NCBI GenBank assembly: GCA_017519305.1
Contig: JAFWSN010000002.1
Span: 124,001-188,000, forward strand
Origin: Candidatus Saccharimonadota bacterium
GTDB lineage: Bacteria; Patescibacteriota; Saccharimonadia; Saccharimonadales; Saccharimonadaceae
Reading direction: 5' to 3'
DNA length: 64,000 nucleotides
Shown here: piece after piece, positions 1 through 64,000 of the stretch
How the letters are laid out: every line of letters starts with the position of its first letter
Position numbering within the stretch: the stretch's first letter is position 1
The notes under the pieces: generated by a model
Databases searched by the model: none
What the model was told of the DNA's origin: nothing
The model's input: the letters and a program-made list of their open reading frames with translations, nothing else
Made by a program: the position numbers and the translations under genes

Positions 1-630
1 ATCCTCACCAAGGGAGCGCATAACTTCTTGTAGGGAATTAGTTGGTACAATTGCAGCGACTTCACTCTCAACTTTATCTACTAAGATTTTTTCAGCCAAA
101 CGATAACCATCAGTAGCAGCCACCGCAAGCTCATTATTAATAGTATTAAAATATACACCAGTTAAAGCTGGACGAGTTAAATCGTTAGAGCTAGCAATAA
201 TTACTTGATTGATACCAGTCTTAAACTCATCCACACCCATTTTAAAGACCACAGCTTCTTTTTCATTAATTTCTGGAAGTTCAGGGAAGTCATCGGCCAA
301 AGTACCATTAATAGTAGAGGAATATTTACCAGCTGAGATAGTGATCTTAGTATCCTTAGCTGAAATAGTAATATTCTCACCCTTAGGAAGATTTGAAACA
401 AACTCAGCTAAAAGCCTTGCCGGTACCGTAACTACACCATCCGAAGAGCTTGAAACTGGAAGATAATCAACTACTGCCATATCTAGATTAGTAGTAGTAA
501 ATGTTACTTTCTTATTATCAACCCTAATTAATACATTATTTAATACTGGCAAGGTAACTTTTCCTGTCGCGATCCTACTCACCAAATTTAACGCTTTTGA
601 TAATTTTTCTTGTGTTACTTCAATTTTCAT
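1..630 (-). CDS. dnaN: DNA polymerase III beta sliding clamp, N-terminal part (runs off the window)
   Basis: The reverse frame from the ATG at 630 stays open for 210 codons to the window edge. It begins MKIEVTQEKLSKALNLVSRI and continues with the beta-clamp pattern (LPVLNNVLI, then AATDGYRLA near the end of the visible part). The product would be the ring-shaped processivity factor that tethers DNA polymerase to DNA. About half of the usual ~370-residue protein is visible; the C-terminal third domain lies outside. A GGAG-type Shine-Dalgarno (in reverse, AAAGGAG) precedes the ATG. The gene lies downstream of dnaA in the same orientation, the classical bacterial origin arrangement. Confidence 0.95.
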   Translation of the reverse strand, partial: MKIEVTQEKLSKALNLVSRIATGKVTLPVLNNVLIRVDNKKVTFTTTNLDMAVVDYLPVSSSSDGVVTVPARLLAEFVSNLPKGENITISAKDTKITISAGKYSSTINGTLADDFPELPEINEKEAVVFKMGVDEFKTGINQVIIASSNDLTRPALTGVYFNTINNELAVAATDGYRLAEKILVDKVESEVAAIVPTNSLQEVMRSLGED

Positions 631-878
631 TTCAAACTCCTTTCCTTAATTAATTAAATAATTTAATAGTAGTAATAATAGGCTGTGTGGAAAACGTGTA
701 AAACATACTATTCAATAGATAAGAATTTCTGTTTAAAACTATGTTTGAAACTTTTGAATTCTTATGTGAATAACTCACTTTTTCCACTAATTTTAATGTC
801 CTAAATTTTTTTCCACTTTTTAATTCACAATTTTTCAACGTACTTTTTGACAGGTTTTTACACAACTTTATCCACATT
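631..878. other. dnaA-dnaN intergenic region, probable part of the replication origin
   Basis: This 248-bp stretch is very AT-rich and has no credible gene. It contains a perfect E. coli-type DnaA box TTATCCACA at 868-876, and close variants on the other strand at 686-694 (TGTGGAAAA) and 765-773 (TGTGAATAA). There are further TTTTCCACT-like sites at 782-790 and 811-819. Clustered DnaA boxes with runs of T beside dnaA are typical of bacterial oriC. The AT-rich patch near 640-680 could serve as the unwinding element, which is an inference. Confidence 0.6.
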
Positions 879-2240
879 TCACCCATAAATCTTTTCCTTT
901 ATCTCTTCAATTTGATCACGTAGGGTAAAATTCAGCTTTAAATTATTTTCGATTTTTTCAATACCATGCATCACTGTTGAGTGGTCTCTTCCTCCTACTT
1001 CAGCACCGATTTTATTAGTAGATAAACCAAGCTCCTTGGATAGTAAGAACATAGCTACTTGTCTAGCATTATTAATATTGGAAACACGACTCTGGCCACA
1101 GAGTTCTTTAGTAGTGATTTGATAATATCTAGCTACCTTATCGATAATATTACGCGCTGAAACAGAATGCATCTTAGAAGTCTTCTGAACGCTTACGGCA
1201 CCACTTCTGATGAGCTCGAGAGGAGTTAATCCGCGTACATCAGCTATGAGGTTGATTTTTGCGAGTTCACTTTCGAGGTCACGAATATTAGTATTAATAT
1301 TTTCTGCAATATATTCGATGGCTTCATCTTCAATCTCGATTCCATCAAATTCAGCCTTGGATTTAAGGATTGCGCATTTATCTTCAAACTTAGGTAACTG
1401 TAAATCAAACGCACCACCCCAGGTTAATCTTGAGGCAAGACGTTCATCCATGGTTTTAATTTGATTTGGTAGACGATCGGAAGCGATAATAATTTGTTTA
1501 TTAAGTTGATAAAGGTCATTGAAGATCGTAAAGAACTCTTCCTGACTCTTTTCCTTACCGACAATCGACTGAATATCATCCACAATTAAAACATCAAGTT
1601 TTTGGAATTTTTTATGGAACTCTTTACCCTTATTATTTTGTACAGCATCTACGAAATCTGCGTAGAAATGAGGCATTGGAATATATAAAACTTTAGCCTT
1701 AGGATTATTCTTTAAAATCTCATTACCAATTGCTTGGATTAAGTGGGTTTTACCAAGACCAGAACCACCATAAAGGAAGAACGGGTTGTAGCTAGTGCCG
1801 GGCGCATTAATAATACTACGTGCCGCTGATACAGCTAGGTCGTTATTGGAGCCAATCACGAAATTAGATAGAGTATAGCGGCCATTTAAACCAGTCTCTT
1901 GGCTAGCGACATCTTTAAGTTGAGCTCGTTTAGCAGTGATGTGTTGACGCATAGTATCATCACTGCGAGTAACCTCGCGTGGCTTAATCTTTGGTTTATT
2001 GGTAGCCTGGATCTCAAAATCAATCGACTTAACTTCTACACCATTATTAATGAGGGCACTTTTTATATCCTCGAAGTAGCGGCTACGAAGTTGTTTAACA
2101 AAGAAAGAATTTTTGACGCCAATTTTAATATTTCCACTCTCAGTTGAGATAAGGGAAATATCAGAAAACCAAGTAGAAAAATTAGCCTTCGACACTTTTT
2201 GTTCGACTTCGGCTAGAACATTTTTCCACACATCGTACAT
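879..2240 (-). CDS. dnaA: chromosomal replication initiator DnaA
   Basis: The 453-residue protein has the four-domain DnaA layout: an N-terminal interaction domain (MYDVWKNVLAEVEQKVSKAN), a variable linker around residues 80-110, and an AAA+ ATPase with Walker A GGSGLGKTHL and Walker B VLIVDDIQ. It ends in the DNA-binding domain with signature GGRDHSTVMHG. It binds DnaA boxes and melts oriC. The length is normal for the family. The ATG at 2240 is preceded by an AAGGAGG Shine-Dalgarno, with a TATAAT on the minus strand at 2268-2263. The Shine-Dalgarno can pair within a short GCCT...AGGC hairpin, so some control of translation is possible. Variant DnaA boxes lie on both sides of the gene, compatible with autoregulation. 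Confidence 0.98.
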   Translation of the reverse strand: MYDVWKNVLAEVEQKVSKANFSTWFSDISLISTESGNIKIGVKNSFFVKQLRSRYFEDIKSALINNGVEVKSIDFEIQATNKPKIKPREVTRSDDTMRQHITAKRAQLKDVASQETGLNGRYTLSNFVIGSNNDLAVSAARSIINAPGTSYNPFFLYGGSGLGKTHLIQAIGNEILKNNPKAKVLYIPMPHFYADFVDAVQNNKGKEFHKKFQKLDVLIVDDIQSIVGKEKSQEEFFTIFNDLYQLNKQIIIASDRLPNQIKTMDERLASRLTWGGAFDLQLPKFEDKCAILKSKAEFDGIEIEDEAIEYIAENINTNIRDLESELAKINLIADVRGLTPLELIRSGAVSVQKTSKMHSVSARNIIDKVARYYQITTKELCGQSRVSNINNARQVAMFLLSKELGLSTNKIGAEVGGRDHSTVMHGIEKIENNLKLNFTLRDQIEEIKEKIYG

Positions 2241-2462
2241 TTTTGGCCTCCTTCAAGGCTTAATTATACACGAACTCCAGACTTTTCCACAGGTTTTTAT
2301 CTATAATTTTTTATGGTCTAATAATAAAAAATTTTACAGGGGTGATTTTTCCACAACTCAAAACTCGTCCCTAATTATAATGTGGAAAACTTCTTGAAAA
2401 ATGTGGAAAAATGCGCTATACTAAGACAAGATTTTGAAAATATTAAAAATTTAAGGAATAAT
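2241..2462. other. dnaA-rpmH intergenic region with variant DnaA boxes
   Basis: This divergent, AT-rich region holds four identical boxes TTTTCCACA: 2283-2291 and 2347-2355 on the plus strand, and 2381-2389 and 2402-2410 as TGTGGAAAA. The variant differs from TTATCCACA at one base and is the form known from cyanobacterial origins. Together with the boxes at 631-878 this suggests an origin split around dnaA. The region also carries the divergent promoters of dnaA and rpmH. Confidence 0.6.
2394..2422 (+). promoter_or_regulatory. rpmH promoter overlapping a DnaA box
   Basis: TTGAAA at 2394-2399 and TATACT at 2417-2422 are separated by 17 bp, a near-consensus sigma-70-type promoter. The spacer contains the box TGTGGAAAA at 2402-2410, and another box ends 5 bp upstream of the -35. 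DnaA bound here would be expected to block RNA polymerase. Confidence 0.7.
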
Positions 2463-2600
2463 ATGCCAAAACGTACATACCAACCACACAAGCGCCAACG
2501 CGCCGTGGAACACGGTTTTATGAAGCGTAACGCAACCAAGAATGGTAAAAAAGTCTTGGCTCGCCGCCGCCTCAAAGGTCGTGCACGTCTTACAGCTTAA
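2463..2600 (+). CDS. rpmH: 50S ribosomal protein L34
   Basis: The 45-residue, strongly basic protein [20 protein letters not shown]... ends GRARLTA and matches the full length of L34, a large-subunit ribosomal protein. The ATG at 2463 is chosen over longer in-frame starts because L34 proteins begin with this M-K/P-R-T-Y/F-Q-P pattern and because an AAGGA Shine-Dalgarno lies just upstream. It is followed directly by a hairpin terminator, so it is separated transcriptionally from rnpA. Confidence 0.97.
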
Positions 2601-2631
2601 AAAAATATCCCTTATTAAAGGGATATTTTTT
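2599..2631 (+). terminator. intrinsic terminator after rpmH
   Basis: An inverted repeat AAAAAATATCCCTT / AAGGGATATTTTTT starts at the rpmH stop codon and ends in a T run. The stem is AT-rich apart from a CCC/GGG core. Confidence 0.75.
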
Positions 2632-2636
2632 AGTGG

Positions 2637-2642
2637 TATAAT
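2637..2642 (+). promoter_or_regulatory. rnpA -10 element
   Basis: TATAAT lies 10 nt before the rnpA ATG and directly after the rpmH terminator. There is no Shine-Dalgarno, so the transcript would have only a few nucleotides of leader. Confidence 0.6.
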
Positions 2643-2652
2643 ATATATATAG

Positions 2653-2994
2653 ATGTTAAATAAAAAATATCGTTTCCATTCTCGAGGTGGTGTAAGATAC
2701 GTTTTTCAAAAGGGAAAGACTGTTCGTTCCCAAAAAATGTCTCTTACTACCTTAGATAACGACCGCGGCTTTACGCGTGTCGCCGTTGTGGTGTCGAAAA
2801 AAGTTCTAAAAACCGCCGTTGGTCGCAACCGTATTCGCCGCCGTGTCTATGAAGCTATCCGTAAAAACTTTGAAGATATGCCACTAGAAAAGGATTATAT
2901 TTTTACTGTGTTCACCAAAGAAATTGGTACAATGTCCGAAAAAGAACTTGAAAAAATCCTCGGCGACCTAGTTGCCGATGCATCTATTCTTTGA
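2653..2994 (+). CDS. rnpA: ribonuclease P protein component
   Basis: The 113-residue basic protein carries the RNase P protein signature (GRNRIRRRVYEAIR) in its central helix, with the N-terminal MLNKKYRFHSRGGVRYVFQKG matching the start of the family. It binds the catalytic RNase P RNA and helps remove 5' leaders from pre-tRNAs. Length is normal. The gene ends in TGA, a real use of UGA as stop, and the yidC -10 element begins at the next base. Confidence 0.95.
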   Translation: MLNKKYRFHSRGGVRYVFQKGKTVRSQKMSLTTLDNDRGFTRVAVVVSKKVLKTAVGRNRIRRRVYEAIRKNFEDMPLEKDYIFTVFTKEIGTMSEKELEKILGDLVADASIL

Positions 2995-3000
2995 TATAAT
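2995..3000 (+). promoter_or_regulatory. yidC promoter, leaderless type
   Basis: TGATATAAT overlaps the rnpA stop codon. The TATAAT ends 7 nt before the ATG at 3008, so transcription is expected to begin at or next to the start codon. Confidence 0.65.
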
Positions 3001-3007
3001 TACTCTA

Positions 3008-4171
3008 ATGAGTAAAAAGAAGGTTATCGCATTATTAATTTTAATTGCCGCTATTGTCGGGATGATTCTGACTGGCGGATTTTTTGAATTGATTGATTTT
3101 CTCGTTGTCCGCCCAATCGTCAACATTCTCTTTATGACTTATAACTTGGTTGGTGACTTCGGTCTTGCAATTATTATCTTTACTATCCTTGTAAAGCTAG
3201 CAATGTTCCCACTTACCAAAAAACAATTGCGTCAAACACGCCTCATGAAGAAGCTTCAGCCAGAGCTTGCTCAAATTCGTAAGAATTGCAACGGTAACAA
3301 GCAGCTCGAATCGCTCCAAACCATGGATCTTTACAAGCGCTACAATGTTAAACCAGCCGGCTCTCTTTTAACGCTTCTTATTCAGCTTCCAATCTTTATC
3401 GCTATCTTTGGCGCAATTCGTGTAATTGCTACCCCTACTCCAAAAGATAATATTACTAACCGCGCTTACGAGATTGTTGCCTACGACGGTTCAATCATCA
3501 AAGATCTCAAAGATAAGCAAATTACTTACCTAGATAATCTTGAGAAACAAATCGAAGAAGCTAAAAAAGCCGAAGAAAAACCAGCTGAAGAAACTCCAGC
3601 CGAGGGTGAAGAAGAGCAGGAAGAAACCACTGTTGAGTCTGCTGTTTACGATTTCCATCCACAACTCTTTGGCAAGATTAATCTCGACGTAAAGGCTAGT
3701 GATGTACTTAGCAACTATAGTAATAGCGCCCTGTTCATCTTCCTTTGTGCTGTAGCTGCCGCAGTAGTACAATATATTATCACTCGTCAACAATCCCCAT
3801 CGGGCAAATCCGAGAAAAATAAGGGTTTCCGTGCCATTCTTAAAGAAGCTAGAGAGGGCAAAGAGGTTGATCAGAGCGAAATTAACGCTTATTCCACCAA
3901 ACAGATGGCTGCACTTATGCCTCTCATGATGTTCTTCATCATGTTTAACCTTCATGGTGCACTTGCTTTCTATTACTTCCTCAGTAACCTACTCACAGTT
4001 GTTCAACAAAAGGTCATTTTGGCTAAGACTCGCGACGAGCTCGACGATATGACCGACAAAACCATTCTTAAAGAACTTAACAAAATTCAGGAAGCTGAAA
4101 TTGTAAACAAAAAAACAGGAACAAAAATTACACGTATCTCCGCTAAAGATATTAAAAAGAAAAGGAGATAA
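3008..4171 (+). CDS. yidC: membrane protein insertase YidC/Oxa1
   Basis: The 387-residue polytopic protein inserts and folds inner-membrane proteins. Seen: an N-terminal hydrophobic segment (residues ~5-25), the conserved YidC first core helix with a basic residue in the groove (Lys in ILVKLAMFPL, where many have Arg), and a long cytoplasmic loop rich in K/E. A hydrophobic segment, a Glu/Pro-rich insert (around residues 180-215) and C-terminal core helices (QMAALMPLMMFFIMF) follow. The ATG at 3008 (MSKKKVIALL) is preferred to an in-frame ATG at 2972 inside rnpA, because a TATAAT sits just upstream and the membrane segment starts properly. A lysine-rich tail follows the last helix. Neighbour jag starts 5 bp downstream. 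Confidence 0.93.
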   Translation: MSKKKVIALLILIAAIVGMILTGGFFELIDFLVVRPIVNILFMTYNLVGDFGLAIIIFTILVKLAMFPLTKKQLRQTRLMKKLQPELAQIRKNCNGNKQLESLQTMDLYKRYNVKPAGSLLTLLIQLPIFIAIFGAIRVIATPTPKDNITNRAYEIVAYDGSIIKDLKDKQITYLDNLEKQIEEAKKAEEKPAEETPAEGEEEQEETTVESAVYDFHPQLFGKINLDVKASDVLSNYSNSALFIFLCAVAAAVVQYIITRQQSPSGKSEKNKGFRAILKEAREGKEVDQSEINAYSTKQMAALMPLMMFFIMFNLHGALAFYYFLSNLLTVVQQKVILAKTRDELDDMTDKTILKELNKIQEAEIVNKKTGTKITRISAKDIKKKRR

Positions 4172-4176
4172 CAACC

Positions 4177-4644
4177 ATGAATAAAGACGAATCGATCCGC
4201 TTCGCTGCCAAGTACCTCGAAGATTTACTTAGCTTCTTTGGTATTAACGTAGCCGTTTACTCGACCATCGACGACGAAGTTATCCAACTATCCGTTCCGT
4301 CTACTTCTCTAAACTCGCTTCTCATCGGCAAGAACGCCGATAATCTCCGCGCCCTGCAACACATCGTTCAGGCTGCCTTGATCGCTCGTGATGGAGAAGT
4401 TACCCGCGTCAACGTTGATGTTGCCGACTACAAGCGCCAACGTGCTGACCGCATTGCCGACAAGGCCGAGAACTGGATTAGAAAAGTTCGCGAAACCGGG
4501 GAACCAATGCGCATTGATCTTAATGCTGCAGACCGCCGCGTTGTTCACAAACTTGCTGAAGACTATTCGGATATTACTACTCACTCTGAAGGTGAAGGCA
4601 GGGAACGCCAACTCATCATTGAGAAGATTAAAACCACAGAATAA
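4177..4644 (+). CDS. jag: KH/R3H RNA-binding protein Jag (KhpB/EloR type)
   Basis: The 155-residue protein has a KH-type segment (LLIGKNADNLRALQHIV, about residues 48-70) followed by an R3H domain near residues 85-150, with Arg/His signature around DRRVVHKLAEDY. The N-terminal Jag-N domain of larger homologues is reduced to about 40 residues. The family binds RNA and influences cell elongation and division. It follows yidC by 5 bp, with a Shine-Dalgarno AAAGGAG inside the yidC end, the conserved rnpA-yidC-jag order. Confidence 0.92.
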   Translation: MNKDESIRFAAKYLEDLLSFFGINVAVYSTIDDEVIQLSVPSTSLNSLLIGKNADNLRALQHIVQAALIARDGEVTRVNVDVADYKRQRADRIADKAENWIRKVRETGEPMRIDLNAADRRVVHKLAEDYSDITTHSEGEGRERQLIIEKIKTTE

Positions 4645-4652
4645 AAACCATC

Positions 4653-4679
4653 AAAAAGCCCTCTTCGGAGGGCTTTTTG
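4653..4679. terminator. bidirectional terminator between jag and the LCP gene
   Basis: The stem AAAAAGCCCTC / GAGGGCTTTTT with a TTCG tetraloop has T runs readable in both directions. It separates two convergent genes. Confidence 0.9.
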
Positions 4680-6524
4680 TTATTCAGCTTTAGTTTCTTC
4701 ACCGATGATAATAATGATGTCGATACCTTCGGTCTCAATATTATCTGGTGCATCAAAATCTTCAAACTGTACACCATAATACTTCTTAAGAGCCTGTACG
4801 GTGTTGGTTACGCGCTCATCTAATGAATAGATAATAATGTCCTTATATTCACCTTCTGGGGCATCGCCAATCTCGACAATATTATATCCTTCTTGTTCAA
4901 GGGCTTCTTGCGCCTCTCTAGCCACGCCGCCGACGCCAGAACCATTCAAAATCTTAATTCTAGCTGCTTCGCGCGTGATTGGGCTATCAGACAACTGCTC
5001 TTTGACGCGGTTACGAATTGCATAATAATTACCATCGCCAGCTGATGGAACTACGTAAGAAATACCATTGATCATAGCGGTAGAGAAGTAATAAACGCCG
5101 CTGTCATAGTCTACGAGTGGAACTTGGCGAGTGCTGTTTAGATCGAAATCATAAGTTAACTTAATAGCGGTTTTAATATTACTCATTGAAAAGTTAGTGC
5201 GAAGGTTATCGCCAAGAGTATTAAATAGGCCGATTAAAGTATCAAACCCAAGATTGCTCTTATAAATTTGATCTTTGATACCGATCAAAATCTTCTGTTG
5301 ACTATTGCCGCGGGAGAAGTCGCCCATGCGGGTTTGGTAGCGAGCACGAGAAATACCAAGTGCTTGGTGCCCATTGATGGTGGTTGGCGTATTTTCGTAA
5401 ATCATTTCAACGTGGTTGCCATCCGCATCGACGTAGTCATATTCAATAGTTTCATCAAGCGTAATAGTAATACCGCCGATTGCATCTACGATTTGGACTA
5501 GAGAACCCCAGTTTACATGAGCAAAATACTGAAAATCGATGCCGAGTATTTCTGAAGCAGTGTCCATTAAGGCTCGTGCGCCACCTTCTTCATTGTTATC
5601 ATCTAAATTATGACACCAATATACTTCGTTAATCTTGCCGGTACCAGTGCAGCGATCGCGTACTTTGAGATCTCGAGGCAAGCTGATCATTACGATATCA
5701 CCAGTTTTTTGGTCAATCGAGATTGCCATGATGGAATCGGTAAGCTGCGCACCATCATGTTCCACGTTGCTGCCTTCAATCTCGGAACCTTTCATATTGT
5801 AGCCACTGGTGCCAAAGGCCAAGATATTGGTGCGGCCATTTTCATCGGTATCAAGCGGTTCATAATTATCGCTAAACATTGTACCGATAGCATCAAAGAT
5901 ATTACCTCTGCCGCCAGTAATTCTTGCAATAATGTCATTGCCCCAGATACAAAGCCAACAACCAGCGCCAAGTATTAAAACGACAATTACCAAAATAATC
6001 GTAATAATAACGGTTTTTACTTTGGATTTTTTCTTACCCTCTTTTTTCTCTTTCTTGGCAGCTTTTCTCTCGGCTTTTTTTGCCTTTTTAGCTAACTTTT
6101 TCTCTAATTTTGGGTCGATATCGTCTTCGTCAACATGTTTTTTCATAGGCTCTTCAGATTCGGTTAGGGAATTGCTTTCGGAATCAAAATCAAAAGTTTC
6201 AACTGGAGCCAAAAAATCATCAACGGTTACTTTGCGTTGCTTACGAGAAGTTTTTTTCTCTTTTTTAGCGACCTTCTTCTCGGTTTTTTCATCGACAACA
6301 GGTTCTTCAAAAATCTCTTCAAGATAAACATCTTCACTAGGGGTAGGTTCAACAACTGGCTCTACGGCAGCGACTTTAATCTTTTTGACTGGCTTTTTAG
6401 CCGGTTTAACAGTTGACTTCGCAGTTTTCTTCTTTGGTGCTGGGATGCCGTCGATACTGGTCTTTTTAGTAGTTTTTTTATCGCGACGGAACTCTAGCCC
6501 ATCAATTGATTTATTTTTTTCCAT
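4680..6524 (-). CDS. LytR-CpsA-Psr (LCP) family protein with long charged N-terminus and LytR_C domain
   Basis: LCP enzymes attach lipid-linked glycopolymers to peptidoglycan or proteins at the outer membrane face. The 614-residue protein has ~165 cytoplasmic residues rich in Lys, Ala and Glu, then one membrane helix (about 170-192). The LCP domain runs from ~230, with the conserved Arg/Asp in SLPRDLKVRD and the later SRARYQTRMGDFSRGNSQQ block. A LytR_C domain follows near 515-600 (RIKILNGSGVGG). The N-terminal tail is much longer than usual and might bind cytoplasmic partners or nucleic acid (inference). A minus-strand TGCTATAAT ends 7 nt before the ATG, so the mRNA is probably leaderless. 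Confidence 0.92.
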   Translation of the reverse strand: MEKNKSIDGLEFRRDKKTTKKTSIDGIPAPKKKTAKSTVKPAKKPVKKIKVAAVEPVVEPTPSEDVYLEEIFEEPVVDEKTEKKVAKKEKKTSRKQRKVTVDDFLAPVETFDFDSESNSLTESEEPMKKHVDEDDIDPKLEKKLAKKAKKAERKAAKKEKKEGKKKSKVKTVIITIILVIVVLILGAGCWLCIWGNDIIARITGGRGNIFDAIGTMFSDNYEPLDTDENGRTNILAFGTSGYNMKGSEIEGSNVEHDGAQLTDSIMAISIDQKTGDIVMISLPRDLKVRDRCTGTGKINEVYWCHNLDDNNEEGGARALMDTASEILGIDFQYFAHVNWGSLVQIVDAIGGITITLDETIEYDYVDADGNHVEMIYENTPTTINGHQALGISRARYQTRMGDFSRGNSQQKILIGIKDQIYKSNLGFDTLIGLFNTLGDNLRTNFSMSNIKTAIKLTYDFDLNSTRQVPLVDYDSGVYYFSTAMINGISYVVPSAGDGNYYAIRNRVKEQLSDSPITREAARIKILNGSGVGGVAREAQEALEQEGYNIVEIGDAPEGEYKDIIIYSLDERVTNTVQALKKYYGVQFEDFDAPDNIETEGIDIIIIIGEETKAE

Positions 6525-6531
6525 TGCTATT

Positions 6532-6540
6532 ATTATAGCA
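6532..6540 (-). promoter_or_regulatory. LCP gene promoter, extended -10, leaderless type
   Basis: On the minus strand TG-C-TATAAT (TATAAT at 6537-6532) ends 7 nt before the ATG at 6524. No Shine-Dalgarno is present. Confidence 0.65.
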
Positions 6541-6593
6541 TAACTACATTATTAAAAAGCTTTTAAATAGCTTACGAGAGCGGAGGTCTACAG

Positions 6594-7658
6594 ATGAAAA
6601 AACCGGAACGTCCCGAAAGAATATTCTATTTTGACTACCTTAGAATTTTAGCAATGGCTGCCGTGATGATTTTGCATATCGCCGCGCAAAATTTAAGAAG
6701 CGTGCCTATAGGATCTTTTGAATGGCAAACGTTTAATGTTGTAGATAGCTTCCAGCGTTGGGGCGTGCCGGTATTTGTAATGATCAGTGGCGCCCTATTC
6801 TTAAGCAAAGAACAGAAAATTGGTAAGATTTTCAAAAAGAATATCTTGCGCCTAGCGACAGCCTTTCTCTTTTGGTCACTAGCCTACACCTTATGGCAAA
6901 GATTTATCACTCACGACATCAGCACTAATTCTGACTTTGTAAACCATTTGATTCAGGGATATGGTCACCTATGGTTTGTTCCGATGATTATTGGACTTTA
7001 TATGATTAGTCCAATTCTTAGGAAGATCACCGAAAACCGAAGACTCGCTTGGTATTTTGTAATTCTTTCGATAATCTTTTCCATTATTATTCCGCAAACA
7101 ATAACTATATTTAGCTATAAATTCAACACTCTTCCTACAGCATTAAATATTGCGAACGATTCGCTAAGGATGCAGTTTGTTTTAGGCTACAGTGGATATT
7201 TTGTACTTGGCCACCTAATACACACAGCAGACATCAAACAATCGCTTAAGAAATATATTTATATAGCGGGAGTCTTAAGCGTGTTTTTTACGATTTTCGC
7301 TACCCTGTTTATGTCTACTAGAACGAATGAGCTAGTTGTGGATTTTTATCGAGAAATGACAATAAACGTTTTTGCTATGAGTGTCGCGGTGTTTGTTTTT
7401 GGTAAAAACCATATGAATAAGGCGATAAAGAATAAAACAAGACAAAGTTTTGTGCTGTTCCTTTCAAAATGTAGCTTTGGCATGTATCTATTCCATATGT
7501 TTAGCGTTAATATCCTTTGCTATTTCTTCCATTTCGATTCACTCGCGATTAATCCACTACTATCAATCCCGTCCATATTTATTATTACTTTCGTTTCATC
7601 GTTTGTCGTATCGGCAATCATAAACAAAATACCGATTCTTAATAAATATATAGTCTAG
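6594..7658 (+). CDS. membrane acyltransferase, acyltransferase-3 family
   Basis: The 354-residue polytopic protein opens with FYFDYLRILAMAAVMILHI, the first-helix motif of acyltransferase-3 (OatA/WecH/NodX-type) enzymes including the conserved His. It has the GHLWFVP motif after the third helix. About ten hydrophobic segments are visible. These enzymes O-acylate surface sugars, with acetyl-CoA as usual donor. The substrate cannot be told from sequence; the neighbouring LCP gene and glycopolymer region suggest a cell-wall or capsule sugar. Start ATG 6594 has a GGAGG Shine-Dalgarno at about 6580. It is divergent from the LCP gene. Confidence 0.85.
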   Translation: MKKPERPERIFYFDYLRILAMAAVMILHIAAQNLRSVPIGSFEWQTFNVVDSFQRWGVPVFVMISGALFLSKEQKIGKIFKKNILRLATAFLFWSLAYTLWQRFITHDISTNSDFVNHLIQGYGHLWFVPMIIGLYMISPILRKITENRRLAWYFVILSIIFSIIIPQTITIFSYKFNTLPTALNIANDSLRMQFVLGYSGYFVLGHLIHTADIKQSLKKYIYIAGVLSVFFTIFATLFMSTRTNELVVDFYREMTINVFAMSVAVFVFGKNHMNKAIKNKTRQSFVLFLSKCSFGMYLFHMFSVNILCYFFHFDSLAINPLLSIPSIFIITFVSSFVVSAIINKIPILNKYIV

Positions 7659-7687
7659 TGCAACTTTTGTTTTACAGAGAGTTATAT

Positions 7688-7693
7688 TATAAT
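7688..7693 (+). promoter_or_regulatory. promoter of the LexA-like gene, leaderless type
   Basis: TATAAT ends 8 nt upstream of the ATG at 7702 and no Shine-Dalgarno is visible. Confidence 0.6.
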
Positions 7694-7701
7694 AAAAATA
7701 T

Positions 7702-8040
7702 ATGAAGGTTAAGCTTACCAAAAAACAACTCGCATTACTGAATTTTTTGCAAGATTTCACAGAGGAAAATGGCTATTCGCCAACCTATCGCGAAATTCAA
7801 GCTGGCCTCGAGCTCTCATCTGTTTCTGCCGTAGCTGAACACATCGATAACTTAGTTGAAAAAGGTGTTATCAAAAAAGTCCCAGGCGCTGCTCGCTCCC
7901 TAGAGATTCTCGATTTTCGTCATCAGGAAACCGTAGACTTATTAAAGGCTAAGCTCGAAACCGCAACCGAATCAGAGAAGCAGATCTTAAAACAGGCTGC
8001 TGAAATTTTGGAGCTTGACCTCGAAGACGAAATCGCCTAA
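7702..8040 (+). CDS. LexA-like winged-helix DNA-binding protein without the S24 protease domain
   Basis: The first ~72 residues (LTKKQLALLNFLQDFTEENG, SPTYREIQAGLELSSVSAV, HIDNLVEKGVIKK) match the LexA N-terminal winged helix, including the P-T-x-R-E-I recognition-helix entry and the following GAARSLEIL. The rest is a ~40-residue acidic helix instead of the ~120-residue self-cleaving domain, so the Ala-Gly cleavage site and Ser/Lys dyad are absent. It could be a repressor of different logic or a remnant. Extended -10-like TATAAT (7688-7693) ends 8 nt before the ATG, so it is probably leaderless. Confidence 0.8.
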   Translation: MKVKLTKKQLALLNFLQDFTEENGYSPTYREIQAGLELSSVSAVAEHIDNLVEKGVIKKVPGAARSLEILDFRHQETVDLLKAKLETATESEKQILKQAAEILELDLEDEIA

Positions 8041-8094
8041 AACAGTTGACGCCCTTAGGGAAACCTGTTAAGCTTAAAAGAGGAGGACCACCTC

Positions 8095-8646
8095 ATGCGA
8101 AGAAAAAAACGAAAAAGCGGAAAAATCATCTTTGGAATCTTAATTATTGCAGCTCTTGCCGTGTCTGCTTTTGTTGCCTATGAATATTTATTGAAGCCAA
8201 AAACAGAGGATCAGCCAGTAGAAAGTACCACTACTCCAACCGTGCTTAATCCAGAACCAAACACTCCAACCAATGACGGCAGAGGCTCGGAAGATCCGGA
8301 AGTTATTACGGGCAAAGAGCCAGTCATTCAATACGACGGCGACGATCCGAATAAGTCTAACGACTTAACTGGCGCGATTACTTACGCTGGTGCTACGGCT
8401 AATAATATTATTATTCGTGTAAATATTGATCAATATGTTGATGGGGGCACCTGTGTTCTAAAAATTCTGAACGGTGGTTCGGTTGTTTATCAGACAACTG
8501 CTAACCTGATTGCTGACGTATCGACCTCTACTTGTGACGGTTTTAATTTGCCGCGCTCGGTAGTTGACTCTGGTAATTTTGCACTATCAATTGAACTTAG
8601 CTCCGGAGGCAAAACCGGCGTCATTAACGGGGGTATTGATTTGTGA
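8095..8646 (+). CDS. membrane-anchored exported protein of unknown function
   Basis: The 183-residue protein has a basic start (RRKKRKSGK), one hydrophobic helix (residues ~10-30), then a Thr/Pro/Glu-rich linker to about residue 95. A C-terminal beta-rich domain contains two cysteines (GTCVLKIL and STCDGF) that could form a disulfide. I do not recognise the domain. The ATG has an AGGAGG Shine-Dalgarno that can pair with the CCTC just before the start codon. The stop overlaps the GTG start of the next gene (GTGA), so the two are translationally coupled and may act together outside the cell. Confidence 0.75.
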   Translation: MRRKKRKSGKIIFGILIIAALAVSAFVAYEYLLKPKTEDQPVESTTTPTVLNPEPNTPTNDGRGSEDPEVITGKEPVIQYDGDDPNKSNDLTGAITYAGATANNIIIRVNIDQYVDGGTCVLKILNGGSVVYQTTANLIADVSTSTCDGFNLPRSVVDSGNFALSIELSSGGKTGVINGGIDL

Positions 8647-10634
8647 GGCGACGCGATAAACGTATTTTACCAGCTTGCCTTGGTATTTTTGTCGCCATAA
8701 GTCTTTTAACTTTTTTGCTTGGTCGTTTCAAATCAAACACTGCTGACGCAGCCGATTTATCTAAGTTTGACCCGGGTTATATTATTAGCGATTACACAAT
8801 GAGTAATTATAATTCTATGACCGAAGCCGAAATCCAAGCCTTTCTCACAAAGAAAAACCCTTGCAATAACCGTGATTACGATTTATATCAACGACTTTCC
8901 GCCAACAACCCAAATGTTTCTTGGCACTGGAAAGATGGTCACTTTGTTTGTCTATCCGAAGAACTTTTTGGTGACGGCATGACAATTGGTGAAGGGAAGA
9001 CCGCAGCCAAAATTATTTACGAAACCGCACAAGAATACAAGATCAATCCACAAGTCTTGATTGTTTTGATCGAAAAAGAATCCAGTCTTATTACCGATAC
9101 AATTCCAAACAACTATGACTATCGCACGATGACAGGATTTGGCTGCCCAGATACTGCTCCTTGTGACGCTAAATATTTTGGTTTCAAAAACCAAATCAGG
9201 AAAGCCGCTTGGCTTTTCCGCGAGGTGCTCGATGGTGGCTGGACCAACTATCCTCTCGGCGAGAACTATGTTCAATATAATCCAAATGCTGCTTGTGGTG
9301 GCTCAATTGTAAACATCAAAAACCTTGCCACCTCGGCGCTCTATCGTTATACGCCATATCAACCAAATGCAGGTGCGCTTGCAGCTGGCACCGGCACTGC
9401 CTATTGCGGTGCTTACGGCAACAGAAATTTCTATATCTACTTTGAGAACTGGTTTGGAGGGATTACTGATGCATCGGTAGATTGGCAAGATATGTCTTCT
9501 CCACGAATGATGACGGTAACTCAACGAACGTTGCTAATTGATGCCTTAAAAATGGGTACAACAAGTCAGTGGCTCAATGTTGGAGATGATTATTATTTCA
9601 CGAAAAAAACAATGGTGGTCTGGGGGGGAGAGAAAAAAGCTTGTCTACAAAGACAATCTGATGAGAATACAAACTATTGTGTATTGGAAGACAGGATGAC
9701 GGATTTTTCTACTGAAGACAATATTGAAATTTTGGCGGGTTCTCAAAAATATCAGGTGCAACAATGGACTTGTATAGTTAATTTGGTGAACTTATCGGCA
9801 GAATGTGGCAAGAAGGCTTATTCTGCTGGAGATATTCTAACGATAACAAAAACCATAAATATTGATGGTGTCGAATATTTGATAGATGGATCTATGGATG
9901 ACAACTACGCAATTCTCAAAAAAAGGACAGAACCAATTATCGAATTTGAAAAAATCGGACCAGTCACAATGAAGCTAACGAAAAATTCTTACAAGCAGAG
10001 AATTAACGACGGTGCAAAAGTCCAGAATTTAACAACTTCCAGCAATCAGTTTATAAACATAACGGACAAAATCGTTTTTGCTGGAAAAACATATTACAGA
10101 ACGAGCGTGGATTCTGCTCTGGAAAACAATTATATCATTCCGGCGGAAGCGCTATCCTCGGACATATTTGCGGAATTCAAGAGCCCGCGTAACCTAACTT
10201 TTAATAAAGACACATACACAATGGAATTGGCGACCGGACTAGTCTGTTCGGAGTACAAAAAAGGCGAAACGAGAAAGTTTTCGAAAAAAATAGAGTATAA
10301 CGGCAAAATTTTCTTCCAGGGCGAGTCAGATAAGGGTAGCCAATGTGTTGTTGATATGACGAATTTGAACGAGTCCGAATATAGTTTTAGTACTACTGAC
10401 ACGTTGAAACTATTTGAGAATTTTATGAATCCAAGAGAATTAAAGATTGCAAGCGGGTCCTATCTAGTTGACGCTAAAAACGGCCAAACGTGTAGCGAAT
10501 ATTTACCTGCTGGTACAACCAAGAAATACACAACAAAAATCGTAATAAACGGCATCGTATTTTTCAGAGATGAAACTTCTACGACTCAAGAATCTACTTG
10601 TGTGATGCCTGCAAAAAACCTTAAAGAATTATAA
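8643..10634 (+). CDS. exported lysozyme-like protein with C-terminal repeats
   Basis: The 663-residue protein starts at GTG 8643, overlapping the upstream stop by 4 bp. A signal or anchor helix spans residues ~8-28. A lysozyme/transglycosylase-like domain follows: INPQVLIVLIEKESSLI near 135-150 contains a candidate catalytic Glu, with conserved GFGCPD and ALYRYTPYQPN further on. From about residue 280 come about five modules of 65-75 residues with the pattern PRxL...CSEY...NG..FF...CVxPA, probably binding modules stabilised by cysteines. Likely role: peptidoglycan cleavage at the own or a host cell surface (inference). The repeat part is visibly more A-rich than the catalytic part. Confidence 0.75.
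   Translation: MRRRDKRILPACLGIFVAISLLTFLLGRFKSNTADAADLSKFDPGYIISDYTMSNYNSMTEAEIQAFLTKKNPCNNRDYDLYQRLSANNPNVSWHWKDGHFVCLSEELFGDGMTIGEGKTAAKIIYETAQEYKINPQVLIVLIEKESSLITDTIPNNYDYRTMTGFGCPDTAPCDAKYFGFKNQIRKAAWLFREVLDGGWTNYPLGENYVQYNPNAACGGSIVNIKNLATSALYRYTPYQPNAGALAAGTGTAYCGAYGNRNFYIYFENWFGGITDASVDWQDMSSPRMMTVTQRTLLIDALKMGTTSQWLNVGDDYYFTKKTMVVWGGEKKACLQRQSDENTNYCVLEDRMTDFSTEDNIEILAGSQKYQVQQWTCIVNLVNLSAECGKKAYSAGDILTITKTINIDGVEYLIDGSMDDNYAILKKRTEPIIEFEKIGPVTMKLTKNSYKQRINDGAKVQNLTTSSNQFINITDKIVFAGKTYYRTSVDSALENNYIIPAEALSSDIFAEFKSPRNLTFNKDTYTMELATGLVCSEYKKGETRKFSKKIEYNGKIFFQGESDKGSQCVVDMTNLNESEYSFSTTDTLKLFENFMNPRELKIASGSYLVDAKNGQTCSEYLPAGTTKKYTTKIVINGIVFFRDETSTTQESTCVMPAKNLKEL
9480..10634 (+). repeat. 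tandem protein modules in the exported lysozyme-like protein
   Basis: About five diverged repeats encode modules of ~65-75 residues. The last two are clearest: PRNLTF...CSEYKKGETRKF...YNGKIFFQ...CVVD and PRELKI...CSEYLPAGTTKKY...INGIVFFR...CVMPA. DNA identity is low, so they are old duplications. Confidence 0.55.
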
Positions 10635-12377
10635 TTACTTAAAGGGGAAAGACTTTATCAAGCTACGTTGCTTGCGTGCTAGTTTAGGGATAGGCTTATA
10701 GCCTGCCTTTACTTTTGCAAGATAGTCGTCATCAAAAATCTTTAAAACATCTGCTGGTTCGTATGATTTTCCTATACCAGAATAATAATCGAAGAATTTA
10801 TAATCTCCACCGGTTAAATTGTCTGAAATCTTGATATGGATATTTGGAACAGACAAACTATCTGCAAAAATTAATCCATGCAAAGAAGATGATAGGACTA
10901 ATCCGCACTGAGCAATTTTCTTCGCCACGTTCTCTGGCGTATCTAATGGTGAAATTACCTCGAAGCGCTGATCTTCGCAAAAACGCTTAGCAAAAGATGT
11001 TTGCATATCAGCGTAGTGAATTACCACACCAATTTTTTTACTGGAACGCTTTCTTTTTAGCGCATAAGTGGCGTTAATTAAGATTCCTGGATCACCGGTG
11101 GGAACATCTTTTTTGATGCGCTCCTTTGTTTTTTCTCCGCGCACAGCAGAGAAAATGGCACGATCTAGTCCAGAGTTTCCACTATTGGAACGAATGAAAC
11201 CAGTACCCCAAACATAAAAGTCATTTTCGTGCTTTTGTTGTTGTGCAACTTCCATGATGGAGCCAGTAGCAATCATCTCGCAAGTTTCAATCGGGGACCA
11301 ATCGATATAGTGGCCAAAAATATTTAATAGAATATCACTAGTTACTATATCTCCGAAATTATTAATATGTGGGGGCTGCCACCAATATACCTTTAAGTGA
11401 TTCTCCCTATGCAGATTATGGCGCTTCTTAAAGAAAGAATATCTAGTCCCATTTAAGACAAACGGAATCCTGATAATGTGTTTCTTGACTTTTTGATTTA
11501 TGCCAACGATCTTCGCATATAAAACCGAAGTCTTAAACCAACGACAGAGACTGGTTTTTCTCGCTATTTTGCGCCAAATCGCACAATAAGGATTCAGCGA
11601 ATCGTGCTCTTTTAACGCATGTTTATATGGATTGAACTTCCATGGTTTGTCGAATGTAAAATGAAGAAAAACGGTTTCGGCGTTAGGTTGAAAACCTCGA
11701 TAGTGCGGCATATGGTTGTAAACACCATCCATCATGACGGGAGACAACTTGGAACGTTGAGACAACTGAAATAGAGCAAACAGAGAATCGTCGCCTTTTC
11801 TTGGACATCCGTTAAACCAACACTTATAGAATAAATCTCCACAAACTTCCAGAAGTTTTAGTTTTATGAGAGTCACATTGTTCATATAAATAATGCCACT
11901 ATGTATACGATATTTATTGAACTCGACCGATGGTATTCTGAACTCTTTGCTTAGGAAAGGTTTCTCGCCGCCAAACAATTCGCCAAACTTATTTGCCGCA
12001 ACGCCGCCGATGTCTTTGATTTCGGGACATCCATCTAATGGGTTTTTCAGACACAGAATATCGCCGTCGATGTAGATGGAATATTTAAACCCTAAGTTAT
12101 TAAAAATTTTTGGACCGGCGAACAAATAATAGCACTCAATTGGATATTCCCACGTCTGAAAAAATAGATAAGTCAAATCCAGTTCGACAAAATCAATTTT
12201 ATTCTTTTTCAAAAACCTTTTATTTTTTCGAGAAATATATCGGCTCAATATGAATAATTTAGCGTTTGGCAAAAACTTGCGCACTGATAGTAGAGAAGTT
12301 GCGGATTGGAAGATATAGGAATCACTAGCGGTAGAGAAAAAAACGGTATTTGAATCTGTTAACGTAGGACTACTCAT
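10635..12377 (-). CDS. fusion of a GT8-like glycosyltransferase and a polysaccharide pyruvyltransferase-like domain
   Basis: The 580-residue protein has two parts. Residues ~10-260 resemble GT8-type transferases, with FKYSIYIDGDILC carrying the metal-binding DxD. Residues ~320-560 resemble the polysaccharide pyruvyltransferase family (PF04230, CsaB-like), with NFGDIVTSDIL at the start and the LSSSLHGLIFADSL block. Such a protein could add a sugar and then a pyruvate ketal (or another transfer) to one polymer. The exact substrates are unknown. Start ATG 12377 follows TACAAT by 6 nt and is divergent from the next gene. It ends next to the exported protein gene, convergent. Codon use is more A-rich than the housekeeping genes, suggesting a variable locus. 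Confidence 0.75.
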   Translation of the reverse strand: MSSPTLTDSNTVFFSTASDSYIFQSATSLLSVRKFLPNAKLFILSRYISRKNKRFLKKNKIDFVELDLTYLFFQTWEYPIECYYLFAGPKIFNNLGFKYSIYIDGDILCLKNPLDGCPEIKDIGGVAANKFGELFGGEKPFLSKEFRIPSVEFNKYRIHSGIIYMNNVTLIKLKLLEVCGDLFYKCWFNGCPRKGDDSLFALFQLSQRSKLSPVMMDGVYNHMPHYRGFQPNAETVFLHFTFDKPWKFNPYKHALKEHDSLNPYCAIWRKIARKTSLCRWFKTSVLYAKIVGINQKVKKHIIRIPFVLNGTRYSFFKKRHNLHRENHLKVYWWQPPHINNFGDIVTSDILLNIFGHYIDWSPIETCEMIATGSIMEVAQQQKHENDFYVWGTGFIRSNSGNSGLDRAIFSAVRGEKTKERIKKDVPTGDPGILINATYALKRKRSSKKIGVVIHYADMQTSFAKRFCEDQRFEVISPLDTPENVAKKIAQCGLVLSSSLHGLIFADSLSVPNIHIKISDNLTGGDYKFFDYYSGIGKSYEPADVLKIFDDDYLAKVKAGYKPIPKLARKQRSLIKSFPFK

Positions 12378-12383
12378 GCCTAT

Positions 12384-12407
12384 ATTGTAGCATAATCATG
12401 CTATAAT
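12384..12407. promoter_or_regulatory. overlapping divergent leaderless promoters
   Basis: Minus-strand TACAAT (12389-12384) ends 6 nt before the ATG at 12377. Plus-strand TG-C-TATAAT (12402-12407) ends 7 nt before the ATG at 12415. Between them lies the near-palindrome AGCATAATCATGCT (12390-12403). The two start codons are only 37 bp apart, so RNA polymerase could hardly occupy both promoters at once. Confidence 0.65.
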
Positions 12408-12414
12408 TATTGCA

Positions 12415-14565
12415 ATGGGAAAGACGAATGATATATTGCTTACAGCCGTTATCACGGCTCATGACGAAGGCTTGCTCGCGCACAAGACAATGCTAAGTGT
12501 TTTTGAGGGGCTCCAAAAAGTTAAGGATGCCGGGTATAAGTACGAGGTTATTGTCCACATAGATAATGGCGACGAGACAACTAAAAAATACTTCCAACGC
12601 TACAAAGACAATGGTGAAGTACGAATATTTGAAAATAAATTCGGCGATACCGGTCCGTCAAGGAATTTTTCCGTTAAACAAGCAAATGGCAAGTATGTAG
12701 CCTTTTTGGATGGCGACGATTTGATGTCTAGTAACTGGTTCATAAAAGGAATAGAAATTCTAGAACAAGCAACGGCGGAGACCATTGTTCACCCAGAGGC
12801 AGTTTTGACTTTTGGTTTGGACATAAAAAACAACGTATTAAGCATTCAAAAACCATCCTACGACAGGGAAAAGGACACCCTGATTTTACTAGGCGAAAAT
12901 CGCTGGTGCTCTGTAGCTATGGCCAAAAAAGAAACATTCGAAAAATTCCCATATAAACGAGTGGGCGCCGGTTATGGGCATGAAGATTATATATTCCATG
13001 TTGAGGCTTCAAACGCTGGCATCAACCACGCAATAGCAAAAGAAACTGTCTTATTCTATCGCCGTTCGGATAAGTCTCGTCTGTCTTCTGGGGTTTCTTC
13101 GTGTGTGACAATTCCATACATGGACTTATTTGACTTTGAAGCGGTAAAAAAATTAACTAAGCCAGTTCCAAAAACGACGGACGAACGCGTGAAAAGCAGG
13201 GGCTATAGGCTTTATAAAAAGATTCGCAACAACAACTTCCTCAACTTCTTCATTACCCCAGTCGCAAAAAAGACAATTAAAGTCCTTGATAAAAAACAAA
13301 AGAAACAAACCGTGCCAAAATTTGTCAAAGAAGAATGGATTAATATTAACCATATTGAGACACAATTATACCCGCATCCATGGATCCTCAGAAGGGTAGT
13401 GTTCTATGACGCAGACAAACAGACCGCTGTAGGTAGAGCATATTTTGAAATCGCAAAACAGGTTCACCATAAACCAAACTATGTTTTTATTGTCCCATGG
13501 CTAATACGCGGAGGAGCCGACAAAGTATTATTGAACTATATTCAGGCTCTCAAAGAAATTTATCCAGACTGGAAATTTACGGTTATTGCTACTGTCCCAA
13601 CACATAACGATTGGGTTGATCAATTGCCAGAGTATGTTGATTTTATTGATTTTGGTACGGTATCGGAAAGCTTGCCGCCAGTATTACAAGATATGTTATT
13701 CTCGCGCATTATTACACAACTACAGTGTAATAAATTACATATTATTAATTCGGAATTCGGCTATGACTGGGCGAGAAAACACAAAGACCTAGTTGGTGCG
13801 TACTATACTTTGAATGTTTCGCTATTTTGCGATGAATATATTCCGGGTAGCAATGCGAGAGGAGTATTCTCATATGACGATCCGTACCTGTTGGAGATTC
13901 TCCCTGTAGTAAATAAAGTTTTAGTGGACAATAAAACGATTGTCAAGAAAACTTGCGACCACAATGGTTTCAATGATGACAAATTCGAAATTAATTATCA
14001 GCCAATAGACCAGAAAGAATTTTCATCACCAAAGGAGCATAAACAGAAAAAACAGCTAAAAGTACTTTGGGCCAGTAGGATTGTTCCAACAAAATTGCCA
14101 GACCTAGTAGCGAAAATCGGAACACAGATTAATGGAAAAGATATTGCAATAGATGCTTACGGGACATTTGGGCAAGACATGGATACCAGCGTATTCAATG
14201 GTATATCGGCAATAAAATACAAAGGCCCATATGATGGCTTCCAGACTATCCCAACAGAAAAATATGACCTATTTCTCTATACTGCAATGAGTGATGGCGT
14301 GCCGAATGTTATTCTTGAAGCAACTGCGGCTGGGTTGCCAATAATTGCATCCAATGATGGCGGAGTTGGTGAATTTGTCAAAGACAAAAAGACCGGTCTT
14401 CTTGTTAAAGATTATCTAAAGCCGGATGAATATATCGAAAAAATGAATTATGCGCTAAACCACCAAGAAGAGCTACAACAATATGTTGCGGCTGCGCAAA
14501 AGCTTCTCCTCGAGCGTCACAGCTGGGAAAAATTTGTCCAAACGGTCAAAAAAGATATTGGTTAG
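12415..14565 (+). CDS. bifunctional glycosyltransferase, GT2 plus GT4 domains
   Basis: The 716-residue protein has an N-terminal GT2 domain (residues ~8-250) with the acceptor/metal motif FLDGDDLMSS. A C-terminal GT4-type GT-B domain (~355-710) has GVPNVILEATAAGLPIIAS and the preceding sugar-binding region. Two transfer steps could thus be made by one chain in surface glycan assembly. The donor and acceptor are not predictable. Start ATG 12415 is supported by an extended -10 ending 7 nt upstream. The stop overlaps the convergent DMT gene by 4 bp. Codon use is A-rich like its divergent partner. Confidence 0.85.
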   Translation: MGKTNDILLTAVITAHDEGLLAHKTMLSVFEGLQKVKDAGYKYEVIVHIDNGDETTKKYFQRYKDNGEVRIFENKFGDTGPSRNFSVKQANGKYVAFLDGDDLMSSNWFIKGIEILEQATAETIVHPEAVLTFGLDIKNNVLSIQKPSYDREKDTLILLGENRWCSVAMAKKETFEKFPYKRVGAGYGHEDYIFHVEASNAGINHAIAKETVLFYRRSDKSRLSSGVSSCVTIPYMDLFDFEAVKKLTKPVPKTTDERVKSRGYRLYKKIRNNNFLNFFITPVAKKTIKVLDKKQKKQTVPKFVKEEWININHIETQLYPHPWILRRVVFYDADKQTAVGRAYFEIAKQVHHKPNYVFIVPWLIRGGADKVLLNYIQALKEIYPDWKFTVIATVPTHNDWVDQLPEYVDFIDFGTVSESLPPVLQDMLFSRIITQLQCNKLHIINSEFGYDWARKHKDLVGAYYTLNVSLFCDEYIPGSNARGVFSYDDPYLLEILPVVNKVLVDNKTIVKKTCDHNGFNDDKFEINYQPIDQKEFSSPKEHKQKKQLKVLWASRIVPTKLPDLVAKIGTQINGKDIAIDAYGTFGQDMDTSVFNGISAIKYKGPYDGFQTIPTEKYDLFLYTAMSDGVPNVILEATAAGLPIIASNDGGVGEFVKDKKTGLLVKDYLKPDEYIEKMNYALNHQEELQQYVAAAQKLLLERHSWEKFVQTVKKDIG

Positions 14566-14915
14566 AAATGAATTGAATAGACAATGATACCGGCTACGAT
14601 TAACAGTATGCCGATGATTTGTCTTGCCGATAGCTTTTCTTTAAAGAACACATAGCTAAGGAACGCCACTAGACCATACTCCAAAGTACCGAGAATTGCA
14701 CCTAGTGTAATTGGAATTACCTTATATGCATAGATCGAAAGCAGCGTCGCAATTACAAAGATAGAATATGCTCCAATGACGCGAATATTGAGATATTGTT
14801 TAATGAAGCTACTATTTTTTGAATCGCTGGCAGACTTTTTCAGGAGCACTTGAGAAAAAGCTGAAATGACAATGCCGACTAAATAAATACCGCTAAAGAG
14901 AATTATTTCACTCAT
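14562..14915 (-). CDS. half-size DMT/EamA-type membrane protein, subunit 2
   Basis: The 117-residue protein has four hydrophobic helices and the small-multidrug-resistance/EamA pattern (GAILGTLEYGLVAFLSYVFFKEKLS, then IIGILLIVAGIIVYS). Paired short proteins of this type, such as ArnE/ArnF, flip lipid-linked sugars. Full-length DMT transporters have ten helices. It is last in the eight-gene operon and overlaps its partner by 8 bp. A role as one half of a flippase for the sugar made upstream is an inference. Confidence 0.75.
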   Translation of the reverse strand: MSEIILFSGIYLVGIVISAFSQVLLKKSASDSKNSSFIKQYLNIRVIGAYSIFVIATLLSIYAYKVIPITLGAILGTLEYGLVAFLSYVFFKEKLSARQIIGILLIVAGIIVYSIHF

Positions 14916-15291
14916 TTTCTTTCTCCTCCTCTTTTTTCTTTGGGTTGGAGACGACTAAGAACACGCCACAGAACACAATCAAAATCCCGATTATCGTAGA
15001 AGCCGAAACGTTTTCTCCAAACAATGTTACTCCCCAAATAAGGCTCCAGACAAGCGTAGCAGACTTATTTACGAAGGCGTTTGTGAGAGGAATATTCTTT
15101 AGCACTTGCTGCCAGATGATTGCGTATATACCAAGAGCGAAAATGACGCCGCCGTACAATGCAATGAATTCGAATGACATGAACTCGCGGCCAGCAGCAA
15201 ACTTAGAACAGACTGTGCTGACCGACAAAATCAACACGGCAACATGTAGCAGGGCGTAAGTCTTTAATAATTTTTTATTGTCTTTCGCCAT
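14908..15291 (-). CDS. half-size DMT/EamA-type membrane protein, subunit 1
   Basis: The 127-residue protein has four hydrophobic helices with LVWSLIWGVTLFGENVSAST and a last helix IIGILIVFCGVFLVVS, the same layout as the following gene, and a charged tail KKKEEEKENE. It overlaps the aminotransferase gene by 17 bp and the partner by 8 bp. The two are presumably a heterodimeric transporter or flippase. Confidence 0.75.
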   Translation of the reverse strand: MAKDNKKLLKTYALLHVAVLILSVSTVCSKFAAGREFMSFEFIALYGGVIFALGIYAIIWQQVLKNIPLTNAFVNKSATLVWSLIWGVTLFGENVSASTIIGILIVFCGVFLVVSNPKKKEEEKENE

Positions 15292-16420
15292 CTACCGCTC
15301 CCAAAAATTCTTTTATGGCATTGCAAACTGTTTCTACGTCTGAATCAGACATGTTGCAGTGTAATGGCAAACGCAAAAGGCGATCCGCGTACTCTTCGGT
15401 TATTGGCAAATCACCGGTCTTATAACCGTATTTTTGGCCAAGTGGGGAATTATGTAGTGGCATATAGTGAAAAGTAGCCACAATTTCGCGTTCTTTCAAA
15501 AACTTCAACAAACTATTGCGCGTCTCAGCATCTTTTAAGAAGATGAAGAAGATATGGGCATTATGCTCGGCGTATTCTGGAACGTGCGGCACGCGTAATA
15601 TGCCAAGATCTTCAAGTGGCTTCAAAGCATCAAAGTATTGTTGCCAAATATTCAAACGACGTCCTCGGTTCTGATTGAAGTTTTCAAGCTGCCCATATAG
15701 TATTGCGGCAAGTACATCTGACGGTAGGATTGAAGAGCCAACCATATGCCAAGAATATTTATCAACTTGGCCATGAATAAATTGTTTGCGGTTGGTACCT
15801 TTTTCTCGTATGATTTCTGCTTCTTCCATCATTTGGTCATCTTTGATATAGACTGCCCCACCTTCACCCATTACGAAATTCTTAGTCTCATGGAAACTAA
15901 AACACGCAACATCGGCCTTAAGACCACAGATTTGACCCTTATATTTGCTACCAACTGCCTGCGCAGCATCCTCCACAACCAAGAGATTGTGCCTTTTTGC
16001 AATTTCAACAATCTTGTCCATATCACAGGAAACGCCAGCATAGTCAACCGGTACAATTACTTTGGTTTTTGGCGTAATTAACGACGCAATTTTATCGACA
16101 TCAATATTCATTGTATCTGGATCAATTTCTGCAAAAATTGGCCTAGCTCCGCGGAGCATAAAAGCATTCGCAGTAGAAGAGAAAGTGAAGGACGGAGTAA
16201 TAAATTCATCGCCTGGTTGAATCTTCGTCAACAAAGCGGCGAGCTCCAATGCGGAACTGCCAGAGGTGGTTAATAGAAAATTTTTATAACCGTAATTGTT
16301 AAACCACTCAGTACAGAGTTTGGTATATTTTTTATCGCCGGACAATAATTTATTATCCAAAGCGTCAGCTACGTATTGTTTTTCTTTTTCCGTAATAAAC
16401 GGTTCAGTAAAATTTATCAT
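15275..16420 (-). CDS. DegT/DnrJ family aminotransferase, WecE/RffA-like (dTDP-4-amino-4,6-dideoxygalactose transaminase)
   Basis: The 381-residue protein begins INFTEPFITEKEKQYV as WecE/RffA does. It has the PLP-binding pattern SGSSALELAALL, EDAAQAVGSKY (Asp about 151) and the catalytic Lys about 180 in SFHETKN. WecE converts dTDP-4-keto-6-deoxyglucose, the product of RmlB, to dTDP-4-amino-4,6-dideoxygalactose using glutamate. Since RmlA and RmlB are encoded upstream in the same operon and no rmlC or rmlD is visible, this reaction fits. Start overlaps the SDR gene by 4 bp. Confidence 0.87.
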   Translation of the reverse strand: MINFTEPFITEKEKQYVADALDNKLLSGDKKYTKLCTEWFNNYGYKNFLLTTSGSSALELAALLTKIQPGDEFITPSFTFSSTANAFMLRGARPIFAEIDPDTMNIDVDKIASLITPKTKVIVPVDYAGVSCDMDKIVEIAKRHNLLVVEDAAQAVGSKYKGQICGLKADVACFSFHETKNFVMGEGGAVYIKDDQMMEEAEIIREKGTNRKQFIHGQVDKYSWHMVGSSILPSDVLAAILYGQLENFNQNRGRRLNIWQQYFDALKPLEDLGILRVPHVPEYAEHNAHIFFIFLKDAETRNSLLKFLKEREIVATFHYMPLHNSPLGQKYGYKTGDLPITEEYADRLLRLPLHCNMSDSDVETVCNAIKEFLGAVDGERQ

Positions 16421-17409
16421 AGGGCTTTCTTTTCGAAGCGGTTTAGCTCCATCTCCTTTTTATAATCTTTAAGATATGAAATGTAATCGTATTGAGGGGT
16501 ATATCCTAATTCGTCTTTGATGTTTTGGATATCCATTACGAAATCATCACAGGTTGGCATGTCTGGTTTATAGACAATTTCGGACGGATTGTCTTTTGGC
16601 GAGAATACTTCAATGAAGCCCTTGATTTGGTCTTCCATAGAAGTCTTAACGCCAGTACCAGCATTATAAATGCCACTGTTGCGGTCGACGAACAAGGCTT
16701 TGAAAATCATTCCGCAAAGATCTTTGACGTAAATGATATCTTTACCGGCTTTCGGGTCACCCCAACACTCGATTGGTAAACCTTCCATTGCACGTTTAAT
16801 CATATAGCGATAAGAAATTACTTTTTTCTCGCCGTTAACGTAATAGTATTCGTCTGGAGTATAGAGATAGATGTTTGGCAAACGGAAAACGAAGTCTTTA
16901 ATGCCATACTCTGCATTATAATGTCTCATCAAATCTACCGCTGCGTTCTTGGTTATACAATAAACTGCATGGTCACCAGTTAAAATTGGCTTCCTTGGCC
17001 AATCTGGCTTCAATGGCTTTTTGTCTTTCAGATAACCATTCAAATCTGCCCAAGTTTGAGTATAGATAATTCGATCTGCTTTAACCTCGCGGCAATATTC
17101 AAGGATATTCAAAGTACCGTTAATATTCGTTTCGATATAGTATTCAGCGCCGAGCTTAGTATAGGCCGGAAGAGCGCCAGCAAAATCTACTACTGCGTAA
17201 ACATTTTCTTTTGGTAAATTTTTAAAATCATCTTTTTTCGTGACGTCTACTTGGATGTACGAAACGTCAAAATCTTTGTAATTATATTCTGCCTTTCTAC
17301 CGGTGGCGACAATCTCATATTTCTCTAAATCGAGATTATTTAGTAAATGGTCGATAAAATACGCACCAAGATTACCAGTTGCCCCGAATACTATAATTTT
17401 TTGCTTCAT
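16417..17409 (-). CDS. NAD(P)-dependent epimerase/dehydratase (extended SDR)
   Basis: The 330-residue protein has the Rossmann motif VFGATGNLGAYF at residues ~6-18 and a YxxxK active-site pair in AVYCITKNAAVDLM. A typical sugar-nucleotide binding region follows. It could epimerise, reduce or dehydrate a nucleotide sugar; the substrate is not evident. Start and stop overlap the neighbours by 4 bp each. Its position between a GtrB-like transferase and a sugar aminotransferase points to the same sugar pathway. Confidence 0.82.
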   Translation of the reverse strand: MKQKIIVFGATGNLGAYFIDHLLNNLDLEKYEIVATGRKAEYNYKDFDVSYIQVDVTKKDDFKNLPKENVYAVVDFAGALPAYTKLGAEYYIETNINGTLNILEYCREVKADRIIYTQTWADLNGYLKDKKPLKPDWPRKPILTGDHAVYCITKNAAVDLMRHYNAEYGIKDFVFRLPNIYLYTPDEYYYVNGEKKVISYRYMIKRAMEGLPIECWGDPKAGKDIIYVKDLCGMIFKALFVDRNSGIYNAGTGVKTSMEDQIKGFIEVFSPKDNPSEIVYKPDMPTCDDFVMDIQNIKDELGYTPQYDYISYLKDYKKEMELNRFEKKAL

Positions 17410-18344
17410 TTTTTCTCCTTATCGTTCAATTTGGTTCGCACTACATAGAGCGGGCGCTCTTTGACCTGGACGAAAATATTACCAACGTATAAGCCGACGA
17501 TACCAATAACTGATATATTGATACCGCCGATTAGGCAAATCGTAGTAATAATACTGACCCAGCCAGAAAGCTGTGGCTCAAAGAAGATATGGACAATGAT
17601 TAGGGCAATAATCGCTAGGAGGGACAGGAAGCTTAGCATGATGCCGAATTTCACAATCAGGCGCAAGAACTTATCCGATTGTGACAACAAAATTTCAGAT
17701 GCGAGTTTGAGACGTTTCTTGAAGCTATAGGAGCTTTTGCCAGATTTACGTGGAGCATGTTCTACTGCGACGGCCGTTTGTTTAAAGCCTAACCACTGCA
17801 GATACATTACGAAAGCACGATGTTCCTCGCGCATCTTACAATAAGCTTCAATCACATTTTTCCTAGCCATGCAGAAATTGCAGAGTTCCGGATCGTATTT
17901 CTGACCAACGGCAAAACTATAGAATTTGTAGAACAATTTAGCGATAAAGATTTTGCGTTTTTTATCTTTGCGTGAAGCACGCTTCGCAAATACAACGTCG
18001 TAGCCATCTTCTATTTTTTCTAACAACTTAGGAATTTCTTCTGGTTTGTCCTGTAAATCACAGTCCATCACAACTACATAATCGCCGGTTGCATTATCAA
18101 GACCAGCAAGTATGGCTTTCATTTGACCAAAATTTCTAGACAATTCAATGCCGACGATCTTCTTGTTGGCGGCACAAAGCTCTTCGATAACCTCCCATGA
18201 GTTCTGTGGGCAGGAATCATTTACTAGAATGATCTCATATTCTTTAGAGATAGAAGTCAGGGTTTTTTCGAGCCGTTCGCAAAGCTCTTTAAGTGCGGCT
18301 CGGCAACCATAAACTGGTATAACTACGGATATTTTTTTACTCAT
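17406..18344 (-). CDS. GT2 polyprenyl-phosphate glycosyltransferase, GtrB/DPM1-like
   Basis: The 312-residue protein has a GT2 catalytic domain (SVVIPVYG at the start, DYVVVMDCDLQDKPEEIPKL, then FVMYLQWLGF) and two C-terminal membrane helices. This is the architecture of GtrB/ArnC/YkoT enzymes, which transfer a sugar to undecaprenyl phosphate. It probably makes the lipid-linked sugar that the small DMT pair could flip. It overlaps the downstream SDR by 4 bp and the upstream fusion gene by 8 bp. Confidence 0.87.
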   Translation of the reverse strand: MSKKISVVIPVYGCRAALKELCERLEKTLTSISKEYEIILVNDSCPQNSWEVIEELCAANKKIVGIELSRNFGQMKAILAGLDNATGDYVVVMDCDLQDKPEEIPKLLEKIEDGYDVVFAKRASRKDKKRKIFIAKLFYKFYSFAVGQKYDPELCNFCMARKNVIEAYCKMREEHRAFVMYLQWLGFKQTAVAVEHAPRKSGKSSYSFKKRLKLASEILLSQSDKFLRLIVKFGIMLSFLSLLAIIALIIVHIFFEPQLSGWVSIITTICLIGGINISVIGIVGLYVGNIFVQVKERPLYVVRTKLNDKEKK

Positions 18345-20490
18345 TTAGGAGGGCCTCCTTTATCTTATTCGCGATATTTTTTGAATCTGTACGATAAATA
18401 GCGAAGCCCATGCGTGTACCACTGTCGGTCACAGCATGGTCAAACTTGTCGATTTTGCTCATGAAGTATAAGTAATCCGGATTAGCCGCATTGAGCTCCT
18501 GAATTTTCTTAAGATCATCTGGTGACAAAACAAATTTTACGATCGCAAAATTCGTTTCTGGCTCCGGAAGCTCCAGCTGATTGCCGGCGGCTACATCGAT
18601 AACCATTTTGACAAAGTCGTTTCCGGTAGAAAGTTTGACTAAATCTGAGCCAATACAGTCGCCACCCATACGAGCTCCGATTTCGATAATGCCAAAGTTG
18701 CCATCTTTGTCTACCTTAAATTCGGTGTGACTAGCGCTGTTTTTAACTCCCAAAGCATCAAGTGCTTTAAAAATCTCTTCTTTGATACTAGCTTGTAATT
18801 CTTCTGGGATGTCCGACGGTTCGGCGTGGCCAGTTTCTATAAAATGCGGGGAACCAGTGGTGTATTTTTTTGTAAAGGCAAGGAAATGATGCTTGCCGTT
18901 TTGGGTAATACATTCACAGCTATATTCGTCGCCATCGATGAACTCTTCAATGATTGCACAGTGTTCAAACGATTCTTTGGCGGCAACTTCTACAGCAGCT
19001 TCAATTCCGTCCATCCCCATCAATTTGGTGATACCACGAGAACCAGAACGGTCTGTTGGTTTCACGATTACTGGAAAATTAAAATCTTTTAGAATATCGG
19101 CAAAGTTGGTTTCGTCCGCCTGCACCTTTACGAATTTCGGAGCCTTAACGCCATTTTTTACGAAAGCTTCTCGCATTGCATACTTGTTGGTGCACTGCTC
19201 GGAAATTGCCACTGGATTACCTGGAAGACCAAGCTCCTCGGCTACATAATTTACGGTCAATGTAGCTAGATCGGATGCAATAGTACAAATTGCTACTGGG
19301 CTAATCTCGCGACATTTTTCAAGAATTGCTTCCTTTTCGACGATGCTAATAGGGTAGAAATAATCAGCTGTGCGCTCGCCGATGCTTCCATCTTGCCATG
19401 CGAAAACATGAGTCTCGTATCCTAGAGCATTGGCTTTCATGATGAGTTTGTTCTGAAAATCATTGGCCCCCACAACTGCGATTTTTGGTGGTTTATAATC
19501 TGAGCGATATGCGCCGGACTCGATATTCTTGATCCAATCAACGTGCGATTGATACCAGGCCACCGTTTCTTTAATACCTGATTCAAAATCGTGAGTAGGT
19601 TGCCAACCAAGCTCTTGTTCAACCTTAGAAGAGTCGGTAGCGTAACGCAAATCATGTCCTGGGCGATCGGCGACAAACTCAATCAAAGATTCTGGTTTGC
19701 CAAGCTCTTTCAATACGGTTTTTACAACTTCTAGGTTGCTACGTTCGGAGTGGCCACCAAGATTATATACTTCGCCATCGCGGCCATGGCGCACAATCAT
19801 ATCAACACCAACGTTGTGATCGTAGACATGAATCCAATCACGAACATTCTCACCCTTGCCGTAAACTGGAATTTTTTCGTTGTTTAAGGCGCGGCTAATG
19901 ATTACCGGGATTAATTTTTCAGGGAACTGATAAGGACCATAGTTGTTTGAACAGCGAGAAATAGTTACGGGTAATCCAAAAGTCCTAGCATAAGCGAGCA
20001 CCTCAAGGTCTGCGCTTGCTTTTGATGCCGAGTATGGACTAGATGCATGAATTGGTGTTTGTTCAGTAAATAATAAATCTGGGCGATCGAGTGGCAAATC
20101 GCCGTAAACCTCATCCGTAGAAACCTGGTGGAAACGAACAATGCCATACTTGCGGGCCGCATTCATCAAATTCATCGTGCCGAGTACGTTGGTCTTTGCG
20201 AATACATTTGGATCTTTGATGGAATTATCTACGTGTGATTCGGCTGCGAAGTTAATCACGTAATCAAAACGTTCAACATCAAAAAGGCCATCAATAAAAT
20301 CATCATTTCTAATATCACCTTTTACGAAACGAAAATTTGGCTTATCTTCCAAATCTTTAATATTGTTGTAATTGCCGGCATACGTCAGGGCATCAAGACA
20401 AACAAACATGTCTTCTGGATATTTCTCTGTAACGTAATGCATGTAGTTGCTGCCGATGAAACCGGCACCACCAGTAACTAAAAATTTCAT
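18337..20490 (-). CDS. RmlB (dTDP-glucose 4,6-dehydratase) fused to an ATP-grasp enzyme
   Basis: Residues 1-~330 are a complete RmlB: GGAGFIG at 7-13, STDEVYG near 124-130 and YSASK at 153-157, the full catalytic set for converting dTDP-glucose to dTDP-4-keto-6-deoxyglucose. Residues ~335-717 form an ATP-grasp domain of the biotin-carboxylase/carbamoyl-phosphate-synthase type: a pre-ATP-grasp fold ([18 protein letters not shown]), an ATP-binding lid ([16 protein letters not shown]), and GDEYSCECI and [16 protein letters not shown] near the metal site. ATP-grasp ligases join a carboxylate to an amine, so the second half might acylate the amino sugar made by the WecE-like enzyme (inference). 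There is no frameshift or internal start evidence for two genes. Confidence 0.88.
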
Positions 20491-21362
20491 TCAGCCTCTC
20501 TTTTTGCTAATTTAATAATATATTTTCCGTAATCGGTTTTCTTAAGTTCTTCACCGAGAGCTAGTAGCTGCTCGTTATTAATGAAACCGCGACGATAAGC
20601 AATCTCTTCCAAACAGCCGACATAAAGATTTTGTCTCGTTTGGATAGTTTGGATAAAAGTACTGGCTTCGAGCAAATTCTTTGGGTTACCAGTATCAAGC
20701 CAAGCGATACCGCGTGGCAAAACCTGCACATCGAGCTGGCCTTTTTCTAAGTAAGCGTTATTGACGGAAGTAATTTCTAGTTCGCCACGAGGACTTGGTT
20801 TAACGTTCTTCGCGATTTCGACAACTTGACTATCGTAGAAATAAAGGCCTGGCACTGCAAAATCCGATTTCGGTTTAGCCGGTTTTTCTTCCAGTGATAC
20901 AACGTGCCCGTCACCATCAAACTCTACTACGCCGTATTCGCGTGGGTCGGCAACTTGATAACCAAAGACAACTGCGCCATTGAGTTTTCTTTGCGCAGCG
21001 CTCAAGATACTCGTCATGCCATTACCGTAGAAGATATTGTCGCCAAGAATCAAACAAACATCGTCATTGCCAATAAATTTCTCGCCGATAATAAACGCTT
21101 CAGCCAAACCCCTAGCTTCTTCTTGTATTGCATATTCAAATTTCACACCCAATCTTTCACCAGTCCCCAGGAGGTTATGAAAGGCTGCTAAATCGGTAGG
21201 GGTACAAATGATTAAAATTTCCTTAATCCCAGCTAGCAATAAAACTGAAATAGGATAATAAATCATTGGCTTATCGTAAATAGGTAAAAGCTGTTTTGAA
21301 GTTGCTTTAGTAATTGGATAAAGGCGCGTACCTTTGCCACCAGCTAGAATGATTCCTTTCAT
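20487..21362 (-). CDS. rmlA: glucose-1-phosphate thymidylyltransferase
   Basis: The 291-residue protein has the signature [19 protein letters not shown] at the N terminus, then [25 protein letters not shown] and AWLDTGNP, as in RmlA/RfbA. It makes dTDP-glucose from glucose-1-phosphate and dTTP and starts the dTDP-sugar pathway. Length is normal. Its stop overlaps the rmlB-ATP-grasp start by 4 bp, and its start overlaps the preceding membrane-protein gene by 4 bp. Confidence 0.95.
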
Positions 21363-23098
21363 TCTTTGACCTCCTCGTATTCCAAATCCACGAATTGTGG
21401 AATTCGGAAATAATATTTTGTATCATGCTCCACCCAGTCAATACCAACAAAATCTGTAAATCCGTAAACTGTGCTTTGTGGCTGTTTAAGATAAACTACG
21501 TCAGGAATATCATCAGTCTCGTCAAACTCTACTTCGCCAGCTTCGACCAAGCGAGTGACGTTTTCTTCATTGATTGAACGATTGCGATAGTAGCCAATGA
21601 AAGTTTTTGCTCCGTTGGCAGCGGCAAGAATTGCAAAAATACCAACAAACAAATAAAGCTGAGCCGCATAATTGAATTTAGATTTTGGTAAGAATACGGA
21701 TAGGGCGACGCTGCAAATCAATGTCGCAACTCCAAGATAGAAACTAAAGGCCGTGAAAATCACTAGGGCGATTGGAAGCATTTCGATCTTTTCACGTTTG
21801 ATTAGCACTATTAGATATCCGATAATCATCCAAGCGAAGACAATAGTGTAGAATGACGTGCGAATTGGGCTATAAGGCGCCATCAGCATGGAATATTCTG
21901 CGGCGTAAGCTGCTAGTAATGCGACGATAATTAGAGGATTATCTTGTTGTTTAGCGATAAAGAATGCGCTTACGACACTCGCTGCGATAGCTAGGAACGC
22001 GGCAGCGTATGACAAGAAACCAAGATATCCAATCAATCCATGTTCGCCAACCTTGAGAAGATTTACGTATTTAAATGCGTATTGTAAAGCGGTAGACACA
22101 CCCGGGATGTTCATTAGGCTAAGTGCAAAACCAAAGACAAATAATAGGGAATAAATCGAACAAACATAACGTACGATTTTTACTTTTTTATTCTTTTCTT
22201 GTTTTGCGAAATGTAACTCGACAATTGCAATAAGGCCAATTGCTAGGTAGATGAAAATCGGCGCCCCAGTGAGTTCAACTAAACTAGTATTAAACAATAA
22301 GCTGGTGACAGAGCTGGCACGATATTCAAGCTTCTGCACAAAGTTCAAGCTGGTATATTCTGCGAACTCGCCCATGCGAGCTGAATTGCCAGGTGCAAAG
22401 TAGAAAATCAAGAACCCCACGAGACATAAGACTGCAGTAATATAGAATAACTTTTTGACTGGTTTCTTTCTGAAAAAGCGTTGCCAAACAATCATAGCGA
22501 CAACAATTAGAATCGCAATCACGCCACTTTGCGCGCTACTCCAACCAGCGAAGAAGCCTACGATTGGCAAAACGGCAACGTCATATTTTTTTGATACGTT
22601 CTGGAAAAGCCTAGTATATACAAAATAGAACAATAGGAATGCCTGGAACATCGAGAATAGATAGGCCATGCCGCCGTCGAGCCAATAGATAGTTTCGCGA
22701 GAAACCCAGATCGACAACACGAAAACGCAAGACCAAAGCACAGTGGCGACGAGCCATTTATATTCCGGATGTTTTTTGCAGACCATTTTTACCGTAAGTC
22801 CAACCATTATCACCAGCATAAGAGTCAAAACTAGCTGCCAGACAATTGGATGCGCGCCAAGGAGCATGATTACTATTGGCCCGGTATATCCACCGCCCCA
22901 ATGCATATAGTGATAAGTGAAATAATTGAAAGCCGATTCGATATTGCCGGCCCCATAACAACTAAGGGAATAATCGTCGGCATATAGCACTACTTGTCGC
23001 ATCTGCAGGAACAGCGCCAATGATCCAATACCCATGACCAACAAGAATAGCCAGTTATTTTTGATATAACTCTTTATTTTTTCAAAAACACACTCCAT
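21359..23098 (-). CDS. polytopic membrane protein, GT-C-like, first gene of the dTDP-sugar operon
   Basis: The 579-residue protein has about 12 hydrophobic helices and an early [11 protein letters not shown] followed by [12 protein letters not shown]. Acidic residues after the first helix and a following W-G-G/R are typical of GT-C-like and DUF6056-type proteins. It ends in a ~60-residue extracytoplasmic-looking acidic segment. I would call it a probable lipid-linked-sugar-dependent transferase, with no certain family assignment. The minus-strand -10 TATAAT (23115-23110) lies 11 nt before the ATG, and no Shine-Dalgarno is visible. Confidence 0.7.
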
Positions 23099-23156
23099 AT
23101 ATAACTTATATTATACTACCGATTAGCGATAAAACTAAAGAATAACTTCGATATGC

Positions 23157-23162
23157 TAAAAT
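23157..23162 (+). promoter_or_regulatory. promoter of the GT4 gene, leaderless type
   Basis: TG-C-TAAAAT (TAAAAT at 23157-23162) ends 8 nt before the ATG at 23171, with no Shine-Dalgarno. Confidence 0.5.
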
Positions 23163-23170
23163 AAAAGTGT

Positions 23171-24304
23171 ATGAGTAAAACGATTTTTCTGATTCGTAAT
23201 GTAACGCCAAGTTCATATGGCGGAGCCGAGACTTATCAACTCGAGTTGGCCGAGGTTTTGCGCCACAATGGTTACAAGCCAATCATCGTTACTTCTTCCG
23301 AAAAATTACAAGAAAACGCCAGGGCCAATAAATTCACCGTCATCAATGCTCCATATTTTAAACAGCAAAACTGGTCTGGCTGGCGTAATATATTGCTCCC
23401 AATCTATATGCTCAAACAAATCAAACTTCGTAAATGGTACAAGCAACAAATCGAAAAATACCAGCCAGTTGCACTAGACATTCAATCGCGTGACGATTGG
23501 ATTGCGGCTTCTTTGGCGGGGAAGGACACCGGCGTTAAAGTTTTCTGGACAGATCACATTGACTTCCGTACCTGGGTTTTACAGAATCTTAACGAAAAAT
23601 ATAAAAATCTAATCGGTAAACATATTTTAAAAATCGCCAAAGACGTCGACAAGATTATCATGATCAGCGACTTTGAAGCAAAATACTTTAGAACCGTTGC
23701 CGCTTCATATAACTTGCAAAACATAGTCGTTATTAAAAATGGCGTTATTGACCAAAAATCTCTCTATGAAGACGAGCCTATCGAGAACAACTTCTGCTAT
23801 GTTGGCCGTATCGTTAAATATAAAGGCGTCGGCGAGCTAATAGAAGCTTTTAATATTTTCTCGGATAAAAACAAAACCATGACGCTAGACCTCTACGGAA
23901 CTGGGCCAGACTTTGAAAAATATCAGCAACTTGCTGAAAAAAATCCAAGAATCATTTTCCATGGTTTTACAGACGAGCCACTCGAAGCAATTGCTAGATC
24001 TAAATTCTTCGTTTTGCCAAGTTATTACGAAGGTCTCAGTATGTCTCTTTTGCAAGCTGCAATGCTCGGTAAAGTTCCAATTGCTACCAAAGAGGACGGC
24101 AACCCGGAAATCGTAGAAGATCACAAGACCGGTCTCCTTGTTAAATCCAGAAGCGTCAATAGCTTAGCTCGGGCTATGTTTGAACTTGTCGAAAACGAAG
24201 CCGCCAGTAAACAAATGTCTATTAACCTTCGCAAGAAATACGAACAAGAATTCGACTTCGAAAAAACTATTCAAGAAAAATTTATTCCACTAATTGAAGA
24301 ATAA
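23171..24304 (+). CDS. GT4-family glycosyltransferase
   Basis: The 377-residue protein has a GT-B fold. The N-terminal donor/acceptor loop SSYGGAETYQLELAEVLRHNG and the C-terminal EX7E-type region (SYYEGLSMSLLQAAMLGKVP, then GLLVKSRS) are typical of GT4 enzymes using nucleotide sugars. It probably extends a surface glycan. It is alone on the plus strand between two minus-strand operons; its stop abuts the convergent ABC ATPase gene with no gap. Confidence 0.88.
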   Translation: MSKTIFLIRNVTPSSYGGAETYQLELAEVLRHNGYKPIIVTSSEKLQENARANKFTVINAPYFKQQNWSGWRNILLPIYMLKQIKLRKWYKQQIEKYQPVALDIQSRDDWIAASLAGKDTGVKVFWTDHIDFRTWVLQNLNEKYKNLIGKHILKIAKDVDKIIMISDFEAKYFRTVAASYNLQNIVVIKNGVIDQKSLYEDEPIENNFCYVGRIVKYKGVGELIEAFNIFSDKNKTMTLDLYGTGPDFEKYQQLAEKNPRIIFHGFTDEPLEAIARSKFFVLPSYYEGLSMSLLQAAMLGKVPIATKEDGNPEIVEDHKTGLLVKSRSVNSLARAMFELVENEAASKQMSINLRKKYEQEFDFEKTIQEKFIPLIEE

Positions 24305-25081
24305 TTATTTCCAAAGCGCAGTATAAGCATCTGCAACTTCGTTCGGATCACCGTCCAATTTGACTTTTCCAGCATCAATCAAGATTGCTCTATCACAGAA
24401 TTTACGAACGTTTTCCATCGTGTGAGTTACCAAGACCACAGTTTGGTTACCGTGTAGTGATTTAAAGTAGTCGTTACATTTTTGCTGGAAAGCAGCATCT
24501 CCTACTGCCAAAACTTCATCGAGAAGCAAGATGTCGCCTTTTGCGCGAATTGCAATCGAGAATGCCAAACGAACCTGCATACCAGATGAGTAGTTCTTGA
24601 GTTTCTGATTCTGGAATTTTTCAAGTTCGGCGAACTTCCAGATTTCGTCATACATTTCATCCATTTCTTCGTTGGAGAAACCAAGCAAAGCACCGTTCAA
24701 ATAAACATTTTCACGTCCGGTCAATTCTGGGTTAAAGCCTACACCGAGTTCGATAAAGGGAACTAACGTGCCATCGATTACGATGTTGCCTTTTTCTGGG
24801 TAATAGATACCAGCTAAAGTCTTAAGCAATGTAGATTTACCAGAGCCGTTGCGGCCTACAATACCAACGAACTCGCCTTTTTTAATTTCTAAGTTAATGC
24901 CTTCGAGCACTCTTTGATCTCTGTAGCCGCGAATACCACGAAGTCTATTAAAGATGGCCTGTTTCAAACCACCAGCATGCTCTGTTGGTAGGCGGAAACT
25001 CTTATGCAAATCCTGCACGGAAATCGCGACGTCGCCATCCGTGAATTGCTCAAGCCTAGTGCCAAGAGAACGTTTTTTCAT
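24305..25081 (-). CDS. polysaccharide/teichoic-acid export ABC transporter ATP-binding protein (TagH/Wzt-like)
   Basis: The 258-residue ATPase has Walker A GRNGSGKST, the signature LKNYSSGMQVRLAFSIAI and Walker B ILLLDEVLAVGD, followed by THTMENVRKFCDRA, all as in TagH/Wzt. It powers export of lipid-linked polymer through the permease encoded immediately upstream (start and stop adjacent at 25081). The C-terminal substrate-recognition domain found in some Wzt proteins is absent. Confidence 0.93.
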   Translation of the reverse strand: MKKRSLGTRLEQFTDGDVAISVQDLHKSFRLPTEHAGGLKQAIFNRLRGIRGYRDQRVLEGINLEIKKGEFVGIVGRNGSGKSTLLKTLAGIYYPEKGNIVIDGTLVPFIELGVGFNPELTGRENVYLNGALLGFSNEEMDEMYDEIWKFAELEKFQNQKLKNYSSGMQVRLAFSIAIRAKGDILLLDEVLAVGDAAFQQKCNDYFKSLHGNQTVVLVTHTMENVRKFCDRAILIDAGKVKLDGDPNEVADAYTALWK

Positions 25082-25893
25082 TAGATTTCCTCCGCAAAGA
25101 ATTTAGACTTCTTTCTGAAATATAATGCAGCCAGGATGAGCAAAACGACAATCAAAACGATCGGCAAAATTTGTAGCCAGAAGCAGCCAATTGTTTCCCA
25201 AGTCGTGGCTGACACTGGGGTGATTAAGTTATGTCGAATATCCTGAATTGCTTGTGCGATTGGGTTGAGCAGAATAACTTTAGCAGCCAAAGGACTAGCG
25301 TTCATCACCATTGAAATTGGGTAGATGATTGGCACAGCATAGAAGAGCGCCTGAATACAAACATCCCAAATCGAAGTAATGTCACGATACTTAACGTTGA
25401 TGGCTCCGAGCAAGAATGCAATCCCGAGCGACAACAAATAAAGCTCAAGTAGAGACAATGGAACGAGCAACCAGGTAAGACTTGGCGTCACGCCACTAAT
25501 TAAAGCGAAAATAATCACAACGAAGAGGTTAATTAGCATATTAATCACGGCCGTCAAAGTAGAGGAAACCACTACGATATATTTCGGGAAGCTGATTTTG
25601 CGAATCAAATCGCCGCGCGAAACCATAGCTTGAATGCCCTGCGAAGTACATTCTGTGAAAAAGCTCCACATCGTAGTACCGCAGAGTAGATATACTGGAT
25701 AATATGGGATTTCATCTCCGAACCTAAGAATCTTAGAAAATACGACATACAAAATCGCAAACATCATTAATGGCCTAAGTAGTGCCCACATATAGCCTAG
25801 CACCGAACCTTGGTACCTTAATTTAAAATCAGTTTTGGTCAATTCTTTTAGAAGAATGCGGTTCTTCTTGTTCAGAACACGAGGAATACTCAT
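25081..25893 (-). CDS. polysaccharide/teichoic-acid export ABC transporter permease (TagG/Wzm-like)
   Basis: The 270-residue protein is an ABC-2 permease with six hydrophobic segments. It shows TDFKLRYQGSVLGYMWALLRPLMMF at the N terminus, the coupling region, and FLLGAINVKYRDI, common to TagG/Wzm/RfbA. Together with the next gene it forms the exporter. Minus-strand TG-C-TAAAAT (25906-25901) ends 7 nt before the ATG, so the pair has its own leaderless promoter although it lies downstream of the YidC-transferase fusion. Confidence 0.93.
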   Translation of the reverse strand: MSIPRVLNKKNRILLKELTKTDFKLRYQGSVLGYMWALLRPLMMFAILYVVFSKILRFGDEIPYYPVYLLCGTTMWSFFTECTSQGIQAMVSRGDLIRKISFPKYIVVVSSTLTAVINMLINLFVVIIFALISGVTPSLTWLLVPLSLLELYLLSLGIAFLLGAINVKYRDITSIWDVCIQALFYAVPIIYPISMVMNASPLAAKVILLNPIAQAIQDIRHNLITPVSATTWETIGCFWLQILPIVLIVVLLILAALYFRKKSKFFAEEI

Positions 25894-25900
25894 ATCTATA

Positions 25901-25909
25901 ATTTTAGCA
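25901..25909 (-). promoter_or_regulatory. tagGH-like promoter, extended -10, leaderless type
   Basis: On the minus strand TG-C-TAAAAT ends 7 nt before the ATG at 25893. It lies in the 24-bp gap after the small membrane-protein gene. Confidence 0.55.
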
Positions 25910-25917
25910 CAAAATCC

Positions 25918-26127
25918 TTATTTTTTCTTCTCTACGACGATATCGTCTGACTCGACTTCTTTGTTCTTGTTTTCGTCAACGCCAAGTTTTTTGTTAACTT
26001 TCTTTTTGGCTTTACGGAAATACAAGCCAACGAAAGCACCAACAGCAATAATAATACCCGCCCCAGCTTGGATTGCATAGGTCATGACCGATGGGTCGAT
26101 ATAGCCAAATGTTGTGAAAATGTTCAT
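25918..26127 (-). CDS. small single-helix membrane protein
   Basis: The 69-residue protein has one hydrophobic helix (AIQAGAGIIIAVGAFVGLYF, residues ~18-37) followed by a charged tail ending VVEKKK. The ATG overlaps the stop of the YidC-transferase fusion by 4 bp, so translational coupling is likely. I do not know a family. Its tail and position suggest a small accessory subunit of the export or transferase machinery, but nothing shows it directly. Confidence 0.6.
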   Translation of the reverse strand: MNIFTTFGYIDPSVMTYAIQAGAGIIIAVGAFVGLYFRKAKKKVNKKLGVDENKNKEVESDDIVVEKKK

Positions 26128-28022
26128 TTTTTCTTCCTTTCTTTAATTTTATTTTGAACACACTCAATAATATACTCAGCACCGATTCCTGCCGACTTAC
26201 CAAGATTATAAACCGAATCTTTCTTGATTGCAGCAATTTGCTTCTGATACTTAGCTGGGTTCTTTAGCATTTTTTCTACTACGTCACCCATTTTATTTAC
26301 ATCTTTTACCTTTACGACCTCGCCGATAATATCGCGAATCCAAATGTTGATTGGGTCAACATCAATCTTTTTGTAATCCGGGTTCATAATTTTCATCGGG
26401 GTGTCGATCGAGATAACTGGTTTTTCGGTGGTGAAAGCATACTCGAGACCGATACTAGACCAGTCCGTAATCAAAAGGTCAGCATTGAATACAGAGTCGG
26501 TAGAAGAGAAATCTGTTTGAATCGTGATATTGGTCCCGGCATACTGTTCTTTCATTTTTTCGAAAGCATCACGCATATGACGGACATGCTGTGGATGTGG
26601 GCGTACGATTACGTCATAAGACTTACCGGACAAAGCTTTTAGGACCTTATCGAGACAAAGGTCAATAATATTATCTTTTTGCCATGAAGGGGCAATCATG
26701 ATGGTTTTTTTCTTGGACTCTGGCTTCTTTGACTTTTTGTAATCACGAATCATGTCGTCAAGCAAAGTATAGCCCCAGTCGATGATTTTGCGATCTTTCA
26801 AGCCGTAAACCTCGTTGGTCTTTTCGTATTCTTCGCGTTGGTATTTACCGGTAGCAAACACTGAGTCGTAGTGATCAGTCGAGCTTTTGCGCATCGTCAT
26901 GTTGAGACTATCGATGCAGTGCGGAACGTAAATGTATTCAATATCTTTTCTGATATAGCTACGTTTAATATGGAAGTTATTAATGTCTGGCATCGTCATT
27001 ACTACGACATCGGCATCCATTTTCATCATTAAAGTAATGAGTTTTTTCTCTTCAATATAATATGGTTTAATCTTACTCTCAGTTTTAGCCAGTTCAAAAA
27101 TCTGGTCATTGTAATCACTTGTAATGTAATGAATAGTCAAATTGGTATTTTTGAGAATATACTCAATCATGCCTTTGTAATATTTATAGAAACCACTACT
27201 TTCTGAATAAAACACCAAGTGTTTGTTGACGATAGAGAAGAAGCGCTTATAATCAGCTTTTTCTTTACGGATTTGCTCTACTGTGCGTTTGCGATTTTTA
27301 TTAATCTCTTGAAGTTCCTTCAGTTCTTTGCGGGACTCGTCGAGAGCTTTATAGTCGACATGTTTTTTCGGGTTGATAAAAATATTGAGTAGCCATTGCT
27401 GAACAACAGCAAACAAGTTGCTAGCGGTCCAATAAAGAGCCACACCGGCCGTTACGAATGTACCAAGATAAAGCGACAAGCCAACAGACAGAATCAACAT
27501 ACCATATTTGTTAGCCTTAGACTGTTCGGCCTGCAAAACATTCATAATATTTTGGCCAACACAAAGTACCAAGGCGGATAAACCAGCGATTACCGGGATC
27601 CAGATGGCCATTCCACCATTTTCGGAGGCAATCCAAGACAAATCAAAGCCGAAAAAATTCATATCGATATTTTCAACACCAATATAGAGACTTGGGTTCT
27701 TTACGATTTCTACCACACCAAGCAACAATGCAATTTGTGCAATTAGCGGGACCAGGGAAGCAAGCGGATTATATTTATATTTTTTGTAAATTTTTGATTC
27801 TTCTTCAGCAATCGTATCTTTATCGCCAAAGTATTTTGCCTTCAAACGATTGATTTCTGGCTGCATTTTAACCATCTTAATAGAATTCTTTTGTACCCAA
27901 ATTGAAATTGGCAAAAGAATAATTTTACTCACTAAAGTAAATAAGATAATTGCCCAGCCGTAGTTGCCAACGACGCTGTAACAACCCTTCATAATCCAGC
28001 CGAGAAAATCAACAAAAATCAT
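26124..28022 (-). CDS. fusion of a YidC/Oxa1-like membrane domain and a CDP-glycerol glycerophosphotransferase-like domain
   Basis: Residues 1-~220 match the YidC core: a first helix with a basic groove residue (FTLVSKIILLPISI), the cytoplasmic hairpin with QPEINRLKAKYFGDK, and the last helices (ALYWTASNLFAVVQQ). Residues ~260-632 match TagF/TagB-type transferases, with RPHPQHVRHM and TDWSSIGLEYAF. Those enzymes move glycerol-phosphate (or ribitol-phosphate) from CDP-glycerol to teichoic-acid chains. Here the membrane domain could anchor the transferase or help pass a product. A charged linker (~221-260) joins them. Start ATG 28022 overlaps the sulfatase-like gene by 4 bp. Confidence 0.88.
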   Translation of the reverse strand: MIFVDFLGWIMKGCYSVVGNYGWAIILFTLVSKIILLPISIWVQKNSIKMVKMQPEINRLKAKYFGDKDTIAEEESKIYKKYKYNPLASLVPLIAQIALLLGVVEIVKNPSLYIGVENIDMNFFGFDLSWIASENGGMAIWIPVIAGLSALVLCVGQNIMNVLQAEQSKANKYGMLILSVGLSLYLGTFVTAGVALYWTASNLFAVVQQWLLNIFINPKKHVDYKALDESRKELKELQEINKNRKRTVEQIRKEKADYKRFFSIVNKHLVFYSESSGFYKYYKGMIEYILKNTNLTIHYITSDYNDQIFELAKTESKIKPYYIEEKKLITLMMKMDADVVVMTMPDINNFHIKRSYIRKDIEYIYVPHCIDSLNMTMRKSSTDHYDSVFATGKYQREEYEKTNEVYGLKDRKIIDWGYTLLDDMIRDYKKSKKPESKKKTIMIAPSWQKDNIIDLCLDKVLKALSGKSYDVIVRPHPQHVRHMRDAFEKMKEQYAGTNITIQTDFSSTDSVFNADLLITDWSSIGLEYAFTTEKPVISIDTPMKIMNPDYKKIDVDPINIWIRDIIGEVVKVKDVNKMGDVVEKMLKNPAKYQKQIAAIKKDSVYNLGKSAGIGAEYIIECVQNKIKERKKK

Positions 28023-29650
28023 TTTAGATCAAAACTCCTTCCTGTAGGGTTAAATGTTGTCATATCCCAAGCCTTTCCGCTTTGTTCATATTCGATCATA
28101 TGTTCTTCGTGCTGGAAGCTATTGTGTAAATAGCGTCTAATTCGTCCATCGGTTGGCAAATCGGCAAAAACTTCGGTGCTGGATTTTCCATCCAACAGTT
28201 CGATGAAAGTGCCGCAAAGGTCTGCATACGACACTTGCTTGTTTGATGTCAGCATCTCTTCATGATGTTCGTTAGGCCCCTTAATATACAATATCGGGTT
28301 TTGTCGTCCAGAACCATCATAGTTATATCCATGGTCAGCCATCAATACGATAGTTGAATTATCATAGGACCCGTTATTCTTAAGATATTCAATGTAAGTT
28401 TTAATTACTTTCATTGTGGCTTCGAGTTTCTCTGGATAAGTCCCATCGCCATCTGGCAAGGGATTTAAATCGGCATCAAGATCGAATGGCACATGACCAC
28501 CTTCGAGGTGGATGAATTGGAACATCTTGTCATCTACGATGTCAGCCTCACGCCCCACATGGTTATCACGGAATTGCGCGTCCCACCATGTAAAAGTATC
28601 ATTGCCGGCTTTATTTTGAGCTGCCTCAAAGTGCATAGAATCAACTCTAGAAAAACGCTTGAGTGGGAAAGGTAGGGATTTAAACATGATATATTTTACC
28701 TCTTGCGCCGCTAGTTGGTATAAATCAACTTCGCCATCGATTGAAACAAGGTTATCAAAATCGAAGGCCTTAGAACTTCGCCATAGTAGCTCCATCTCAT
28801 AAAGATTTTTTTGGTAACCCCTTTCCGACAAGGCCTTGAAGAAAGCGGAATTATCGAACGCTTCAGTAGAGTATTCGGAAAATAATTTCTGGTTTTCATT
28901 CCATTCGCTAGAAAATATGAACGGAATCGAATCTCTTGTGAACGCATAGCCAGATACGGTGTCAGGGAAGTAAGAAAAGTCTTTTAACGCACTTGTATAT
29001 TCCGAGTTGCTAGCTACGACTTTATTAAAGGCGACGGAATCAACGGCATCGACTAATAAAACTACATAGTTTCTATCAGACGACAATGAATAGAGATTTT
29101 TGTTTGTCGAGAGTGCCAAAATATTCTTTTCCTCAAACATGGAGGTCGTTAAGCAGGTGGAAATCAACGAAATTGCTAGCATCGCAAAAATTACAAGACT
29201 ACAACAGGAGAAATATTTTGAAACTTTCTCAGAACCAAGTTTTTTGTGCGCAACGATAATGGCGGCGGCGATTATCAAACATACAACTACCGAAACGATA
29301 TTGGCGGTCAAATCGCTCCAGTCAAAAGTTGTTCCATCGAGTGGCGGTAAAAAACCGGCCAAAAAATTACTATGAATATATGCACAAATGAAACAGAATC
29401 CCACAAAGAAAAGAACGAAATTGTAGATACCGGGTCTTTTAAGTTTTTTTGATATCACATAGACAATAGAGAATAATGAGCTAAGCGCCAAACAGCTAAT
29501 CACGAAAAACAGAGTGGTTGGACCAATTAACGTATAAATATCAAACCAAAAATCGTTTACGTTGTTGGCGTACATCGTGATTGGCTCAAAGATAAAAAAC
29601 ATAAAACTAATCACAAAAGATAATATTAGTGCAGACCTCAGCTTTTTCAT
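28019..29650 (-). CDS. membrane-bound sulfatase/alkaline-phosphatase-fold protein, possible phospho-group transferase
   Basis: The 543-residue protein has about five N-terminal hydrophobic helices (to residue ~190). An extracellular alkaline-phosphatase-superfamily domain follows: YVVLLVDAVDSVAF near its start, HLEGGHVPFDLD, and MADHGYNYDG with the late metal-binding D-H pair. LtaS and phosphoethanolamine transferases share this layout. The usual catalytic Thr/Ser appears to be in the SGYAFTRDSIP stretch. The ATG at 29650 is preferred over one at 29692 because TACAAT ends 8 nt before it and the hydrophobic start fits. The role in glycopolymer modification is inferred from the neighbouring transferase fusion. 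Confidence 0.78.
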   Translation of the reverse strand: MKKLRSALILSFVISFMFFIFEPITMYANNVNDFWFDIYTLIGPTTLFFVISCLALSSLFSIVYVISKKLKRPGIYNFVLFFVGFCFICAYIHSNFLAGFLPPLDGTTFDWSDLTANIVSVVVCLIIAAAIIVAHKKLGSEKVSKYFSCCSLVIFAMLAISLISTCLTTSMFEEKNILALSTNKNLYSLSSDRNYVVLLVDAVDSVAFNKVVASNSEYTSALKDFSYFPDTVSGYAFTRDSIPFIFSSEWNENQKLFSEYSTEAFDNSAFFKALSERGYQKNLYEMELLWRSSKAFDFDNLVSIDGEVDLYQLAAQEVKYIMFKSLPFPLKRFSRVDSMHFEAAQNKAGNDTFTWWDAQFRDNHVGREADIVDDKMFQFIHLEGGHVPFDLDADLNPLPDGDGTYPEKLEATMKVIKTYIEYLKNNGSYDNSTIVLMADHGYNYDGSGRQNPILYIKGPNEHHEEMLTSNKQVSYADLCGTFIELLDGKSSTEVFADLPTDGRIRRYLHNSFQHEEHMIEYEQSGKAWDMTTFNPTGRSFDLK

Positions 29651-29658
29651 ATAAAACG

Positions 29659-29664
29659 ATTGTA
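29659..29664 (-). promoter_or_regulatory. promoter of the sulfatase-fold gene, leaderless type
   Basis: Minus-strand TACAAT ends 8 nt before the ATG at 29650; no Shine-Dalgarno is present. It argues for the shorter start. Confidence 0.5.
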
Positions 29665-29709
29665 TCACAACTTTGGCCCTTGACCGACCCAAAGGTTATC
29701 TAAAAATGA

Positions 29710-29715
29710 TATAAT
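29710..29715 (+). promoter_or_regulatory. galE promoter, leaderless type
   Basis: TG-A-TATAAT ends 6 nt before the galE ATG at 29722. No Shine-Dalgarno is seen. Confidence 0.65.
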
Positions 29716-29721
29716 AATAGT

Positions 29722-30720
29722 ATGAGAATTTTAGTTACTGGTGGGACCGGTTACATCGGTTCACATACAATTATTGAACTTTATGCAAAAGGCTACGAAG
29801 TAGACATCGTGGACAATCTCTTTAATTCCAAAATTACCACCCTAGACAAAATCGAAAAAATTACTGGCAAACGCCCGGGCTTTTATGAAGTAGATTTGCG
29901 TGATGCTGAAAACCTAGACAAAGTCTTCGCCGAAAACAAGTATGATTTAGTAATACATTTTGCTGGTCTTAAAGCGGTAGGCGAATCAGTTGGAAAACCA
30001 CTTGAATACTATGAAAACAACATTGGTGGCACTACTAATTTGCTCAAATGTATGCGCAAATACGGCGTGCATAAAATCATCTTTTCATCTTCTGCTACGG
30101 TTTATGGCGATCCAGGCAATCCGAAATATGTTGAAACTATGGAAACCGGCCGCGGCCTCACTAACCCATATGGCAAAACCAAATACATGATTGAAGAAAT
30201 TCTTAAAGATTGTACTGTTGCCGATCCTGAATTCCAAGTTACATTGCTCCGATACTTTAATCCGATTGGTAACCATCCATCTGGCGAAATCGGTGAAGAT
30301 CCAAACGGTATTCCAAACAACCTTATGCCAGTTATCATGAAAGTTGCTCGCGGCGAAATTAAGGAGCTTTTGATCTACGGCAACGATTATCCTACTCCAG
30401 ACGGCACCTGTCTTCGTGATTATATCCACGTGGTAGATTTAGCTAAGGGTCACGTAGCTGCTATTGCCAAAATGGAACCGGGTGTATCAATTTATAATCT
30501 CGGCTCCGGTAAAACATCATCGGTATTTGACATGATTCATGCCTTCGAAACAGCTAGCGGGGAAAAGCTCCCGACCAAAATCGCTCCACGTCGCGACGGC
30601 GACTTACCAGAATTCTATGCCGACCCATCAAAAGCTGAACGCGAACTTAACTGGCACACTGAGCTCACTATCGAAGATGCAATGCGTGATACGATAAGGT
30701 TTTTGAAAAATGAATCCTAA
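29722..30720 (+). CDS. galE: UDP-glucose 4-epimerase
   Basis: The 332-residue SDR enzyme has VTGGTGYIGSHT at the N terminus, the SSSATVYG stretch and an active-site YGKTK. The GalE-specific GSGKTSSVFDMIHAFE and PRRDGDLPEFYADPSKAERELNW follow at the C terminus. It interconverts UDP-glucose and UDP-galactose and would supply donors to the glycosyltransferases nearby. Length is normal. It overlaps the next GT2 gene by 11 bp. Confidence 0.94.
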   Translation: MRILVTGGTGYIGSHTIIELYAKGYEVDIVDNLFNSKITTLDKIEKITGKRPGFYEVDLRDAENLDKVFAENKYDLVIHFAGLKAVGESVGKPLEYYENNIGGTTNLLKCMRKYGVHKIIFSSSATVYGDPGNPKYVETMETGRGLTNPYGKTKYMIEEILKDCTVADPEFQVTLLRYFNPIGNHPSGEIGEDPNGIPNNLMPVIMKVARGEIKELLIYGNDYPTPDGTCLRDYIHVVDLAKGHVAAIAKMEPGVSIYNLGSGKTSSVFDMIHAFETASGEKLPTKIAPRRDGDLPEFYADPSKAERELNWHTELTIEDAMRDTIRFLKNES

Positions 30721-31642
30721 AGTTTCTGTTCTTGTTGCTGCTTATAACGTCTCAGAATATTTGGAAAAATGTTTGGAGTCTATCGCTCAGCAAACCTATA
30801 AAGAACTCGAAATAATCATAGTAGACGATGGCTCTACTGATGATACAAATCAAATTTGCCAACAATTTGCTAAGTCTGATTCGCGCATCAAATTGATTCA
30901 ACAAAAAAACGCCGGACTTTCCGCAGTCAGAAACGCCGGCCTCAAAGTTGCCACTGGCGACTTTGTGATGTTTGTCGATGGCGATGACTTCATTGACAAA
31001 CGAATGGTCGAAGAACTAGTTAAACAAAATGCCGACATCGTAGTTTGCGGATATAAAACCGTACCAAAAGGCGATATCAAGGCTCCAACGAATAAGAAAC
31101 TTTCTGGGCAAGATGCCGCCATCGAACTTCTGACAGAACAAGAAAACTATATGGTTGTGTCCTGGAATAAACTCTATCGTCGAGAATTATTTAAAGACAT
31201 CAAATTCCCAATAGGGAAAAAGCACGAAGACAGTCTTACTACTTATAAAATTCTTGCCGCCGCCAAGACGGTTGTTTATCTAGATAAACCACTATACTTT
31301 TACGTCCAGCGTTCGGGTAGCATTATGGATAAAGTTGGAATTAAAGAACGCTTAGCTATTAAAATGGATGCCGCGACCGAAGCGAAGAAGTATTTTGCTA
31401 AGCAACCAGAATTACTGCAGGCCGCCGAGATCTCAGAACTTTTGGCAGTTTTCTCGTATCTCGACAACATTGCGGCCGGCAACCTCAAGGCTAATTCTAA
31501 AAAATATTATGATTGGCTCGAACAGAACAAACAACAATTGCTCAAGAACCAGTTTATGACACCAAAGCTAGAAACTTACATCAAAATGGCCACCAAGCTA
31601 GATGGCACCTTCTATCGTCTATTCCGCAGAATTAAACATTAA
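30710..31642 (+). CDS. GT2-family glycosyltransferase
   Basis: The 310-residue protein opens SVLVAAYNVSEYLEKCLESI, has IIVDDGSTDDT and the DxD-containing FVDGDDFIDKRM, the classical GT2 pattern. No membrane helix is seen. It starts within the last codons of galE, so translational coupling is likely and the galactose donor is plausible. It ends convergent with, and overlapping, the next GT2 gene by 4 bp. Confidence 0.9.
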   Translation: MNPKVSVLVAAYNVSEYLEKCLESIAQQTYKELEIIIVDDGSTDDTNQICQQFAKSDSRIKLIQQKNAGLSAVRNAGLKVATGDFVMFVDGDDFIDKRMVEELVKQNADIVVCGYKTVPKGDIKAPTNKKLSGQDAAIELLTEQENYMVVSWNKLYRRELFKDIKFPIGKKHEDSLTTYKILAAAKTVVYLDKPLYFYVQRSGSIMDKVGIKERLAIKMDAATEAKKYFAKQPELLQAAEISELLAVFSYLDNIAAGNLKANSKKYYDWLEQNKQQLLKNQFMTPKLETYIKMATKLDGTFYRLFRRIKH

Positions 31643-32463
31643 CTATTTTTTGCACGTTTTTTTGATCGAATATGTGAAATGCGCCAACGAGCATACACTG
31701 CACGTAGCCAGAATTTTTCTCGTATAGTAGGGTTTGAACCCAACCAAGCTTTTAAGTTTTTATAAGATGTTTTCCAATTTTTCCACTTTACTGCGGTGGA
31801 TCGAATTGTGCTACCGTCGGTTCCGAAATTATAAATATATAGTGGTTTTAGCACGAAAGCAGGTAGCCCTTGAGCCTTTTGTATATAATCTAAAACAAAT
31901 TTTGTATCTTCGGCAAAATTCAACGATTCGTCAAAGCTACACTGTTTTGCGATTTCCGTGCGATAGAGTTTATTAACGGAAGAATACATACGGCCATCCG
32001 TTGCTAGCAAATATAAGATATAAGCTTTCTTCGTCTCATGTTTTTTGCATGCGCGTAATGGATTGGTGTATACGTCGTTTGCGGTTTTTTGCTTGAGACG
32101 CTTATAATTCATTCCGCAAACTGTCAGCGCGACATCTTCGGTAAAAGCATTTAATAAATCTTCTACAAAAGTCGGCGCAATTTCATCATCACTATCTATA
32201 AACCCGATAAACTTACCGCTCGCGAGTCTCATTCCGGCGTTTCTTGCCGCAGACTGTCCAGCGTTTTGCTGGCGGATAGACTTAATGCGAGTATCTTTTT
32301 TGGTGTAATCGTCAACGATTTTTTCCGAACCATCATTCGAACCATCGTCAACCAAAATAATTTCTAAATTTTCGTGAGTTTGGTTCAAGAGAGAATCAAA
32401 ACATTTATTTACATAATTCTTGTTATTATAAACCGGTACGATAATAGATACTTTTGCGTCCAT
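31639..32463 (-). CDS. GT2-family glycosyltransferase
   Basis: The 274-residue protein MDAKVSIIVPVYNNKNYVNK... has IILVDDGSNDGS and FIGFIDSDDEIAPTF, a standard GT2 catalytic domain. The start at 32463 is preferred to the in-frame ATG at 32523. It follows a minus-strand TATAAT (32475-32470) by 6 nt and yields the correct N terminus; the longer version would overlap the GtrA-like gene by over 50 bp. The TATAAT itself overlaps the stop of the upstream GtrA-like gene. Confidence 0.85.
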   Translation of the reverse strand: MDAKVSIIVPVYNNKNYVNKCFDSLLNQTHENLEIILVDDGSNDGSEKIVDDYTKKDTRIKSIRQQNAGQSAARNAGMRLASGKFIGFIDSDDEIAPTFVEDLLNAFTEDVALTVCGMNYKRLKQKTANDVYTNPLRACKKHETKKAYILYLLATDGRMYSSVNKLYRTEIAKQCSFDESLNFAEDTKFVLDYIQKAQGLPAFVLKPLYIYNFGTDGSTIRSTAVKWKNWKTSYKNLKAWLGSNPTIREKFWLRAVYARWRISHIRSKKRAKNS

Positions 32464-32469
32464 ACTACT

Positions 32470-32475
32470 ATTATA
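32470..32475 (-). promoter_or_regulatory. promoter of the GT2 gene at 31639-32463, leaderless type
   Basis: Minus-strand TATAAT overlaps the end of the GtrA-like gene and ends 6 nt before the ATG at 32463. Confidence 0.6.
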
Positions 32476-32977
32476 CATCAGTAGATTTTTTCTGGTCTCT
32501 GTCTCCAAAAACCAATCGATCATAAAATAAATAATTCAAAACCATAGTTACTGCGGCGGTAAGCACAAAGACCCCAGTACTTTCTACGAATGCATAATCG
32601 AACGGCAAATGTATTGCCGAGGCAATTGAAAAAGCAAATTCATAAAGAAAAGTTGCAAAACCAAACGACCAAGTGAGGAGTGGGCTAATCAAAAACGATG
32701 TGATACCATTCCAGACAAAAAACATTGCGATACCGTGTTTAGAGACCGGGCGCTCTTTCCAAGTAATTTTCGAATGTAGTATAAATGCCAAAATTGTCGT
32801 AGTCGTGCAGGATATTATTGAGTCTACCCACAAAAGGGAGTTATCTTTAAAAACTAGTCGTGCCAACGTTGTATAAAGCGTAAAATTGAATAACGCCAGA
32901 ATCGTACCAATCACTGCAAACCTCCCGACCCTTGCGGTGGTTTTTGGCTGGCTATTTTTATCGGTTTCTTTTTCCAT
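32471..32977 (-). CDS. GtrA-family membrane protein
   Basis: The 168-residue protein has four hydrophobic helices with RFAVIGTILALFNFTLY at the start and VLNYLFYDRLVF at the end, as in GtrA proteins. Those are proposed to flip polyprenyl-phosphate-linked sugars made by GtrB. A GtrB-like enzyme is encoded at 17406-18344. Compared with typical GtrA (~120-130 residues) it has an inserted stretch between helices. Minus-strand TATAAT (32990-32985) ends 7 nt before the ATG. Confidence 0.82.
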   Translation of the reverse strand: MEKETDKNSQPKTTARVGRFAVIGTILALFNFTLYTTLARLVFKDNSLLWVDSIISCTTTTILAFILHSKITWKERPVSKHGIAMFFVWNGITSFLISPLLTWSFGFATFLYEFAFSIASAIHLPFDYAFVESTGVFVLTAAVTMVLNYLFYDRLVFGDRDQKKSTDV

Positions 32978-32984
32978 TAGTCTT

Positions 32985-32990
32985 ATTATA
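32985..32990 (-). promoter_or_regulatory. gtrA-like gene promoter, leaderless type
   Basis: Minus-strand TATAAT ends 7 nt before the ATG at 32977. Confidence 0.6.
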
Positions 32991-33048
32991 AATCAAACCC
33001 CGAAACTTCAAAAACGATACAGACTGTTTCACATCTTGAAAAACTGCA

Positions 33049-33077
33049 TTGTTGGGCTATTTCGTGTATGCTACACT
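33049..33077 (+). promoter_or_regulatory. promoter of the MurI-like gene
   Basis: TTGTTG at 33049-33054 and TACACT at 33072-33077 are separated by 17 bp, with TG one base before the -10. The transcript would carry a GGAGG Shine-Dalgarno ahead of the ATG at 33104. Confidence 0.55.
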
Positions 33078-33103
33078 TTCTTCTGGTGGAGGGGAAAGAA
33101 GAA

Positions 33104-33754
33104 ATGAACCACATTGTCGTTTTCGATAGTGGCTATGGTGGCGAACTCTTCGCCGACTACATCGAAAAGGAAGTACCTATATTGGAGACCGTGCGAGTTA
33201 TCGATTGGCAACAGTCTCAGCAACTTTATCAAAATCCTAAAACAGCCCGAGCTAAAACCCTAGAGAAACTCAGGCCCTACATTAATCACTCTAAAATTAT
33301 TGTTATCACTAACCAGCTAGTCTCAACTACTAGCCTTGAATATTTTCGTAAAAAATACCCCAGTCAGAAGTTTTCTGGCTTTTCTTTTGGCCAAGTACCA
33401 AAAACCAACGCTAAGCACGCGCTTATTCTCACTACTAAAGCAATGCGAAAAACCCTCGCGTATCATAAATTCGTCTATCATCTAAAACTCCGCTCGCAAG
33501 AATTCGATTGCGACGAATGGATCGACCTTATCAACGCGGGCGAATATATGGAAGAAACCGTCGCTCGTGACCTTGCTCAGTTTAAAAGGTGGAAACCCGG
33601 CGTCATTATTCTTGGCGACTCTCATCTCGCAGACGTCAAACCGATTTTGAGAGATTTTTATGGCCCCACCGTCGCCATCGTGGATGGCTACAAAACCGCA
33701 CTAAAAAACCTTTGTCATGAACTCGGCATCCGTGGCGGGACTGGCAAAAAGTAG
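33104..33754 (+). CDS. glutamate-racemase (MurI)-like protein lacking both catalytic cysteines
   Basis: The 216-residue protein begins MNHIVVFDSGYGGELFADYI, matching the MurI N terminus with DSGxGG. Where MurI has ACNTA the sequence reads VITNQLVSTTS, and where it has LGCTHYP it reads LGDSHLADVKP. Thus neither cysteine needed for alpha-proton exchange is present. The overall length is ~50 residues less than usual (~265). It may be an inactive paralogue with a binding or regulatory role, or use other chemistry. Start 33104 has GGAGG upstream; an in-frame ATG at 33068 overlaps the -10 and is less likely. Confidence 0.7.
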   Translation: MNHIVVFDSGYGGELFADYIEKEVPILETVRVIDWQQSQQLYQNPKTARAKTLEKLRPYINHSKIIVITNQLVSTTSLEYFRKKYPSQKFSGFSFGQVPKTNAKHALILTTKAMRKTLAYHKFVYHLKLRSQEFDCDEWIDLINAGEYMEETVARDLAQFKRWKPGVIILGDSHLADVKPILRDFYGPTVAIVDGYKTALKNLCHELGIRGGTGKK

Positions 33755-33766
33755 CCTGCTTACCCC

Positions 33767-33803
33767 TTGAAAAATCTCCAAACTACGTGTATAATATACA
33801 CGT
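33767..33803 (+). promoter_or_regulatory. uvrA promoter with palindromic operator-like site
   Basis: TTGAAA (33767-33772) and TATAAT (33790-33795) are 17 bp apart. The -10 sits inside a perfect inverted repeat ACGTGTATA-A-TATACACGT at 33785-33803, a candidate repressor operator. Confidence 0.7.
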
Positions 33804-33819
33804 TTAACTCGGAGTAAGT

Positions 33820-36720
33820 ATGACAAAAGAAGACGTCTTCAACGACGGTGGTTTTATTAAAGTTCGCGGCGCCCGCGAGAACAATCTGAAAGATCTTGAT
33901 GTCGACATCCCGCGCGACAAACTCGTGGTAGTGACCGGTCTTTCTGGCTCTGGTAAATCCAGCCTTGCTTTTGATACCATCTACGCCGAAGGTCAACGCC
34001 GTTATGTCGAATCGCTCAGCTCTTACGCCCGTATGTTCCTTGGCGTGATGGATAAACCAGATGTCGATTCCATTACTGGTCTCAGCCCGGCCATTTCTAT
34101 TGATCAAAAATCAACCAGCCGCAACCCACGTTCTACCGTAGCTACGGTCACCGAAATTTATGATTATCTCCGTCTTTTGTTCGCTCGCGTCGGCGTGCCG
34201 CATTGTCCAGTTTGTAAAAAAGAAGTCTCTCGTCGCTCGGTCGAAGACATCGTAAATGAAGTGATGAAGCTTCCACTTGGTTCCAAATTGATGCTTCTCG
34301 CCCCAATTGTTTCACAGAAAAAAGGTGAGTTTGCCCACATCAGCGAACAATACGGCTCCAAAGGTTTTGCTCGCGTTCGCGTGGATGGCATTGTCTACGC
34401 TCTAGATGAATTTCCAGAACTCAACAAGAACGAACGTCACGATATCGAACTTGTTGTCGATCGTTTCATTCTTAGCCCAGATCTTTATTCTCGTATTTCC
34501 GGTTCTATCGAACAGGCACTCGAACTCGGTCAGGGAATTATCAAACTTCTCAAAATCAATGATACTTCTACTGCTGTAGGCGAGAAAAATATTAATGCCG
34601 ACAACACCGAAGTCCTCACCTATTCTCAGCGTTACGCCTGTGAGGACCACCCAGACGAACTTATCCCAGAACTCAGCCCACGCCTCTTCTCATTCAACGC
34701 TCCAGAAGGTGCTTGTCCTACTTGTACCGGTCTTGGTACCCGCATGGAAATTGATCCGGACCTCGTTTTTAACAACAACCTTACTATTGCCGAAGGTGGT
34801 ATTCGACCATTCAACCGCGTCAATCAAGATTCATGGTGGCTCAAACGCTTGATGTGTGTTGGCGCCAAACACAATTTTTCTGTCCACGTGCCAATCGGTG
34901 AGCTTTCCGAAGAGACCAAACACCTCATTCTCTACGGTACGGGTGACGAAAAATATAAGATGAAAATCATGGGCTCCGGCCGCTTTGCCGACGGCACCAT
35001 CTACGAAGCCACTTACGAAGGCGTTATCCCGATGCTCGAGCGTCGCTATAACGATCCAAAAGTTTCCGATTTTACCAAGCACGATATCGAACGTTTCATG
35101 CGCGTGCACGAATGCCAAACTTGTCACGGCGCCAGATTAAAACCGGCCGTACTTGCTGTCACTGTCCACGGCCTCAATATTGTCGACATGTGCCAAATGG
35201 ATGTCGATGCTACTTACGAAGTTCTCGGCCAAGACCTCGGCTTCTCCGATTCCGAAAAACTCATTGCTGAGCCAATCTTAAAAGAAATCCGCGAACGCAT
35301 TAAATTTATGAAAGACGTCGGCCTCGGCTATCTCGAACTTGGTCGTGCCGCCAACACTCTTTCTGGTGGTGAAGCCCAGCGTATTCGCCTCGCTACCCAG
35401 ATCGGTTCCGGTCTCCAAGGCGTGTTGTATGTTTTGGATGAGCCGTCTATCGGTCTTCACCAGCGCGATAACGATAAACTTATCGCTACATTGAAACATC
35501 TTCGCGATCTTAGAAACACCGTTTTAGTTGTTGAACACGATGAAGACACTATGCTTTCATCTGACTACATTATTGATATTGGCCCAGGCGCCGGTACTCA
35601 TGGTGGTCAGTTAGTTGCCGCCGGTACGCCGGAAGAAATCATGAAAAACCCAGATTCTCTTACCGGTAAATATCTCAGTGGGGAACTTAAAATCGAAACT
35701 CCAAAGAAACGCCGCAAAGTCAAAGCCGGTCACGAACTAGTCGTTCGTAATGCGCGTGAAAATAACCTCAAAAATATCGATGCCCACTTCCCACTTGGCG
35801 TAATGACCGTAGTTTCTGGTGTCTCTGGCTCTGGTAAATCTACGCTCGTTAACGGTATCTTGGCTAACGAACTTCTCGCTCGCCTCCACCGTGCCCAGAC
35901 TGTTTCTGGCGCTCACGACAATATCGAGGGTATCGAGAAAATCAACAAAGCCATCATTATTGATCAGTCACCGATCGGTCGCACCCCACGCTCCAACCCA
36001 GCCACTTATACTGGCGTATTCAATCATATTCGCGATCTTTTCGCTGCTCAGCCGGAAGCTGAAATTCGTGGCTACAAAGCTGGCCGTTTCTCATTCAACG
36101 TTAAAGGCGGCCGCTGTGAAAACTGTCAGGGTGACGGCGTCAACAAAATCGAAATGCATTTCTTGCCAGACGTCTATGTCACTTGTCCAGCTTGCCATGG
36201 TAAACGTTACAACCATGAAGCTCTCGAAATCAAATATAAAGGCAAAGATATTTCCGAAGTTCTCAACATGACCATCGACGAAGCTGTGGAATTCTTCAAA
36301 AACATTCCATCTATCGCGCCAAAACTTAAGACCATTCAAGACGTTGGTCTTGGCTATATCCGTCTTGGTCAGCCAGCTACCACTTTTTCAGGCGGGGAAG
36401 CACAGCGCATCAAGCTCGCTACCGAGCTCGCTCGTCGCAGTACTGGTAAAACTCTCTACATTCTCGATGAACCAACCACCGGTCTTCATACCGACGACGT
36501 TAAGCGTTTGCTCAAGATTTTGAATAAACTCGTCGACGGCGGCAACTCAATGATTATTATCGAGCATAATCTTCATGTTATTAAATCTGCCGACTGGATT
36601 ATCGATATGGGCCCAGAAGGTGGTATTAAGGGCGGCCAAATCATCGCCGAAGGCACGCCGGAACAACTCGCCAAATCTGCCAAGACTCCAACCGGCGAAT
36701 ATCTCAAACAAGTTTTATAA
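33820..36720 (+). CDS. uvrA: excinuclease ABC subunit A
   Basis: The 966-residue protein is full-length UvrA with two ABC modules. They are Walker [10 protein letters not shown] near residue 45 and [10 protein letters not shown] near 670, ABC signatures LSGGEAQRI and FSGGEAQRI, and Walker B segments LYVLDEPS and [12 protein letters not shown]. Zinc sites include CENCQGDG...CPACHGKRY. In the first site the usual CxxC knuckle reads CEDH, with CPTC intact. UvrA recognises bulky DNA lesions for nucleotide excision repair with UvrB. ATG 33820 has GGAG at 33811-33814. It overlaps the convergent methyltransferase gene by 6 bp. Confidence 0.97.
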
Positions 36721-37281
36721 ATTAATAATTAAAAGCGTCTGTTTTTTGGTGGTTTTTATATCTTTTCGTGCACTGAGCCACTCATCCACTGCTTTGGTTA
36801 CGCCTGGTAGTTCCGGATTGTCGTAATCATGTACGATTATCACGCCGCCGTCCGCCATCTTGTCCCAAACTAAGGCCAAGGATTCTTTGATAGATTGGTA
36901 TAAATCACCATCTAGAAACGCAAAAGCAATTTTTTCTGGCAAATCATCCGCGGTCAAATCAGAGAACCAAGCCTTCTTAATAATCGGCACTGGTAAATTT
37001 GCTCTCAAAAACCTTAGTTTTACTTCACGCTTAGTAACAGCCAGTACGCCTTCCTGAAAGTTTTCTCCTGCCACAGATTCATCTTCTGAAGTTTTCGCTG
37101 GCAAACCTTCAAAAGAGTCATATAACCACAATTTTTTATCTGTGCCCTTCAAAACTTCTGCAAGTAGAAGCGAAGTATCACCTTCATAACAACCAAGCTC
37201 AACAAAATCCCCCGGAACGCCTAATGCATCCCGGGCGATTTTTAAGATTTCACTGGTTTCAATATCAGCGACTTGTTTCAT
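36715..37281 (-). CDS. TylF/MycF-like class I SAM-dependent methyltransferase
   Basis: The 188-residue protein has the SAM-binding motif FVELGCYEGDTS, then LWLYDSFEGLPAKT, FAFLDGDLYQSI and GGVIIVHDYDNPELPGV. These are the conserved blocks of macrocin-O-methyltransferase (TylF) relatives, including the metal-binding DGD and HDY pairs. It is shorter than TylF (~250) and may act on a sugar hydroxyl. It starts 1 nt after the ackA stop, so the two genes are co-transcribed. The substrate is unknown. Confidence 0.8.
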   Translation of the reverse strand: MKQVADIETSEILKIARDALGVPGDFVELGCYEGDTSLLLAEVLKGTDKKLWLYDSFEGLPAKTSEDESVAGENFQEGVLAVTKREVKLRFLRANLPVPIIKKAWFSDLTADDLPEKIAFAFLDGDLYQSIKESLALVWDKMADGGVIIVHDYDNPELPGVTKAVDEWLSARKDIKTTKKQTLLIINL

Positions 37282-37282
37282 A

Positions 37283-38482
37283 TTATTTAGCGATTTTGTC
37301 GACGAGCTCGCCAGCTTTCTTAATCATGTAAGCTGCCTCGTTGGTGGCAATGACATAGATTGGCTTAGAGTTTTCAGCAGCGATATTGGTATAACCAGCT
37401 GAGCGGTCAACCTTGATTTGATCATCGATCTTGAAGCCCATAAACTCAAGCTTATTAATTACAGAGCCACGAATCGGGATTGAACGCTCACCAATCGTTG
37501 CGGTGAAGACGATAGCGTCGAGGCCACCCATCTTAGCAGCAAACTCACCAATCTTACCAGCTACGCCATCAACAAACATATTGTAAGCTTCCACAGCTTC
37601 TGGCACGCCTTCCTCGGCGCCAGCGATAATTTCACGCATATCATTTGAACCGGCAAGAGCCTGAAGGCCAGATTGTTTGTTCATAACTTTGATAGCTTCA
37701 GCAGCACCGAGCTTGTCACCAAGCAAAGCACCGATGGTTGGATCAATTGAACCGGTACGAGTCGAAGACATTAAACCTTCAAGTGGGGTTTCGCCCATTG
37801 AAGTATAGGCTGGAGCACCGTTTTCGAGTGCGGTAATTGAACAGCCAGAACCAAGGTGGCAAACTACCATCTTTTTCTCGAGGATGTCGAGAGCCTTGAT
37901 GCGATCCATCATGAATCCGTAGGATGCACCGTGGGCACCCCAACGGCCAAGGTTGAATTCTTCAATCAATTCTTTTGGCAAAGCGTAGTTCATATCTTTA
38001 CGGGAATCTTTAACAAGAGCTTCGGAGTCAGACATCACGAGCACTGGTACGCCGGCAAAAGTTTCACGAGCATTCTTGATGCCGCGCATGGTGCCAGGTA
38101 CGTGAAGCGGGTTAGTCACCTGAACTTTTTCGAGCTCTTTCAAAGTTTCGTCATCAACAACGTGGTGGTCAGAGAAGTATTTGCCAGCCGCCACGACGCG
38201 AACCAAGATACCATCGAGTGGATGCGCTTCGTTGATGAAACCTTCTTTCTCGAAGATCGCTTTAGCTTCGGCGAAAGCTACGTCGAGCGTATCCCAAGTC
38301 TTATCGACTTTTTCTTCAGAACCGTCAGCGCGGGTAATGGTACAGATAAATTTCTTTTTGCCATTTTCTTCAATACCTTCAAAGTAGAGGGAACAGACTT
38401 CGTCCTCGCCTTCATAAAGCGAAAACTTCTCACTGGATGAGCCAGAATTAAGTACTAGAAAAATTTTTGTGATGTTATTCAT
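37283..38482 (-). CDS. ackA: acetate kinase
   Basis: The 399-residue protein has the acetate-kinase opening LVLNSGSSSEKFSLYEG, the STRTGSIDPT block, HLGSGCSIT and VFTATIGE near the C terminus. It makes ATP and acetate from acetyl phosphate, a likely substrate-level phosphorylation step in a fermentative cell with few pathways. No phosphotransacetylase gene is visible in this window. It has a minus-strand TATAAT and an AAAGGAG Shine-Dalgarno upstream of the ATG at 38482, and is divergent from groES. Confidence 0.95.
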   Translation of the reverse strand: MNNITKIFLVLNSGSSSEKFSLYEGEDEVCSLYFEGIEENGKKKFICTITRADGSEEKVDKTWDTLDVAFAEAKAIFEKEGFINEAHPLDGILVRVVAAGKYFSDHHVVDDETLKELEKVQVTNPLHVPGTMRGIKNARETFAGVPVLVMSDSEALVKDSRKDMNYALPKELIEEFNLGRWGAHGASYGFMMDRIKALDILEKKMVVCHLGSGCSITALENGAPAYTSMGETPLEGLMSSTRTGSIDPTIGALLGDKLGAAEAIKVMNKQSGLQALAGSNDMREIIAGAEEGVPEAVEAYNMFVDGVAGKIGEFAAKMGGLDAIVFTATIGERSIPIRGSVINKLEFMGFKIDDQIKVDRSAGYTNIAAENSKPIYVIATNEAAYMIKKAGELVDKIAK

Positions 38483-38533
38483 TGATTTCTCCTTTGCGCC
38501 AATTATACCATATTAGAGAGAAACCACTAAAAA

Positions 38534-38560
38534 TTAGCACTCCGGGCTTACAAGTGCTAT
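38534..38560 (+). promoter_or_regulatory. CIRCE operator of groES-groEL
   Basis: Arms TTAGCACTC (38534-38542) and AAGTGCTAT (38552-38560) are separated by 9 bp, matching CIRCE (TTAGCACTC-N9-GAGTGCTAA) with two mismatches in the right arm. The right arm overlaps TATAAT at 38558-38563. HrcA binding here would repress groESL. No hrcA gene is seen in the window. Confidence 0.85.
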
Positions 38561-38586
38561 AATACAGACAGAAAAGGAGATGAAAT

Positions 38587-38841
38587 ATGGCGTTAAAACC
38601 TTTGAAAGACTACGTTGTCGCCAAAATTGAAAAACCACTTGAAAAGACCGAATCCGGCATTCTACTTGGAACCGCCAAAGAAAAGCAAGCTTATGCCGTG
38701 ATCGAATCGACCGGTCCAGACGTAAAAGGCTTAAAGAAAGGCGATAAAATCATCTTTAAAGAATTCCAAACCACCGAAGTCAAACTCGACGGCACGGATT
38801 ATATCTTGGTAAAAGAGGAGGATGTCCTAGCGACATTATAA
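38587..38841 (+). CDS. groES: co-chaperonin GroES
   Basis: The 84-residue protein has the GroES fold pattern (LKPLKDYVVAKIEKP, SGILLGTAKEKQ, GDKIIFKEFQTTEVKLDG, YILVKEEDVLATL). It caps the GroEL ring and is slightly shorter than usual (~95), with a shortened mobile-loop region. It has a Shine-Dalgarno (AAAGGAG) upstream and lies 4 bp before groEL, in the CIRCE-controlled operon. Confidence 0.95.
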   Translation: MALKPLKDYVVAKIEKPLEKTESGILLGTAKEKQAYAVIESTGPDVKGLKKGDKIIFKEFQTTEVKLDGTDYILVKEEDVLATL

Positions 38842-38845
38842 AAAT

Positions 38846-40462
38846 ATGGCAAAGAAAATTTATTACGAATCAGAAGCTCGCGAAAAAGTCTTGGCCGGCG
38901 CCAAACAACTTTACGATGCTGTTAAAGTTACCTTTGGCCCAAAAGGCAAGAACGTTATTATCGAAAAAGAATATGGCGCACCAGTCATCACTCATGATGG
39001 CGTAACCGTAGCCGAAGCTGTTGAACTCGAAAAAGAAGGCGACAAACTCGGTGAAGCTATTGGCGCTAAACTCATCAAAACCGCTGCGCAAAAACTCAAC
39101 AAAGTAGCCGGCGATGGCACCACTACTGTTACGGTTCTCACCTACAACATTTTGAATGAAGCCAACAAACTCATTGCTGCTGGCGTTAACCCAATGGAAC
39201 TTAGAAAAGGCATCGAAAAAGCTGGTGCCGAAATTATCAAAGGCATCGACAAGGTTTCTGAAAAAATTGCCGGCGACGACAAAAAAGTTGCCGAAGTTGC
39301 TACCATTTCTGCCGGCGATGAAAAAATTGGCAATCTCATCGCTGAAGTCATTTCCAAAATCGGCAAAGACGGTGTTGTCACTGTCGAAGCTGGTCAAGGC
39401 CTCGAAATGGAACAGGAAATCGTTGAAGGCTTTACCTACGATAAAGGTTATTCATCAGCTTTCTTTATCACCGACGTTAACCGCCAAGAAGCTGTTTTTG
39501 ACAAACCACTCATTTTGCTCACTACTCAAAAACTTTCCGCCTCAGGCGACATCTTGCCTCTACTCGAAAAATGCGCTGCCGCTGGCAAAAAAGATCTTGT
39601 AATTATCGCCGAAGAAGTTGAAGGCGAAGCTTTGTCGCTCCTCGTTCTTAACAAACTCAAAGGAGTCTTTAACTCACTCGTTCTGAAAGCTCCATCCTTC
39701 GGTGATCGCCGCAAGGAAATCATGGAAGATATCGCCATCCTCACCGATGCTACGGTTGTTTCTCCAGATAAAGGCCTCAAAATTGAGGAAGTCGGTCTCG
39801 AAGTACTCGGTTCTGCCGCCAAAGTTATCGCCGAAAAAGACGGCACTACAATCATTAAGGGCGCTGGCTCCGAAAAAGCCGTCAAGAATCGTATTGATGT
39901 AATCAAAAATCTTGCTAGCCTCGCCAAATCCGATTACGAACGCGAAGAGTTTGAAAAGCGCGCTGCTGCACTTTCTGGCAAAGTTGCACTTATCAAAGTC
40001 GGTGGTGCTACCGAAACCGAAATCGACGAAAAGAAATTCCGTGTCGACGATGCTGTGGCTGCTACCAAGGCCGCACTCGCCGAGGGGATCGTCGCCGGTG
40101 GTGGTGTCACTCTCGTAAATCTTGCGAACTCCCTCAAGGGCAGTGATGACGGTACTCGCATTGTTAAAAATGCGCTCAAGACCCCATTCGTTCACATTAT
40201 GGAAAACGCTGGCCTCAATGCTCAGGCTCTCCTTTCCGAAGTTGAAAAGGCTACCCCGGGCTTTGGTATTAACGTCATGAAACCAGAAGCTAGCCTTATC
40301 GACCTCAAGAAATCTGGTATTATCGACCCAGCCAAAGTCACCAAAGAAGCTGTTAAGAACGCTGTTTCAATTGCTGCTACAGCTATCACGATGGGCGCAC
40401 TCATCGTTGATATTCCAAAGCCAGAAGCTCCAGCTGCCCCAGACATGGGCGGCGCCTACTAA
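38846..40462 (+). CDS. groEL: chaperonin GroEL
   Basis: The 538-residue protein has the chaperonin motifs TFGPKGKNVIIEKEYG, AGDGTTTVTVL and AEGIVAGGGVTLV. It folds cytosolic proteins inside the ring capped by GroES. The C terminus ends PAAPDMGGAY instead of the long GGM-repeat tail common in many bacteria. It is followed by a terminator. Confidence 0.97.
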   Translation: MAKKIYYESEAREKVLAGAKQLYDAVKVTFGPKGKNVIIEKEYGAPVITHDGVTVAEAVELEKEGDKLGEAIGAKLIKTAAQKLNKVAGDGTTTVTVLTYNILNEANKLIAAGVNPMELRKGIEKAGAEIIKGIDKVSEKIAGDDKKVAEVATISAGDEKIGNLIAEVISKIGKDGVVTVEAGQGLEMEQEIVEGFTYDKGYSSAFFITDVNRQEAVFDKPLILLTTQKLSASGDILPLLEKCAAAGKKDLVIIAEEVEGEALSLLVLNKLKGVFNSLVLKAPSFGDRRKEIMEDIAILTDATVVSPDKGLKIEEVGLEVLGSAAKVIAEKDGTTIIKGAGSEKAVKNRIDVIKNLASLAKSDYEREEFEKRAAALSGKVALIKVGGATETEIDEKKFRVDDAVAATKAALAEGIVAGGGVTLVNLANSLKGSDDGTRIVKNALKTPFVHIMENAGLNAQALLSEVEKATPGFGINVMKPEASLIDLKKSGIIDPAKVTKEAVKNAVSIAATAITMGALIVDIPKPEAPAAPDMGGAY

Positions 40463-40476
40463 ACCAAGCGAGCTAC

Positions 40477-40510
40477 AAAATAACCCCCGGACCAAGGGGG
40501 TTATTTTTTA
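40477..40510 (+). terminator. intrinsic terminator after groEL
   Basis: The stem AAAATAACCCCC / GGGGGTTATTTTTT with a short loop and T run lies 15 bp after the groEL stop. The A run on the opposite side could also serve the convergent gene. Confidence 0.85.
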
Positions 40511-40528
40511 CTGAAGGAGGTTTGCTAA

Positions 40529-41116
40529 TTAATTTGCCTTTACGATGTAGAGCAAGGCGGTTGCACGTTCCTTCGCGTCTGAAATGTTCTTTGCGCTTTC
40601 CAAAGCTTTCTTCAAAATCATTGGGTCGCGAGAGGTTTCATAAGCTCTGCGACAGAGTTCATATTTTTCAGAAGGGGTAATTTCGGTAATCTCATCAAGC
40701 ATTGGGATAAGATCACGGAGGGCAGCATCTTGGACATCTTTGAGCTCATTGGCATCATCGAGCTGTGCGCCAGTCATTTCGTTAGAAGCAGTAACGCCAG
40801 TAGTAGCTACTGCGGTAGAAGTATCGGTAACAGCTGGTTCAGCGTTGAAAGATGCGTCGTAATAGGCATTAACTTCAGGTTGTAGTTGTGGCTCGGCGGC
40901 TGGAGCTGGAGCTTCGAATGGGCCAGCGGTTTCCATTGGACCAGTCATGTCTGGCAAAGGTAAATTTGCCTCTGCAAAATCTTCACTTGGTTCTGCTAAA
41001 TCGTAAGAGAAATCAGTTGGCGTAGTCGCCTCAAAAGGGCTACCGCTCTCGCCAGCCGTGTTGGTAATTTCGTCAATTGCTTTTTGTAGCTCGTTGTCTA
41101 CGTTGTTTTGGTCCAT
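40529..41116 (-). CDS. acidic, low-complexity protein of unknown function
   Basis: The 195-residue protein has an acidic Ala/Pro/Glu/Thr-rich N-terminal two thirds, likely disordered. A compact helical C terminus follows (LRDLIPMLDEITEITPSEKYELCRRAYETSRD, residues ~135-190). No signal or membrane helix is seen. I do not recognise a family. It has a GAAGGTGG-type Shine-Dalgarno upstream. It ends facing the groEL terminator. Confidence 0.75.
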   Translation of the reverse strand: MDQNNVDNELQKAIDEITNTAGESGSPFEATTPTDFSYDLAEPSEDFAEANLPLPDMTGPMETAGPFEAPAPAAEPQLQPEVNAYYDASFNAEPAVTDTSTAVATTGVTASNEMTGAQLDDANELKDVQDAALRDLIPMLDEITEITPSEKYELCRRAYETSRDPMILKKALESAKNISDAKERATALLYIVKAN

Positions 41117-41162
41117 TTTTGCCCACCTTCTTTTAACTTATGTTTAATATAACATGTAATAT

Positions 41163-41630
41163 CTAAATTCGCAAGAAATTCACAAGCTTGTCCATAACGT
41201 CTAGCTTGATTTCTTCCATTGGCAAACGTGCGCCAAGCGCATCGACGATAGCTTCGCCGTTCGTTTCAGGGAAATAAACCTTCATGCGCATACCGAAACG
41301 CTTTTTCGGGATAAGAATAATCGAATAATTAGCGCCTTCTTTTAGAATGCCGAAAGCGCGGAACTCTGCATATTTGCGCAGCTTGCCACCCTCGGTAAGA
41401 CCTTGACGATCGAGTTTATACTTGATGCTGCGTGGTGGTCTAAGGTTGCTCGTCAAAATTACGATTACGCAAAGTACGACTAGGATTGCGAAGGTCCACC
41501 AACCTTGCCAAACGGCGAGCGCAATTAATGCGGCGGCAACCAAGAACAAACCAACATACCACAGACCATTACGGTCGCGTACGATGTATTCCTTGGCTTC
41601 CCAGTCTACTCTTTCGACTTCCGTTACCAT
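41163..41630 (-). CDS. two-helix membrane protein of unknown function
   Basis: The 155-residue protein has two adjacent hydrophobic helices (residues ~24-62), separated by a short WQGWW turn. A soluble C-terminal domain of ~90 residues contains several beta-strand-like segments (YSIILIPKKRFGMRMKVYF), suggestive of a PH-like fold but not certain. Minus-strand TG-C-TATAAT (41642-41637) ends 6 nt before the ATG, another leaderless start. Confidence 0.75.
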   Translation of the reverse strand: MVTEVERVDWEAKEYIVRDRNGLWYVGLFLVAAALIALAVWQGWWTFAILVVLCVIVILTSNLRPPRSIKYKLDRQGLTEGGKLRKYAEFRAFGILKEGANYSIILIPKKRFGMRMKVYFPETNGEAIVDALGARLPMEEIKLDVMDKLVNFLRI

Positions 41631-41636
41631 AAGCTA

Positions 41637-41645
41637 ATTATAGCA
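41637..41645 (-). promoter_or_regulatory. promoter of the two-helix membrane protein gene, leaderless type
   Basis: Minus-strand TG-C-TATAAT ends 6 nt before the ATG at 41630. Confidence 0.65.
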
Positions 41646-41647
41646 TA

Positions 41648-43087
41648 TTATTTTTTTGATTCGTGATATTCTTTTTCGGTGTTAACACCCCAAATATTGT
41701 TCTTTTCACAGTCACCACTAGCAATGTTTTTTACCGCCTCAAACGCCGTGCACATCGAATGGTCCATATTGTTGTAGTGGTGCTGACCGTTACGTCCAAC
41801 CAAATAAAGATTTGGGATTTTATCCAGGTATTTGCGCAAGACATCAAACTGGTTATAGGTGTCGAAATATGCCGGATAGGCCTTCTTTACGCGTTCGACA
41901 TGATAGTCGAGCACGTCTTTTTTATTTTTTATTAATTTAAGTTTCAGCATTTCATCAATCGCTAGCGCAGCGAAATCTTTATCTTTCATTTTCCAGAAAT
42001 CATCGCCTTCATCACAGAAATACTCGAGCCCGAGCCAAACCGTCTTAGAATCTTTCACTAAGTATGGCGACCAGTTGTTAAAAATCTGGAAACGCCCCAT
42101 TCTGACGCTTCGATCATGTACGTAAACCCAGTTATCTGGTATCATACGTTCTTTGCTGAGTGCCATACGTTTGCATAGTACACCCACCGTTTTGAAGCTA
42201 CGATATGGCAACCCGTTAGCAATCTTAGCGCATTTTTCCGGAACGTCATCCATTGCCGCCACCAAGTCTTTTACTGGCATTGACGAAATCACATAATCAC
42301 ATTTAACAGTGAAATCTTTGCCATCTTTTCGATAAACCACTGCAGCTACCGCGTTGTTTTTGCTGCGTTTAATTTTGGCAGCTTTAGCTTCAAAAATGAT
42401 TTTGCCGTTTTTCTCGGTAATTCTTTTTGCCGCCGTTTCCCACATTTCACCCGGACCATACTTTGGATATAAGAACTCTTCGATTAACGAAGTTTCAACT
42501 TTGCGATTTTTGCGCCTAAATTTTTTGCCAATAATATCCTTTAGGATCGCCAAAATCGAAAGGCCTTTTACGCGCTGCGCACCCCATTCTGGCGAAATCT
42601 CGCGCGGGTGTCTGCCCCATAAATTCTCGGTATAATTTTCGAAAAACAAAGAATACAGTTTTTTACCAAAACGATTAATATAAAAATCCTCGAGCGATTT
42701 TTCTTTGCGTTTGAAAATAGCACTCTTAAGATAGCTAAAACCAACTATAATCGTAGTACCGAACCCAAGATTTTTTAGAGTCTTAAATTTTAAAGTAATT
42801 GGATAATCAAAAAACTTTTGATCGAAGAAAATTCTAGACAATCGGTTGCGCTTCATCATCGGTAACATCTCATCCCACCAAGCATTCACTTCTGGGACCT
42901 TTGAAAAGAAACGGTGGCCGCCCATATCCATGCGGTTACCTTTATAATTCACCGTGCGCGAAATACCGCCTACGACTTTAGTCTCCTCGAGCACCGTCAC
43001 ATCAAAACCGCCCCGCTTCAAAAGTTCATAGGCGGCCGTTAGCCCAGCTGGTCCCGCCCCGATAATGACAACTTTTTTCTTATTCAT
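41648..43087 (-). CDS. FAD-dependent amine-oxidase-like oxidoreductase
   Basis: The 479-residue protein has the dinucleotide-binding motif [21 protein letters not shown], then [22 protein letters not shown] and [18 protein letters not shown] near the end. This is the pattern of protoporphyrinogen-oxidase/UDP-galactopyranose-mutase-like flavoproteins linked to glycan synthesis. The exact reaction is unclear. It overlaps the upstream membrane-protein gene by 8 bp, so the two are co-translated. Confidence 0.82.
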
Positions 43088-44558
43088 CCTTAATATGCTT
43101 ATAAATAGTTATATGCTCGTTATAGTTGCTATAAAGCACCTGGTATTTTTCATCCTCGATAAAATGGAGTGGATCGCGGGCTCCTCTCACGAGGAGGTAA
43201 TCAAAATCGTACTTCTCGAGAAAATCTTCTTTTTTCATTGCGCTCATCCTCATGTCCCACCACTCTTTTAAGATGTCGCTCTTTCCGTTATTTCTTTTCA
43301 AAAATACTTCTGCACGCTGGTCAATGAATGGCTTGTATCCACGGTATTCTAAGTAACCACCATCATCGTAAATCGTATAAATCTTAAGCTCGCTTTTATC
43401 TTGTCCGGCGGCAGCCACGGCGTCATCGATTACATTAACCGCACGTATTAAGCAATGGTTATCGTCCATAGTTGCAAAATTTACAAAACCAACCACTAGG
43501 GTGACGCAAATCATCAAATACCCAGACCAAACCGTAATTGGTGTGCGCCAACGCTTTTTGACGTATTTTGCAATGTCTGCGTCCTTAAACAGTAGCGCCA
43601 TAGGGAAGAACATGACAAGAATTAATTGTGACAAACCGCGTACGGCATTAATTCCGAGCAATAAGAATCCAAAGAAAAGGATTAAATGGCGCATGCGAAT
43701 ATTTTTTCTTCTACCGAATATATATGCCAAAGAAGTTAACACTACGAATCCGTAAATAACTAACTCCATCGCTCCTTCGCAACTGAAGGGTTTCATTTCT
43801 AGCACAATTTCCTTGATTGGCGCAGCATTGAAGCTCGTAAAGATATATGCTACCGCACTAACACCGTACGGGTTAATGAACCCAGCCGCCACTGACGCGG
43901 CAGTCGCGATGGCGAGCGGTTTCGTTGGGTATCCTTCTAGATGTAGCTTTGGGTTTTTGAAAGAATCAACAATATAAACTCCCATCACTATAATCGGTAA
44001 CAACCATAAAGAAGCATGAAGATTGCTGAGCAATAGCGATAAGACTGGCAGCCACCAGAGATACTTAGTTTTACGGGTTTTAACAAATAATTCCAGCACA
44101 TAGATTACGCCAAGCAAAATAACATAACTTACCATTTGCGGTCTGGTCGTGAAAAATCCAGATATTGACATGAGTGAAGCAGTTAGTGTTGCGAGTAATA
44201 GGGACAAATTCACGTTTTTGTCACTTAGTAGCATGCAGATTTTATAGACCAAAAGAGTAATTGCGAAAACTAGTGCCAACATGCCAACAAACAATCCGAT
44301 TTGTCCAAATGCTGTAAAGATATAATAAGAGGCTATACAAAAGGCATACTGCTGCACTACAATATTGAGACCTTCATGCATTGTTAATATATCAGTATGA
44401 TGAATGCCGTTCTGCGCAAGATATTCACCCTCTTTGATAAGAAAATAGCTATCATGGTCAACGCTGCAATACATTATTGTAGCGATTGCGATTGGTAACA
44501 AAAAAACAGCCACGTATTTTAGGTTAGCTATTTTGAAAATACTCTTCAGTCGTTCCAT
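43080..44558 (-). CDS. polytopic membrane protein with GT-C-like features
   Basis: The 492-residue protein has about ten hydrophobic helices to residue ~375 and then a ~115-residue soluble C terminus. [18 protein letters not shown] follows the first helix, where GT-C enzymes carry acidic residues. The tail contains [24 protein letters not shown] infer a lipid-sugar-dependent glycosyltransferase or related membrane enzyme. It lies just downstream of tRNA-Ser and just upstream of the flavoprotein gene. Confidence 0.65.
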
Positions 44559-44570
44559 AGTTGTAGGGAT

Positions 44571-44663
44571 TGGCGGAGGGTGGGAGATTCGAACTCCCGC
44601 TCCAGATCACTCCAGACTAACGATTTAGCAAACCGTCCCCTTCAGCCACTTGGGTAACCCTCC
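44571..44663 (-). tRNA. tRNA-Ser (anticodon GCT)
   Basis: On the minus strand the acceptor arms GGAGGGT / ACCCTCC are followed by G and an encoded CCA (93 nt in all). The anticodon loop reads TTGCTAA with GCT at 44629-44627. A long variable arm is present, as expected for class II tRNA-Ser, and the TTCGAAT T-loop is intact. It reads AGC/AGU codons. A minus-strand TAAAAT lies shortly upstream (about 44675). Confidence 0.95.
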
Positions 44664-44709
44664 AATATGTTCATTTTAGCATAATTCCACACTTTTTCGC
44701 AAAATATGT

Positions 44710-44715
44710 TATAAT
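44710..44715 (+). promoter_or_regulatory. promoter of the first pilin-like gene, leaderless type
   Basis: TG-T-TATAAT ends 6 nt before the ATG at 44722. Confidence 0.65.
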
Positions 44716-44721
44716 AAAGAT

Positions 44722-45156
44722 ATGAAAAAGTTAGCGAGAATTATTTTACCAATAATATTAGCAGCAGTTGTAGTAACCGTTGGCCTTACCTCCAGCGTTT
44801 CCGCTATGACTCTTAAAGAAGGCGCTGAAGCCGCAAGATGCGAAGGTTGTCCATCCAATTTGTTTGGTGACACTGGTATCTTCCGCCAAATCACCAGTAC
44901 TATCCTTTATATTGTTGGTATCATTGCTGTTTTCATGTTGATCTGGGGTGGTATTCGTTACGTTGTCTCTGGCGGTGACGCCAAAAAAGTTACCGATGCT
45001 AAGAATACCGTGCTTTATGCTATCATCGGTCTCATCGTTGCTTTCCTCGCTTTCGCTATCGTTAACTTCGTCATCAACGCACTTCCTTCAGACAAAAGCG
45101 ACGACCAGCCAGAAAAGACTGCTACCGCTTATGTCGAAACATCTATCCGCGACTAA
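44722..45156 (+). CDS. T4SS pilin-like protein (TrbC/VirB2-type)
   Basis: The 144-residue protein has a signal-peptide-like N terminus (residues 1-28, ending SVSA). Two close hydrophobic helices follow, separated by GGIRYVVSGGDAKKVTDAKNT, the hallmark of the small pilin family found with T4SS genes in Patescibacteria. A hydrophilic C-terminal tail follows. A Cys pair (CEGC) lies before the first helix. It is probably a structural subunit of a surface pilus or channel. It has a leaderless-type promoter, and its stop overlaps the convergent comFC end by 14 bp. Confidence 0.85.
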   Translation: MKKLARIILPIILAAVVVTVGLTSSVSAMTLKEGAEAARCEGCPSNLFGDTGIFRQITSTILYIVGIIAVFMLIWGGIRYVVSGGDAKKVTDAKNTVLYAIIGLIVAFLAFAIVNFVINALPSDKSDDQPEKTATAYVETSIRD

Positions 45157-45820
45157 CCGCTAACACACCTAAAACGATTTTCAAAGCTCCAGCTCGCTGG
45201 AGCTTTTTGATAGCAGCTTTCATACTGGCCCCAGTCGTCCAAACATCATCAATCAAAAGATAGGTAAAATTTTTATTAATCGGACCTTTTAGATCGTAGG
45301 CCTCCGCTGCCTGCAAAATACGTACTTCGCGGTCCGCGCCAACCTGCACTGTATTTTTGGCGCGCTTAATCAAACGCTGTACTTTCCAACCGCGCCTCTT
45401 TGCTAAAACTTTTGCAATCTTGTACATATGATCAAAACCGCGCTCTCGCACGTGCTTCCTAATCGTAGGGAGGGGAACGACAACCACTTCGCCGTCGATT
45501 GTCGGCAAAACCATATCGAGAAGTTCGGCTAGTTCATCGCTCATTGCGCGTATTGAATGGTACTTAAATTGCTCAACCATCTCAAAAACTACCCCGTCGC
45601 GCCACTCCACCATAAAGCATGGTGGCAAGTAACAATTCTTACAAAGTCCGCCCGGCGCGGCACGTTTGCAGACCGGGCAATAATTAATATGGTCAAACAA
45701 AATGTCATTTTTACAACATTTGCACAAAGTTTCTCCCAAAGCCCCGCAACTAGTACAGATATGGGGACAAAGTAGGTCCAACGGATTTTTAATTGTTGTG
45801 TTTTTTACAATAAAACCCAT
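45143..45820 (-). CDS. comFC: ComFC-like phosphoribosyltransferase-fold protein
   Basis: The 225-residue protein has an N-terminal zinc-finger region with cysteine pairs (CPHICTSCG, CKCC, CPVC, CKNC). A phosphoribosyltransferase domain follows, with VVVVPLPT and the PRPP-binding YLLIDDVWTTGASM. ComFC proteins are needed for natural transformation, probably in the cytoplasm during DNA uptake. It lies convergent to the pilin gene, whose terminator is inside this coding region. Confidence 0.92.
   Translation of the reverse strand: MGFIVKNTTIKNPLDLLCPHICTSCGALGETLCKCCKNDILFDHINYCPVCKRAAPGGLCKNCYLPPCFMVEWRDGVVFEMVEQFKYHSIRAMSDELAELLDMVLPTIDGEVVVVPLPTIRKHVRERGFDHMYKIAKVLAKRRGWKVQRLIKRAKNTVQVGADREVRILQAAEAYDLKGPINKNFTYLLIDDVWTTGASMKAAIKKLQRAGALKIVLGVLAVSRG
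45182..45212 (+). terminator. intrinsic terminator of the pilin gene, inside convergent comFC
   Basis: AAAGCTCCAGC / GCTGGAGCTTTTT with a TC loop lies 26 bp after the pilin stop and within the last codons of comFC. The T run is on the plus-strand side only, so it would act on pilin transcripts. Confidence 0.75.
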
Positions 45821-45885
45821 AATTCTCTTGATTTTACTATGAAGGTACTTTATAATAAAGCATAATTAATAAGTGTGGAGGAAAC

Positions 45886-46392
45886 ATGGCTCGTATGAGT
45901 AACGATGACTTGCTGATGGAAGACGACCTCGCCGCCGCTTTTTTGGGTGAAGACGAAGTAGCTCCAGCTCCAAAAGCCGAAGAAGCTCCTATTGACGAAG
46001 AGGAAGTTTCTGTCGCCGAAGAGGAGCCAGCAGAAGAAGAGTGGGAAAGTGCCGATGATTTTCCTGGACAACTCGCAGTAGATGTCTACGAAACGGCAGA
46101 CAAATTAGTAGTAAAAGCCCGCACGGCTGGAATCTCGAAATCCGATCTCGAGGTCAGCATCTCTGACAACATCTTGACGATTTCCGGTGTCCTCTCTGGC
46201 GGTGAAGATGAAGCCACTACTCGCTGGCACATCCAAGAGTGCTATTGGGGTGAGTTCTCTCGTACCATCGCTCTTCCAGTACCAGTTCGCGAAGACGAAG
46301 ATAGTGTCAAGGCCGAGCTCAAAGACGGTGTTCTCACTATCACCTTCGAAAAGGAAAAGACCCAAAAGCAAAAAATCATCCAGGTTCAATAA
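45886..46392 (+). CDS. Hsp20/alpha-crystallin-family small heat-shock protein
   Basis: The 168-residue protein has an acidic N-terminal region (residues 1-~60, rich in Glu). An alpha-crystallin domain follows (DVYETADKLVVKARTAGISK, then ELKDGVLTITFEK), ending QKIIQVQ. Small heat-shock proteins hold unfolded proteins. The acidic extension is unusual. It has TATAAT at 45851-45856 and GGAGG at 45877-45881. Terminators follow on both sides of the gap to the next gene. Confidence 0.9.
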   Translation: MARMSNDDLLMEDDLAAAFLGEDEVAPAPKAEEAPIDEEEVSVAEEEPAEEEWESADDFPGQLAVDVYETADKLVVKARTAGISKSDLEVSISDNILTISGVLSGGEDEATTRWHIQECYWGEFSRTIALPVPVREDEDSVKAELKDGVLTITFEKEKTQKQKIIQVQ

Positions 46393-46402
46393 TCCAGCTT
46401 TC

Positions 46403-46430
46403 AAAAACTCTCCTTCGGGAGAGTTTTTTG
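46403..46430 (+). terminator. intrinsic terminator after hsp20
   Basis: AAAAACTCTCC-TTCG-GGAGAGTTTTTT, a strong hairpin with T run. Confidence 0.9.
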
Positions 46431-46451
46431 TACTGTATATAATATAGCAAC

Positions 46452-46479
46452 AAAAAACCTCCCCGAAGGGAGGCTTTAA
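46452..46479 (-). terminator. intrinsic terminator of the 98-residue pilin-like gene
   Basis: Read on the minus strand it is AAAGCCTCCC-TTC-GGGGAGGTTTTTT, with a T run. It ends the minus-strand pilin gene cluster. Confidence 0.85.
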
Positions 46480-46488
46480 AGTCGTTGA

Positions 46489-46785
46489 TTAGATCCTATC
46501 GATAACGAAGTTGACAATTGCGTATGCCAAAGCACAGATTACGAGACCAATAATACCGTAAAGAATGGTGTCTTTAGCTTTTTTGACCTTGCCGGCATCA
46601 CCAGAGGAAGTCATGTAGAGGACGCCACCGATGATAACGACGACGACGGCGACGATACCAAGAGCACCAACCACGGCGTTGATGATATCAGTAACCTTAG
46701 CGTTTACATCGCCAATACCTTCACCATTGTTAGGGCCAACCTTATTGATTTCAATAGCAAAGCTTTTGATAATATCTGTAATCAT
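46489..46785 (-). CDS. T4SS pilin-like protein, 98 residues
   Basis: A short pilin-type protein with two hydrophobic helices separated by GGVLYMTSSGDAGKVKKAKDT; the second helix ends in AYAIVNFVIDRI. The same separator occurs in the two upstream genes. It has no obvious signal peptide but a hydrophobic N-terminal helix start. A minus-strand TATAAT with TG one base upstream lies about 25 nt before the ATG, so it has its own promoter. Confidence 0.82.
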   Translation of the reverse strand: MITDIIKSFAIEINKVGPNNGEGIGDVNAKVTDIINAVVGALGIVAVVVVIIGGVLYMTSSGDAGKVKKAKDTILYGIIGLVICALAYAIVNFVIDRI

Positions 46786-46848
46786 AATTATATTCCCTTA
46801 TTTTTCTAAATTATAGCACGTTGATTTTTGATATGCAATATATTTATG

Positions 46849-47238
46849 TTATTTATTGATAGCGTCAATCGCGAAGTTTACGATCACAAACGCTAGTGCA
46901 CAAATTACCAAACCAATCACAGCATACAGGATAGTATCTTTGGCCTTTTTAACCTTGCCAGAATCACCAGAAGAGGTCATGTAACCAACGCCACCGATAA
47001 TGATAAATACAACAGCCACGATACCGAGCATGCCCACGATTACTCTGATAATTTCAAGAACAGTACCCGTCAAATCTTTTTGGTCAGTGTCTGTACAGCC
47101 CATGGCTTTTCTGGCTTCTTCGCCCATGCCTGGGCTACAAAATGGATCGTCGGCGTAGGTTGCTGGTACTAGCACTAGGCTACCGGCAAACACTATTGCC
47201 ACTAAGGCTGCAATAAGTTTGGTGATTTTATTTTTCAT
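46849..47238 (-). CDS. T4SS pilin-like protein, 129 residues
   Basis: A signal-peptide-like N terminus (residues 1-29, ending ATYA) is followed by a hydrophilic stretch with two cysteines, then two helices separated by GGVGYMTSSGDSGKVKKAKDT. It shares this block with the neighbours, so it arose by duplication. It overlaps the upstream tandem-pilin gene by 11 bp, so co-translation is likely. Confidence 0.84.
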   Translation of the reverse strand: MKNKITKLIAALVAIVFAGSLVLVPATYADDPFCSPGMGEEARKAMGCTDTDQKDLTGTVLEIIRVIVGMLGIVAVVFIIIGGVGYMTSSGDSGKVKKAKDTILYAVIGLVICALAFVIVNFAIDAINK

Positions 47239-48055
47239 TAGCCTCCTTTGCTAACATTATTTGAGTTGTCGTGTTGTTATAACTTGTTTTCTGTGAATCG
47301 CGAATCGTGTTTGCTACAAATGCCAAGATAACTTGAGCTAGGCCAACGATAGCGAGACCAATCAAAGCATACATAATACTATCTTTAGCTTTCTTAACTT
47401 TGCCAGAATCGCCAGATGAAGTCATATATAACACGCCGCCATAGACCAAGAAGATTACACAGATCACGCCAGCAATACCAACGGCCCAGGAAATCAAGTC
47501 GGTCGTAATAAGACCAGGGTCGGTAGCGTTGACTAATTTAAAATCGATATTGCCATTCAAACCATTAATGGTTGGAGTTATCATACCACTGTTGGCGTTG
47601 TTTAAGAGTACACCCTTGATGGTTGTGAAGATGACTTTCGCAAGCATTGCAATTGCAAGACCAATGATAGCGTTGGTGATGGTTTTCTTGCCGGCAGCAA
47701 CCTTACCGGATTCGCCACCAGAGAACATATATAAGTAGCCGCCGTAGATTATGAAGCCAATTGCGCCGAGCGCTGCTACTACGGCCAAATCAACAGCAAC
47801 GTTTGAAGCTGCAGTCCAAATAAAAGCGGACAACTTTATACAGCCGTTGGAGCCATCATCGGTCACACACCTAAGATCGCCTTCGTCACCACTAGTCAAG
47901 CCATGGTACCAAGGATACATGCCGAGGAAAGAGCCATCGCCGCTGTTATTATTGTTTTCACCGGTTGCATAGACGCTACTAGTAGCTCCGCAAATTGGCA
48001 AAATCAAAGCTGATAATACCCCCAGAATGATTGCTAATTTTTTGAATTTTTTCAT
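47228..48055 (-). CDS. tandem T4SS pilin-like protein with two pilin modules
   Basis: The 275-residue protein has a signal peptide (residues 1-~31) and then two pilin modules in one chain. The first has GGYLYMFSGGESGKVAAGKKT between its helices; the second has GGVLYMTSSGDSGKVKKAKDS. Each module has two membrane helices. Joining two subunits could cap, nucleate or strengthen a pilus (inference). It is the first gene of the minus-strand pilin operon; a -10-like TG-A-TATGAT lies at 48093-48085. Confidence 0.82.
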   Translation of the reverse strand: MKKFKKLAIILGVLSALILPICGATSSVYATGENNNNSGDGSFLGMYPWYHGLTSGDEGDLRCVTDDGSNGCIKLSAFIWTAASNVAVDLAVVAALGAIGFIIYGGYLYMFSGGESGKVAAGKKTITNAIIGLAIAMLAKVIFTTIKGVLLNNANSGMITPTINGLNGNIDFKLVNATDPGLITTDLISWAVGIAGVICVIFLVYGGVLYMTSSGDSGKVKKAKDSIMYALIGLAIVGLAQVILAFVANTIRDSQKTSYNNTTTQIMLAKEANEK

Positions 48056-48146
48056 CGTTAAATATATTTGCTTAATTTAACTTTATCATATCATAAACGG
48101 CTGAAAAGTCTACACTAAAAAACTCCACAATATCCCTATAATATAC

Positions 48147-48175
48147 TTGACAAAAACGCTTATGCGTGCTATAAT
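48147..48175 (+). promoter_or_regulatory. strong sigma-70-type promoter of the T4SS operon
   Basis: TTGACA (48147-48152) and TATAAT (48170-48175) are 17 bp apart, with TG one base before the -10. This is the closest match to consensus in the window. Confidence 0.85.
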
Positions 48176-48204
48176 TAATCAAGCGCCTAGAGTGGGAGGC
48201 CAAA

Positions 48205-48306
48205 ATGACAGATTATTATGAGTGTGAAGAATACTATCAAAAAGCGTTTTTATTGCCTATTCTTAGGTATTTTTCTTATGCTCATGGGCGCTCTCGCCCC
48301 TGTTAA
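48205..48306 (+). CDS. possible small leader ORF overlapping the VirB6-like gene start
   Basis: An ATG at 48205 follows GGGAGG (48194-48199) by 5 nt and opens a 33-codon frame ending at TAA 48304-48306. The larger VirB6-like gene starts at 48218 in a different frame and is 18 nt from that Shine-Dalgarno. The small peptide (MTDYYECEEYYQKA...) has no known match. It might couple or regulate translation of the large gene, or the ribosome could use the downstream start by sliding. Real coding is uncertain. Confidence 0.35.
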   Translation: MTDYYECEEYYQKAFLLPILRYFSYAHGRSRPC

Positions 48307-51300
48307 TAGCTTCTTAGCTTACGCTGAACCCGATGATCCATCACGTACTACAAGTGAGATTGAATTAACCGAGGAAGAGCCACCAGCTATTCCGGTTATT
48401 TCCCCAATTGATGATCCAGAAAACCCAGAGAATCCTGAAACTCCGGAAAATCCAGAAACTCCAGTCGAACCGGAGCAGCCAGAGGAACCTAAACCAGTCG
48501 AAGGCCAAAGCTGTAGTAGTCAGCTCAGCCCTGTGGGTTGGTTGGTTTGTCCGATTATTAAGGTTATTTCGAATGCTGTAGACTCGCTCTACGATGTAAT
48601 TGAAGATTTGTTGACCGTTCAACCGCTTTCGTTTGATAGCACCTCGCCAATCTATTCCGTCTGGAAATACTGTCTTGGCCTGACCAACATTGTCTTTATT
48701 ATTTTCTTCTTGGTAATTATTTTCTCCCAGGTAACCGGGCTTGGTATCTCCAACTACGGAATTAAGAAAGCTTTGCCAAAGCTGATTATTGCTGCGGTCC
48801 TGGTGAACTTGAGCTTCCACATCTGTGCTATTGCCGTCGATGTTTCCAACATCATTGGTGCCGGCCTCCGTGGTATTTTTGATAATATTCCGATGCAATT
48901 TGGCGCAATCACTAGCGAAGGCAGCGGTATATCGTTCGGCGATGTCGCTGGTAGTATCCTTGGTGGTGTTGGCCTTACCGGTCTTGTTGCCGCAGTTACG
49001 TTCCAGGCTGGTGCGCTCTGGCTTTTGATCCCGACTATTCTTGGTGGTATCGCTGCTATTATTTCGGGTTTGATCACCATTGCTATTCGTCAAGCGGTAG
49101 TTATCTTGCTCGTGATGATTTCTCCATTGGCGCTAGTTTGTTACATGCTACCAAATACGGAAGGTCTATTCCGCAAGTGGAAGACGCTGCTTACTAAGAT
49201 GCTTGTCTTCTACCCAATGTTTAGTCTCCTCTTTGGCGCTTCTAGCGTAGCCGGTTGGGCAATCATCGCTAGCGCAGTACGCAACGATAATATGTTTATG
49301 GTGATTCTTGGTCTTGCTGTCCAAATTTTCCCACTCTTTGGTTCTTGGTCACTCATGAAAATGTCTGGCACATTCCTCAACTCGATTTACAACAAGATCC
49401 ATGGTCTTTCCGACAAACCAATTGCTGCCAGCCGCAAATGGGCCGAATCTCGCCGCGACTACACCAAGGCCAAGACTATTGCGTCACTCAATAGCCCATA
49501 CGCAAGGCTGCAACAATATATGCTCAACCGTAAAACTTTCCGTGAACAGGATCTTGAGAATGCCAATAAGATCGCCAAGAATCGCGCATCTATTTACACG
49601 CAACATAGAATTGGTAACTACAGAGATGTTACTGAAGGTAAGCTAGTTGCAAACAGTGCAACTCGCCGCGCTAAACTTGCTAAGAATCTTGAGCTAGAAG
49701 AGAAGAATGCTGTGGCCCATGTTGAGCACACCATGAACGAGTATAAGAAGTACTACGCCGATGGTGCTCGCATCTCGAAGCTTGAAGCGAAAACGGGCGA
49801 CGTCAAAAAAGGTATTCCTAGCACAATCACTAATGCCGAAAGCAAAGAGCTCAACAGGCTTAGGGGTACTATGGATTATAGGCTTGCCGATCAGTCGGCT
49901 AAAGCCTTCCTCGACTTTAGCCGTGCAGCGATGGTTAAAGAAGTTGATGACGAAAACGATATTAACTTCATGGTGTCGCAATTCCTTGAGGCTAACGGCC
50001 AAGATGCTAACGGCAATCCTATCGCGCCAGAGCTATATAAGCGCTATATTGAAACTGTTGGTGGTGACCTTGGCAAACATCGTGTTCTCGCAAAAGTCAT
50101 TACTCAGGCTTCCAAGGTTGAATCTAAACAACGTGCGGAATATAACGTATTACTTGCTAAGTATGGCCATAACGGTTTCAACAAACGCGAGTTCCGTGAT
50201 TGGGTAACTGGTTATCGAACTAACGATGATGGTTTCGCTGTGGACGAAAATGGCAAGGAGCTGAAATGGACGGAAGCAGACGCCAAGGCTGGCCTCATTC
50301 CGCTGCCTCAAGGTAAAGAATTCTGGACCGAAAGGGATTTTAAAGATGGCAAAATCGGAAAAGAAAAGATTGGCCAGAGGATTGTCGCGGAAGACTATAT
50401 CGGACGCAATATTGAAATTGCACCTGGCGACGTTCTTCGAAAAGCTCCGCACAGGATCCCTCTATACGATAAACAGGACGAAAATGGTCTTTACTTCGAC
50501 TTCAAGGATCAGAACGGTAAACAACTTGCTCGTATTTATCGTGATGGTAGCGACAAAGATGACGCCGCATTCATTAAAGAAGTAATGTCTAATTACGATA
50601 TTCCAATTGGCGATCCAATCAACGATATTTATGGCATTCTGTCTGGCATCCATCCGAACAGTATTGAGAGAACCGTTGATAAAGACGGTAACCCAACCAG
50701 AAACTATATTGGTCTAGATCGCTACAGTACCACTATTGGCCGCGCCCTCTTGTCAAGCAACTACAAGGGTAACGCTCCTTGGGCGGGCTCCATGTTCGCA
50801 TCTATGGTTGGCAACCGCCAAATCCATACTCCAGCCCAACAAGCTATCGCAGTGCTTGATAGTATCGTGAAGACTATGAAGCCAGGTACGTTCAATACGC
50901 AGAACCCTGCATCCGCAAAATATATTAAGAATATGTTGTTCAACCCAGAAAACTGGTCAGAAATTTTCGATGAAAAATCTCTCAGGGGAGTGGTTAATAT
51001 TAACAATAAGCCACTTGCCGGTGAAATCTGGGAGCTGGATAGTAATGGCAATGTTGTGATGGACGAGAAAGGCGAAATTAAGGTCAAGAAGTTCGATAGT
51101 AACAACCCGGCAGAGGCAGCAGAAGCAAAGCGCCTCCGAGAAGAGCCTACTTACGACGAACTTATGAACACTGTTAAACGTAAGTATATCTTCCCAGCCA
51201 TCAAGAAGATTCTACCTTCCTTTGATCGTTTGCGTACTAGCGGTACTGCTGACAACCAAAAGCCAGGCACGGCAGATGAGTTTATCGAGATCTTTAACCT

Positions 51301-51754
51301 TCTTAATGATAAGAACGAATGGGGCGCAGAGCGCGATAAGAAAAAGATTCCATTCGAACCACTATTTGTCAACCAAGACCTTGCTACCGAATCTCGTGAA
51401 TACCGTGAGAAGAAGGTCGACAAACAAGGCAACCATCCATTCCAGACTAAAAACAGCAAGTCTAATGGCAACAATAATGGTAAAGGCCCAAAATATTCTT
51501 CCCATGAAGGCTTTGCCGGAGCAGAGCAAGTTGGCGACGTAGACTATGCACAGGCTATCCAGAGAATCGTTTCGAGTACGGCTAGCGGCTCGTTCCTGGA
51601 AGAAGAGATGCGAGATTATCTAGGTTCTGACCCAAGATTCGATAGCGCTCTTTCCGCATTCGAAGAACACTGTTTGCAGAATCCAAATGAGCCGTATGAT
51701 GATATGGTAGACTTCATCAACGATACGATTATCGGAAAAATCCAGGGCTATTAA
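48218..51754 (+). CDS. T4SS membrane channel protein, VirB6/TrbL-like
   Basis: The 1178-residue protein has a signal peptide or first helix (residues ~10-36) and a Pro/Glu-rich extracytoplasmic stretch (~45-95). About six hydrophobic helices run to residue ~390 with VirB6/TrbL-type pattern (LVNLSFHICAIAVDVSNIIGAG, then AVVILLVMISPLALVCYMLP). A ~780-residue charged, mostly cytoplasmic C terminus follows. VirB6-like proteins form part of the inner-membrane channel. The C-terminal domain is far larger than in most homologues. It is first in the plus-strand T4SS operon. Confidence 0.83.
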   Translation: MSVKNTIKKRFYCLFLGIFLMLMGALAPVNSFLAYAEPDDPSRTTSEIELTEEEPPAIPVISPIDDPENPENPETPENPETPVEPEQPEEPKPVEGQSCSSQLSPVGWLVCPIIKVISNAVDSLYDVIEDLLTVQPLSFDSTSPIYSVWKYCLGLTNIVFIIFFLVIIFSQVTGLGISNYGIKKALPKLIIAAVLVNLSFHICAIAVDVSNIIGAGLRGIFDNIPMQFGAITSEGSGISFGDVAGSILGGVGLTGLVAAVTFQAGALWLLIPTILGGIAAIISGLITIAIRQAVVILLVMISPLALVCYMLPNTEGLFRKWKTLLTKMLVFYPMFSLLFGASSVAGWAIIASAVRNDNMFMVILGLAVQIFPLFGSWSLMKMSGTFLNSIYNKIHGLSDKPIAASRKWAESRRDYTKAKTIASLNSPYARLQQYMLNRKTFREQDLENANKIAKNRASIYTQHRIGNYRDVTEGKLVANSATRRAKLAKNLELEEKNAVAHVEHTMNEYKKYYADGARISKLEAKTGDVKKGIPSTITNAESKELNRLRGTMDYRLADQSAKAFLDFSRAAMVKEVDDENDINFMVSQFLEANGQDANGNPIAPELYKRYIETVGGDLGKHRVLAKVITQASKVESKQRAEYNVLLAKYGHNGFNKREFRDWVTGYRTNDDGFAVDENGKELKWTEADAKAGLIPLPQGKEFWTERDFKDGKIGKEKIGQRIVAEDYIGRNIEIAPGDVLRKAPHRIPLYDKQDENGLYFDFKDQNGKQLARIYRDGSDKDDAAFIKEVMSNYDIPIGDPINDIYGILSGIHPNSIERTVDKDGNPTRNYIGLDRYSTTIGRALLSSNYKGNAPWAGSMFASMVGNRQIHTPAQQAIAVLDSIVKTMKPGTFNTQNPASAKYIKNMLFNPENWSEIFDEKSLRGVVNINNKPLAGEIWELDSNGNVVMDEKGEIKVKKFDSNNPAEAAEAKRLREEPTYDELMNTVKRKYIFPAIKKILPSFDRLRTSGTADNQKPGTADEFIEIFNLLNDKNEWGAERDKKKIPFEPLFVNQDLATESREYREKKVDKQGNHPFQTKNSKSNGNNNGKGPKYSSHEGFAGAEQVGDVDYAQAIQRIVSSTASGSFLEEEMRDYLGSDPRFDSALSAFEEHCLQNPNEPYDDMVDFINDTIIGKIQGY

Positions 51755-51779
51755 CATAAACAGAGAATGAAAAATGCTA

Positions 51780-51812
51780 CAAAAAACCACCGTTAATATG
51801 GTGGTTTTTTGT
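51780..51812 (+). terminator. intrinsic terminator between the VirB6-like gene and the PrgI gene
   Basis: AAAAAACCACC / GGTGGTTTTTT around a GTTAATAT loop. A new promoter follows, so the downstream genes are also separately transcribed. Confidence 0.85.
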
Positions 51813-51823
51813 GGTGCTTATGT

Positions 51824-51829
51824 TATAAT
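51824..51829 (+). promoter_or_regulatory. PrgI-like gene promoter, leaderless type
   Basis: TG-T-TATAAT (51824-51829) ends 8 nt before the ATG at 51838, directly after the terminator. Confidence 0.65.
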
Positions 51830-51837
51830 AACAGTAT

Positions 51838-52863
51838 ATGGCGCAATACAAAGTTCCTCAAGACGTTGAGGCAGACGATAAACTTCTTGGGCCGTTTACG
51901 TTCAGACAGTTTATCTATCTTTTGATTGCAGCGGGCTTAATTGCGGTCGCTGTGGGTCTTTTTCAAATTCACCCACTTCTCGCGATCATTCCAGTCCCGC
52001 CAGTACTTTTGTTGCTTGCTTTGTCTTTGCCACTTAAAAAAGATCAACCAATGGAAACCTATCTTGCGGCGCTCGTTTCTTACTATCTTAAGCCGCGTAA
52101 GAAACTTTGGAATGCTGGTGAGCCAGAATCCACTATTTTGATCACTGCACCGAAAGTCAAAGAAGAAATTCGCACGCGTGATATTTCTGGCGAAGAAGCT
52201 ACCCACCGCCTATCATTCTTGGCTAATATCGTTGATACCGAAGGCCGTGCAATCAGCAACATTAACTCCAATGTGATGCGCGATGATTTGGCCGCTGAAG
52301 CAAATTCCGTGACCGATATCTTTGAAGACCGCGGCCAGTTTAATAATATTGATACGATTTTGCAAAAAGACGAAAGTTCTCGCCACGCCGAGGTAATGGA
52401 AAATATGCGCAAGGCAATTGCTGCCGCCGAAGCTCCACTCTCTGCTCCAGCCGCCACGGCTGCGCCAGCCGTACCGGTAGCTCCAGTTGCACCATCCGAG
52501 CCAACCACTACGGCACCGCTGCCGACCATTAGCCGCGATTTTAACACGGACCCAGAGCCGCGCATCTCGGTTGACGCTTTGTCTAATCCAGCTCGCGCCG
52601 CTGCCATGGCCGCCGCGTCCGAACAGCCAAATTTCAACTCGCCAGTCGTAGTTTTGCCAGGCTCACCAGTCCAAGAAAATAAAATTGCAGCTAGCGATTA
52701 TATTAAAGAATCTGAAAAAGCTAAAAATACCAGCGCAGATTTGAAAAGACAAGGTATAATTAATCTAGCAAACAATTCTGATGTTTCAGTCTCGACTCTC
52801 GCGAAAGAAGCTAAACGTATAAATAGAAAGGAAGACGACGAGGTCTTTATCTCGTTACATTAG
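51838..52863 (+). CDS. PrgI-family T4SS protein (VirB3-like)
   Basis: The 341-residue protein begins AQYKVPQDVEADDKLLGPFTFRQ, the PrgI family start, with two adjacent membrane helices (residues ~28-68) and the following YYLKPRKKLWN. The remaining ~240 residues are hydrophilic and Ala/Pro-rich. PrgI/VirB3 proteins partner with VirB4 in the inner-membrane complex. The long tail is atypical. Confidence 0.87.
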   Translation: MAQYKVPQDVEADDKLLGPFTFRQFIYLLIAAGLIAVAVGLFQIHPLLAIIPVPPVLLLLALSLPLKKDQPMETYLAALVSYYLKPRKKLWNAGEPESTILITAPKVKEEIRTRDISGEEATHRLSFLANIVDTEGRAISNINSNVMRDDLAAEANSVTDIFEDRGQFNNIDTILQKDESSRHAEVMENMRKAIAAAEAPLSAPAATAAPAVPVAPVAPSEPTTTAPLPTISRDFNTDPEPRISVDALSNPARAAAMAAASEQPNFNSPVVVLPGSPVQENKIAASDYIKESEKAKNTSADLKRQGIINLANNSDVSVSTLAKEAKRINRKEDDEVFISLH

Positions 52864-52866
52864 GTT

Positions 52867-53781
52867 ATGAATCCACAGAATCAAAACCCACAAGCCGGTC
52901 AGCCACAAATTATCATGCCAGCTCAGCCAGTACAGCCAGCTGCTCCAATGATGGCCCAGCCTGCCGCAGCACAACCAATGCAACCAGGCATGATGCAACC
53001 GGGCATGCAACAAAATCCAAGTATGGCCAATCTTGGCGCTACTGCTATTGATGCTCAAGCCGCTGCACCAAAATCTCCAAACGCCGAGGCCCCGCTCTCT
53101 ACCCAATCATCACTTTTGATTTCTGAGATTCGTGACAACCTCGTCATTATGAAAGACGGTTCTTTCCGTGCCGTAGTCGCTTGTAAGGCAATTAACTTCG
53201 ATTTGATGTCTGATTCTGAGCGTGAAGCTGTGGAATACGCTTATCAGAACTTCCTTAACTCCCTTAAATTCAATATTCAGATTTTAGTTCGCTCGCAACG
53301 CGTCGACATTACTCCATATATCGAGAACCTTGTTAATATTCGTCGTGATACCGATAATATGTTGCTTGGTATTCTGATGGACGACTACATTAACTTCATC
53401 GACGTATTGGCGCAAGAAGCCAACATTATGGACAAATCATTCTTTGTTGTTATTCCGTACTATTCGTCACTTACAGCAGAAAAATTCTTTGATCAGACCA
53501 AGAATTTCTTTAAGGCTTTCTCGAAACAAAAAGAACAAGCCGTTACCCGCATTGATCGCGCCACCTACGAAAAAGCTACCAGCGAGCTCGACAACCGTGT
53601 TGATTCGGTTATTTCCGGTCTTTCCCAAATTGGAGCACATTCTGTTCGTCTCAGCACTAAGGAGCTTGGTGAGCTCTACTACAACTTCAACAACCCAGAT
53701 ACTGCCGTGAGAGAACCGTTAGTAGACTTTTCGAAACTCGCAACGCTTTATGTTAAAAAAGGAGTGAAAGAAAATGGCTAG
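52867..53781 (+). CDS. T4SS protein corresponding to the VirB4 N-terminal domain
   Basis: The 304-residue protein has a Gln/Pro/Met-rich start (residues 1-~65). A domain follows that resembles the N-terminal (TraC/VirB4-N) part of VirB4 ATPases: IRDNLVIMKDGSFRAVVACKAINFDL, then LNSLKFNIQILVRSQRVDI. No Walker motifs are present. It overlaps the ATPase gene by 8 bp, so the two probably act as a split VirB4. ATG 52867 lies 3 bp after the PrgI stop. Confidence 0.78.
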   Translation: MNPQNQNPQAGQPQIIMPAQPVQPAAPMMAQPAAAQPMQPGMMQPGMQQNPSMANLGATAIDAQAAAPKSPNAEAPLSTQSSLLISEIRDNLVIMKDGSFRAVVACKAINFDLMSDSEREAVEYAYQNFLNSLKFNIQILVRSQRVDITPYIENLVNIRRDTDNMLLGILMDDYINFIDVLAQEANIMDKSFFVVIPYYSSLTAEKFFDQTKNFFKAFSKQKEQAVTRIDRATYEKATSELDNRVDSVISGLSQIGAHSVRLSTKELGELYYNFNNPDTAVREPLVDFSKLATLYVKKGVKENG

Positions 53782-55594
53782 AAAAAAGCAACCAACTCAG
53801 GCTGAACTCGCCGCGCAAGCCCATGCTGCCGAAGAGGCCAAAATCCAACGCGCCTTCGAGCAGGGCACAAATACGCTCCGCGACCTTATTTCGCCATCGT
53901 CAATCGAAATTCATTCCAGCTATTTCCGTCTTGGTACTAAGTATGGTCGTACGCTTTATGTTTACGGCTATCCACGTATGCTTTACACGGGTTGGATTTC
54001 ATCGATCATTAATATGGATGAAGTGATTGATGTATCAATGTATGTTTATCCAGTCGAATCAGCAGTCGTGATGAAAAACTTGCGCAAGAAAGTTACCCAG
54101 CTCGAGGCTTCAATGAGCCTGAACGCCGAAAAGGGAAAAGTTCGTGACCCAGAGCTCGAAGCCGCCATTAACGATGCTGAGGAACTCCGTGATCAACTTC
54201 AGGTTGGCGCTGAGCGCTTCTTCCGTTTCGGCCTTTATGTTACAATTTGGGCCGAATCACTCGAAGAGCTTAAATTTGTCCAACAAAAGATTGAAACCAT
54301 CTTTGGTCAGCAAATGATCTTTAGTAAGGTTGCTTCATCGCAGCAAGAGCAGGGCATGAACTCGACTATGCCACAATGTGTTGACCAACTCCAGATTCGT
54401 CGCAATATGAATACCGGCGCAATTTCTACCAGCTTCCCATTCACTTCCGCGGACCTTACCCAGGATAAAGGTATTTTGTATGGTGTAAATATGCACAATA
54501 ACGGTTTGGTGATTTTCGACCGCTTCTCACTTGAGAACGCCAACATGGTGGTCTTCGCTAAATCTGGTGCAGGTAAATCTTTTACCGTTAAGCTCGAAGC
54601 AATTCGCTCTATGATGCTTGGCGCCGAAATCATTATTATCGACCCAGAAAATGAGTATCAAAAACTTGCCGACGCCGTAGGTGGTTCATACATTAGGCTT
54701 TCGCTCAATTCCGATGTTCGCATTAATCCATTCGACCTTCCAAAGGTAGTCGACTCCGAAGAAGCTAGCGACGCCCTGCGCGCTAACCTCGTTACATTGC
54801 ATGGCCTATTCCGTTTAATGCTCGGTGGCAACCAAGTTTCATCCAACGGCCAAGTTGTACCAGCTCTTAACGCAAACGAAGAAGCCGATCTCGACCAAGC
54901 TTTGATCGATACCTACGCTCGAGTTGGTATTACTTCTGATCCACTCACTCACCAATCGACTCCTCCGACCATCGCCAACCTCTACGATACATTGCTTCAT
55001 ATGGGTGGCACTGGCCCAGAACTCGCTCAGCGCCTCCGCAAATATACCACTGGTACTTTTGCCGGCATCTTCTCGCAGCAATCCAACGTTGACATTAACA
55101 ATCAAATGGTCGTGTTTAACATTCGTGACCTCGAAGATGAGCTTCGTCCGGTAGCCATGTATATCGTCTTGTCGCACATTTGGAATATCGTTCGTGCCCA
55201 ACAGAAGAAACGCTTGCTTATTGTGGATGAGGCCTGGCAGTTAATGCAATTCGAAGATTCCGCCAACTTCCTCTTCAGTTTGGCTAAGCGCGCTCGTAAA
55301 TATTATCTTGGTCTTACTACCATTACTCAGGACGTAGAAGATTTCATGAGTACTAAGATGGGCCGCGCCATTGTGGCAAACTCATCTACTCAGCTACTTC
55401 TTAAGCAATCAACTTCCGCCGTGGACGTTTTGTCTGACGTCTTTAAACTCACCGAAGAAGAAAAACGCCGCCTCGCTAGCTTCCCAGTCGGTCAAGGTCT
55501 ATTCTTCGCCGGCCAAAATCACGTTCATATTCAGATTATTGCTTCCGAAACCGAGGAAACCCTCATCACGACTAACCCAACGGAGAAAAAATAA
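53774..55594 (+). CDS. VirB4/TraC-like T4SS ATPase
   Basis: The 606-residue protein has Walker A KSGAGKSF near residue 260 and Walker B LLIVDEAWQLM near 480, followed by TTITQDVEDFM. These are the conserved blocks of the VirB4/TraC ATPases that power secretion or pilus assembly. It lacks part of the usual N-terminal region, which is encoded by the previous gene. It ends next to the lytic-enzyme gene (start 55596). Confidence 0.92.
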   Translation: MARKKQPTQAELAAQAHAAEEAKIQRAFEQGTNTLRDLISPSSIEIHSSYFRLGTKYGRTLYVYGYPRMLYTGWISSIINMDEVIDVSMYVYPVESAVVMKNLRKKVTQLEASMSLNAEKGKVRDPELEAAINDAEELRDQLQVGAERFFRFGLYVTIWAESLEELKFVQQKIETIFGQQMIFSKVASSQQEQGMNSTMPQCVDQLQIRRNMNTGAISTSFPFTSADLTQDKGILYGVNMHNNGLVIFDRFSLENANMVVFAKSGAGKSFTVKLEAIRSMMLGAEIIIIDPENEYQKLADAVGGSYIRLSLNSDVRINPFDLPKVVDSEEASDALRANLVTLHGLFRLMLGGNQVSSNGQVVPALNANEEADLDQALIDTYARVGITSDPLTHQSTPPTIANLYDTLLHMGGTGPELAQRLRKYTTGTFAGIFSQQSNVDINNQMVVFNIRDLEDELRPVAMYIVLSHIWNIVRAQQKKRLLIVDEAWQLMQFEDSANFLFSLAKRARKYYLGLTTITQDVEDFMSTKMGRAIVANSSTQLLLKQSTSAVDVLSDVFKLTEEEKRRLASFPVGQGLFFAGQNHVHIQIIASETEETLITTNPTEKK

Positions 55595-55595
55595 C

Positions 55596-57104
55596 ATGAA
55601 AGCCCGCACCAAAAGCATTGTTTTAGCCACTGTCATCGCGATAGCTACGCTAGCTTTGCCTTTTTCGGCGCAGGCTATTACCGGTGAGCAAAAAAGAAGG
55701 TTTAGCGAAAACGACATTAGATTTTATGACCCAGATGGCGGCAATGAGATTAATACGTGCGGCAATTACAATTATGCCGGAGTGCAAGTCTGGTCTGATG
55801 CCGAATTGGAACTTATTGCTGCAAACAAAAAGTTCTATGAAGCTGCCGCTAATAAGTATGGTTTTAGATGGGAGATTATGGCTGCACTTCATAGCATGGA
55901 GCATGGGTTAGCGAGGGACAATCCAGAAAACGGACAAGGTGCGTATCAACTATATTCTTATACGAATGGTGGCGAGAACGAAAATGCTTTTAGACCAGCT
56001 GGTAGTATTTCTGACGAAGAATTTGCCCGTCAGTCCGATATCGCGGCAAGCGTCGTTAAAGGAAAAATTGATAGTAACGGCATAGATATCAATACTGACG
56101 ATGGCGTAAAAAAGCTTTTCTTCGCCTACAATGGTATGGCTGACAAATATAAAGAAAAAGCAAAGAAGATGGGTTATTCCGATGCCGAAGCAAACAATGG
56201 TGAAGGTTCGTCTTACGTAATGAATCGATACGACGCTAAGCGCGACCCTACCAGTGATCAAATGAGTAATTATTGGCCAGGCCGCTATGTATCGGATGGT
56301 AATTACGATGAAAATTCCACATCGACCGTATTTGGTGCATTCGTAAAGTATAAGGCCCTAGCCACCGAATGCACAGGGGGCGGCGACCAAGGGGGAGGCG
56401 ATTCTGGTGGCGGTGGCGGTGGTAATGGCAGTGGTACCGGAGGTACGGCGCCAGTAACTCAAGGTTGGGGCAATGGCAAAAACTGTCCTGGTAACTGGCA
56501 AGGAAAGGCAAAAGACGGAACAATTTACGATTTTGCTTTCAATAAGAATGAATATGCGACGTACACGGCAGAAGTCGGTTCAAAGAGGACGTACTGCAAC
56601 TATAAGCAGAGAAACACGGCGTGGGTGGATTTACCAGCGAATGGCAGCAACGAAGGAACCATGGGTAGTCGTGGCTGTTTTGCAACTTCGACAGCAATTA
56701 TCATGAGTGGTTATGCTTCGAACGTAAACGATTCAAGCCCAGCAAAAATGTCGTATTCGAGTGGTGGGTTTGATTTTAACAAAGTTGAAACTGTCGGCAT
56801 GGTGCAAACAGGAGACAAGTTCTCATCCGCTAAAGAAATGGCGAAAATTCTCAAAGAGGATAAGGCGATTGTGCTCGATGAATACGGTGCCAAAAAAGGG
56901 TGCAAAGCCCTCGGTGATTATTGGACAACAAGCCAACACAAGATTGCCGTAGTTGACGTAGATAGTAGCGAAGAATGGTTCTTCGTTTTGAACCCGTCAG
57001 ACACCAGCCCCGAGCAGGGCGCTAACAAATCCGGCTGGAAAAGCTATTACGACCTCACTGTTTGCATGAAGGACTATTGGGTGGCTGGGCTAAAAAGCAA
57101 CTAG
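55596..57104 (+). CDS. exported VirB1-like protein: lysozyme-like domain plus C39/CHAP-like cysteine-peptidase domain
   Basis: The 502-residue protein has a signal peptide (residues 1-27, AQA). A lysozyme/transglycosylase-like domain has RWEIMAALHSMEHGLARDN (candidate catalytic Glu near residue 101) and GQGAYQLY. A Gly-rich linker (~260-290) is followed by a C-terminal domain with MGSRGCFATSTAIIMSG (Cys ~360), a His in QHKIAVVDV (~447) and an Asn/Asp (LNPSD). A two-activity wall hydrolase next to VirB4 fits VirB1's role of opening peptidoglycan for the apparatus. ATG 55596, with GGAG just upstream, is chosen over an ATG at 55371 because of the signal peptide. Confidence 0.83.
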   Translation: MKARTKSIVLATVIAIATLALPFSAQAITGEQKRRFSENDIRFYDPDGGNEINTCGNYNYAGVQVWSDAELELIAANKKFYEAAANKYGFRWEIMAALHSMEHGLARDNPENGQGAYQLYSYTNGGENENAFRPAGSISDEEFARQSDIAASVVKGKIDSNGIDINTDDGVKKLFFAYNGMADKYKEKAKKMGYSDAEANNGEGSSYVMNRYDAKRDPTSDQMSNYWPGRYVSDGNYDENSTSTVFGAFVKYKALATECTGGGDQGGGDSGGGGGGNGSGTGGTAPVTQGWGNGKNCPGNWQGKAKDGTIYDFAFNKNEYATYTAEVGSKRTYCNYKQRNTAWVDLPANGSNEGTMGSRGCFATSTAIIMSGYASNVNDSSPAKMSYSSGGFDFNKVETVGMVQTGDKFSSAKEMAKILKEDKAIVLDEYGAKKGCKALGDYWTTSQHKIAVVDVDSSEEWFFVLNPSDTSPEQGANKSGWKSYYDLTVCMKDYWVAGLKSN

Positions 57105-57120
57105 AATAAAAGGAGATAGG

Positions 57121-57786
57121 ATGATTGACCAAAAAAAGAAAAGAATCATTATAGTATCAGCCAGCGTTGCCATGATTGCTATTATTATTGTTGCAGTAAT
57201 TGGGATAATCCAGAAAAACATTAACGACAGAGCGGCGACACTAAGCTTTTTTATTGCTCCAGAATCATCAAAAATTGAGATAGATGGCAAAAGCTATAAA
57301 AGTGGTGATCAAATTGAAGAAGGCGAATATACCGCCACAATTTCCAAAGAAGGATTCGAAACACAGACAATTGAGTTTGTGGCACGAGCGGGCGAAAAAG
57401 TTTTTTTGGAAACTTATCTAATTCAGAATGATGGTGGTGAAGATTGGTATGCCACACACGAAGAGGATGATGAAATAAGATGGTATATAGACGAAAATAG
57501 ATTTCAGGCAAAACTTGAAGAATTTTATAATAACAACCCAATTCTAAGAGAACTTCCTATTAAAATTGAATACTATTCGAATGACTACTCGACATATACT
57601 AGATATGAAATCGAGTCGGACATTGACGAAGGTTATACTTCCTTCATCATTAAAATTTCAGACTACACCGGCGGCAACTATGAAAACGCACTATCCAAAA
57701 TTCGTAACGCCGGCTTCGATCCAGAAGATTATACTATAGAATATCACGACTATACTGAAGATTACAGTTGGGGCAAAGCACTCTAG
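57121..57786 (+). CDS. membrane-anchored protein with a PEGA-like domain
   Basis: The 221-residue protein has one N-terminal hydrophobic helix (residues ~8-30). A PEGA-like beta-sandwich follows (SSKIEIDGKSYKSGDQIEEG, then GEYTATISKEGFETQTIEF, ~40-90). The C-terminal ~110 residues are acidic, Tyr-rich and unknown. It has AAAGGAG before the ATG at 57121 and follows the VirB1-like gene by 16 bp, so it may belong to the T4SS operon. Confidence 0.75.
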   Translation: MIDQKKKRIIIVSASVAMIAIIIVAVIGIIQKNINDRAATLSFFIAPESSKIEIDGKSYKSGDQIEEGEYTATISKEGFETQTIEFVARAGEKVFLETYLIQNDGGEDWYATHEEDDEIRWYIDENRFQAKLEEFYNNNPILRELPIKIEYYSNDYSTYTRYEIESDIDEGYTSFIIKISDYTGGNYENALSKIRNAGFDPEDYTIEYHDYTEDYSWGKAL

Positions 57787-57814
57787 CACTCTTGCATTAA
57801 GACTGCTAAAAGCG

Positions 57815-57820
57815 TATAAT
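57815..57820 (+). promoter_or_regulatory. dnaJ-like gene promoter, leaderless type
   Basis: TATAAT ends 7 nt before the ATG at 57828, with no Shine-Dalgarno. Confidence 0.6.
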
Positions 57821-57827
57821 ATTATAT

Positions 57828-58733
57828 ATGTCAAAACGCGATTATTATGAAGTTCTTGGCGTTTCCAAAAACGCATCTGATGACGAAATTAAAAAAGCCT
57901 ACCGCAAATTAGCGGTTAAATATCATCCCGATAAAAATCCTGGCGACAAAGAAGCCGAAGCTAAATTTAAAGAGATTAACGAGGCCCATGATGTCCTCAG
58001 CGATAAGCAGAAACGCGCTCGCTACGATCAATTTGGTCACGCCGGCGTGAATGGCGCCGGAGGCAATCCATTTGGCGGCGGTAATCCATTCGGCGGTGGC
58101 GGCAACCCATTTGGTGGTGCTGGTGGCCAGAGCTTCAGCTTTGATTTTGGTGACATTTTAAACAACATCTTTGGCGGCGGTAGCCCATTCGGCGGCGCCG
58201 GCCGTCGTCCACGTGGCGATGACTATCAAGTAAACGTCACGCTCGACTTTAAAGAAGCTATCTTTGGCACAACGAGAACCGTCGATTACGACGGCAGTGA
58301 TTTAAAGATTAAAATTCCAGCCGGCATCGACGACGGCATGTCGATTCGCTTACGTGGTAAAGGTGGCCCAGCTCCAGAAAATGGCGACCCAGGCGATCTT
58401 TATGTTCGTATTCATGTTAAACCGCACAAGACTCTCACGCGCGAAGGGAATATCATCCTTTCCGAAGAGAGAATCAGCATGGTAGATGCAGCCCTCGGCT
58501 GTGAAATCGAAATCGAAACCGTAGACGGCAAGGTCATCATGAAAGTTCCTGCCGGTACCCAATCTGGTACTCCGTTCAAACTTTCTGGCCATGGCGTTCC
58601 GTTCCGCGCGGACGGTGATCGCGGTCCACACATCGTAACAGTTATTGTTGAGACGCCAAAAAATCTTTCAAAGAAGCAAAAAGAACTTCTCGAAGAGTTC
58701 AAAAACAGCAGAAAGCGCGGCATTTTCGGCTAA
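57828..58733 (+). CDS. DnaJ/CbpA-like co-chaperone without zinc fingers
   Basis: The 301-residue protein has a J domain (residues 3-66) with the HPD motif at 33-35, which stimulates DnaK ATPase. A Gly/Phe-rich region has repeats of GGNPFGGG. The C-terminal beta-sandwich domains ([35 protein letters not shown]) follow. The four CxxCxGxG zinc repeats of DnaJ are missing, so it is of the CbpA/DnaJ-B type. A leaderless-type promoter precedes it. Confidence 0.92.
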
Positions 58734-58770
58734 AAAGCGGAACCGTTTCAAGGCTTCTGTATAATCTATT

Positions 58771-58830
58771 GTGGCTATGCTTGCGTTTTTCAAAAAGACG
58801 CGGTACTCTTGGGGTGGTAAAGGTAATTAA
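58771..58830 (+). CDS. possible leader peptide upstream of the small unknown gene
   Basis: A 19-codon frame starts at GTG 58771 (an ATG at 58777 is in frame). It is preceded by TATAAT at 58760-58765 ending 5 nt before the GTG. Its TAA stop (58828-58830) is one base before the ATG of the next gene at 58832, so re-initiation could occur. The peptide has no known match, and real coding is uncertain. Confidence 0.3.
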   Translation: MAMLAFFKKTRYSWGGKGN

Positions 58831-58831
58831 A

Positions 58832-59065
58832 ATGGGTTATTTAGAAGACATGCTAGTTCGAAATGGCGTGATTTATCGCGCGCCAGACGGATCATACTCC
58901 TACTTGGAAGGAAGTCTCGTTTCTAATTCACTCGTTGTGCGCAATTCGTCCGGTTGGGTTACCCACCGTGTCGAACGCGCCGCCAATGGCGTGGATGTAG
59001 TAGTTCGTAGTACTTCAACCGGATGTGTGGTCGCTCGTCTTTCTGTTTCGAGCAGCCTATTTTAA
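58832..59065 (+). CDS. small protein of unknown function
   Basis: The 77-residue protein (MGYLEDMLVRNGVIYRAPDG...) has no membrane helix. Repeating V-x-x-beta-like strands (VVRNSSGWVTHRV, GVDVVVRSTSTG) suggest a small beta-rich fold. I do not recognise a family. The ATG 58832 is preferred to an in-frame ATG at 58769 because the longer N terminus reads through promoter-like DNA. A terminator follows. Confidence 0.55.
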   Translation: MGYLEDMLVRNGVIYRAPDGSYSYLEGSLVSNSLVVRNSSGWVTHRVERAANGVDVVVRSTSTGCVVARLSVSSSLF

Positions 59066-59070
59066 AAAAC

Positions 59071-59106
59071 ATAAAATGGTGTCCGTTCAAAGCACCATTT
59101 TTTGTT
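59071..59106 (+). terminator. intrinsic terminator before rny
   Basis: AAAATGGTG and CACCATTTTTT pair around an 11-nt loop and are followed by T residues. Confidence 0.75.
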
Positions 59107-59234
59107 GCTTCCAAAATGGCGGTTTTTGCCATTTCGTGGTATAATTAGAAGCGGAAATTTATTAATTTATATTCATTTGTTACCCCGCCGGTACAGAGAA
59201 AAATATCGGCAAAAAACAATTAGAAAGGATACAT
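59107..59234 (+). promoter_or_regulatory. rny promoter and ~80-nt leader
   Basis: TATAAT lies at 59140-59145, with a perfect inverted repeat AAATGGC / GCCATTT (59114-59120 and 59128-59134) just upstream. That repeat is either an operator-like site or a second hairpin. The leader of ~80 nt ends with GAAAGGA before the ATG. Confidence 0.55.
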
Positions 59235-60752
59235 ATGGAAATTGTAATTCCTATTGTCGCGGCCGTGCTCGGTTTGGGCTTGGGTGCAGGCGGTATTTTT
59301 GCCTACAACAAGAAAAAAGAGAACGGTGGCAAAAACAAGGCTGATGACCTGATTCGTAAGGCTAAACACGAAGCTTCAGACATCGTACTCGCTGCCAAAA
59401 AAGAAGCTGCTAACCTCACCGAAAAGAATCAAGCCGAAGAAAACGAACGCCGCAAAGAATGGAAACGTACCGAGAACCGTTTGGCCGAACGTGAGACTAC
59501 TCTCGACTCTAAGCTAGACCAACTCGAGAAAAAATCAGAGCGTCTTACCAAGCAAGAAAAAGAGCTCGAAGACCTCAAAAACGAAGTTCGCACTATTCGT
59601 GAAAAACAACACGAAAAGCTGGAAAAAATCGCCGGCCTTTCCAAGCAAGAAGCTCGCGAAAAATTAATGCAAATGACTGAAAACGACATCAAACAAGATC
59701 TCGTTGGCCTCATCAACAAAGAGCAAAAGGAAATTAAACGCGATATCGACGAAACCGCACAAGCTGCACTTCTTACCGCAATGGAACGCATGTCTTCTGA
59801 GGTTACCGCCGACCGCACCATTACCGCTCTTAAACTTCCTGATGACGACATGAAAGGCCGCATCATCGGTAAGGAAGGCCGCAACATTCAAGCTTTGCAA
59901 CGCGCCACTGGTGTAGATATCATGGTTGATGATACCCCAGGTATGGTAGTCCTTAGCTCATTTGATCCAATCCGCCGCCAAGTCGCTCGCTATGCAATGG
60001 AGCGCTTAATGAAAGACGGTCGCATTAACCCAGCCTCAATCGAAGAAGCTGTGGCTAAAGCCGAAAAAGAAATCGAAAAAGAAGTTGTCCGCGCTGGTGA
60101 AGATGCCGCTCGCGAAGTTGGTGTCGTTGGTATCCCACACGAAATTTTGCATCTTCTTGGTGAACTTAAATTCCGTACTAGCTACGGTCAAAACGTCTTG
60201 CTCCACTCAATCGAAATGGCTCACATGGCTGGTATGATTGCCGAAGAAGTTGGTGCTGACAAACGTATCACTAAGACCGCAACTCTTCTTCACGACATGG
60301 GCAAAGCTGTCACTCACAAAATCGAAGGCAAACACGCTGAAATCGGTGCTGAGCTTGCTAAGAAATATGGTATGCCAGACGAAATCGTACATGCTATCGC
60401 TGCTCACCACGATGACATCGAGCCAACCACGCCAGAAGCTGTCATCGTTAAAATCGTTGATGCTATCTCGGCTGCTCGTCCAGGTGCTCGCAACATTTCG
60501 GCTGAAAACTTTGCTGAACGTATGAAGGACCTCGAAAACATTGCTACCAGCTTCCCAGGCATCGACAAAGCCTATGCCATTTCTGCTGGTCGCGAAATTC
60601 GTGTCATCGTTGAGCCAAAATCAATCGATGATCTTTCAGCCTTGAAGCTTGCTCGCGATATCGCCGACAAGATTGAGGCCACGATGAGTTATCCGGGTGT
60701 TATCAAAGTTAATGTCATCCGCGAAACTCGCGCTGTTGAATACGCTAAATAA
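59235..60752 (+). CDS. rny: ribonuclease Y
   Basis: The 505-residue protein has an N-terminal membrane helix (residues ~3-24) and a long Lys/Glu coiled coil (~40-185). A KH domain (DDDMKGRIIGKEGRNIQALQ) and an HD phosphohydrolase domain with LLHDMGKAVTHKIEG follow. RNase Y is the membrane-associated endoribonuclease that starts mRNA decay in many bacteria lacking RNase E. Length matches the family. Its stop overlaps the next start by 1 nt. Confidence 0.95.
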   Translation: MEIVIPIVAAVLGLGLGAGGIFAYNKKKENGGKNKADDLIRKAKHEASDIVLAAKKEAANLTEKNQAEENERRKEWKRTENRLAERETTLDSKLDQLEKKSERLTKQEKELEDLKNEVRTIREKQHEKLEKIAGLSKQEAREKLMQMTENDIKQDLVGLINKEQKEIKRDIDETAQAALLTAMERMSSEVTADRTITALKLPDDDMKGRIIGKEGRNIQALQRATGVDIMVDDTPGMVVLSSFDPIRRQVARYAMERLMKDGRINPASIEEAVAKAEKEIEKEVVRAGEDAAREVGVVGIPHEILHLLGELKFRTSYGQNVLLHSIEMAHMAGMIAEEVGADKRITKTATLLHDMGKAVTHKIEGKHAEIGAELAKKYGMPDEIVHAIAAHHDDIEPTTPEAVIVKIVDAISAARPGARNISAENFAERMKDLENIATSFPGIDKAYAISAGREIRVIVEPKSIDDLSALKLARDIADKIEATMSYPGVIKVNVIRETRAVEYAK

Positions 60753-61486
60753 TGTCAATCATTAGAAAGAATATCTCCCGCAAAACCAAGGCTAAAGCGA
60801 TAGCCTTAGCGGGAGTTATTCTTTTGCTCACAGGTTATGTCATTTGGGACGTACTTTGTAGCGGCCCACTTACGGCTCTGCTCTCAAATCACGACCGTGT
60901 TGTAGAATTCGTCGAACGTATGGGCTTTTTTGCGCCATTAATATATATACTGCTCCAAATCGCCCAAATCATTTTGGCGCCAATCCCGGGGCAAGTAGTG
61001 GGCGGCGTCGGTGGCTTTATTTTTGGCTGGTGGGGAATCTTGTGGACTTTGATCGGCAGCACCATCGGCTATCTCATTATGATTATTATCTCGCGCAAAT
61101 TCGGCCGCAGCCTGATCGAAAAGATTTTTAAAAAATCCGCCATGGACAAATTCGACTTTATTTTTGGCGAGCACGCCGCAATTATTTTGTTCTTAGTTTT
61201 TTTGCTCCCAGGGTTACCGGATGATATGGTTGGCTACATGGCCGGTCTCACCGATGTCCCAATCAAAAACCTCATCATCCTGATGACACTTGGACATATC
61301 CCAACCATTATTATTACAAACTATATCGGCATGGGTCTCGGCGAGAGCAACCTCGTGCCAGTAGCTATCGTTGCGGTGATTGTCGTGATTGTATTTGCTT
61401 TGGCGCTTTGGCAAAAAGAAAGAATCATCAGCTTCCTCAAAAAGGGCAAAGCAGAAGAAGACAAAAAAGAAGACGAAAATCAATAA
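60752..61486 (+). CDS. VTT/SNARE-associated (DedA/TVP38-like) membrane protein
   Basis: The 244-residue protein has about six hydrophobic segments with the VTT-domain pattern (PGQVVGGVGGFIFGWWGIL, then LLPGLPDDMVGYMAG). Such proteins are proposed lipid scramblases or flippases, some for undecaprenyl phosphate. The charged C terminus EEDKKEDENQ is cytoplasmic. It is co-translated with rny (TAATG overlap). Confidence 0.85.
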   Translation: MSIIRKNISRKTKAKAIALAGVILLLTGYVIWDVLCSGPLTALLSNHDRVVEFVERMGFFAPLIYILLQIAQIILAPIPGQVVGGVGGFIFGWWGILWTLIGSTIGYLIMIIISRKFGRSLIEKIFKKSAMDKFDFIFGEHAAIILFLVFLLPGLPDDMVGYMAGLTDVPIKNLIILMTLGHIPTIIITNYIGMGLGESNLVPVAIVAVIVVIVFALALWQKERIISFLKKGKAEEDKKEDENQ

Positions 61487-61516
61487 AAAAACTGTTGCTT
61501 TTTATTGTGCTTATGT

Positions 61517-61522
61517 TATTAT
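61517..61522 (+). promoter_or_regulatory. -10 element of the LRR surface-protein gene
   Basis: TG-T-TATTAT (TATTAT at 61517-61522) lies ~43 nt before the ATG at 61566, giving a leader with GGGAGA as Shine-Dalgarno. An AT-rich inverted repeat CAATAAAAA / TTTTTATTG around 61481-61507 may weakly terminate the upstream gene. Confidence 0.45.
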
Positions 61523-61565
61523 AAGAGTACAAAAGGTCATATCAAACAAAATTGGGAGAACAAAA

Positions 61566-64000
61566 ATGATTTTGTTGAAATACAAAAGATTAAGAGTATT
61601 GGCACTTTTTGTTGCCATTTTATCAATTGGAGTAATTAGCTCCGGTAATGCTAACGCAGCATCCACCTTCGATACCTATACCGATGGTGATGGTGTAGTG
61701 TGGGATAGGGAAACCACGGATGACGGCGATATCTATATTGGTATCCAGTCTGTGCCGGCTGGTGTAACTACCGTGAATGTACCATCGATCAATGATGTGG
61801 CTTCCGGCAAGGACACTTATTTCCTTGACTCTATTTGTTCTCGTTATACAACTCCTGATTGTTCCGGTGTAGTCTCCAGCACCGCCAATGTGACCAAACT
61901 TGATATGACCAACACTTCTAAAATCCAAGTCAAAAATGTCTCCCAAATGTTTGATACGACCCACGAAGTAGAACTTGTCTTCGGCGAAAACATGGTAATT
62001 GCGGATCCAGCAGACATTGGGGATATCGCCGACTACAACACTAGCGACACGTCTAGCGACGCCGCTTACTGGCACTATAAAAGCAGCTGGAGCGATAGCA
62101 CGCCGACCGGTGTCCTTAACCCTTACGCAAATTACGCCGGTGCCTTTGAGGGTATGCACGTAAAACTCACCAACCTCAGTAATGTTAAATATATCGGCTG
62201 GAATGCCTTCCAGGATACCGTTTTGAACGCCAATAGCAAAGCTATCACGATTAATAATAATCAGACAATTGGCGGCTACGCTTTTGCCGGCTCCGATATC
62301 ACCAGCTTATCTATTGACGTAGACGTGCCTCACGGTATCGCTACGGACTGTACGAATCTAGCCAGCCTTACGATTGGCGACAATGTTACAACAATCTACG
62401 GCGGTGCCTTTAAGGGGGCTACCTCACTCACTGCATTTAATTCCGGAAATGTCGTCACAATCTATGGTGACGCATTCAATGGTTCTGGCATTACTACTGC
62501 AGAATTTGAACCGGCCATTAAGGTAATTGGTTACGCCGCTTTCAAAAACACTAATATTAGTTCACTTGATCTGGACGGCACAAGTATCGACCAAATCAGG
62601 CCATACGCCTTTAGCGGTGCTCACATTGCTACGCTGGACCTAGGCGGCATCAAGAGTATCGGTTACCACGCCTTCGAGAATAACTTAATGGAAGAAGTCT
62701 ACCTTCCGAAAACTTTCCGCGACACTTACGCCGATATGGACAACAATGGTCGTGAAATATTTGAAAATTCGCCAGTCAAAAAAGTTACTATCGCCTATGA
62801 TATGGCTACCACGAACCACCAACCTGGCCTGATTATGCAATACGTTATTGGCTACTCAACCTGGGATTTAGTCGACGAAGTGGTCATCATCGCCCCGTAC
62901 GCGGCCGACGAACAAGTTGCGGCTGATCACGACTACACAACAGCTAGAGTTGGTATGGGAATGTATTCGGACTCTGCATTGCTGGATACTTATGCTATGA
63001 ACGCAAAAAATATTATCCCATGGGATGCGCTCGGTAATTCAGGTTACAACTCGAAGCTCAGGAAATTCATCATTGACGACAGATATGAAGTATTTGGTAC
63101 ACTCTCCTTTAGCTATCAGCAAATGAGCGAAATCCATACGATTGACGCCAACGGAAATATCAGTGAAGACATGCGTCTGCCTGCCAACCTCAAGGCTATC
63201 GGCGCCAACGCTTTCCAGTTCGTGTTTGATAGCTGGTTCACGCCTCAGGGAGCGCGCTCGACCGTCACAATCGATACTTTGCCAAGCGGTCTCGGATACA
63301 TTGGTGGCGAAGCGTTCGTATACAACAATAACCTTGTTATTAACACCTTCAATTTGCCGAACTTGGAGTATATCGGTGGTGCCGCATTCTACTATACGAA
63401 CGTCATAGACATTACGCTAAGTGTAGCTCCGGCGCAAAGCATGGTGGGGCTTTTTATGGGGAGCCACTTGGTCAAGAATGTCACTATCGACTACGATATG
63501 TTCGGCAGCAACAGTAGCGACGGTTCTAATCGTGCACTCCAGAGCCTAGTATCATGGATTCAAAACGGTTATATAGAACCGGGCACCCACAGTACAATTA
63601 GCACCAATAATAGGGCCCACTTCGAAAAAATCAAATTCACGAGCAAAGCTACAACGGCCCCAAATAAAACTCCATGTGATTTCATGGCAGTTGTTGCAGA
63701 CGAAATTGATCTTAGCGAAACGCCATGGACAACGCTCTATACCCCTAGCTATCAGGGCGACACCCAAATCGGTATATTTATTGGTTCGAAAATTGGCACA
63801 GTTAAATTGCCTCACGCGCTTGAAGTTATTCCTGCATATTCTTTCGTCGGTACCGAAATTACCGAGCCACTAGAGATTCCAAACACCGTAACAGAAATTG
63901 GTTCGCAGGCCTTTAACGCTACCTTCCCTGACCAATGGCGATACTGGTATGCTCACTCTGAGCCAGGTGTCAATATTACTTCCTTGCCTACTTCTATTCA
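61566..64000 (+). CDS. BspA-like leucine-rich-repeat surface protein, N-terminal part (runs off the window)
   Basis: The frame from ATG 61566 is open to the window end (811 codons). It begins with a signal peptide (MILLKYKRLRVLALFVAILS, ending ANA about residue 32). BspA/LRR_5-type repeats follow, seen as recurring blocks like YIGWNAFQDT, TIGGYAFAGSDITSL, TIYGGAFKGATSL, VIGYAAFKNTNISSL and EIGSQAFNATF. Such proteins bind host or partner surfaces. For an episymbiotic bacterium it is a candidate adhesin (inference). C-terminal anchoring cannot be seen. Confidence 0.88.
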   Translation, partial: MILLKYKRLRVLALFVAILSIGVISSGNANAASTFDTYTDGDGVVWDRETTDDGDIYIGIQSVPAGVTTVNVPSINDVASGKDTYFLDSICSRYTTPDCSGVVSSTANVTKLDMTNTSKIQVKNVSQMFDTTHEVELVFGENMVIADPADIGDIADYNTSDTSSDAAYWHYKSSWSDSTPTGVLNPYANYAGAFEGMHVKLTNLSNVKYIGWNAFQDTVLNANSKAITINNNQTIGGYAFAGSDITSLSIDVDVPHGIATDCTNLASLTIGDNVTTIYGGAFKGATSLTAFNSGNVVTIYGDAFNGSGITTAEFEPAIKVIGYAAFKNTNISSLDLDGTSIDQIRPYAFSGAHIATLDLGGIKSIGYHAFENNLMEEVYLPKTFRDTYADMDNNGREIFENSPVKKVTIAYDMATTNHQPGLIMQYVIGYSTWDLVDEVVIIAPYAADEQVAADHDYTTARVGMGMYSDSALLDTYAMNAKNIIPWDALGNSGYNSKLRKFIIDDRYEVFGTLSFSYQQMSEIHTIDANGNISEDMRLPANLKAIGANAFQFVFDSWFTPQGARSTVTIDTLPSGLGYIGGEAFVYNNNLVINTFNLPNLEYIGGAAFYYTNVIDITLSVAPAQSMVGLFMGSHLVKNVTIDYDMFGSNSSDGSNRALQSLVSWIQNGYIEPGTHSTISTNNRAHFEKIKFTSKATTAPNKTPCDFMAVVADEIDLSETPWTTLYTPSYQGDTQIGIFIGSKIGTVKLPHALEVIPAYSFVGTEITEPLEIPNTVTEIGSQAFNATFPDQWRYWYAHSEPGVNITSLPTSI

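Follow-up and report, generated by a model that had tools for sequence, protein, structure and literature searches.

What has become of a glutamate racemase that carries neither of the cysteines on which its family depends? MurI chemistry uses two opposed thiols, and in the window analysed here (a stretch of 64,000 nucleotides from a Candidatus Saccharimonadota bacterium) we observed a MurI-derived gene, on the forward strand between 33104 and 33754 (216 a.a. plus stop), whose product lacks both catalytic cysteines; the assignment draws on profile, phmmer, structure and dN/dS comparisons. An alternative start codon is possible at 33068, but homology starts only at 33104, and a likely ribosome-binding site (GGAGGGG, 33088..33094 on the forward strand, recognised by eye and unscored) lies 9 nt 5' of the ATG.

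The relationship to MurI, which a sequence-only reading had proposed from the start of the protein (DSGYGGE is indeed present), is backed by the TIGR00067 model, by phmmer and by the predicted structure. TIGR00067 (glutamate racemase MurI) matches the window protein with 34 bits (E-value 2e-8) and its curated cut-off of 146.65 is not reached; the native MurI of L257, which is intact, does not reach it either (112 bits), so that the cut-off is strict for this phylum. Using phmmer, the window protein matches MurI proteins of Listeria, B. anthracis and S. aureus in PDB with E-values from 1.2e-5 to 1.6e-4. The profile of the Asp/Glu racemase superfamily (PF01177) does not match the window protein and weakly matches three of the seven members of A1, our seven-sequence profile of the variant (best E-value 0.0035); the fold of the window protein matches the superfamily. 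The AlphaFold2 model, for which 55 related sequences were the input, has a mean pLDDT of 91.8 and a pTM of 0.88. Its best Foldseek match is the Listeria MurI (3ist, E-value 5.2e-10), and its best match by VIA-align is the E. coli MurI (2jfn, Z 22.8, rmsd 2.3 over 208 aligned residues), which ranks above aspartate, allantoin and hydantoin racemases. As the model matches MurI throughout, the fold is that of MurI, and the profile, phmmer and structure matches rule out a chance resemblance. Models of anti-phage defence gave no match. Native-type MurI activity in the phylum appears to have been published (Penalver et al. 2024, cited in PMC11974145); a full-text literature search of partial coverage returned no title or abstract opening that mentions a cysteine-less MurI or the MurI of this clade.

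The gene is under strong purifying selection and is maintained. The window gene and its relative L072 (94% identity) differ with a dS of 0.61 and a dN/dS of 0.053, the comparison with L073 gives a dN/dS of 0.087 at a dS near saturation (1.49), and the median dN/dS is 0.046 over 11 pairs (synonymous difference 0.03 to 0.6). That we are looking at a decaying pseudogene on its way out is hardly credible: fast divergence between species (mostly 33–47% identity to the window protein within the clade) and absence from some genomes would fit such a gene, but the invariant residues are present in 81/81 clade members (the window plus 80 GTDB loci), and the intact frame together with a dN/dS of about 0.05 rules out decay, a pseudogene and a frameshift.

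Both catalytic positions can be read in an ungapped register. The window sequence IVITNQLVSTTSLEYF lies over the native IVIACNTATAAAIEYL, which places Asn70 (codon 33311..33313, forward strand) at the first catalytic cysteine (Cys1, the ACNT motif), and ILGDSHL lies over the native VLGCTHY, which places Asp172 (codon 33617..33619, forward strand) at the second (Cys2, the GCTH motif). Native MurI of other genera in the family has Cys in 57 out of 58 proteins at each of the two columns, and the two-cysteine MurI of the same genus has both in 36/36 (33 of which were chosen for containing both motifs). In the alignment of the 81 clade members, the Cys1 column holds Asn in 80 and Ser in one; residue 172, however, is Cys in 64, Ser in six, Asp in three, His in three, Gly in two, Ala in one and Asn in one (and a gap in one). 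The claim that both cysteines are replaced thus holds for the window protein but not as a rule of the family, and the replacement is conserved in relatives at Cys1 only, Cys2 being replaced in 16 members. On deeper branches the Cys1 column holds Ser, Gly, Asp or Glu, and Cys1 is gone in every member read. Cys2 switched between Cys and non-Cys at least 10 times among the 80 rows of the core tree, which was built quickly and with the column of residue 172 left in (L148, which ends at its contig end, was excluded from it). Since Cys1 is replaced in 81/81 and Cys2 has been lost repeatedly, the loss of Cys1 is the defining event: it lies on the stem of the clade and is fixed as Asn in the core clade, and loss of Cys2 came later and more than once.

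Other cysteines do not stand in for the missing pair. The window protein has two, C136 and C204, neither at a catalytic column; Cys is found at these two positions in nine and 49 of the 81 members, respectively. The C136 column corresponds to a non-catalytic cysteine of native MurI (Cys in 49 out of 58), and Cys is not among the commonest native residues in the C204 column. Cysteines at the active positions elsewhere in the chain, the finding that would have spoken against the sequence-only reading, are therefore absent. Nor was a second intact murI found in the genome itself (97% complete), in which TIGR00067 matches this locus only and a PF01177 profile search gave no matches.

Loss of the thiols is accompanied by other changes. 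The DSGYGGE motif (residues 8–14, 33125..33145, forward strand) has D8, G10, G12, G13 and E14 in 81/81 members, and RVIDW (residues 31–35, 33194..33208, forward strand) has R31, I33 and W35 in 81/81, residues that are not usual in native MurI. Gains invariant across the clade are R31, I33, W35, E14 and D18; the losses relative to native MurI are PYG, Asn71, Thr72 and Thr114. The PYG loop of MurI has a role in substrate binding; it follows the RVIDW position in 58/58 native MurI proteins and is missing from the window protein and nearly all of the core clade. Position 144, Glu in native MurI, is Asp in 78 of the 81 members, and the native His at 174 is mostly Gln (60 Gln and 14 His). Features shared by variant and native MurI are the fold, DSGxGG (D8, G10, G12 and G13), the Ala before Cys1, T111, W139, I143, the order of secondary-structure elements and descent, whereas the variant differs in that both catalytic cysteines (in the window), the PYG loop, Thr114 and Glu144 are replaced and in that it has R31/I33/W35 and a basic C-terminal tail of its own. 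This tail (RGGTGKK, 33731..33751, forward strand; residues 214–216 predicted to be unstructured, with pLDDT below 50) is a frequent property of the variants: at least three Lys/Arg in the last 10 residues are seen in 77 out of 80 variants, as compared with 17 out of 58 native MurI proteins and 16 out of 33 two-cysteine MurI proteins of the genus. Positions with at least 90% conservation are modestly enriched after the ends of cleft-lining strands (14/40 vs 31/176, one-sided p 0.016, with the cleft set chosen by us as five residues from each strand end). In a subgroup of variants (L227, L228, L230, L231, L232 and L237), the second catalytic region is preceded by an insert that is many tens of residues long.

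The phylogeny points to one origin. In a tree of 130 rows rooted by midpoint, the 34 variants form one clade (support 100/100) whose stem measures 2.18 changes per site, and this clade sits in a set of 64 rows (96/96), the remaining 30 of which are native Saccharibacterial MurI; given the long stem, the exact placement within the native set is unsure. The 36 two-cysteine MurI proteins of the genus fall together with E. coli MurI (99/99), apart from the variants, and YgeA, which we take to be the L-Asp/Glu-specific racemase EcL-DER of E. coli, is far from the variants (branch 5.83). L256 and L257, from another genus of the same family, keep both cysteines and PYG, yet have VVFD and VID as in the variants. 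The departure from MurI is real, conserved and of single origin, and from the tree the variant clade appears to have arisen within native two-cysteine Saccharibacterial MurI. On the simplest account, the native gene took on a new role at the root of the genus, part of which carries a second MurI of different ancestry. Examples of genomes of the genus with this other two-cysteine MurI are L053, L054 and L182–L211, which suggests horizontal replacement. The second, E. coli-like MurI can also be part of a fusion with MurD, as in L245 (2583-4520, forward strand), where one ORF of 645 a.a. exceeds the cut-offs of both TIGR00067 (165.8 bits) and TIGR01087 (267.3 bits).

The variant (an A1 match with an E-value of 2.9e-59 or better, counted manually) was found in no fewer than 102 of the 174 genomes searched from the window's Saccharibacteria genus (Nanosyncoccus-like); at an E-value of 0.01 or better A1 matches 147 of the 174, some of these matches being two-cysteine MurI. 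According to GTDB, the hosts are Candidatus Saccharibacteria, many from the ruminant gut, and include one Candidatus Nanosyncoccus alces. When 392 genomes of the order were scanned, the strong A1 matches (E-value below 1e-34) among those listed were confined to this genus. (The 80 loci and the 174 genomes overlap, with identical tree rows, so that counts from the two sets are not additive.) TIGR00067 exceeds its cut-off in 55 of the 174 genomes and gives strong but split matches in five more (60 in total). Cross-tabulated, 39 genomes have both proteins, 63 have the variant only (including the window's genome), 21 the two-cysteine MurI only and 51 neither (23 of the 51 having a weaker A1 match); for the 84 genomes that are at least 95% complete, these numbers are 21, 31, 11 and 21, respectively. 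The idea that the variant complements a lost MurI was rejected, as the presence of one is not associated with that of the other (174 genomes, Fisher p 0.26), and the 39 genomes with both indicate that the variant is not merely a substitute.

A quite improbable alternative is that the variant racemises glutamate slowly by means of non-thiol residues and supplies D-glutamate to the genomes that have the variant only. These 63 genomes lack a two-cysteine MurI, yet murD is present in 174/174 genomes of the genus (above the cut-off in 162) and Aminotran_4 (Dat) in 0/174. Furthermore, an unbalanced pair (Thr83/Cys197) is described as working one-way in EcL-DER, which shares with the variant the Asp/Glu racemase fold and an asymmetric catalytic pair (PMC12661438); the corresponding pair is Asn/Cys in most clade members and Asn70/Asp172 in the window, and T69 of the window protein lies one residue before the Cys1 column, so that no Thr/Cys pair is formed. 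The same paper gives figures that argue against this alternative: in OpaE, a MurI relative, 4.8% of the wild-type activity is left in C90S and no more than 0.3% in C199S. The hypothesis that Cys2 is kept only where MurI is missing was also rejected (retention 11/12 vs 20/22 by presence of the two-cysteine MurI, p 1.0, 34 genomes), and this equal retention speaks against slow racemisation as well. Finally, the 51 genomes with neither type of MurI (23 with the weaker relative) still have murD, so another source of D-glutamate must exist.

Retention of Cys2 bears on a second alternative. That 64/81 members keep Cys2 suggests a continuing importance of its chemistry for most of the clade, and the protein could still be catalytically active, using acid/base chemistry from one side only (decarboxylation, elimination or protonation in one direction), in which residue 172 (Cys, Asp, His or Ser) would donate the proton and Asn70 would bind the substrate. 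Arylmalonate decarboxylase, which has Gly74/Cys188 and a dioxyanion hole (PMC12576825), likewise keeps only the second cysteine, although the window protein differs from it in that the second cysteine is also gone and position 1 is Asn instead of Gly. This enzyme is not named among the PDB matches listed for Foldseek and VIA-align, which excludes nothing. A one-sided enzyme would agree with the replacement of Cys1 by Asn in 80/81 members while Cys2 largely stays, with Ser, Asp, His or Asn (protic or polar) in 13 of the 16 Cys2 replacements, and with the conservation of D8, T111 and D144. However, residue 172 can also be Gly, Ala or Asn and Cys2 was lost many times, which is unusual for a catalytic acid, and Gln mostly takes the place of the usual His at 174. 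We regard such an enzyme as rather unlikely.

A third alternative, with which the new and conserved basic tail of the variants would agree, is that the sole activity retained would be inhibition of DNA gyrase, as reported for the MurI of E. coli, B. subtilis and mycobacteria. Gyrase inhibition by MurI is reported to be uncoupled from racemisation (PMC10886550), although the proteins concerned are active racemases and inhibition by E. coli MurI occurs when UDP-MurNAc-L-Ala is present. The match of one out of 55 members to an NCBIfam GyrA model is weak and probably due to chance. As the sole remaining function, gyrase inhibition seems improbable.

Genomic contexts of the variant genes are informative, although the sequence-only reading saw no obvious clue in the neighbourhood: the setting of the window is atypical, and 60 of 80 loci have thrS within six genes of the variant, mostly with the variant upstream of thrS-miaA. 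thrS is directly 3' of the variant in 36 loci (median gap 54.5 bp), and at L093 thrS and miaA are confirmed by models. No such thrS block was seen near native MurI of other genera within the flanks covered, which reach at most about 3 kb per side. By comparison, the window gene has GtrA and glycosyltransferase genes upstream and uvrA (33820-36720) downstream, a setting confined to a small sublineage; the location of the gene has changed in the lineage of the window. A promoter-like site before uvrA (33767..33795, forward strand) weakly suggests that uvrA may not depend on the transcript of the variant gene, but two promoter-like sites against 2.1 expected are not above chance. On the reverse strand of the window, an ORF of 632 a.a. 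(26124-28022) combines a YidC-type insertase domain (PF02096) with a CDP-glycerol glycerophosphotransferase domain (PF04464).

Taken as a whole, the evidence favours a re-purposed MurI that is probably a cleft-binding pseudoenzyme, whose role may be binding, sensing or regulation of a partner. The gene would be the orthologue of native Saccharibacterial MurI, and its change of role a single event at the root of the genus. Neither thiol is present in the window protein, and on established chemistry two-thiol racemisation is excluded; glutamate racemisation by the MurI mechanism should not be possible, in agreement with the sequence-only view of a MurI-like protein without the cysteines on which glutamate racemase depends. 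The repeated loss of Cys2 argues that thiol chemistry is not needed, whereas its retention in most members counts against a pseudoenzyme. Several retained and new invariant residues (D8, D34-W35, N70, T111, W139 and D144) sit where the cleft-lining strands of MurI end, or close by, and the protein would most likely still bind a ligand between its two lobes, either a small acidic molecule or a precursor of peptidoglycan. Regulation of DNA gyrase would be one concrete candidate for such a pseudoenzyme.

The wider D-amino-acid context of the genus is unusual. No genome out of 174 has a match to Alr (TIGR00492) or a match above the cut-off to Ddl (TIGR01205; partial matches in 21), and PF00842 (Alr C-terminal) is found in 19 of 151 genomes of the family, none of them in the window's genus; searches with Alr, Dat and Ddl models could miss distant or unusual enzymes. 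The partial Ddl match of the window's genome is an ORF of 717 a.a. (18337-20490 of the window, reverse strand) with a stretch like the ligase part of the Ddl model; its N-terminus has what we presume to be a sugar-nucleotide dehydratase-like motif, and it is probably an ATP-grasp fusion rather than Ddl. A genus-wide loss of D-amino-acid synthesis is possible on these profile searches. MurD is kept with no recognisable D-glutamate maker in most genomes and no Alr match, which suggests that D-amino acids or pieces of cell wall come from elsewhere.

More tentatively, the variants may represent a new class of proteins derived from an ancestral glutamate racemase in a genus of gut Saccharibacteria, in which Asn is fixed at the Cys1 position, the cleft is redesigned (R31/W35/D144) and a basic tail is present. 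Such proteins might either catalyse a one-sided reaction of some acid or sense cell-wall precursors derived from the host. The cells concerned have apparently lost any recognisable Alr, Dat and Ddl and, for the most part, a two-cysteine MurI, but they keep MurD. The clade offers a traceable case in which an essential cell-wall enzyme lost a catalytic residue on one branch and has since been retained under strong selection across a genus, and the presence of MurD without a recognisable D-glutamate-making enzyme in most of these genomes bears on the epibiont lifestyle.
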